This document shows, piece after piece, positions 1 to 32,121 of a DNA stretch of 32,121 bases. Source of the DNA: Rickettsia typhi (GTDB lineage: Bacteria > Pseudomonadota > Alphaproteobacteria > WRAU01 > Hepatincolaceae). The position numbers were made by a program, and so were the translations under genes. How positions within the stretch are numbered: the first letter of the stretch is position 1; the number at the start of each line of letters is the position of its first letter. The stretch is taken from contig CAMCZU010000008.1 in NCBI GenBank assembly GCA_945888065.1, forward strand, positions 1 through 32,121, given 5' to 3'. The notes under the pieces were generated by a model, which saw only the letters and a program-made list of their open reading frames with translations, was not told the DNA's origin and searched no databases.

Positions 1-165
1 ATCATATCAACATAAACTAACATTATGTATTCTTTTCTTTACTAACTTCTACGACATCTCTTATATAAAATAAAATACAATGTATCTCTACTTACATCTT
101 ATTCCTAGCTATACTACTACTTCTTTTTTATATTGTCAAGCTACTTTAATTTTTTTATTTTTATA

Positions 166-194
166 TTCACTTTAATTATACTTTAAGGTATACT
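166..194 (+). promoter_or_regulatory. Candidate sigma70-type promoter for the SRPBCC-like gene and comEC
   Basis: A -35-like TTCACT (166-171) and a -10-like TATACT (189-194) are 17 bp apart. Transcription would start near 201, leaving a leader of about 33 nt before the ATG at 234, with an AAGGA-type ribosome site around 217-221. In DNA this AT-rich, -10-like hexamers arise by chance, so this is a candidate. The rest of 1-233 shows no gene or repeat on either strand. Confidence 0.4.
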
Positions 195-233
195 AATATT
201 TAGTTATAAAATCATAAGGAAATAATTATTAAT

Positions 234-701
234 ATGTTTACAACTTTTGCATCTGTAGTGGTAATTTTATGCACTATGTTATTTTGTTTATTTTATTTTG
301 TTAGTGTTGTTTTTTTTAAAGAATCTTATTATATAAAAAAAATTGAAATTAATGATATAAAAAAAAATTGGAATGTTTTAAGTGATTATCAAAAATACTA
401 CTCTTGGTGGAGAAAGTTTTATTACTTAAAAGATGAAGCTTTGCTAAATAAAATTTTAATTGATAATTCTTTTGAAGAAAATAAATTTTCTTTTAATTTA
501 AGCTCTGATAATTTAGTAGAAAAATGGTCTTTTTATTTTCAAAAATATAGCAATACAATTATTTTAGTAATTAAAATAGATACAAAAACAAATTCATTTT
601 GGAGTAAATTGTTTTTTCAATATTGGAAAAATAAAAAAGAAGTAAAAAACTTTCTTGTAGATTTAAACAACTATAACTTAATACAAATAAATAAAAATTA
701 A
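234..701 (+). CDS. Membrane-anchored SRPBCC (polyketide cyclase-like) protein
   Basis: The 155-residue protein starts with one hydrophobic segment (about residues 5-28), which could anchor it in the inner membrane. The rest resembles small SRPBCC/START-like proteins: a segment around residues 38-58 follows the usual pattern of a charged beta strand, then W..L.D...Y..W, and the end (about 121-150) has the FW..LF....K....FL.DL pattern of the closing helix in this fold. The family binds hydrophobic ligands in a cavity; no ligand can be read from the sequence. The gene lies 15 bp ahead of comEC on the same strand and probably shares its transcript. The start ATG has an AAGGA-like site about 13 nt upstream. 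The fold call rests on pattern recognition in a divergent, Asn/Lys-rich sequence. Confidence 0.6.
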   Translation: MFTTFASVVVILCTMLFCLFYFVSVVFFKESYYIKKIEINDIKKNWNVLSDYQKYYSWWRKFYYLKDEALLNKILIDNSFEENKFSFNLSSDNLVEKWSFYFQKYSNTIILVIKIDTKTNSFWSKLFFQYWKNKKEVKNFLVDLNNYNLIQINKN

Positions 702-716
702 TATGTATCAATTTTT

Positions 717-2678
717 ATGTTTTTATATTGTGTATATGTTTATATCTTATTTTCCTTTATATCAACACTTGTATTTAATTTTTCTTTATACTTTAATTTA
801 ATTCTTTTTTTTTCCATAGCATATTTAATATATAAATTTAAACATACTATTTATTGTAATGTTTTTATTTTATGCTTTTTTATATCCATCGCTTTATTAA
901 TTGTAAGTTTGCATCATGAGTTATTTATTAATAAACCGATTGAAAAAGACACAGGGTTGATTTCTTTTTATGCCAAAGTAAAAAATTTTATAAAGAAAGA
1001 AAATAAAAATTATATTTACTTAACCGACCTATATTCTTATAAAAATATTGAATTGCCTCAAAATATTAAATTAAGATATAAAGGATATCAAGATGTTAAA
1101 TGTGGAGATATTGTAAAAGTTAATGCTTTTTTGTTTTCAACAAAAAATAAAAATTATCCCTATGGCTTTGATTTTAATTTAAATGCTTTAAATAAGAATA
1201 ATGATGCAAATGGATTTATTGTTGGGCAAATTAATTTAATTGAAAATTTTAATCATCAACTAAATTTTTTCACAAAGATTAATGCTTTTTTTGATAACAT
1301 CTCAAGCAATATGATTAAAAAAATACAAAATACAGATCTTAAATATTCTGGATTTTTAATAGCTATAAGCCTTGGAGATGAACGATATATAAATAAAAAT
1401 GATATGATTTCTTTAAGAAACTCTTCTCTTTCTCATTTAATTTCTATTTCTGGATATCATATTAGTTTACTAACAGGATTTATTTTTTTCTCTATAAGAT
1501 TTTTATTAAATCTTATCCCACAAATTTCATTACAATATAGCACAAAAAAAATCTCAGCAACTATTACAATAGCGGTATTATTATTTTATATTATTATACT
1601 CAAATTTCCAATTCCAGCTAGTAGAGCAACCATTATGTCTATAGCTATAATGGTTGGAATATTGTGTAATTTTAAAACTATAACCATTAACAGCTTATTT
1701 TTAGCTGCTTTTATTTTAATAATGATTAATCCTTATTCAATATATTCAGCAGGTTTTTTATTATCTTTTTATGCAACAATGTCAATTCTTATATTTACAA
1801 ATATTTTTATAATTAAAAAACTATATGTATATATTCAATCTAAAAATTTCTTAAATAAAGCCATATACATCATTTTATCATCTATGCTACTGACATTATT
1901 TATTGAAATTTCTATTTTTCCTATTTTAGCTTTTTATTTTGGACAAATTCCATTAATGGGTATGTTTAGCAATGCATTGGCTACACCTATTTTTTCTTTT
2001 ATAATTATGCCTATGATGTTTTTATATGTTATTTTACCCGACTTTATTGCTAATAATTTAATCCATATAAGTAATTTTGGAGTATCTTTATTAATGCATA
2101 TTTCTTACTATATTTCTAATTTATCTAATGCAATTATGTATACTCCATTTTTTCCTTCTTATTTGGTTATAATTTTTTGTTTTATGTATTTATTAATACC
2201 TGCTATTAAAGGGAAAATACAATATTTATATACATTGTTGGTTTTATGCATTCCTTTAATTTATTTTATTAATCATAAATATCCAGATATTATGATATCA
2301 AATAATTATAGTTTAATTGCTTTTAAAATAAGTAATGATACTTATTTATTATCTAATAATAAAAATAAATTTATAGAAAAAAACTGGTTTTTATCCAATA
2401 ATTATAAAATTATTTATAATACCAAAAAACATTTTAAATGTGATGAAAAAGAAAATTGCATTATTAATATAAATGACATTACTATAGCATTAAACAAGAA
2501 TAATTATAATACAATAGAAGATTGTAATAACTCTAATTTAATTTTATCATTTGTTAACACCAACAATAAGTGCTTAAATAATACAATTATTGACAAAGAG
2601 TATATTAATAAGCATAAAACTACTTTTATTTATTTTAATAAAAATAAAAAAAATTTTTATTTTGAAAATTCATACTAA
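717..2678 (+). CDS. comEC: ComEC/Rec2-family competence channel protein
   Basis: ComEC forms the inner-membrane channel through which single-stranded DNA enters the cell during natural transformation. The 653-residue protein starts with hydrophobic helices (about 1-65), followed by a DUF4131-type soluble region (about 80-180) with a YPYGFDF motif, then the Competence membrane domain (about 208-475). The family signature lies at 236-250 as SLSHLISISGYHIS; most relatives read SGLHI, here Leu is Tyr. The C-terminal tail (about 515-653) is not the metallo-beta-lactamase domain of Bacillus or gammaproteobacterial ComEC; it has the short Cys-containing tail usual in alphaproteobacteria. No Shine-Dalgarno is obvious before the ATG. 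The stop lies 43 bp before tRNA-Ser. No other competence genes are in the window, so a role in DNA uptake is inferred from family only. Confidence 0.9.
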   Translation: MFLYCVYVYILFSFISTLVFNFSLYFNLILFFSIAYLIYKFKHTIYCNVFILCFFISIALLIVSLHHELFINKPIEKDTGLISFYAKVKNFIKKENKNYIYLTDLYSYKNIELPQNIKLRYKGYQDVKCGDIVKVNAFLFSTKNKNYPYGFDFNLNALNKNNDANGFIVGQINLIENFNHQLNFFTKINAFFDNISSNMIKKIQNTDLKYSGFLIAISLGDERYINKNDMISLRNSSLSHLISISGYHISLLTGFIFFSIRFLLNLIPQISLQYSTKKISATITIAVLLFYIIILKFPIPASRATIMSIAIMVGILCNFKTITINSLFLAAFILIMINPYSIYSAGFLLSFYATMSILIFTNIFIIKKLYVYIQSKNFLNKAIYIILSSMLLTLFIEISIFPILAFYFGQIPLMGMFSNALATPIFSFIIMPMMFLYVILPDFIANNLIHISNFGVSLLMHISYYISNLSNAIMYTPFFPSYLVIIFCFMYLLIPAIKGKIQYLYTLLVLCIPLIYFINHKYPDIMISNNYSLIAFKISNDTYLLSNNKNKFIEKNWFLSNNYKIIYNTKKHFKCDEKENCIININDITIALNKNNYNTIEDCNNSNLILSFVNTNNKCLNNTIIDKEYINKHKTTFIYFNKNKKNFYFENSY

Positions 2679-2721
2679 AAAGTTCTTGCTTTTATACAAT
2701 GATTTATATATATTAATGAAT

Positions 2722-2809
2722 GGACAGATGGCTGAGCGGTTGAAAGCACCGGTCTTGAAAACCGGCGAAGGTAACACTTTCGTGGGTTCGAATCCCACTC
2801 TGTCCGCCA
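2722..2809 (+). tRNA. serT: tRNA-Ser (anticodon UGA)
   Basis: This is a class II tRNA of 88 nt. The acceptor arm GGACAGA (2722-2728) pairs fully with TCTGTCC (2799-2805), followed by discriminator G and an encoded CCA (2807-2809). The anticodon stem is CGGTC-loop-ACCGG with TGA in the loop, a long variable arm follows, and the T arm contains GGTTCGAATCC. It should read UCA and, by wobble, other UCN codons. Confidence 0.97.
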
Positions 2810-2810
2810 T

Positions 2811-2840
2811 TATATAATCATAAAATTTTATATATTTTTT
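2811..2840 (+). terminator. Weak AT-only terminator candidate after tRNA-Ser(UGA)
   Basis: TATATAA (2811-2817) and TTATATA (2828-2834) can pair around a 10-nt loop, followed at once by six T (2835-2840). The position directly after the tRNA fits a terminator, but the all-A/U stem is weak and such patterns are expected by chance here. Confidence 0.35.
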
Positions 2841-2849
2841 CAAATACTA

Positions 2850-2917
2850 TTGACTATGTTTTAGTGTAAAAATAATTTACACTATGAAAAAAATAGTGTA
2901 TTTATTATATATAGTGT
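2850..2917 (+). promoter_or_regulatory. Candidate promoter overlapped by a palindrome, with repeated TAGTGT elements
   Basis: TTGACT (2850-2855) and TAATTT (2873-2878), 17 bp apart, form a sigma70-like promoter for the repeat protein at 2947. A perfect 8-bp inverted repeat, AGTGTAAA (2863-2870) and TTTACACT (2876-2883) with a 5-nt spacer, covers the spacer and -10. The hexamer TAGTGT occurs at 2862, 2894 and 2912, and inverted at 2879-2884. A symmetric site over the -10 is the usual arrangement of a repressor operator; the regulator is unknown. Confidence 0.5.
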
Positions 2918-2946
2918 TTAAATTAATTTAAAATGGTAATAAAATT

Positions 2947-3384
2947 ATGAATATGTATTCTAGCAATTACAATATGAAGCCTCAGCAAGGTAAAGGTTAT
3001 GGATCTTCTTACAAACGTTCTTCCCAGATACAAAAACCTTCATTTGGAAAATCTTATAATCAAAGTTCATCTAATTCATATGCTGGAAATAATTTTAGCT
3101 CACCAACAAAACAAAATTCTAGATCTTTTACTAAAAGCTCGTCTTTTGGTAATTCTTCTATGAATAATAGCAATATGATGATGGGTGGTGGAAATAGATC
3201 ACAACAACCATCTAAAAGCTTTAGAAGATCTTCTTCTTTTGGTAATTCTTCTATGAATAATAGCAATATGATGATGGGCGGTGGAAATAGATCACAGCAA
3301 CCATCTAGAAGCCCTAGAAGATCTTCTTCTTTTGGCAATTCTTTGTCATCGGGCAATAGTAGAAATTCTTTTAATAGATATTAA
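2947..3384 (+). CDS. Low-complexity Ser/Asn/Gly/Met/Arg-rich repeat protein
   Basis: I do not recognise this 145-residue protein. It has no signal peptide, membrane segment or folded-domain signature. Ser, Asn, Gly, Gln, Arg and Met dominate, with many single Phe and Tyr residues. The second half holds two nearly identical 31-residue repeats (residues 64-94 and 95-125), each built as SSSFGNSSMNNSNMMMGGG, then NRSQQPS and a basic end, plus a third partial copy starting at residue 126. The basic, Gly/Ser/Phe-rich make-up resembles the C-terminal tail of the DEAD-box helicase at 5348-6685, which suggests RNA binding or condensation as an inference only. Its promoter region carries a palindrome. 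The TAA at 3382-3384 overlaps the stop of the opposite gene in one shared TTAA. A 98-codon open frame on the other strand is a by-product of the repeats. Confidence 0.7.
   Translation: MNMYSSNYNMKPQQGKGYGSSYKRSSQIQKPSFGKSYNQSSSNSYAGNNFSSPTKQNSRSFTKSSSFGNSSMNNSNMMMGGGNRSQQPSKSFRRSSSFGNSSMNNSNMMMGGGNRSQQPSRSPRRSSSFGNSLSSGNSRNSFNRY
3136..3342 (+). repeat. 93-bp in-frame tandem repeat (two full copies and one partial)
   Basis: Copy 1 spans 3136-3228, copy 2 spans 3229-3321, and a third, diverging after about 20 bp, starts at 3322. The full copies differ at only a few positions (GGTGGTGGA versus GGCGGTGGA; the Lys-Ser-Phe versus Arg-Ser-Pro codons near the end), which points to recent duplication. 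The unit length is a multiple of three, so copy-number change keeps the frame. Confidence 0.95.
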
Positions 3385-4697
3385 TTATTTTTATTAATTT
3401 TTTTAATTATAATAGTTAAATCTTTACTAAATTTTATTTCTTGTTTTATCATTACAAAAGATAAAAAATTAAAACTAGTTAATTTAAAATAATTATCTTC
3501 TGGCAGAACACTTCTTATATTTTCTTGATAAATAATCTTATTGTTATAAATCACTTTATCACCTTTTAGAATTTTTATGTTTAACGAATCTCCAATTAAT
3601 ATATCAAAATCATCAATTAAATGCTTTGATATATTTGTAATTAATTGATTATTATTATTATATATAATTGCACCAGATATGGTTGATTCGGATTTGTTAA
3701 TTTTTGGATCTATATAATTATCAATAACTAAATTTTCTTTAGGGTAAGATTCTCCAAAATTTAAAAAAACAATCTCTTTGGTAGCAAGTTGTGCCATCAT
3801 ATAAAAATAAGCATATTTGCTTTGAGAAAACATACTCATATAACCATATAAATTTATTTTTCTTACATCTAAAACTCCAACCGTAGCCTTAAGCAAACTT
3901 ATCATACCATTGTTGGGTATAATAAAATAATGCAATGATTTTGTTTTTACTGCAATCATTTCTGATTTTTTATCATAATCTGATACAAAAATAGTATTTG
4001 GTGCCCAATAAATTAAAGAGTTTAATAAATTATACATAGCTATATTGGGATTTTTATCTATAGGCAAATATACGCTTTTAGATTTTTCTGCTTTAGAATA
4101 TAAAATAGCAGAGATATTAGGATCAATAGAGGTAGTAAAATCATTTTTTAAAATTACAATTGCTGGATTGCGTGAAAATTTAAAATTATAAGGATTTACA
4201 ATATCATTGTAATTATCTATGTCATATTGAGTAAAAGATTCTAATGTTTCTCCCCCATTGTAATACAAACCCTGAGTTTGATTTCTAGTTTTTGATTTAT
4301 TTTTTGTTCTGCTTAAATAACTTGCATCAACTGATGGCAAATTATAATCTTCTTCTTCCCCAACAATAGTTCCATTTTTCTCTACAGATTTACTAGATGG
4401 TGTTTTGTAGTTGTTATTGTGGAAATCTATTTGTTTATTATAATTATCATTGTTATTATTATAATTTTTGTTTTGAGGAATGTTTGTACCTGATTGCTTT
4501 TGATTGTTTTTTGCATCTAAATTGTTACGAATTGATTCTTCTTGATCTCTTTTACGTTGAGTCTCTAAAATTTCTTGTTTTTGTTGTGCTTCTTTTTTTG
4601 CTTTTTCCTCTGGAGACATTGGTAAAATTTTTGCAGATAAATTGCTAATAAATAGTAAAACAATGCATACCCTACATAATATTACAAAAAAACGCAT
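3381..4697 (-). CDS. Secreted protein with a degenerate SAM-hydroxide adenosyltransferase (DUF62)-like domain
   Basis: The 438-residue protein has a signal peptide (about 1-22), a charged Glu/Lys/Gln segment that may be a coiled coil (28-60), an Asn-rich probably disordered linker (60-150), then a folded part (about 175-430). That part follows the order of landmarks in the SAM hydroxide adenosyltransferase/fluorinase family: a first strand ending NDF (185-187, family TDFG), DPNISAIL (192-199, family D..VG..K), a TIFVSDYD segment (235-242, family VVDPGVG), FIIPNNG (258-264, family PDNG), FSQSKYAYFYMMAQLA (290-305, family FHGRD.F.P.AA.LA), and GAIIYNNNNQLITNIS (342-357, family G.V...D.FGN.ITN). 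The Arg after DPGVG, the HGRD residues and the final FGN are absent, so SAM cleavage is unlikely. The parent family is cytoplasmic; export is odd. AAGGA lies 9 nt before the ATG. Homology is inferred by eye. Confidence 0.6.
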   Translation of the reverse strand: MRFFVILCRVCIVLLFISNLSAKILPMSPEEKAKKEAQQKQEILETQRKRDQEESIRNNLDAKNNQKQSGTNIPQNKNYNNNNDNYNKQIDFHNNNYKTPSSKSVEKNGTIVGEEEDYNLPSVDASYLSRTKNKSKTRNQTQGLYYNGGETLESFTQYDIDNYNDIVNPYNFKFSRNPAIVILKNDFTTSIDPNISAILYSKAEKSKSVYLPIDKNPNIAMYNLLNSLIYWAPNTIFVSDYDKKSEMIAVKTKSLHYFIIPNNGMISLLKATVGVLDVRKINLYGYMSMFSQSKYAYFYMMAQLATKEIVFLNFGESYPKENLVIDNYIDPKINKSESTISGAIIYNNNNQLITNISKHLIDDFDILIGDSLNIKILKGDKVIYNNKIIYQENIRSVLPEDNYFKLTSFNFLSFVMIKQEIKFSKDLTIIIKKINKNN

Positions 4698-4733
4698 CCT
4701 AATTATTCCTTATATAAATTAAAATAAAAAACT

Positions 4734-4762
4734 AGTCTAGCACAACTATGTTAAAATATCAA
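4734..4762 (-). promoter_or_regulatory. Candidate sigma70 promoter for the DUF62-like gene
   Basis: Read on the minus strand, TTGATA (4762-4757) and TAGACT (4739-4734) are separated by 17 bp. A start near 4727 would give a leader of about 30 nt containing the AAGGA ribosome site. Confidence 0.5.
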
Positions 4763-4827
4763 TTTACATATAATTACAAGCAATTTAATTCATATTTTTC
4801 AGTTTATTTCTTATTATAACAAATTAG

Positions 4828-4856
4828 TTGATTAATATAAATAAAACCACTATGAT
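4828..4856 (+). promoter_or_regulatory. Candidate sigma70 promoter for cspA
   Basis: TTGATT (4828-4833) and TATGAT (4851-4856) are separated by exactly 17 bp. The predicted start near 4863 leaves about 150 nt before the cspA ATG, similar to the long leader of Escherichia coli cspA (about 159 nt). Confidence 0.5.
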
Positions 4857-4991
4857 TTAAAGTAATATCTTATTATATGTTTGTTTAATTAAAAAACTTG
4901 ATAAAATTACTTATAAAAATCTTTAAGTATTATGGTTCTTTTGTTAAAAATTTAATTAAAATATTAACAAGTAAGTATTAATTATTAATAA

Positions 4992-5009
4992 AATTAATGG
5001 AGATTAATT
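4992..5009 (+). promoter_or_regulatory. Hairpin presenting the cspA Shine-Dalgarno in a tetraloop
   Basis: AATTAAT (4992-4998) and ATTAATT (5003-5009) are perfectly complementary and enclose the tetraloop GGAG (4999-5002), the only Shine-Dalgarno-like sequence before the ATG at 5013. A second short inverted repeat, TTGTTAA (4941-4947) and TTAACAA (4964-4970), lies upstream in the same leader. The seven A/U pairs would be marginally stable and so temperature-sensitive. Confidence 0.45.
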
Positions 5010-5012
5010 AAT

Positions 5013-5240
5013 ATGGTTAAAGGAACTGTAAAGTGGTTTAATTCAAAAAAAAGATATGGTTTTATTTTACCAGAAGATGGTGGTAAAGATATATTTGTAC
5101 ATATGAATGCTTTAGAACAATCTGGGTTAAGATTTTTAAATCCAGGTGATGAAATTAGCTATGATGTAGCTATGGATAAAGATAAAGAAGTTGCTGAAAA
5201 TATAAAAGTATTAAAAGCAAATAAAACTTCAAGATTTTAA
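5013..5240 (+). CDS. cspA: Cold-shock domain protein (Csp family)
   Basis: This is a 75-residue single cold-shock domain of usual length. It binds single-stranded RNA or DNA and keeps mRNA unfolded in the cold. It starts GTVKWFNSKKRYGFI; RNP1 is KRYGFI where most relatives have KGFGFI or KGYGFI, so Gly is replaced by Arg. RNP2 is intact as DIFVHM (residues 25-30). Glu/Lys-rich beta strands and a short basic end follow. It has its own promoter and a leader of about 150 nt, and is followed by a strong hairpin separating it from the DEAD-box helicase. Cold-shock proteins and DEAD-box helicases commonly act together on structured mRNA, so the pairing is probably functional. Which Csp paralogue it is cannot be told from the window. 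Confidence 0.93.
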   Translation: MVKGTVKWFNSKKRYGFILPEDGGKDIFVHMNALEQSGLRFLNPGDEISYDVAMDKDKEVAENIKVLKANKTSRF

Positions 5241-5270
5241 TATCTAATCTTACATTTTATCTAATTTAAT

Positions 5271-5316
5271 AATTTAGCACTCAATTAATCATAAAAGAGT
5301 GCTAAATTTTTTATTT
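5271..5316 (+). terminator. Strong stem-loop terminator after cspA; arms match CIRCE half-sites
   Basis: AATTTAGCACTC (5271-5282) and GAGTGCTAAATT (5297-5308) form a perfect 12-bp stem with a 14-nt loop, followed by a T-rich tail (to 5316), the layout of an intrinsic terminator. The inner nine bases of each arm, TTAGCACTC and GAGTGCTAA, equal the two halves of CIRCE, the HrcA operator, but CIRCE has a 9-nt spacer. The element ends about 30 bp before the helicase ATG, so it could also affect that gene. Confidence 0.8.
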
Positions 5317-5347
5317 ATCAATAATTTATTACAATACAAGGAAATTT

Positions 5348-6685
5348 ATGGAAGATTTTTCACAATTTGCATTACCAATTTTTTTACAAAATTCATTAAA
5401 AAAATTAGGTTATGCTAAGCCAACTATTATTCAAGAGAAAGCTATACAATTTATTTTAGATGGCAAAGATATTTTGGCTACAGCACAAACTGGTACAGGT
5501 AAAACTGGTGCTTTTTTAATACCTCTTATCACTTATTTAACCAACAATCCACAATCTGGAGCTTTAATACTAAGCCCTACTCGTGAATTATCACAACAGA
5601 TATATAGTGTAGCATTACAAATGCTACATAATAATAAAGATATCAAAGCAGCTTTATTAATTGGCGGAGATAGCATTCACAAACAAATTTTTCAACTTAA
5701 ACAATCTCCTAAGCTTTTAATAGGAACCCCTGGTCGTGTTAGTGATCATATTAATAGAAAAAATATTAACTTAAGTTCAACATCTTTTGTAGTTTTAGAT
5801 GAAACAGATAAAATGGTTGATATGGGATTTGGTATTCAAATTGATGAAATTTTTAAATTTTTACCTAAAACAAGGCAAACAGCTTTATTTTCTGCTACTA
5901 TTCCTAAAAGTATCTTAAAATTAGTAAACAATTATTTAACCAACCCTGTAAGAGTTGAATCAGGAGAAGTTAATAGTATTTCAACAAATATAAACCAAAC
6001 ACATATAAACACAAATAATAAATATGCTGAATTATTGAAAATTTTAGAAAATCATTCTGGAACAAAGATTATTTTTGTTAAAACTCAAAACAAAGCTTTT
6101 GAACTATGTATGAAAATTAAAGATCAAAACTATAGAGCTAATTTTATTCACGGAGGACTAAAACAAACTAATAGGAACTCTGTTATTAAAAATTTTAGAG
6201 AACAAAAGTTTGATATTTTAGTTGCTACAGATGTTGCTTCCCGTGGATTAGATATATCTCATATGTCTTATGTAATTAACTATGATTTACCTGAAAATCC
6301 AGAAGATTATGTTCATAGAATTGGTAGAGTTGGCAGGGGTGAAAATACTGGTGAAGCTATTTCTTTAGTATCTGAAAGTGATAAAAATTTATGGAAAAAT
6401 ATCCAAAAATTTATCAATAAAGAAGAAGTTGATGAAAGTTATAGAAATCAATACAAGAAAAAAAGTAGTGGTTTTAAAAATAGAGGTAGCAGTTCTTTTG
6501 ATTCTAAAAAACCTTTTAGCAACAAAAGTCGTTTCCCAAGAAAAGAAGGAAGCAATTTTAGTGGAAATACATTTGGGGAAAAACAAAGAAGAACATCAAG
6601 TGGAGAAAAAAAGCCTTTTTTTGGTGAAAAAAAATCTTTTAGTGGTAATTTTAAACCAAAAAAACCTTCTACATTTAGAGATTAA
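5348..6685 (+). CDS. DEAD-box ATP-dependent RNA helicase (RhlE/CsdA-like)
   Basis: This 445-residue protein unwinds short RNA duplexes using ATP, probably in ribosome assembly or cold adaptation. Motifs appear in order: Q motif (GY at 21-22, Gln29), Walker A AQTGTGKT (46-53), PTREL (77-81), TPGR (127-130), motif II DETD (151-154), SAT (182-184), ATDVASRGLD (293-302) and HRIGRVGR (323-330). Motif II reads DETD rather than DEAD; the residues that matter for ATP hydrolysis (D151, E152) and D154 remain. After the core a basic Gly/Ser/Phe/Lys-rich tail (about 370-445) is typical of RhlE-like enzymes and binds RNA non-specifically. An AAGGA site 7 nt before the ATG supports the start. The gene follows cspA, separated by the hairpin. 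A long frame across the tail on the same strand is a shadow. Confidence 0.92.
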   Translation: MEDFSQFALPIFLQNSLKKLGYAKPTIIQEKAIQFILDGKDILATAQTGTGKTGAFLIPLITYLTNNPQSGALILSPTRELSQQIYSVALQMLHNNKDIKAALLIGGDSIHKQIFQLKQSPKLLIGTPGRVSDHINRKNINLSSTSFVVLDETDKMVDMGFGIQIDEIFKFLPKTRQTALFSATIPKSILKLVNNYLTNPVRVESGEVNSISTNINQTHINTNNKYAELLKILENHSGTKIIFVKTQNKAFELCMKIKDQNYRANFIHGGLKQTNRNSVIKNFREQKFDILVATDVASRGLDISHMSYVINYDLPENPEDYVHRIGRVGRGENTGEAISLVSESDKNLWKNIQKFINKEEVDESYRNQYKKKSSGFKNRGSSSFDSKKPFSNKSRFPRKEGSNFSGNTFGEKQRRTSSGEKKPFFGEKKSFSGNFKPKKPSTFRD

Positions 6686-6730
6686 TAAAAATATTAATTA
6701 TTAGATAGGGATTAAAATTAAGATAAAAAA

Positions 6731-7663
6731 ATGACTGATTATAAATTAACATTAGGACCTTGTTTATTTAACTGGAAAGTAAATGATTGGAAAGATTTTT
6801 ACTTTAAAATTGCCGAAGAATCTGTAATTAATGAAGTTTATCTTGGAGAAGTAGTTTGCTATAAAAGATGGCCTTTTTTTGAAGTAGCATTAGAAGATGT
6901 TATAAAACGTTTACAATCTTGCGGAAAAAAGGTTCATCTTTCTGGCTTTTCTTTGATTTTAAGTGATTTAGAAATGAATACAACTAAAAAATTCATTGAA
7001 ATTGCAAACAATAATGGTTATTTAATTGAGGTTAATGATATTGGTTTATTAGGGTTATTAAAAAACAAACCTTTTATTGTTGGTCCTACTATTAATGTTT
7101 ATAATGAATCTACAATGGAAACTTTGGCTAATCAAGGTGCTACTAGATTTTGCTTCCCTTATGAAATTGATAAAGAATCTTTAAATATTTTAAGCAAAAC
7201 AACTTTGTGTGAAAAAGAAATGTTTGTATTTGGTAGAATGCCTTTGGCTATTGCTGCTAGGTGTTATCACGCTAGAATTCATAAAACTACAAAAGATGAT
7301 TGCAAATATGTGTGTGAAAAAGATTACAATGGTAAGCCTATTTCTACTTTATTAGATGAAAATTTTTTAGCTGTTAATGGAACTCAAACAATGTCTTTTA
7401 GTTATAATAATTTAATTGGTGAATTATTAGAAATGCAAAATTTAGGAATTAATGTGTTTAGAATTTCTCCACATTTTTTTGATATGGTATCTATTATTCA
7501 ATCATTTAAAGATGTTTTAGATAAAAAAATTTCCTCAAGTGAAGCTATGCATAAAATTAAAACAATTATGCCAAATGATACTAAATTTTCTAATGGTTTT
7601 TATAATGGTATTGAAGGAAGAGAATATAAAAATCCATTTGATAATAACATAAATGATGAATAA
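6731..7663 (+). CDS. ubiV: UbiV, O2-independent ubiquinone biosynthesis (peptidase U32 family)
   Basis: UbiV works with UbiU to hydroxylate the ubiquinone ring without oxygen; both carry a 4Fe-4S cluster. The 310-residue protein matches the family in length and landmarks: TLGPCLFNW near the start, VYLGEVVCYKR (36-46), SGFSL (71-75), and the cluster cysteines C43, C178, C191 and C195 in the spacing C...C-x12-C-x3-C. NGTQTMSFSYNNL and the NVFRISPHFFD strand follow, as in Escherichia coli UbiV. The usual partner ubiU is not next to it; the upstream neighbour is the helicase (45 bp away) and tRNA-Ser follows after 25 bp. No good Shine-Dalgarno precedes the ATG. The family includes other U32 proteins, but the cysteine pattern fits UbiV best. 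Confidence 0.88.
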   Translation: MTDYKLTLGPCLFNWKVNDWKDFYFKIAEESVINEVYLGEVVCYKRWPFFEVALEDVIKRLQSCGKKVHLSGFSLILSDLEMNTTKKFIEIANNNGYLIEVNDIGLLGLLKNKPFIVGPTINVYNESTMETLANQGATRFCFPYEIDKESLNILSKTTLCEKEMFVFGRMPLAIAARCYHARIHKTTKDDCKYVCEKDYNGKPISTLLDENFLAVNGTQTMSFSYNNLIGELLEMQNLGINVFRISPHFFDMVSIIQSFKDVLDKKISSSEAMHKIKTIMPNDTKFSNGFYNGIEGREYKNPFDNNINDE

Positions 7664-7688
7664 AATATAAAAGTAAAAAATAATTTTT

Positions 7689-7778
7689 GGATAGGTGTCC
7701 GAGAGGCTGAAGGAGCACGATTGGAAATCGTGTATAGGATAAAACCTATCGAGGGTTCGAATCCCTCTCTATCCGCCA
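7689..7778 (+). tRNA. serX: tRNA-Ser (anticodon GGA)
   Basis: This 90-nt class II tRNA has the acceptor arm GGATAGG (7689-7695) pairing with TCTATCC (7768-7774), one G-T wobble, then discriminator G and encoded CCA (7776-7778). The anticodon stem CACGA/TCGTG frames the loop TTGGAAA with anticodon GGA. A long variable arm (TATAGG.../CCTATC) and the T-arm GGTTCGAATCC follow. It reads UCC and UCU. Confidence 0.97.
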
Positions 7779-7782
7779 TAAT

Positions 7783-8553
7783 TTAATTCTCTAAAGTATC
7801 AATTAAATACCATAATTTATGTAAAGCTTTATCTTTGGCTCTAAAAGATGCATAAACATCTTGTTCTTGAGAATCTACAATATGACTTGCAAAAACAATA
7901 ATTTTATCATTTTTTTCTATAAATCCAATAAACCATCCGTGTTGTAATTGTGTTAAATTTCCCCTCTTATCTTTAAGATAACCATTTCCGCTCTTACCAT
8001 AAAGTTGCCAACCACCAGCTAACTCTTGAGTGAATAAAATTTTTTTAGTTTCTTTGTAAGCTGTTGAACTAATATCAAATTTTTTATCTAGCATATTTTG
8101 TAAAAACTCTATTTGTTCATTAGGAGAAATTAATAAAGAACTTGAAAGCCAAGCATCATTAATTCCACCTGAAACATCCATATTACCATAAGTAAATTGT
8201 TTAATATAAGAGTTAAATTTGTTTAATCCTAGTTTGTTTGTTAAAATTTGTGAATACCATACACAACTATCTCTCATCCAGCTTTTAGGGTTATGGGGTG
8301 TTTTACAAACATTAATATTTGCTTTTTTATCTTGTGGTAAATTCCAAGTAGGATCTAATGAATTATTTAAAATATGCGAATCAAATCCCATTAAAGAGAG
8401 CGGAATTTTAAATGTAGATTGTGGTGGATATTTATCATCACAATTACCTTGTATTATAATTATTTTATAATTTTCTTTTGCAACAAAGCAATCTTCTTTA
8501 GCAAAAAGGATATTACTTATCAACAATAATAAAACACAACATATATATAACAT
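7783..8553 (-). CDS. bla: Class D (OXA-type) beta-lactamase
   Basis: Class D enzymes hydrolyse beta-lactams in the periplasm through an acylated serine and a carboxylated lysine. The 256-residue protein has a signal peptide (about 1-18) and the class D motifs in order: active-site STFK (46-49), S-x-V as SCV (96-98), YGN (122-124), the omega-loop DAWL...ISPNEQ with W135, KSG (187-189) and HGWFIGF (206-212). Length is normal, and all catalytic residues are present, so it is probably active. Which drugs it acts on cannot be read from the sequence; chromosomal OXA-like enzymes often have weak natural activity. It has its own start with a 5-bp gap to tRNA-Ser at its stop end. No insertion sequence or integron feature flanks it, so it looks resident rather than recently acquired. 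Confidence 0.93.
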   Translation of the reverse strand: MLYICCVLLLLISNILFAKEDCFVAKENYKIIIIQGNCDDKYPPQSTFKIPLSLMGFDSHILNNSLDPTWNLPQDKKANINVCKTPHNPKSWMRDSCVWYSQILTNKLGLNKFNSYIKQFTYGNMDVSGGINDAWLSSSLLISPNEQIEFLQNMLDKKFDISSTAYKETKKILFTQELAGGWQLYGKSGNGYLKDKRGNLTQLQHGWFIGFIEKNDKIIVFASHIVDSQEQDVYASFRAKDKALHKLWYLIDTLEN

Positions 8554-8638
8554 ATAATCTATTAGTAAATTATTAAATTATTAACTATTATAATATATAA
8601 TAATATTGAATATATATTAGATTTAAAACTATTTTAAT

Positions 8639-9076
8639 ATGCTTTGGATTTTAACAAAAACTTTTAAAATATTCTTTTTTACAACCTTAATTACAACCTA
8701 TAGTTTAAGTCTATTTAGTATTATCAATATTAATTTAGAATTAGTAGAAAAAAACATAAATAGTGAAACAATTAAAATTAATTTCAACAATACTCTTATA
8801 CAACAAGATCAAATAATGTTTTATAAATTATATAATTTTAATTTTCCATCTGTTTTGACTAATAATCTAATAAACAATGAAAATATTAATATTATAAAAG
8901 AACCTTATATACCTAATAAACAAGCCTTACAAACTACCAATACAAAAAACAAAAAAGAAGTTGATTTTAATGTTAAAATTAAAACTGAAAACTCAATGCC
9001 TATATTAAATATACCTCAATACTTATTTATAAGCACATATCAAGCTATGTATTTAGTAATAACTATTAATATTTAA
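8639..9076 (+). CDS. Hypothetical protein with N-terminal membrane segment
   Basis: I do not recognise this 145-residue ORF. It has a hydrophobic segment near the N-terminus (about residues 10-28), which could be an anchor or uncleaved signal, then an Asn/Ile/Lys-rich region without motifs, and a mildly hydrophobic end. No Shine-Dalgarno precedes the ATG. It lies between the divergent bla gene and the convergent lipoprotein gene, whose stop is only 2 bp away. Long open frames occur by chance less often in AT-rich DNA, and the slot would otherwise be empty, which favours a real gene, but the composition is also that of unconstrained sequence. It may be a fast-evolving lineage-specific gene or a decaying one. 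Confidence 0.4.
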   Translation: MLWILTKTFKIFFFTTLITTYSLSLFSIININLELVEKNINSETIKINFNNTLIQQDQIMFYKLYNFNFPSVLTNNLINNENINIIKEPYIPNKQALQTTNTKNKKEVDFNVKIKTENSMPILNIPQYLFISTYQAMYLVITINI

Positions 9077-9078
9077 TA

Positions 9079-10194
9079 CTATTTATATAAATCTGAAAAA
9101 AATATATCTGCTTGTTTTTGAATTTCTGCTTTAATAAAATCAGTAGGAATAGTATCAATATTTCTATTGCTAATATATTTAATATTAAAAAACATATTTT
9201 TTTTCATAATATTATTTTCATAAATATTAATAGATACAGGCAATATTATAGTAAAAAAGTTTTTGCTAATTTCATTTATCTCTATGCTATTAAATACAAT
9301 ATTAATATTATATTTTGGTGTTTGAGTAATTTCCATTTGATTATTTAAAGCAAGATTATTCATAATATCATTTAATATACCAGCTTCTATAGAACTATTG
9401 TTTTTAATAGCAAGTTTTATAGGAATTTTTTTATCTAATTTTTTTTGCAAATAAACTTTTTGCACAACCTCATCTTTATCTTTTAAATCTATAGTTCCTA
9501 ATTTATCCACATAACCATCATAAATAATTTTGTATGTATAGGTTCCTGCATTTAAGTAAATATCTTCATAAGCATTATAAATGTTATTATTTAATGCAAT
9601 TTTTACATTTTGTAATTTAGGATAAATATTAAAATTTAAAATAGCAGAAGCATCTAATTTTCTATTTAATATTTCTAAAGATGCAAGTAAATTTTCCACT
9701 TGAGAATCATCTAATACATTTGTATCTTTTGATTTAGCAAACCCATTTAATGCTAATAAAAAATTGATTTTACTTCTTTGCTCTGTAAGTAAATATTTTT
9801 GCATTGTGCTATAATTTTGAGGAGTAATTTGAGTATACAAATAATTTATATTATCAATTAACGCTTGAGATGTTAAACCAACATCTACTGAATATTCACC
9901 TTTTTTTAATGATTTTATGTTATAAAAATCATAATTTTTTAAATAACCACTAGAATATAAAAAGATACTATTTTGTGCATTTTGGGTAAATTTTTGATTT
10001 TCAAGATTTTCTTGCAAAGAAAAATTATTTTTAATATTTACAAAAACTACATTATTTAAATTAGAAAGTGCATTAGTTTTTGCTAATTCAATAGAGCCAC
10101 CCACACCATTGGCAAACAATATGTAGTCTTGCTTATTATTATGAGAACATCCAAATAATACTAATGAAAAAAGCAATACTACATATTTATACAT
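9079..10194 (-). CDS. Lipoprotein with LPP20-like and PEGA-like regions
   Basis: The 371-residue protein is a lipoprotein: a signal peptide ends in the lipobox LVLFGC with C16 as the lipidated residue. Residues about 25-110 follow the LPP20-type pattern (A.G.G...ELAKTNAL..L..VVFV, later a G-Y-S-V-D-V-G strand). A segment at about 188-252 resembles a PEGA domain: IYLNAGTYTYKIIYDGY followed by a strand ending KVYLQKK; PEGA domains occur in envelope proteins and their ligand is usually unknown. The C-terminal third has alternating beta-type sequence without a recognised family. It is the last gene of the lipoprotein set, 5 bp after lpoB, so it is co-transcribed and probably acts with LpoB at the outer membrane or cell wall. 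The specific role is unknown. Confidence 0.7.
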   Translation of the reverse strand: MYKYVVLLFSLVLFGCSHNNKQDYILFANGVGGSIELAKTNALSNLNNVVFVNIKNNFSLQENLENQKFTQNAQNSIFLYSSGYLKNYDFYNIKSLKKGEYSVDVGLTSQALIDNINYLYTQITPQNYSTMQKYLLTEQRSKINFLLALNGFAKSKDTNVLDDSQVENLLASLEILNRKLDASAILNFNIYPKLQNVKIALNNNIYNAYEDIYLNAGTYTYKIIYDGYVDKLGTIDLKDKDEVVQKVYLQKKLDKKIPIKLAIKNNSSIEAGILNDIMNNLALNNQMEITQTPKYNINIVFNSIEINEISKNFFTIILPVSINIYENNIMKKNMFFNIKYISNRNIDTIPTDFIKAEIQKQADIFFSDLYK

Positions 10195-10199
10195 TACAA

Positions 10200-10763
10200 T
10201 TACCTTTTGCTAATTTTATTTAACTCTGATTCATCTATCCAAACCTCTTCACCTGTTTGAATATTTTGAATTACTAAGTTAAATTTATAATAAACTTGTT
10301 TTTCTTTACCTACATAATTTACAATAGAACTAAAATTACCATATAAAACATATTGAGCTCCCCAAAGCTTACCTAATTGAGTAGCTTTTTGACTATCTGT
10401 TAGCCCCGACTGGTTTAAAGATTGCTCTTTTGCTAAAATATCCATTTTATCACGATTAATTACAGAAAACATTCTAGCTTTTACAATGTTCATTTTAATT
10501 GTATCTGTCATACTTTCTGTATCTATTTGCTCTGATGTTTTATTTTTTACAATGTCTATTAAAAGAGTTGGTTTTTGATTACCTAATTCTTGCTTAAAGG
10601 CATTATCATTAACTAACTTACTTACTAATGTTTCTACTAACATTTTTTGATCTGAAACAGAAAAAGATGCAGATAAAGTATTTTCTGAAACACTTTGATA
10701 CTTTGTTTTTGGACCACAAGAACCTAATACTAATAACAATAATAAAATTAAAATATTTTTCAT
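10200..10763 (-). CDS. lpoB: LpoB-like penicillin-binding protein activator lipoprotein
   Basis: LpoB is an outer-membrane lipoprotein that reaches through the peptidoglycan and stimulates the synthase PBP1b. The 187-residue protein has lipobox VLGSC (C16), then a domain of the LpoB/COG3417 type: KPTLLIDIVKNKTSEQIDT (65-83), MFSVINRDKMDIL (98-110), LGKLWGAQYVLYGNFSSI (131-148), and the closing strands NLVIQNIQTGEEVW. This matches the LpoB family throughout, with the long disordered linker of the Escherichia coli protein shortened. GAGGT lies about 12 nt before the ATG. It sits 70 bp after the COG3014 gene and 5 bp before the LPP20/PEGA-like gene. In distant bacteria this combination also occurs, and the PBP-activating role there is inferred. 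Confidence 0.85.
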   Translation of the reverse strand: MKNILILLLLLVLGSCGPKTKYQSVSENTLSASFSVSDQKMLVETLVSKLVNDNAFKQELGNQKPTLLIDIVKNKTSEQIDTESMTDTIKMNIVKARMFSVINRDKMDILAKEQSLNQSGLTDSQKATQLGKLWGAQYVLYGNFSSIVNYVGKEKQVYYKFNLVIQNIQTGEEVWIDESELNKISKR

Positions 10764-10833
10764 TACTAAAATACCTCTTAGCTAATTTGTTTATAATAAC
10801 TTAAATATAACATAAAAATTAAAAAATAATATT

Positions 10834-12276
10834 TTATTTTAATCCCTTATAAATAATATTATGATAGATGTAATTACCACTATCAATAATATATAAAATT
10901 GCAATTTCACCATTTTTTAGGTTAAGATTATCTACCTTAATTTTTCTTCCATTAGAATAAACTTCTATATTGCTCATATCTTCATTTGTATTAATTTTTG
11001 CTACCTTAACATATTGTGGCAAAGTTTCAAATGATCTTGTATCTGCTTTTTCTACAGCCGAACTAATTGCTCCTGCTATTGCTACTGCTGTTCCTGCTAT
11101 TTGTGCTCCTTGTGATTTATCATTTACTCTTTGATAGCTATTTTGCATTGTTAATTTAGTTGTAAGCCTTGTAATTTGCCTTAATAAAATAGCACTATAG
11201 TTTTCTGATAATTCATTATTAGCTAATAACCCTATATTTGTTAAATCATCTAACACAATGTTATTATTATTAAAATTAATATATGGAGAGCTAGATTTAG
11301 AAGAATTTTCATAAACTGGTAATGAAATTTTTACATATCTGTTGAATTCAAACAAATACACACTTCCTGTTTTAGCAATTTTTTTTTGAATAAATTGATC
11401 CTCATAAACAATTAATAATGTTTTAGAGTTTTTATATTCATTTTGGTCTTTAAAATCTATATTTGGATTATTTTTAATAATTGTATTATAAAATGTGTTA
11501 TCATTTTTTTGTGATAACCTTAATAAATCTTGTAAAATACTATCATTATTATAATTAATTTCATATGCATTTTTATAATCCACTAAAGCACCATTAACAT
11601 CACCATTTAACTCTCTTATATTGCCTGATATGTAATATATGTAAGGATTTAAAAATTTTTCTTTTAATGATCCTCTTATTTGTTGAGATTCTTTTAAGTA
11701 TAAATTAATATCGCTTGAAAATTGGTATTTACTAATATTGGCTTCTGTTTTGTCTATTTTATTTTCACGATTTGCAATAGCTAACTTTTGAGAATCATTT
11801 GTTGCCCTAATTTCTACCATAGATTTTTCTAAATCATTAAGCTTTAAATAATTTAAAGCTTGATAAAAATGGACTAAAGCTCTTTCGTAGTCTGAACCTA
11901 AATATTGCAATGAGTTGTCATCTGCTATTGTAGAAGCTAGAACTTTATTTTTAACACTTTTTAAATTAATTTTTGCTATATCTTCTTGCTGAGCATAAAA
12001 AGCAATTGCATTGTTAAATTTGTTTACTGATGTATTGGTATCATTAATTATAAAAGCTACCCTACCTGCTTCTTGCAACAAAAGTAAATAATTTTTAGAC
12101 TTTTCATTTGCATCTAAATCTTTTAAATAATTTATTTTATTTAAAAATTTTTCTTCTAGTTTATTGGATTGTAAGTCTGCTATTTTTTGATCAACTGGCT
12201 TATGATTATAAGCACATCCAAAAATAAACAAACTTACAAAAACAATAAAAAACTTTATTTTATATAATATATACAT
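10834..12276 (-). CDS. COG3014-family lipoprotein
   Basis: This 480-residue lipoprotein has lipobox FIFGC (C21). The first half is helical with TPR-like pairs (about 85-260; LVHFYQALNYLKLNDLEKSMVEIR is typical of COG3014), the second half contains a segment QGAQIAGTAVAIAGAISSAVEKADTRSFETLP (384-415) with a hydrophobic Ala/Gly patch that is characteristic of the family, followed by beta strands. The function of COG3014 is not known; its usual neighbours are LpoB-like and LPP20-like lipoproteins, as here, which suggests an envelope complex. It starts 3 bp after the LPP20 gene's stop, so they are translated from one message. Confidence 0.8.
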   Translation of the reverse strand: MYILYKIKFFIVFVSLFIFGCAYNHKPVDQKIADLQSNKLEEKFLNKINYLKDLDANEKSKNYLLLLQEAGRVAFIINDTNTSVNKFNNAIAFYAQQEDIAKINLKSVKNKVLASTIADDNSLQYLGSDYERALVHFYQALNYLKLNDLEKSMVEIRATNDSQKLAIANRENKIDKTEANISKYQFSSDINLYLKESQQIRGSLKEKFLNPYIYYISGNIRELNGDVNGALVDYKNAYEINYNNDSILQDLLRLSQKNDNTFYNTIIKNNPNIDFKDQNEYKNSKTLLIVYEDQFIQKKIAKTGSVYLFEFNRYVKISLPVYENSSKSSSPYINFNNNNIVLDDLTNIGLLANNELSENYSAILLRQITRLTTKLTMQNSYQRVNDKSQGAQIAGTAVAIAGAISSAVEKADTRSFETLPQYVKVAKINTNEDMSNIEVYSNGRKIKVDNLNLKNGEIAILYIIDSGNYIYHNIIYKGLK

Positions 12277-12279
12277 TCT

Positions 12280-12831
12280 TTATTTTATTAAAATTTCTTT
12301 TAATTTATTAACATCTGGTTCGTTTAAAGTTTTAGCATTTTTATTAATTATTTCTTGGATAAAATTTTTATACATATCTGCATCAAAACCTACTATAACA
12401 TACAATGTTCCATTTAAACTTGTTGCTTCTTTGTATACTCTGGTTCCTTGTAAGGATTGATTTGTAATTTGATTAATTATTACCGAAGAATTTTTTTCTA
12501 TATTTTGCTTATCTGCAACTCCATTAACAGATGTATAATTACTAACCTGAGATTGAATATCTGATTTAACTTGTTGTGCCAAGATTGCTCTTGCATTTGC
12601 TGTAGCTTGTTGCTTCATAAAACTAATTCCTGCTACACTTTTTTCTATGCTACCTACTGCAGATACAGATAATCCATCTAATTTTGCACCACAAACCCAT
12701 AGAGGAGCCTTTTCTTTTGGAGAATCTGGATAATAACACTCTGTAATTTTTTGGCTTAATTCTTTATTTGAACATCCATAGCTTAATAGCATTAAGAACG
12801 ATAACATTATATACAACTTATTTTTAATCAT
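12280..12831 (-). CDS. LPP20-family lipoprotein
   Basis: The protein is a small lipoprotein with lipobox LSYGC (C20 from the chosen start). The mature part begins with the LPP20 pattern C-Y-Y-P-D-S-P...PLWVCG, then SVSAVGSIEKSVAGISFMKQ and a helix with ATANARAILAQQVKSDIQSQV, closing with LYVIVGFDADMY. LPP20 proteins were first described as surface lipoproteins of Helicobacter pylori; here the role is unknown. I chose the ATG at 12831 over the TTG two codons upstream because AAGGAG lies 7 nt before it; this gives 183 residues. It opens the lipoprotein set and starts 30 bp after the symporter gene stop, so the symporter may be read on the same message. Confidence 0.85.
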   Translation of the reverse strand: MIKNKLYIMLSFLMLLSYGCSNKELSQKITECYYPDSPKEKAPLWVCGAKLDGLSVSAVGSIEKSVAGISFMKQQATANARAILAQQVKSDIQSQVSNYTSVNGVADKQNIEKNSSVIINQITNQSLQGTRVYKEATSLNGTLYVIVGFDADMYKNFIQEIINKNAKTLNEPDVNKLKEILIK

Positions 12832-12860
12832 TTTCAATCTCCTTGTTTGTTGAAAATTAT

Positions 12861-14078
12861 TTAGCTAACAAACTTATCTGCTATAGCACAGCAAACAGTA
12901 TCACCAACAACATTAACTGTTGTTATAAACATATCTAAAATTCTATCAATTGTAAAGAAAATTGGTATCCCTATTAGTGGAACATTAGCAACCATCATTA
13001 CCATAATAATAGTTAAAGATGCACCAGGTATCCCTGGTGTTGCCATAGCACCAATAGATGCTGTTAATGCAATTAAAATTATAGTATGTGTATCTATAGG
13101 AATTTGAAACATTTGTGCAAAAAATATAGTCATTATTGTATAATAAAATGCACTCCCATTCATATTTAAATTTGCACCTAATGGTAAAATAAATCTAGAT
13201 GTATTTTGATTAATCTTTAAACTATCACAGGTAGTAAAATTTTTAGGCAAACTTACCATTGAAGAACTTGTAGAAAAAGCAAACAATATCAGAGAAAATG
13301 TATTTTTTACAAAATTTATATAAGTAATATTTGAAAATAAAATTATAAAAATACCTAAAAATACATATATCCACAATATACATGCTAAAATAAGAACAAT
13401 AAATAATTTTGTAAGTAAAAATAAAATTTCTAAGCCCAAATTACCTATTAAATAAGAGATTAAACAAAAAATTGCTATTGGGGATAAATACATTATTTTA
13501 GAAATCATCCACATCAAAGAATCATTGATAACTGATATAGAATCTATAAAAATTTCTTTTTTATTATTATTAATATAAGATACCGCTATTCCGAAAAATA
13601 GTGCAAAAAATAAAATAGGCAATAACTTGCCATCAGAGATTGCTTTTGCAGGGTTTAATGGTATTAAATTAAATATAAAATCCCAAAAATTTAATCCAGA
13701 AACAGACATTGATTTAACATCTTCTGTTATACCAAAAAGATTAGATGGTAAATTTACAACTCCACTACCTGGTTGTAAATATAATGCTAATATTGCTCCA
13801 AATAATCCTGCTATAAAGCAAGATACAAAAAAATAAATTAAGGCAAAGCTACCTATTTTTAATGCTTGTGAATGCTTGTTAATGTTAGATGTAGAATTTA
13901 TAATGCTAAACAATACTACAGGAATTAGCATCATTTTAATTAAGCTAATAAATACATCCCCAAAAGGTTTTAAATATGATGTATAATCAGCATAATAAAA
14001 ACCAAACAAAATTGCTAAAATTAATAAAATAAAAATATTGGTAGTGCTTTTATAAAATGTTATATATTTTGATAGCAT
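12861..14078 (-). CDS. Dicarboxylate/amino acid:cation symporter (DAACS family)
   Basis: The protein imports glutamate, aspartate or C4-dicarboxylates with Na+ or H+ across the inner membrane. The 405 residues form about eight membrane helices and two re-entrant loops. Signatures are LIKMMLIPVVLFSII (46-60), the Ser-rich loop FAFSTSSSMVSLP, the NMNGSAFYY substrate/cation helix, IGAMATPGIPGASL, and VNVVGDTVCCAIADK at the end, all in their usual order. The substrate cannot be fixed; hosts' amino acids or dicarboxylates are both possible. A GGAGA site precedes the ATG. Length fits the family. It lies between the GT2 gene (32 bp away) and the lipoprotein set on the same strand. Confidence 0.92.
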   Translation of the reverse strand: MLSKYITFYKSTTNIFILLILAILFGFYYADYTSYLKPFGDVFISLIKMMLIPVVLFSIINSTSNINKHSQALKIGSFALIYFFVSCFIAGLFGAILALYLQPGSGVVNLPSNLFGITEDVKSMSVSGLNFWDFIFNLIPLNPAKAISDGKLLPILFFALFFGIAVSYINNNKKEIFIDSISVINDSLMWMISKIMYLSPIAIFCLISYLIGNLGLEILFLLTKLFIVLILACILWIYVFLGIFIILFSNITYINFVKNTFSLILFAFSTSSSMVSLPKNFTTCDSLKINQNTSRFILPLGANLNMNGSAFYYTIMTIFFAQMFQIPIDTHTIILIALTASIGAMATPGIPGASLTIIMVMMVANVPLIGIPIFFTIDRILDMFITTVNVVGDTVCCAIADKFVS

Positions 14079-14110
14079 TTTTTCTCCGTATTAATTTTTA
14101 TACTACTATA

Positions 14111-15079
14111 TTAACATAATATAAAAAACAAGTAATAATTGTTGTTTTTTAATAAACTATACTTAAAATAAGACCATTTTGATACATATGGCTTTATATC
14201 TTTTAAATCAATATCCCATATGCTATCATACATTTTATTAAACAATAAAGATTTTTTTGTTTTTACTTTAGATAAAAAAGATATATATGATTGAAATAAT
14301 TTTTTTATATATAAAATTTTTATATTATTATTTTTCCAGTAATCATTGACAATTAAAAAATCTTTAACATACAACATTGCTAATACAATATATTTAGCTT
14401 TATGAATAGTCAGCTTTGAATTCATAATAGATGTTGGTATATAATTATAATAATACAAAGCATCTTTTAAATAATAAATTGATTTAGCAGATAATATTGT
14501 TACCCAAAAGAATGGGATATCTTCATATATTATGTTATTTATAAATTTAATATTGTTTTTTATTATAAAGTCTAGAGAAAAAATTTTATTCCATACAACC
14601 ACACCCCCGCTTTTTAAAACCGCCTCTATGTGATTATTTTGAGTTGCTAAATTAATATTTTCTTTAATATTTCTAGTTTTAAAATCGCTCCAAAATAAAA
14701 ACTTGGATTTTTGATAATAATCAAAAATTAAAATATCTGCTTTATTTGTTAAAAAGAAATTATAAATACTATCATAAGCATTATCATATAAATAATCATC
14801 AGCATCTATAAAGTGAATATGAGTTCCCGTAGCTTTTGATATTCCAAGGTTTCTTGAATGAGAAATTCCTTGATTAGAATCATTACAATAAAGCTTTATT
14901 CTGCTATCTGTTTTTATTAAGTTATTTATTATAGATAATGTATTATCTGTTGAGCAATCATCTATTATAATAATTTCTAAATTTTTAATACTTTGATTTA
15001 AAATACTTTTTATACATTTTTTAATAAATTTCTCTCCATTATATACTGGAATAATGGAACTAAGCTTAAAGTTTTTCAT
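14111..15079 (-). CDS. Glycosyltransferase family 2
   Basis: A GT-A fold enzyme that moves a sugar from a nucleotide-sugar donor, probably to LPS, capsule or another surface glycan. It starts with LSSIIPVYNGEKFIKKCI and continues through IIIIDDCSTDNT to the metal-binding FIDADDYLYDN (DXD motif), all hallmarks of GT2. The C-terminal half (about 210-322) is Tyr/Lys/Phe-rich and not diagnostic, and the very end is hydrophobic. I chose the ATG at 15079, which has AGGT about 8 nt upstream, over a TTG at 15100 and an ATG at 15097; this leaves a 14-bp overlap with the upstream GT4 gene. The two are surely translated together. Substrate is unknown. Confidence 0.88.
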   Translation of the reverse strand: MKNFKLSSIIPVYNGEKFIKKCIKSILNQSIKNLEIIIIDDCSTDNTLSIINNLIKTDSRIKLYCNDSNQGISHSRNLGISKATGTHIHFIDADDYLYDNAYDSIYNFFLTNKADILIFDYYQKSKFLFWSDFKTRNIKENINLATQNNHIEAVLKSGGVVVWNKIFSLDFIIKNNIKFINNIIYEDIPFFWVTILSAKSIYYLKDALYYYNYIPTSIMNSKLTIHKAKYIVLAMLYVKDFLIVNDYWKNNNIKILYIKKLFQSYISFLSKVKTKKSLLFNKMYDSIWDIDLKDIKPYVSKWSYFKYSLLKNNNYYLFFILC

Positions 15080-16193
15080 AATTATACCTGTAATCATCAA
15101 TAATTTTTATCAAATTTAAAATATTAAATTTTTCTTTTACATAATTATAACCATTGTTAGACAATAAAAGGTAAGTATTTTCATAATTGTTTATAATATG
15201 TGATATGGAATTAAAAATATTTGTTGCAGATACTTTTTGTAAATAAAGTGCATTATTATAGCTAATTTCTTGCAATCCCCCTGTGCCTGAACTAATAACA
15301 GCACATTTTGCTAAATGATATTCTAGTGCTACCAAACCAAATGGTTCTGGTTTTTTTGTTAAAACAGTTGCAATTTTTGCCTTTGCTAAATAATTAAATA
15401 CTTGTGTGGAACTTAAATTAGAATAAATTTGAAGCTTATTATGTATTAAATAATCTTGATACAACTTTTGAGATAAAAAAGATTGCAATATTTTTGTATA
15501 CTTATATTTTTTGCTAAAAAATCCTCCTATTAAAATAATTTCATAATTTTGATATTTGTCTAAAATCATTGGTATAGATTTTAATAAGTCAACTATACCT
15601 TTTGCTTTAATTGGCTTACCAACAAAGATAATTTGATTGTTTTTATTCACAAACACATCATTATTTACTATATCCTGAATGTGACCATAAGTGTTATAAA
15701 GTAAAATAAATTTATTTGTATATTTGATATATTTATTAGATAAAGTATTTTTTACATAATTACTAATACAAAAAACTTTATCTAAATATTTTAAATATTT
15801 AGTTTGATAATAATACTTATAAAAAAAGATTTTCTCTTTAAATCTGTTAACTAAATACTCTCCGTGTTTAATTAATGATACTTTAAGATGTGGAAATTGT
15901 TTAGCTAGATATCCTGCTAATTTTAAATCTTGATGAACTTCAATTGTGCTACAATTTAAGTTGTGAATAATATTTCTTACATAATACTTATATTTAGCTT
16001 TGCAACTAAACTCTTTTGGAACAACTTTTACATTGCATATATCATCAATATTTGTTGCATAGGGAGTAATAACTATTAGATTATTAAGATATTTAGAATA
16101 TTTAATATATGAAAAACCTGATAATACAACGGGCTTTTTGTTGTTTTTAACAAAAGGATTATTATATGGAAAAATTATTATTGGTTGTATCAT
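15066..16193 (-). CDS. Glycosyltransferase family 4
   Basis: This 375-residue GT-B enzyme has the GT4 donor-site motif EPFGLVALE (an E-x7-E pattern) followed by A-V-I-S-S-GTGGLQEI near residue 300, and the preceding strand IIFVGKPIKAKGIVDLLKSI typical of the second Rossmann domain. The N-terminal acceptor domain is divergent. It probably builds a surface glycan with the following GT2 gene, which it overlaps. It faces the rnd gene, whose start is 127 bp away in the other direction. No other genes of an LPS or capsule locus are near, so the pair may be a small remaining or acquired unit. Confidence 0.9.
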   Translation of the reverse strand: MIQPIIIFPYNNPFVKNNKKPVVLSGFSYIKYSKYLNNLIVITPYATNIDDICNVKVVPKEFSCKAKYKYYVRNIIHNLNCSTIEVHQDLKLAGYLAKQFPHLKVSLIKHGEYLVNRFKEKIFFYKYYYQTKYLKYLDKVFCISNYVKNTLSNKYIKYTNKFILLYNTYGHIQDIVNNDVFVNKNNQIIFVGKPIKAKGIVDLLKSIPMILDKYQNYEIILIGGFFSKKYKYTKILQSFLSQKLYQDYLIHNKLQIYSNLSSTQVFNYLAKAKIATVLTKKPEPFGLVALEYHLAKCAVISSGTGGLQEISYNNALYLQKVSATNIFNSISHIINNYENTYLLLSNNGYNYVKEKFNILNLIKIIDDYRYNYEKL

Positions 16194-16248
16194 TTAAAAA
16201 AAATTTTTATATTTAATATTAATTATGTTTATATAAATAACAAATTAT

Positions 16249-16277
16249 TTGAATTTATTATTTAAAACTAATATTAT
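16249..16277 (+). promoter_or_regulatory. Candidate sigma70 promoter for rnd
   Basis: TTGAAT (16249-16254) and TATTAT (16272-16277) are separated by 17 bp. The start would fall near 16284, about 37 nt before the rnd ATG. The surrounding sequence is nearly all A/T, so this is tentative. Confidence 0.4.
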
Positions 16278-16320
16278 TTTATAATATTTTACATAAAGTT
16301 AATATAAAAATTTAATATAT

Positions 16321-17457
16321 ATGCAATACAAGCTAATTAATACTCAAGATGAATTAAATTCTTATCTTCCCCACATAGAGATGGCGGAATATATAGCTAT
16401 TGATACAGAATTTAATAGAGACCATAAATACTATCCTAACTTATCTTTATTGCAAATATGCTATAAGAGTGGCTTTGCAATTGTTATAGATACTTTAAGC
16501 AGGATAGATTTAACAAAATTATTTCAAATTATTTATAATCCTAAAATTATTAAGATTTTTCATTCTTGCCATCAAGATTTAGAAATTTTTTACTATAAAA
16601 ATGGTGCTATTCCACAAAATTTATTTGATACTCAAATTGCATCTTTATTATTATATAATATTAAAGAAATTAGCTATGAAAAATTAGTATTATCTTTGCT
16701 AAATATTAAAATTGACAAAAAATTACAAACAAGCAATTGGGAACTCCGCCCTCTTAGTAAATCGCAAATAAAATATGCTGCATTAGATGTGTTATATTTA
16801 TATGATGCTTATGTTATATTATTAGAAAAACTTAAAAATCATAGTCTCTTTTATATATTAAGCAATATTTTTAAAACATTAGAAAATACTAAGCGTTATG
16901 ATCCAAATATAGAACAGCAACAAAATAAGCTTTTTCTTGATCATCATACATCTGCACAAAAATACTTGATAAGCAATTTAATTAACTGGAGAGAAGAAAA
17001 AGCTCTAAATTTTAATATTAGTCGCAATATGGTTTTAAAAAATCACAATATTAAAGAAATTGCAATGTTAAAAGATATTAATATTGATTCTTTATGTAAT
17101 ATTTTAGATTATTCAATTGCAACAGATTACTTAGAAGAAATTCAACAAATATTTACATCATCTATTAACATTGAAAGCCCATATCATAACGATGATAAAA
17201 CTCTTACTCAAAATGCAATAGATATTTACCATATTTTAAAAATTATTGTAGATATAGTTGCAAAAAAAAATAATATTAATGAGCATTTAATGACATCTTT
17301 TATTATAAATCAAGCAGATCTGAAACATATTGCTAAAACATATAATACAAGCATTTTAAATGATTGGAGATATGATTTAATTGGCAAAGATATCCAAGAT
17401 TTTTTAGATGGTAAAGTTAGTGTATCAATGCTAAAAAAAGAAGCTACTCTCTCTTAA
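16321..17457 (+). CDS. rnd: Ribonuclease D
   Basis: RNase D is a 3'-5' exoribonuclease that trims tRNA and other stable RNA precursors. The 378-residue protein has the DEDDy catalytic set: D28 and E30 in IDTEFNRD, D86 in HSCHQDLEIF, and Y152/D156 in YAALDVLYLY, with FDTQIAS (102-108) between. An HRDC domain follows (about 205-285, with INWREEKAL), then a second helical region. Length and order match the family, and all catalytic residues are present. Its stop abuts the stop of the convergent hdaA with no gap. An RNase D next to HdaA is seen in alphaproteobacteria only as a loose neighbour, so adjacency says little about function. Confidence 0.95.
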   Translation: MQYKLINTQDELNSYLPHIEMAEYIAIDTEFNRDHKYYPNLSLLQICYKSGFAIVIDTLSRIDLTKLFQIIYNPKIIKIFHSCHQDLEIFYYKNGAIPQNLFDTQIASLLLYNIKEISYEKLVLSLLNIKIDKKLQTSNWELRPLSKSQIKYAALDVLYLYDAYVILLEKLKNHSLFYILSNIFKTLENTKRYDPNIEQQQNKLFLDHHTSAQKYLISNLINWREEKALNFNISRNMVLKNHNIKEIAMLKDINIDSLCNILDYSIATDYLEEIQQIFTSSINIESPYHNDDKTLTQNAIDIYHILKIIVDIVAKKNNINEHLMTSFIINQADLKHIAKTYNTSILNDWRYDLIGKDIQDFLDGKVSVSMLKKEATLS

Positions 17458-18126
17458 TTAAAAAATTTTATTTATATTTTTAATAGTAATAGTTTTTTTT
17501 TCACTCATTGCAAACTCTTCTACTTTACTTACCATACTAACAATTGACTGAATGTTTCGTGGTATCCTATGAAAAATATAGGATATAACATCTTTTGTTA
17601 ATAATAGTTGCTTATCTGAAAGCATTTTAAAAAAAATTGCTCTTAATGTTTCTTCATCTGGATCTTTAAAATAAAAAATATTAGAAGCTAACATTCTTGA
17701 TTTTAAATCTTGTAGTTGAATATTTAAATCTTTAATTGAGTATATAGAGTTAACAATCAATTTTTTTTTCTTTGATATAACTAGATTATATAAATGAAAA
17801 AGCTTTATCTCTGTTTTAGAATCCATAGGATTTAAATTATCTATTAAAAAGCTTGAAAAATTATTTGTTAAATATTCTAATTCAACTATATCTAACTTCT
17901 CAATGTTAACCTTAATTCCATTATTATACCTAATAAAAATTTCAGAAATAAAGGTTTTACCCAAAAAACGCTGTCCATAAATATATATAGTATTAGATAC
18001 CCAATCAACATCTTTAAAAAACAAATCAACCAAAGGCTTATTAAAAGCCCCAATAACAATGTCATAAATTGAATAAAATGTTTGGTTTTCAAATAAAAAA
18101 GATAATTGTGGGTATTCTTGCTTCAT
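17458..18126 (-). CDS. hdaA: HdaA-like DnaA-related replication regulator
   Basis: HdaA promotes hydrolysis of DnaA-bound ATP together with the DNA clamp and so limits re-initiation, as known from Caulobacter. The protein has a start resembling the clamp-binding N-terminus (PQLSFLF) and a P-loop-like YGQRFLGKT (about residues 50-58 from the ATG) of a AAA+ domain, then NFSSFLIDNLNPMDSKTEIKLFHLYN, the Walker B-like region with Asp, and a C-terminal SRMLASNIFYFKDPDEETLRAIFFKMLSDKQL helical part typical of Hda. The GP-GSGKS P-loop of relatives is replaced by GQRFLGKT, keeping the GxxxxGK[ST] core. I chose the ATG at 18126 rather than the TTG at 18135; the TTG directly follows the stop of the upstream gene. 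Length is 222 residues. Confidence 0.8.
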   Translation of the reverse strand: MKQEYPQLSFLFENQTFYSIYDIVIGAFNKPLVDLFFKDVDWVSNTIYIYGQRFLGKTFISEIFIRYNNGIKVNIEKLDIVELEYLTNNFSSFLIDNLNPMDSKTEIKLFHLYNLVISKKKKLIVNSIYSIKDLNIQLQDLKSRMLASNIFYFKDPDEETLRAIFFKMLSDKQLLLTKDVISYIFHRIPRNIQSIVSMVSKVEEFAMSEKKTITIKNINKIF

Positions 18127-18135
18127 AATTATCAA

Positions 18136-19140
18136 TTAATGATTGCAATTTGGAATAGCAAATAAAATATCTTGATTAATATTAAATCCAATACAATAAT
18201 CAGTTAAAATATGAGCTAATGAATCTGTATTACCTTTAAAATTAATAATAATTTTAACATAATCATTCCCAACTTCTGTAAGAATAAACTTTAAATTTTC
18301 AATTTTATTAAGTTTATTTTGAATAAAAACCCAATCATTAAAATTAGTTGTATCAATGATTAACTCAATATCATTTATTGTGCTATTTGCTTTAATAAAA
18401 ATTTTTTTTTCTTTATTTTCTATAAACATTTGCGCATTAGAAACAGCAAGAGGAATACTATTAATATTTTTAAAAGTAATAATTTTATTAGTATTTAAAT
18501 TTTTTACATTTAATTGATATAAAATATCATTTTTAATTAATTCTAATTCATAAATATCTTTAGCATTGTGCTGATTTAATAATTCTGTTGGATTAATATT
18601 ATTACTTTGAATACTTTTATTTATAATATATGGAATAAACGTAGATAAATAATCTTTAGGAAATAAATTATCCCAATATTTTTCCCACAAATTATTTGCT
18701 TCTAAATTAGTAGATTTAATAATTAATACATATTTTGATAGTTTATTTTTTACATATGGGATATTGTTGTCATCTAAAAAATTTAAAATCTTTTTTTCAC
18801 TAAAATTATATGTTGCATAAGCAACATAAAATTTACTTGTTATGTTTTCGTTTTTTAAGCTAAATCCTTCATCAAACTTAGTTGCATTATCTATATTTAA
18901 CAAAGTATCTACTTTTTTTGAATCTTCATATAAAATAATTTTTTTAACTACCGATTTTAATGCTAATAGTCTACCATATTTTAATGCTAGATCTTTTGCT
19001 AATTTAGCATCTTTTGACTCATACATAATATTTATACTATAATTAAACAAATCTGCATATGAAAGATTTATACTTAGTATATAAAAACAACATATAATTA
19101 AAATTTTTAAAGAAAGTGTTTTAATTAAATTGTGCTTCAT
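18136..19140 (-). CDS. DUF2066-like exported protein
   Basis: The protein has a signal peptide (about the first 30 residues, ending in SYA) and no further membrane segment, so it is exported. The N-terminal region (DLFNYSINIMYESKDAKLAKDLALKYGRLLALKSVVKKI) resembles DUF2066, found next to hdaA in many alphaproteobacteria, but the match is faint. The function of DUF2066 is unknown. I chose the ATG at 19140, with GGAG about 10 nt before it, over the ATG at 19158; this leaves a 20-bp overlap with holC. The C-terminal region holds alternating beta-type stretches (NDIELIIDTTNFNDWVFIQN) of unknown family. It stops directly before hdaA. Confidence 0.6.
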   Translation of the reverse strand: MKHNLIKTLSLKILIICCFYILSINLSYADLFNYSINIMYESKDAKLAKDLALKYGRLLALKSVVKKIILYEDSKKVDTLLNIDNATKFDEGFSLKNENITSKFYVAYATYNFSEKKILNFLDDNNIPYVKNKLSKYVLIIKSTNLEANNLWEKYWDNLFPKDYLSTFIPYIINKSIQSNNINPTELLNQHNAKDIYELELIKNDILYQLNVKNLNTNKIITFKNINSIPLAVSNAQMFIENKEKKIFIKANSTINDIELIIDTTNFNDWVFIQNKLNKIENLKFILTEVGNDYVKIIINFKGNTDSLAHILTDYCIGFNINQDILFAIPNCNH

Positions 19141-19576
19141 AAAATTTTCCGCTCCCATCTTTTTTAAAAAAATTTAATTGATAATTTAAAGACTTACACA
19201 AAGCCCATCTATCTTTATTAAAAGAAACAATGCTTTCTGTGTTATCTTCAAATACTATAAAACCTCTTTGATTTTGTTTTAATTGTGGTAAAGGGGTATT
19301 ATTTAATACAAACACACAATCAATATGTTTAATAATAGAGGAATAACTTTCAGATTCACAAATTAAAATATTTGCATCTTTTTCATAAGCATCACCTATT
19401 ATGCAATGAGGCAACCAAGCAGAGAGAGTCCACAATGCTTTATCTAAAGAAACTGCCTGTTCTTGGTTTTGTGCTACTATTACAATAACATATTTTAATG
19501 TATAAGCTTTTTCTACCAAAGATATAAGTGCTTTATAAATACCACTAGAATCAAGTGAATAAAAATTAATGCTCAT
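19121..19576 (-). CDS. holC: DNA polymerase III chi subunit
   Basis: HolC links the clamp loader to single-strand binding protein. The 151-residue protein has the family's order of features: an N-terminal INFYSLDSSGIYKALISLVEKAY, KYVIVIVAQNQEQAVSLDKALWTL (positions 28-51), the FLPH-like AWLPH (53-57), the segment DANILICES in place of the usual P-I-L-L, and VFVLNNTPLP (88-97). It overlaps pepA at its start by 11 bp, the arrangement seen in many proteobacteria, and its 3' end overlaps the DUF2066-like gene. The DNA-contacting basic residues are not obvious. Confidence 0.88.
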   Translation of the reverse strand: MSINFYSLDSSGIYKALISLVEKAYTLKYVIVIVAQNQEQAVSLDKALWTLSAWLPHCIIGDAYEKDANILICESESYSSIIKHIDCVFVLNNTPLPQLKQNQRGFIVFEDNTESIVSFNKDRWALCKSLNYQLNFFKKDGSGKFYEAQFN

Positions 19577-21014
19577 AATACTCTTTAATTAATTTATTTA
19601 ATAATCTTACACCAAATCCTGTCGCTCCTCTTTGATGTAAATCACTTTTATTAGAACTATAAGATACCCCTGCAATATCTAAATGTGCCCAAGGGCTTTC
19701 ATTTACAAACTCTTGTAAAAACATTCCTGCAAAAATTGCCCCAGGCGATCTTGGTGCCATTGTAATATTTTGTAAATCTGCATTTGAAGATTTTAAATAT
19801 TTTTTATATTCTGTATGTAATGGCATTTTCCATAATAACTCTCCACTTGCATTTGAAACTTGTAAAAGATTATCTGCTAAATTAGTATTATTGCTAAAAA
19901 GCCCTGCCATTTCTTCTCCTAAAGACATAACTATTGCACCTGTAAGAGTAGCTAAATTAATTGTTGCAATAGGATTAAAATTGCTTTGTGTATAATAAAG
20001 CAAATCTGCTAATACTAGCCTACCTTCTGCATCTGTATTTAATACCTCTATTGTTTTACCTTTAGCAGAATTAATAATATCTCCTGGCTTTAATGCACTG
20101 CCATTAACCATATTTTCTACTAAACCTATAACACCAATTATATTTGTTTTTGCTTTTCTTAAAGCTAAAGCTTTTATAGTTCCACATACAATAGCAGCAC
20201 CTGACATATCTGTTTTCATTGTTATCATTGCAGATCCTGGCTTTAAGCTATACCCTCCACTATCAAATGTAACACCTTTACCTATTAAAGCAACCTTGTC
20301 TTTAGACTCTGGATTACCTTGGTATTGCAAAATTACTACATATGCATTCTTATCGCTTCCCTTTGCAACACTTAAAAATGCTTCCATATTTAATTTTTGC
20401 AAATCTAAAGTTGATAAAATTGTAATTTTAATTCCTAAAGTTTCTAAATCTGATATATATTTAATAAAAGACTCTGGGTAAAGTATGTTAGCTGGTTCAT
20501 TAACTAAATTTTTAGCTAATAAAATCCCTTCGTATTCTGCATTTTGAAAATCTAAATTAATTGAATCATATCCTATAATATTTATTACATCTAACTTTGC
20601 TTCTTCTTTAATGCTTTTTTCTGTAATATATTTAGTAAAATCAATAGATTTAATCCTTAATCCTTGAACTAAATCTTTAATAATTGCTTTATTTTGTGTT
20701 TCATTATCATTAAGAATATTAATTGATATTTCTTCTTCTGAATATATATAATCGTATAAAAAGCCACCTAATTTTAATATTAAAGATTCATTATCACTTT
20801 GTAAATCTCCCATACCTAATAAAATTGTTCTTTTCGTATTATTAAAATATTTTAAATCTAAAATTTCTTTATATTTACCACAAAAATTAAATTTTTTTAC
20901 TATCTCAAAAAAAATACTATCTAACATATTTAAAGATTGTGAACTAACAACATATATTATTACATCATTATAATTAGTTTTTGCATTTAGTTTTTTTACA
21001 AAATTAATTTTCAT
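19566..21014 (-). CDS. pepA: Leucyl aminopeptidase
   Basis: PepA removes N-terminal residues from peptides with a two-metal active site. The 482-residue protein has the M17 residues: K246 and D251 in GKGVTFDSGG, K258 in SLKPG, D269 in MKTDMSGAA, and D328, E330 and R332 in NTDAEGR (326-332). The weakly conserved N-terminal domain fits the family. In some bacteria PepA also binds DNA. It opens the pepA-holC-DUF2066-hdaA transcription unit and faces cysQ across a 120-bp gap. GGAG lies about 14 nt before the ATG. Its place beside the lpt block on the other strand is common in alphaproteobacteria. Confidence 0.96.
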   Translation of the reverse strand: MKINFVKKLNAKTNYNDVIIYVVSSQSLNMLDSIFFEIVKKFNFCGKYKEILDLKYFNNTKRTILLGMGDLQSDNESLILKLGGFLYDYIYSEEEISINILNDNETQNKAIIKDLVQGLRIKSIDFTKYITEKSIKEEAKLDVINIIGYDSINLDFQNAEYEGILLAKNLVNEPANILYPESFIKYISDLETLGIKITILSTLDLQKLNMEAFLSVAKGSDKNAYVVILQYQGNPESKDKVALIGKGVTFDSGGYSLKPGSAMITMKTDMSGAAIVCGTIKALALRKAKTNIIGVIGLVENMVNGSALKPGDIINSAKGKTIEVLNTDAEGRLVLADLLYYTQSNFNPIATINLATLTGAIVMSLGEEMAGLFSNNTNLADNLLQVSNASGELLWKMPLHTEYKKYLKSSNADLQNITMAPRSPGAIFAGMFLQEFVNESPWAHLDIAGVSYSSNKSDLHQRGATGFGVRLLNKLIKEYYEH

Positions 21015-21063
21015 AATACTATAATTTCACTCCAAAATTAATAAATATATTATATATTATATA

Positions 21064-21093
21064 TTGCTTAATTAATTATAAATGAATTATAAT
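21064..21093 (+). promoter_or_regulatory. Candidate sigma70 promoter for the cysQ-tsaC-lpt operon
   Basis: TTGCTT (21064-21069) and a consensus TATAAT (21088-21093) are 18 bp apart. The start near 21100 leaves about 35 nt to the ATG at 21135. It lies in the divergent gap with pepA. Confidence 0.45.
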
Positions 21094-21134
21094 ACAATTA
21101 ATAATATTATTTAATATATAAAATTGAGAAACAA

Positions 21135-21911
21135 ATGATTTTTAATGAAAAAATTTTATCAACATTGTTTACAGAATTAAAAATAGCTGGTGAGTTAGCT
21201 ATCAAGCTAAGAAAAAATGGCCTTATTGTTGAAGAAAAAAAAGATGGATCTTTTGTAACAAACGCAGACAAAGAATTAGATATTTTTTTAACCAAAATGA
21301 TTAGGGATAAGCTTCATAATAACGATTTGATTATATCTGAAGAAGATGTATCCATTGGCAATTCCTATGATGGTGTAAATAAAAATTTTTGGTCTATAGA
21401 TCCTATTGATTCAACCTCTAGCTTTATTAAAAATATAAATGATTTTTGGTCTATAAACATTGCCTATATTTCAAATAATCAACCTATTTTTGGATTAATT
21501 TATGCTCCTCAACAAGATAAGTTTTGGTATGGTGATACAACTAAAATGGAAGCATTTAAAATAGATAAAGGTATTAAAAGCAGAATTTTTGCAAGAGAAA
21601 TATCTTCTAATGGAGCAACATTAATATCTCCAGAAGAACAAACAGCAGATAAAGAAATTATAGAAAAACTAAATATAAGAGAAGAAATTAAAATACCTTC
21701 TGCAATAAAGTTTTGCTACATTGCAGAGGGATTAGCAGACTATTACTATAGAAAAAGAAACAAAGCTTGTGATTGGGATATTTCTTGTGGGCATAGCTTA
21801 ATTGTTGCATCAGGTGGTAGTGTTAATTTTTTAATTCCCGATGAGGATTTTAAATACGGACAATATCCTTATAAAGCTCCTAATTTATTAGCTACTGGTA
21901 AAGTTCATTAA
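21135..21911 (+). CDS. cysQ: CysQ-like 3'(2'),5'-bisphosphate nucleotidase (inositol monophosphatase family)
   Basis: The family splits PAP to AMP and phosphate (CysQ) or removes phosphate from inositol phosphates. The 258-residue protein has SEED (68-71), DPIDST (89-94), ACDWDISCGHSL (211-222) with metal ligand D215, and A.GG (after 225). In most relatives the second motif is DP[IL]DGT: here Gly is replaced by Ser, with both aspartates (D89, D92) and the Thr kept. That position caps a helix near the metals, so activity may be changed but is not excluded. EEKKDGSFVTNADKE near the N-terminus is typical of CysQ rather than SuhB. The gene opens the operon with tsaC 26 bp downstream. No sulfate-assimilation genes are in the window. 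Confidence 0.85.
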   Translation: MIFNEKILSTLFTELKIAGELAIKLRKNGLIVEEKKDGSFVTNADKELDIFLTKMIRDKLHNNDLIISEEDVSIGNSYDGVNKNFWSIDPIDSTSSFIKNINDFWSINIAYISNNQPIFGLIYAPQQDKFWYGDTTKMEAFKIDKGIKSRIFAREISSNGATLISPEEQTADKEIIEKLNIREEIKIPSAIKFCYIAEGLADYYYRKRNKACDWDISCGHSLIVASGGSVNFLIPDEDFKYGQYPYKAPNLLATGKVH

Positions 21912-21937
21912 TAATTTGAGTGTGTTTAAAATATTAA

Positions 21938-22906
21938 ATGTTTATAAACCTTAACCCAACTTTAGATAATATATTATTGTGCTGTGAACATCTTAAAAAA
22001 TCTAACTTGGTTTGTATTCCAACAGATACTGTATACGGATTAGCTGGAAATGCTTTTGATGATGTATCTGTAAAAAAAATTTTTCAAATAAAACAAAGGC
22101 CTTCTTATAATCCACTAATTGCACATTTTTATGATATGAATCATATAGCAGAAGAATGCTTTGTTCCTGATATTGTTAAAGATTTAGCTAAGTTATTTAT
22201 GCCTGGCCCACTAAGTGTGATTTTAAAAAAAAAAGATACTTCTCATTTATCATCTTTATGTTCTAATTCTTTAAATTTACAAGCTGTGCGTATTCCAAAC
22301 AATCAGGTCGCATTAAAACTTATTGAAATAATACAAATGCCTCTTGTAGCTCCTAGTGCTAATATTAGCAATACTTTAACCACTACTGAGCCTTGGCACA
22401 TAATTGAATCTTTTAAAAATTATAATCTTAATGAAACTATTTATATTTTAGATGATGGAAAGTGCGATTTAGGAATAGAATCAAGTGTAATTGAAATTAT
22501 TGATAATAAAATTAATATATTAAGGTATGGTAGTTTAGATATAAACAAACTCTTAAACAATGGGTTTAAAATTCATAATAATTATATTAATAATAAAATT
22601 ATTTCTCCTGGGATGTTAACAAAACATTATAGTCCAAAAGCAACTTTAAGATTAAATGCAACATTTATTAATAAAAATGAAGCTCTTTTAGCTTTTGGAG
22701 ATATTAATTTTGATCTTCCAAAGGATGTTATAATAATGAATTTATCTAAAGATAAGAATTTACTTGAAGCATCTAAAAATTTATTTACTATGCTTTGGGA
22801 ACTAGATAAGCTAAATGTAGAAAAAATAGCAATTATGCCAATACCTAATATAGGGCTTGGTATTGCAATAAATGATAGGCTTAACAGAGCTTGTGCAACA
22901 ATATGA
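21938..22906 (+). CDS. tsaC: Threonylcarbamoyl-AMP synthase (Sua5 type)
   Basis: The enzyme makes threonylcarbamoyl-AMP from threonine, bicarbonate and ATP for the t6A modification at position 37 of ANN-decoding tRNAs. The 322-residue protein has a YrdC domain with PTDTVYGLAGNAF (28-40), the KQRPSYNPL motif (52-60), and APSANISN, followed by a linker SPGMLTKHYSPKA and a Sua5 C-terminal domain (about 225-322). The length shows it is the long Sua5 form, not the short TsaC. Its stop overlaps the start of the FAD-oxidase gene by 4 bp (ATGA), an arrangement also common for this pair in alphaproteobacteria. Transcription is probably shared with cysQ and lptG. Confidence 0.94.
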   Translation: MFINLNPTLDNILLCCEHLKKSNLVCIPTDTVYGLAGNAFDDVSVKKIFQIKQRPSYNPLIAHFYDMNHIAEECFVPDIVKDLAKLFMPGPLSVILKKKDTSHLSSLCSNSLNLQAVRIPNNQVALKLIEIIQMPLVAPSANISNTLTTTEPWHIIESFKNYNLNETIYILDDGKCDLGIESSVIEIIDNKINILRYGSLDINKLLNNGFKIHNNYINNKIISPGMLTKHYSPKATLRLNATFINKNEALLAFGDINFDLPKDVIIMNLSKDKNLLEASKNLFTMLWELDKLNVEKIAIMPIPNIGLGIAINDRLNRACATI

Positions 22907-24309
22907 ATATCATTAATAAATTAGCAGAATTTTTATTACCTTATCAACTACTTGAATTAACTCAAGATAGTCATTGCGAATATTTAATTGAAAAAAGACA
23001 AAATTTTATATCAAAAGCAAAAGCAATTGTTTTTCCTAGTAGCACAAAAGAGGTATCTAAAATAGTAAAATTGTGCAATGAATATGGTGTTTCAATTGTT
23101 CCACAAGGTGGTAATTCTGGATTAGTTGGTGGATGTGTATCAACTGAAGATCAAATTATAATAAACTCAAAATTATTAAACAAAATTACTAATATTGATA
23201 TTCATAACTATTCTATATCTTGCCAAACTGGTGTAATGTTAAAAAATCTACAAAATTTTGCTGATAGCTTTAATTTATATTTTCCCCTCTCTCTTCCATC
23301 TGAAGACATATGCACTATTGGAGGAAACATAGCTACAAATGCTGGAGGTATTAATGTTTTAAAATATGGTAATACCAAAGATTTAGTCTTAGGAATTGAA
23401 GCAGTTTTACCAAATGGAGAAATATATAGTGATCTTAATTTGCTATATAAACGTAATATTGGATTTGATACAAAAAATTTATTTATTGGATCAGAAGGTA
23501 TTTTAGGATTTATTTGTGAAGCAACTTTAAAACTTTTTCCTAAACCTTGTTCTAAGATTAACTTTATGTTTTCTGTTAGTAATCTTGGTATAATAGAACA
23601 ATTATTTTATGAAATTAAAAATTTATTTCATTCATTTTTATCTTCTTATGAAATTTTTAATCTAAATGCATTTAATTTAGTTAAACAAACTCATCCACAT
23701 CTAAATGATATTACAAATATTATACAATCTCAAGATGAATGGTTTGCAATAGGAAGCTTTGATTTACCTTTTTTAGAAACAGAAAACGAATACGACTTAA
23801 TAAAAAACAAACTACACACACTTTTAGTTAAAGAAAAAATAAATAATGTATATGTAAAGTCTAATTCTTTATTTTGGGCAGTTAGATATGCCATACCAAA
23901 AGCACAAAAAATTTATGGTAAAAGCTTAAAACACGATATATCTATTCCTATTTCAAAAATTACAGATACAATTAGCATCCTTGAAAAACATCTAAATACA
24001 AAATATAATAATTTATTGCCTATAATTTTTGGTCACTTTGGGGATGGAAATTTACATTATAATTTGTCTTGTAAAAATAATGATAACACTTATTTAGACA
24101 AATATAAAATAGATATTAAATCTGAAATTATTAATTTTATTATGGGTTTAAATGGAACATTTAGTGCAGAACACGGAATTGGTCTTTTACATAAAGAAGA
24201 ATTTAAAAAATATTATTCCCATAACCAATATAATAATTTAAAATTAATCAAATCTATATTTGATAAAAATAATATATTTAATCCTAATAAAATATTAGAG
24301 AAAAATTAA
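22903..24309 (+). CDS. FAD-linked oxidase (D-2-hydroxyacid dehydrogenase type)
   Basis: This flavoprotein belongs to the FAD-binding PCMH/GlcD family, which oxidises D-lactate, D-2-hydroxyglutarate or glycolate. Landmarks are VPQGGNSGLVGG (N-terminal PCMH loop), IGGNIATNAGGINVLKYGNTKDLV, GHFGDGNLHYN with metal-binding His residues in the C-terminal cap domain, and AEHGIGLLHK at the end. The closest match in pattern is D-2-hydroxyglutarate dehydrogenase, but the substrate cannot be settled. I chose the ATG at 22903 (ATGA overlap with the tsaC stop) over a TTG at 22891; it gives 468 residues. No signal peptide is present. It is placed in an operon with tsaC and lptG, which gives no direct functional link. 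Confidence 0.9.
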   Translation: MNIINKLAEFLLPYQLLELTQDSHCEYLIEKRQNFISKAKAIVFPSSTKEVSKIVKLCNEYGVSIVPQGGNSGLVGGCVSTEDQIIINSKLLNKITNIDIHNYSISCQTGVMLKNLQNFADSFNLYFPLSLPSEDICTIGGNIATNAGGINVLKYGNTKDLVLGIEAVLPNGEIYSDLNLLYKRNIGFDTKNLFIGSEGILGFICEATLKLFPKPCSKINFMFSVSNLGIIEQLFYEIKNLFHSFLSSYEIFNLNAFNLVKQTHPHLNDITNIIQSQDEWFAIGSFDLPFLETENEYDLIKNKLHTLLVKEKINNVYVKSNSLFWAVRYAIPKAQKIYGKSLKHDISIPISKITDTISILEKHLNTKYNNLLPIIFGHFGDGNLHYNLSCKNNDNTYLDKYKIDIKSEIINFIMGLNGTFSAEHGIGLLHKEEFKKYYSHNQYNNLKLIKSIFDKNNIFNPNKILEKN

Positions 24310-24324
24310 GAGTGTTTGTTATAA

Positions 24325-25419
24325 ATGTTTAATAAAATTTTTAAACATCTTTGTGTGTATTATCTAAAAATTTTAGCTATGTTCCACATAGGGATATTGT
24401 TTATTATATATATAGCTGACTTTACAGAGGGATTAAAAAAATATAGTGAATATAATCCATCTATTGGCTTAGTTGGATTTTTATCATTATTAAAACTACC
24501 TCAATTATTAATTGATTTATCTCCTTTTATTATTTTATTTGCAAGTTTATTTGCCATAAGAACTCTTGTTTTACATAAAGAAATAGATATTTTAAAAGCT
24601 TGTGGGCTTTCTATTTGGAAAATTTTAAATCCATTTATATTACTTACAATTATATATGGCTTGTTGTTAATTTTTGTTTTAAATCCATTAGTTTTTTTAT
24701 CTACACAATATGAAGAAATCATAGAAAATAAAATTATACCTAACAAAGAAAGCAATATATACTTAAAAAATAATATTTTATGGATAATTGATAAAATAGA
24801 TACTTCTGAAAAAAATATTATAATGGCTAAGCGCTTTATTTCTATAAATAATAAAATTCATCTAAATGATATTACTATTTTTCATATTAAAAATAATAAG
24901 CTATTAAGGTTGCTAAATGCCTATGATGGAATGATAGATAGACAAAATATTTATCTAAATAAGGTATTAATTAAAAATGAAAATGAAAGTTTTTTTCACT
25001 CAAATAATACCCTAAATATTTCTTTACATAATAAATCAAATAAATTAAGCAATCTTAATTTAAATCCTTCTAATATTATAATTTATAACTATCCACAATA
25101 TATATATAATTTAAAAAAAATTGGAGTAGACACATCAGATTACGAATTTTATTTTTATAATTTGATATCTTTACCTTTATTATTATTTGCTATGCTTTTA
25201 ATTAGTGTTAGGTTTTCTTTATATGATATTAGGGCTGGAAAAAATTTATATATTATAACCATTACAATTCTTTGTGGTTTTTTACTATACTTTTTTAGCA
25301 ACATAATTAATACCTTTGGTGCTTCTAATCATATACCTATTTATCTTGATATAGCTTTTACAAAAACTACCATTATTTTGCTTTCTTTATTATTATTGGT
25401 TAAAAAAGAGGGTGTTTAA
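24325..25419 (+). CDS. lptG: LPS export permease, LptG type
   Basis: LptF and LptG form the permease of the ABC transporter that extracts LPS from the inner membrane and passes it across the periplasm. The 364-residue protein has N-terminal helices with IADFTEGLKKY and LLKLPQLLIDLSPFIILFASLFAIRTL, then LHKEIDILKACGLSIWKIL, a periplasmic beta-jellyroll (about 130-260), and three C-terminal helices: about six membrane segments in all. Its place directly before lptD and the D.TEG motif fit LptG better than LptF. The expected partner lptF is not next to it and is not found in the window. It starts 15 bp after the oxidase stop and ends 8 bp before lptD. Confidence 0.85.
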   Translation: MFNKIFKHLCVYYLKILAMFHIGILFIIYIADFTEGLKKYSEYNPSIGLVGFLSLLKLPQLLIDLSPFIILFASLFAIRTLVLHKEIDILKACGLSIWKILNPFILLTIIYGLLLIFVLNPLVFLSTQYEEIIENKIIPNKESNIYLKNNILWIIDKIDTSEKNIIMAKRFISINNKIHLNDITIFHIKNNKLLRLLNAYDGMIDRQNIYLNKVLIKNENESFFHSNNTLNISLHNKSNKLSNLNLNPSNIIIYNYPQYIYNLKKIGVDTSDYEFYFYNLISLPLLLFAMLLISVRFSLYDIRAGKNLYIITITILCGFLLYFFSNIINTFGASNHIPIYLDIAFTKTTIILLSLLLLVKKEGV

Positions 25420-25427
25420 CAATTAAA

Positions 25428-27662
25428 ATGAGTTATTTTTATAGATTAATTTTATTATATATTTTAGTTAATATCTATATTTTTAATCATAGCATAGCAT
25501 ATGCAAAACTTGCTTTATCTGATAAAAATCTTGATTTTAAAGCAAACAATGTAGATTACAATTTTAAAGAAAATTTTTTAGTTGCAACAGGAAATGTAGA
25601 ATTTAAATCAGAAAATAGAATTTTAAAAGCAGATATTGTATATTACAATACAAAAGAAAATGTTCTTTTTGCAGAAGGAAATGTGTATTACAAAGACAAA
25701 GATGGTAATATTTTATACCCTAAAAATATTGAGATTGACTCTGAATTACAAAATGGGAAATTAAATATAGTAAACTCTGAGCTTAAAGATAAATCTATAT
25801 TGTTTGCTAAAATTATTCAAAAATCTAGTGAAAATGAATATAACATTGGAAATATGTGTTATACTTCTTGCCATTTAATAAATACTCTTACTCCACTTTG
25901 GCAAGTAAAATCTACCAGTGGATTTTATGATACAAAAAAAGATAAAATAACAATGTATAATGCTTGGGTAGAAATTAAAGATGTTCCTATTTTATGGACC
26001 CCTTATGCATCATTTAGTAATTTTAAAAAAATTAGGGAAGCAGGTTTTTTATATCCAAGAATATCTATTGATAAAAAATTAGGTTCAGAGCTAGAGATTC
26101 CTTTTTATATACCATTGGGAGATTATCAAGATATAACAATTGATAATCATATTTATACTAGCACTAATATTAATCGGTATCTGCCAGTTATAAAATATAA
26201 TGGCAATACTTATGATGGGAGCTTTGCTATCAATACAAGTTTTTATCCTACTGCGTGGCATAGTATTAGTTCAGATAGCTTACAAAATGATGATTGGCAT
26301 TTTTTTTTAAAAGCACAAAACGAATGGAATGATATATGGCGTAGCAATATTGAAATTGAACAAACAAGCAATATTAAATACTTAAATTCTCATAATATTA
26401 ATCCTCAGGATGTGTCAGAAAAATATTTAAGCAATCAAATTATTAATGAATTTTTTATCAACCAAAACAACTATGTTGCTTTTAATTTATTTACACCAAT
26501 TGATATCTATGAAAGAGATTTAAAAAGCTCTAATGTTGCCACCAATGAAAATTTATTTAACAATGAAATTGAATTAAAATATATTCACTTACAAAATTAT
26601 AATAACTTAGGATCTTTAAATATTAATACAAACTACAATACTTTTTTTAATAGCAACAATACTTTTTTTAATAGCAACAATAATCAACCAAATAACAATG
26701 AAAATATAACACGTTTAGCACTAATGCTTGATTATAATTATTTATATATAACAAAATATGGTAATTATAGCACTCAAATTACTTATGATAATACTTTTTA
26801 TATGGCATCTGAGGAATTCAAAAATAACCTTGCTAGCAATGGCAATACTTTAGATAATTATTTTTCTTATTATACAATGGGCTTAATGTATGAATATCCA
26901 ATAACTTATGTAATCAACAATTCTGCTTTTACCATTGCACCAATTACAAGTATCTCAATTCATAATATCTTAGATAACAACCAAAATAATATGCTATTAA
27001 GTGATAATAGTGCAAATATTACACCTAATAATATCTTTGAATCTTCTACTTATAATAATTTTGATTATGTTGATAATGTTAATTCTGTTAGCTATGGAAT
27101 AAAAATGTATGGCAATATCAATTCATCTTATGCATCTTTTTTTGCAGGGCAAAAAATTAATGATACAACGAAAAAAAGCTATACAATAATAAACAACATA
27201 CAAGTAGAAGACTTTAATAGCCCTTCTAACTATTTTATATCTTTTATTATCTCTCCTATAAAAAATATAAATGTAAAATATGAAAGTATTTTGTTGCCTA
27301 ACTTACAAAACCAAAAAAATATTACTGATATAAATATAATATCCTCTATTGCTTCTTTTAATACTCATTATACCTCTACTCTTACAAACAAAGATACCAG
27401 CACTTATGCTACAGAAATATCTTTTGATGCCAATGTTTATTTATCTCAAAAATTATCTTTTGGGCTATCTAATATTTATACAATTGATGATAACAAGACT
27501 TTCACCTTGAAAAGTGTAGATAGCAATTTAACTTGGTTTAATGATTGCCTATATTTACAAGCATATATTAGTAGATCTTATTACTTAAATGATGCACAAA
27601 ATTCATATGGAATTAAAATAATTATTAAAGGTGTTGGTGCAAATGATTTAAAAATCTTATAG
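25428..27662 (+). CDS. lptD: LPS-assembly outer-membrane protein LptD
   Basis: LptD is the outer-membrane barrel through which LPS reaches the cell surface, with LptE as plug. The 744-residue protein has a signal peptide (about 1-26, ending AYA), an OstA/LptA-like periplasmic beta-jellyroll (about 29-140; VATGNVEFKSENR, LFAEGNVYYKD), a Cys pair in NMCYTSCH (about 142-149) and a long barrel. Cys content is lower than in Escherichia coli, where four Cys form two disulfides; only this pair is obvious before the barrel. A 21-bp direct duplication (26637-26678) gives two copies of NTFFNSN. No LptE gene is seen. It lies in the conserved order lptG-lptD-surA-pdxA-rsmA. Confidence 0.93.
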   Translation: MSYFYRLILLYILVNIYIFNHSIAYAKLALSDKNLDFKANNVDYNFKENFLVATGNVEFKSENRILKADIVYYNTKENVLFAEGNVYYKDKDGNILYPKNIEIDSELQNGKLNIVNSELKDKSILFAKIIQKSSENEYNIGNMCYTSCHLINTLTPLWQVKSTSGFYDTKKDKITMYNAWVEIKDVPILWTPYASFSNFKKIREAGFLYPRISIDKKLGSELEIPFYIPLGDYQDITIDNHIYTSTNINRYLPVIKYNGNTYDGSFAINTSFYPTAWHSISSDSLQNDDWHFFLKAQNEWNDIWRSNIEIEQTSNIKYLNSHNINPQDVSEKYLSNQIINEFFINQNNYVAFNLFTPIDIYERDLKSSNVATNENLFNNEIELKYIHLQNYNNLGSLNINTNYNTFFNSNNTFFNSNNNQPNNNENITRLALMLDYNYLYITKYGNYSTQITYDNTFYMASEEFKNNLASNGNTLDNYFSYYTMGLMYEYPITYVINNSAFTIAPITSISIHNILDNNQNNMLLSDNSANITPNNIFESSTYNNFDYVDNVNSVSYGIKMYGNINSSYASFFAGQKINDTTKKSYTIINNIQVEDFNSPSNYFISFIISPIKNINVKYESILLPNLQNQKNITDINIISSIASFNTHYTSTLTNKDTSTYATEISFDANVYLSQKLSFGLSNIYTIDDNKTFTLKSVDSNLTWFNDCLYLQAYISRSYYLNDAQNSYGIKIIIKGVGANDLKIL
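26637..26678 (+). repeat. 21-bp tandem duplication within lptD
   Basis: Two exact copies, at 26637-26657 and 26658-26678, keep the reading frame and add NTFFNSN twice, in a probable barrel-loop region. Both include runs of seven T. Such short duplications form by replication slippage. Confidence 0.9.
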
Positions 27663-27677
27663 ATACTATTTATTACA

Positions 27678-27706
27678 TTGAATAGATTTTTAAAAATTGC
27701 TATAAT
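27678..27706 (+). promoter_or_regulatory. Candidate sigma70 promoter for surA-pdxA-rsmA
   Basis: TTGAAT (27678-27683) and a consensus TATAAT (27701-27706) are 17 bp apart in the 80-bp gap after lptD. The start would be near 27713, about 30 nt before the surA ATG. This is one of the best promoter matches in the window. Confidence 0.6.
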
Positions 27707-27742
27707 TCTTGCTATATTATAACAAATAAGAACCCGTATTTA

Positions 27743-28696
27743 ATGCAAAAAATATTTTTAGGATTGTTTATACATTTTTTTACTTTAATTCCTATGCTAA
27801 GTGCTATAGAAAATAACAAAGTAGTTGCTATTATTAATAGTAATTTTGTAATTTATAATTATGATATAGAAGAACAAAAAAATTATTTATCTCTAACTAA
27901 TCCTAATAGTAATCAATCTTTTTTAAAAGATAAAAATATTAATGCTATTATTTTAAATAAATTAATAGAAAATCATTTATTTAATTTAGAAAGCAAACGC
28001 TATGGAATTAATGTTAATAAAGAAGATTTTAATAAAGCAATTATAGATATAACTAAAAATTTGCAAATAAATAAAGAAAAGTTATACAAAAAAGCTCTAA
28101 GCAAGGGGTTATCAAATGACAAATTAGATAGCCTAATTAATGCAGATATATTAAGTGAAAAAATAAAGCAAATTATTGCTTTTTCACGCTCAACACCATC
28201 TGGAGAAGAAATTAATCAAGAAACAGATAAATTGTTAAATCTAAATGGTAAATCAGAGTTATTATTATATGAAATTGCAATTTTAAATATCAATCAAACA
28301 TCTACTAAGCAAAAAATTCAATTATTAAAAAAACAATTAAATAAAAAAAATTTTGAGTCTTTTGCTAAAAAATTTTCAGATAGCATAAATGCAAAACAAG
28401 GTGGGCTAATTGGCTGGATACCTTTTGATTATATACCATCTAATATTTTAGAGAATGTTGGTAATCTAAAAATTGGTGGTATATCGCAACCAATTTTAGT
28501 TGGAAATTATTATAAAATTTTTTATTTAAAAGAAGCACGACCACTTATTACTATAAATCCTTCTGATCAGTCTCATCTTAAAAAATTAACAGAATATGCA
28601 AAACAAAAATTAATGTATGAAAAATCTCAAATTAATTTAGAAGATTTTATTAAAGAAATGTATCAAAATGCTTCTATAAAACTTTACATAAAATAA
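27743..28696 (+). CDS. surA: Periplasmic chaperone/peptidyl-prolyl isomerase SurA
   Basis: SurA escorts outer-membrane proteins such as LptD through the periplasm. The 317-residue protein has a signal peptide (about 1-21, ending LSA), the SurA N-terminal domain starting VVAIINSNFVIYNYDIEEQ (27-45), and one parvulin domain (about 168-263) with FAKKFSDSINAKQGGLIGWI and ISQPILVGNYYKIFYL. Most alphaproteobacterial SurA proteins have a single parvulin domain, unlike the two of Escherichia coli. A promoter precedes it and pdxA follows after 1 bp. No Shine-Dalgarno is visible; the N-terminal start is set by the signal peptide. Confidence 0.93.
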   Translation: MQKIFLGLFIHFFTLIPMLSAIENNKVVAIINSNFVIYNYDIEEQKNYLSLTNPNSNQSFLKDKNINAIILNKLIENHLFNLESKRYGINVNKEDFNKAIIDITKNLQINKEKLYKKALSKGLSNDKLDSLINADILSEKIKQIIAFSRSTPSGEEINQETDKLLNLNGKSELLLYEIAILNINQTSTKQKIQLLKKQLNKKNFESFAKKFSDSINAKQGGLIGWIPFDYIPSNILENVGNLKIGGISQPILVGNYYKIFYLKEARPLITINPSDQSHLKKLTEYAKQKLMYEKSQINLEDFIKEMYQNASIKLYIK

Positions 28697-28697
28697 A

Positions 28698-29735
28698 ATG
28701 AATTTTACAAATTCTTCTATTATTGCCTTAACCTGTGGGGATGTTAATTCTATATCACCTCTTATTAGCTTAAAAAGTTGGCTTAAGCTAAAAAATAGTT
28801 CTTATATGTTTTTTAATATTCATAATATTGATTATATGGAAAAAGTAATATCTTACTTTAATTTAGATATTAAAATAGCACAAATTTATGATATAAATGA
28901 AGCTAAAAAAGTTTTTTCTAAATATTTTCCTGTTATGAATATTAATACACAAGCTACAAATTTTTTAGGTGAACCAACTATAGCTAATGCAAATTTAACA
29001 TTACAATCAATAAATAAAGCAATTGAGCTATGCAAAAATAACATAATAAATGGATTATGCACTAACCCTGTTGATAAAAATATAATAAATGAATATTTAA
29101 AACATCAATCTATACAACACACTAAGTTTGTAGGTCATACAGAGTATATTGCACAAAATATAAATGTAGATAACCCTATGATGCTTTTTGCAACTGGAGT
29201 ATGTGATTTTAAAGTTCTGCCTATTACAACTCATATTCCTCTTAGTGAGGTTGCTAGTAGTTTATCTATTAAAAAAGTTTATGATGCTATTATAAATATA
29301 AACTTAATTCTTCAAAATCAATTTAACATACAAAAACCTAAAATTGGCATCTTAGGATTAAATCCTCATTGCGGTGATAATGGTTTGCTTGGCACAGAAG
29401 AGCAATCAATTATTATACCTGCAATTAAAATGGCACAATCAAAAAATATTTTATGTTCTAATCCTATTTCTTCTGATTGTGCTTTTTTTGGTGAAAATAA
29501 AAATAAATATGATATTATCATAGGAATGTATCACGATCAGGTATTAGCTCCTTTTAAAGCTTTATACTTTGATAGCGGTGTAAATATAACATGTAATTTA
29601 CCATTTATTCGCACATCCCCAGATCACGGAGTAGCATTTGATATTGCTAAGCAATCTATAGCTTCAGATTCCTCTTTATCTAGTGCAATTATAATGGCTC
29701 ATAAATTAATAATTAAGAAAAATGAATTTATTTAA
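28698..29735 (+). CDS. pdxA: 4-hydroxythreonine-4-phosphate dehydrogenase
   Basis: PdxA oxidises 4-phosphohydroxy-L-threonine in the DXP-dependent route to pyridoxal phosphate. The 345-residue protein keeps the three metal-binding histidines: H179 in THIPLSEV, H224 in NPHCGDNG and H279 in YHDQVLAPFK, plus TSPDHGVAFDIA (307-318) at the end. The NPHAGE motif reads NPHCGD, a small change. The N-terminal G-D-x-x-G-I pattern is diverged (CGDVNSISP at 13-21). The stop overlaps the rsmA start by 14 bp, as in many alphaproteobacteria. PdxJ is not in the window, so whether the whole pathway exists is unknown. Confidence 0.94.
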   Translation: MNFTNSSIIALTCGDVNSISPLISLKSWLKLKNSSYMFFNIHNIDYMEKVISYFNLDIKIAQIYDINEAKKVFSKYFPVMNINTQATNFLGEPTIANANLTLQSINKAIELCKNNIINGLCTNPVDKNIINEYLKHQSIQHTKFVGHTEYIAQNINVDNPMMLFATGVCDFKVLPITTHIPLSEVASSLSIKKVYDAIININLILQNQFNIQKPKIGILGLNPHCGDNGLLGTEEQSIIIPAIKMAQSKNILCSNPISSDCAFFGENKNKYDIIIGMYHDQVLAPFKALYFDSGVNITCNLPFIRTSPDHGVAFDIAKQSIASDSSLSSAIIMAHKLIIKKNEFI

Positions 29736-30507
29736 TAAAAAAAAGTCTTTAGGGCAACACTTTTTAACATCTAATTCAGATATTAATAATATTATTAAAT
29801 CTTGTGGGGATTTATCTAGTAAAAATGTCCTTGAAATTGGACCTGGAAATGGTGCTTTAACAAATGAATTAATTAAAAATGCTAAATCTTTATTTTGCAT
29901 AGAAAAAGATAACAGACTAAAAATGATGCTAAATATTTTAAAATCTAATTATTCTAATTTTAATTATGAAATTACAGATGCACTAACTTTTAATCCATCA
30001 ATATTACAACCCTCTCCTCATATTTTAGTATCTAATTTACCTTATAATGTAGGAACTCAAATTTTTTTAAATTATCTATTTTTTTCCATCAATCAACCAA
30101 ATACGTTTGAATTTTTTATTTTAATGTTTCAAAAAGAAGTTGCTTTAAGAATTGCATCTAAACCAACAGATAGTAATTATGGAAGACTATCTATTATTGC
30201 TTATTTGTTTGCAGATATAGAAATATTGTTTGATGTAGATAAGCTATCTTTTTCACCACCTCCTAAAGTTCAATCATCTGTTTTAAAAGTATTGCCACTA
30301 AAAAAACCTCGTTATGAGGTAAATATAAAAAAATTAGTAAAACTAACTAATCTTGCATTTTTAAGCCGTAGAAAAACTTTAAAAAATAATTTAAAATCAC
30401 TTAATATTGATTATGAAAAATTACATATTAATCCTCAAAAGCGTCCACAAGATTTATCTTGTGAAGACTTTTGTAAAATAGCAAATCAACTACCTGAAGA
30501 GTTTTAA
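29722..30507 (+). CDS. rsmA: 16S rRNA dimethyladenosine transferase (KsgA)
   Basis: RsmA dimethylates two adjacent adenosines near the 3' end of 16S rRNA as a late check on small-subunit assembly. The 261-residue protein has GQHFLTS (11-17), the SAM motif VLEIGPGNGALT (36-47), the acidic IEKD (60-63), and the catalytic SNLPYNV (104-110). The C-terminal domain with SFSPPPKVQSSV and SRRKTLKNNL follows. All catalytic positions are intact and the length is normal. It overlaps pdxA and lies 14 bp before fruK. Loss of this enzyme gives kasugamycin resistance in other bacteria. Confidence 0.97.
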   Translation: MNLFNKKKSLGQHFLTSNSDINNIIKSCGDLSSKNVLEIGPGNGALTNELIKNAKSLFCIEKDNRLKMMLNILKSNYSNFNYEITDALTFNPSILQPSPHILVSNLPYNVGTQIFLNYLFFSINQPNTFEFFILMFQKEVALRIASKPTDSNYGRLSIIAYLFADIEILFDVDKLSFSPPPKVQSSVLKVLPLKKPRYEVNIKKLVKLTNLAFLSRRKTLKNNLKSLNIDYEKLHINPQKRPQDLSCEDFCKIANQLPEEF

Positions 30508-30521
30508 CACAAACTATTAAA

Positions 30522-31433
30522 ATGATATATACCTTAACTTTAAACCCTTGCATTGATTATTATGTAAATATAGATACTCTTGTAGTTAATAATTTAAATA
30601 TAAGCTCAAAAAACACTTTAAAAGCAGGTGGAAAAGGCATTAATGTATCTTTAATGTTAAATAATTTATTTTGCTACAATGAAGCAGTCTTAATTACAGG
30701 CGGAGCGATAGGAGATTTAATAACAAATAACTTAAAATCTCAAAATGTTAATTATTATAATTTGTTAATTTCTAACAATAATAGAATAAATTTAAAAATT
30801 AAAGATATAAACAACAATATTACAGAAATTGCAGGAACATCCCCTGAAGTAAAATTAAGCACTTATATTGAAATTCTTCAATATTTAACTAAATTAAATG
30901 ATAATGATATTATAGTATTCAGTGGATCTATACCATATGGATTACCTAATAATATTTATTATTTAATAGCAAATAGTATTAATCCAAATGTAAAAACCAT
31001 TTTAGATACTAGAGATAATTTAAAAAATAACATATATAATAATTTTTTATTAAAGCCTAACCTACAAGAGTTTGAAAATTTATGCAATACTAAATTTACA
31101 TCTTTGTATCAAATTAAAGATTATGCAAATTTTTATGTGAATAGTTATAATATAACATATATGTTAATTTCTCTTGGTCAATATGGAGCTATGCTGGTAA
31201 GCAAAGATAGTGCAATTTTTAGCAATGCACCAATTGGAGTATTAAATAATGCAACAGGAAGTGGGGATTCAATGGTGGCAGGATTTATTTTTGCACACCT
31301 AAATAATCTATCCAATGAAGATGCTTTAAAATTTTCTGTAGGATGCGGTAGCGCAACGGCATTTAATGAAAATATTGCTAAATACGAGCATATAGAACAA
31401 TTATTGCCTCAAATAAAAGCTGTGTATTTATAA
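30522..31433 (+). CDS. fruK: 1-phosphofructokinase (PfkB family)
   Basis: FruK converts fructose 1-phosphate, made by a fructose PTS, into fructose 1,6-bisphosphate. The 303-residue protein opens with IYTLTLNPCIDYYVNID, the start shared by FruK, LacC and PfkB, has the substrate loop AGGKGINVS (35-43) and GSGDS (246-250), the ATP site with the catalytic base D249. TGSGDSMVAGF is typical. It could equally be a related hexose-phosphate kinase such as tagatose-6-phosphate kinase; FruK is preferred by the N-terminal pattern. No PTS gene is in the window. It sits between rsmA and gmk, which in many alphaproteobacteria are direct neighbours, so it looks like an insertion. Its stop overlaps that of gmk. 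Confidence 0.82.
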   Translation: MIYTLTLNPCIDYYVNIDTLVVNNLNISSKNTLKAGGKGINVSLMLNNLFCYNEAVLITGGAIGDLITNNLKSQNVNYYNLLISNNNRINLKIKDINNNITEIAGTSPEVKLSTYIEILQYLTKLNDNDIIVFSGSIPYGLPNNIYYLIANSINPNVKTILDTRDNLKNNIYNNFLLKPNLQEFENLCNTKFTSLYQIKDYANFYVNSYNITYMLISLGQYGAMLVSKDSAIFSNAPIGVLNNATGSGDSMVAGFIFAHLNNLSNEDALKFSVGCGSATAFNENIAKYEHIEQLLPQIKAVYL

Positions 31434-32045
31434 AGTATTAATAAAATCTTCAATATTTAAAAATTTATCTTTAACTAATCTATTAGCATTAATAATAGAT
31501 TTAATTTCATCAATTGCTTTATCTAAATTATCATTAACAACCAAATAATCATATTCATCATAATGTGAAATTTCAGAACGAGATTTAGCCATTCTATATA
31601 AAATGGCATCTTCTGAATCTGTGTTTCTACCTCTTATTCTTCTTTCTAATTCTTCTATAGATGGGGGTAAAATAAAAATTGAAATTGTATCTTGCTTCAT
31701 TTTACTTTTTAAAACACTTGCTCCTTGCCAATCTAAATCAAAAATTATATCTTTACCACTATTTAGCTTTTCTTTCACATCTTGAGTTAAGGTTCCATAA
31801 AAATTACCAAATACTTCTGCATATTCTATAAAAGCATTTTTTTTAATTAAATCATAAAACTCTTCTTTTGTTTTAAAATAATAATTAATACTATCTAATT
31901 CTTCGTGGCGTTTTTCTCTTGTTGTTGCAGAAATAGAAAAAACTAAATTATTATCAATTTTAATCAATCCTTTAATAATTGTGCTTTTTCCTACTCCCGA
32001 TGGTGCTGATATTATTAAATTAAAGCCTTTTCTTTTTAATGTCAT
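31428..32045 (-). CDS. gmk: Guanylate kinase
   Basis: Gmk phosphorylates GMP to GDP with ATP, an essential step of nucleotide supply. The 205-residue protein has the P-loop SAPSGVGKST (13-22), the GMP-binding SISATTREKRHEELDSI region (37-53), YAEVFGNFYGT (75-85), IFDLDWQGA (101-109), and IFILPPS. Length and motif order match the family. The last 6 bp overlap the fruK stop on the other strand. Upstream (32046-32121) only A/T-rich leader sequence is visible; the window ends there and no promoter is clear. Confidence 0.96.
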   Translation of the reverse strand: MTLKRKGFNLIISAPSGVGKSTIIKGLIKIDNNLVFSISATTREKRHEELDSINYYFKTKEEFYDLIKKNAFIEYAEVFGNFYGTLTQDVKEKLNSGKDIIFDLDWQGASVLKSKMKQDTISIFILPPSIEELERRIRGRNTDSEDAILYRMAKSRSEISHYDEYDYLVVNDNLDKAIDEIKSIINANRLVKDKFLNIEDFINTL

Positions 32046-32121
32046 TTGTAAATCTTCTTTTATTTAAAATTTAAAATATATATTGTTTTTATTTTATAAA
32101 AAAATTGATAAAATAAAAATA

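Follow-up and report, generated by a model that had tools for sequence, protein, structure and literature searches.

The window, which is the whole 32,121-nucleotide stretch of Hepatincolaceae DNA that was analysed, contained on its minus strand a gene for a putatively exported DUF62-like protein of 438 amino acids without the catalytic triad (hereafter P0001). The gene was found at nucleotides 3381–4697 (open reading frame 4697..3381 from the ATG, stop included), and all of its parts described below lie on the same strand. The chance of 438 open codons was about 1e-18 at the window GC of 23.6%. The GC of the three codon positions was 0.32/0.26/0.15 in the whole gene and 0.29/0.24/0.14 in the DUF62 domain alone; this gradient resembled that of the neighbouring genes, and the region is therefore not drifting non-coding DNA. 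A promoter and terminator scan gave nothing better than shuffled sequences. A gene encoding a CspA-like cold-shock protein (5013–5240, plus strand) was present between the DUF62-like gene and a divergently oriented DEAD-box helicase gene (5348–6685, plus strand). On the other side, a plus-strand gene (2947–3384), with its last 4 bases in common with the 3' end of the DUF62-like gene, encoded a basic, low-complexity protein of 145 amino acids. It was rich in Ser, Asn, Gly and Met, had no Pfam match and contained a repeat of about 31 residues in two nearly identical copies (SSSFGNSSMNNSNMMMGGGNRSQQPS...). Elsewhere in the window, the minus strand contained a gene (7783–8553) for an exported protein of 256 amino acids; it contained a transpeptidase domain of the penicillin-binding type (PF00905, 141 bits) and resembled a class D beta-lactamase by its STFK, SCV and KSG motifs. 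Four putative lipoproteins were clustered at 9079–12837 on the minus strand: an LPP20-like protein (below the cut-off), an LpoB-like protein (PF13036, 120 bits), a possible TPR protein and LPP20.

P0001 begins with a putative signal sequence at residues 1–22 (MRFFVILCRVCIVLLFISNLSA; nucleotides 4632–4697). The best 12-residue hydrophobicity within its first 30 residues was 3.05, which falls among the values for the evident lipoproteins and exported proteins that the window encodes. Cleavage after LSA-22 is likely, and it is possible that residues 1–22 serve as an uncleaved anchor. Residues 23–175 (4173–4631) comprised a charged stretch (27–62) followed by a low-complexity linker rich in Asn, Lys and Gln, with 16% N, 11% K and 22% hydrophobic residues. 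Of the preliminary description, an N-terminus of exported appearance, a charged stretch and an Asn-rich linker were recovered, with export still putative. The core of the Sec system and Tat are reported to be present in the Hepatincolaceae, with few other secretion systems (PMC11724238). Residues 176–438 (3384–4172) carried the putative DUF62 fold, of which both the N-terminal and the C-terminal domains could be aligned.

P0001 is a homologue of the DUF62 (SAM hydroxide adenosyltransferase) family, whose enzymes form homotrimers that hydrolyse SAM to adenosine and methionine in active sites located where subunits meet. Residues 217–283 (3849–4049) matched Pfam PF01887 (SAM_HAT_N) with an E-value of 4.2e-6 and 27.0 bits, just above the curated gathering cut-off of 26.3, and in a six-frame scan P0001 was the only PF01887 match of its genome (28.7 bits). 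The orthologous protein P0002, described below, scored 54.3 bits. A phmmer search of P0001 against 2zbu, a DUF62 protein of Thermotoga, gave an E-value of 0.0016, which became 1e-12 when a profile of P0001 and P0002 was compared with the DUF62 chains of the PDB. The same two-row profile was aligned by hhalign with five DUF62 members of the exported clade over 233 columns (99.8%, E=7e-30). AlphaFold models of both proteins, built on the two-row alignment, were of low confidence (mean pLDDT 54 for P0001, with a pTM of 0.52, and 48 for P0002). The 40 best PDB matches of the P0001 model in Foldseek (E<=1e-3, top 1e-8) were all DUF62, fluorinase or chlorinase structures, and the low-confidence P0002 model matched the same families. 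The homology to DUF62 that had been proposed for the C-terminal part therefore stands. The modelled fold appears to be that of DUF62, in which an N-terminal alpha/beta/alpha domain is followed by a C-terminal domain of antiparallel beta strands, with the catalytic residues gone.

The DUF62 hydrolases are defined catalytically by an Asp-Arg-His triad, D68-R75-H127 in PH0463 (PMC4859513, PMC10491745). The residues of P0001 were read from a family alignment, which also supplied the columns of the first strand that were wrongly placed in MAFFT pair alignments. At residues 238–246 (3960–3986), where VSVVDPGVGTxRKS is expected, P0001 contained only VSDYDKKSE, so the loss covers the entire VVDPGVGxxR loop and not the Arg alone. 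The TFHGRD motif was replaced by F290-S-Q-S-K-Y295 (3813–3830), in which HGRD became QSKY and the catalytic His was lost. At residues 345–351 (3645–3665), which include NNNNQ, the adenosine-site motif D-x-x-F/Y-G-N was lost, N348 to N350-Q351 standing at its position (FGN became NNQ). The domain contained three Arg (176, 279 and 395) and two His (256 and 359), none of them at a triad position. The Arg and His were absent in both P0001 and P0002, and an Asp could be aligned in P0001 only, where D242 may be its catalytic counterpart; P0002 lost all three triad residues and kept the GRD of HGRD. Among the substrate motifs, P0001 retained D186, the Asp of TDFG (here NDFT), and PNNG. P0002 contained N139 at the position of D186, QNSG for PNNG, no FGN and nothing aligned to D242. 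The halogenase SAM pocket (TDFG-type Asp, PxNGL and IDxxFGN) was thus not intact in P0001, with FGN lost and TDFG altered. All three losses named in the preliminary description (the Arg after DPGVG, HGRD and FGN) were confirmed, and the triad remained broken in both proteins once they were aligned.

One orthologue of P0001 was found among 58 relatives, namely P0002 (E=1.8e-13), on contig WRAU01000003 of the MAG Alphaproteobacteria bacterium Lab288P1bin49 (G002). A MAG from Labiotermes labralis has been placed in the Hepatincolaceae and, in GTDB, in the order and family WRAU01 (PMC11724238); judging by accession prefix and host code, we infer that the two MAGs are the same. The P0002 gene was divergent from an orthologous DEAD-box helicase gene, as in the window, and both loci had further genes in common nearby (SRPBCC-like, ComEC and two glycosyltransferases). 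The two proteins share the helicase neighbour, a putative signal sequence (with a classical AMA cleavage site in P0002), a linker and a DUF62 domain with a broken triad. At 26% identity, P0002 differs in keeping GRD, in its linker of 108 amino acids rich in Lys, Ala and Pro at the place of the P0001 linker, and in an additional Asn/Thr-rich tail of 94 residues. The gene was not found in the remaining two genomes of the order and is therefore dispensable at this level; SAM synthetase was encoded in all four. In a class-wide search of 385 genomes, the profile of P0001 and P0002 matched only these two proteins, and an exported-clade profile matched 59 genomes, mostly in the N-terminal domain only. 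A partial match in the alphaproteobacterium G292, which belongs to another family, was rejected as a third degenerate case, as its DPGVG, HGRD and YGN were intact and a signal peptide was absent. That protein (L242:4817–5890) is an odd DUF62 of 357 amino acids with an extended N-terminal half and intact triad motifs. Searches of the genome contigs gave no match with P0001 and only its own MAG with P0002, and neither the two profile scans of the viral contigs nor the three DNA patterns used on them revealed a DUF62 relative.

When P0001 and P0002 were compared with 45 proteobacterial DUF62 proteins by BLAST, the best matches of both, by a wide margin, were L163 and L164 (E=5.7e-17 for P0001 and 9.6e-31 for P0002 against L163). 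Both are part of a clade that bears signal peptides and intact triad motifs and contained members from E. coli, Aeromonas, G700 (L163) and G739 (L164) and one of two paralogues of G901; a signal peptide was clearly absent only in the Listeria and Enterococcus members. In the tree, P0001 and P0002 were sister to this exported clade with a support of 99/99. When one sequence was left out, P0002 alone joined the clade at 97.2 (starred) and P0001 alone at 92.5 (not starred). Their branch lengths were 4.07 and 3.24, respectively, against 0.17–0.64 in the sister clade. A long-branch error in their placement is possible; the BLAST ranking and the common position of the two point to the same grouping. 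P0001 kept 31, and P0002 28, of the 73 residues whose conservation is restricted to the exported clade (about 40%). The parent enzymes had earlier been taken as cytoplasmic, which is wrong for these nearest relatives. Because the latter have signal peptides and intact triads, and the grouping is supported at 99/99, export probably came first and catalysis was most likely lost later, inside an already exported clade, in contrast to the recent export of a cytoplasmic enzyme.

Some further genes of the exported clade were observed. In E. coli KE47, the DUF62 gene (L222:8149–9051) was situated between yigE and uvrD, contained an internal stop and was annotated as a pseudogene. The two paralogues of G901 (L192, G901:C35) were adjacent and in opposite orientation, with intact triad motifs in both and a signal peptide in one. 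On an Enterococcus plasmid (L224:5989–9990), genes for the substrate-binding, ATP-binding and T components of an ECF transporter came after the DUF62 gene.

On balance, we consider it fairly probable that P0001 is an exported (periplasmic or surface) protein of DUF62 fold that does not hydrolyse SAM and is kept for binding or structure; a role as a binding or scaffold protein is plausible. An ancestor within the Hepatincolaceae would have possessed an exported DUF62 enzyme, whose catalysis was lost and whose two-domain, probably trimeric body was retained, so that the present protein would act without chemistry. It would most likely be a structural or binding module, spaced from the membrane or envelope by the flexible low-complexity linker, the composition of which would be free to differ between genera. 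A narrower version, in which the DUF62 body was turned into a lineage-specific surface or envelope binding protein of the Hepatincolaceae for life at the host gut microvilli, is unlikely. The long branches and the patchy presence argue for a changed or weak constraint. Two sequences, each at the end of a very long branch, provide a weak test of whether the body is constrained. By Fisher test, residues conserved in the whole family (active site) were not lost significantly more than those conserved only in the clade (p=0.19 for P0001 and 1.0 for P0002), and selection for the fold itself is thus unproven.

This similar rate of loss also suits a gene in decay, in which selection on an exported DUF62 enzyme would have relaxed as the symbiont genome became reduced, leaving it functionless and with the reading frame still open. 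The very long branches, the lack of a copy in two of the four genomes of the order and the small, AT-rich genome suit such a process, in which, however, stops or frameshifts would be expected. Instead, many clade-specific residues were retained, and the reading frame, the coding signature and the neighbourhood persisted in two genera at 26% identity, which makes ordinary decay less likely; we regard it as rather unlikely. That P0001 is still an enzyme, acting on a different substrate through a novel active site with residues such as D186, D242 and N263, is quite improbable. P0001 does keep D186 and PNNG, its D242 may match the catalytic Asp, and fluorinase and chlorinase perform other SAM chemistry on the same fold without the triad (PMC10491745). 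However, the differences of P0002 at D186, PNNG and D242 leave no candidate active site common to the two proteins, and FGN is missing in both. Pseudoenzymes often retain ligand binding. With the exported DUF62 ancestry and the ECF transporter beside the Enterococcus genes of the sister clade, P0001 might also be considered a receptor outside the inner membrane, still able to bind SAM, adenosine or a related nucleoside without hydrolysis. This is very improbable, as most ligand residues were changed (FGN lost and TDFG altered), no transporter adjoins the P0001 gene, and SAM synthetase in all four genomes of the order leaves no evident need for SAM uptake.

DUF62 enzymes are widespread and of debated biology; a role in SAM repair has been discussed for them, as has their kinship with the biological halogenases. 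Neither the fold nor the family nor the existence of exported members with an intact triad is new, and the new element is an exported branch without the triad and with long linkers. In the open-licence papers that were searched, we found no description of such a branch and no paper treating the exported DUF62 clade, E. coli included, to which P0001 draws attention. If the preferred reading of P0001 as an exported non-hydrolysing protein is true, the branch was exported and then lost its triad, and the DUF62 fold would be usable without SAM chemistry. P0001 would then be a candidate for a protein of the envelope in gut symbionts reported to be without most secretion systems (PMC11724238).

Compared with the DUF62 enzymes (PF01887), such as PH0463, MJ1651, 2zbu and the stereoselective (R,S)-SAM hydrolase StDUF62, P0001 appears to have the same fold and domain order and matches the family above the cut-off, but its Asp-Arg-His triad is broken, and most of the compared enzymes contain no signal peptide. 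The fluorinase (FlA) and the chlorinase (SalL), which were among the top Foldseek matches, have the DUF62 fold and are likewise without the hydrolase triad. They keep the SAM pocket with D16, N215, PxNGL and IDxxFGN (PMC4859513), whereas FGN is lost in P0001. The exported gammaproteobacterial clade (E. coli beside yigE/uvrD, Aeromonas, L163 and L164), whose E. coli member is named SAM hydrolase/SAM-dependent halogenase family protein at NCBI, has a signal peptide, which is putative in P0001, and the two-domain layout of P0001. Its members keep VVDPGVGTxR, TFHGRD and YGN (Y/FGN) and contain short linkers or none, whereas in P0001 all three motifs were altered and lost and the linker extends to about 150 residues.
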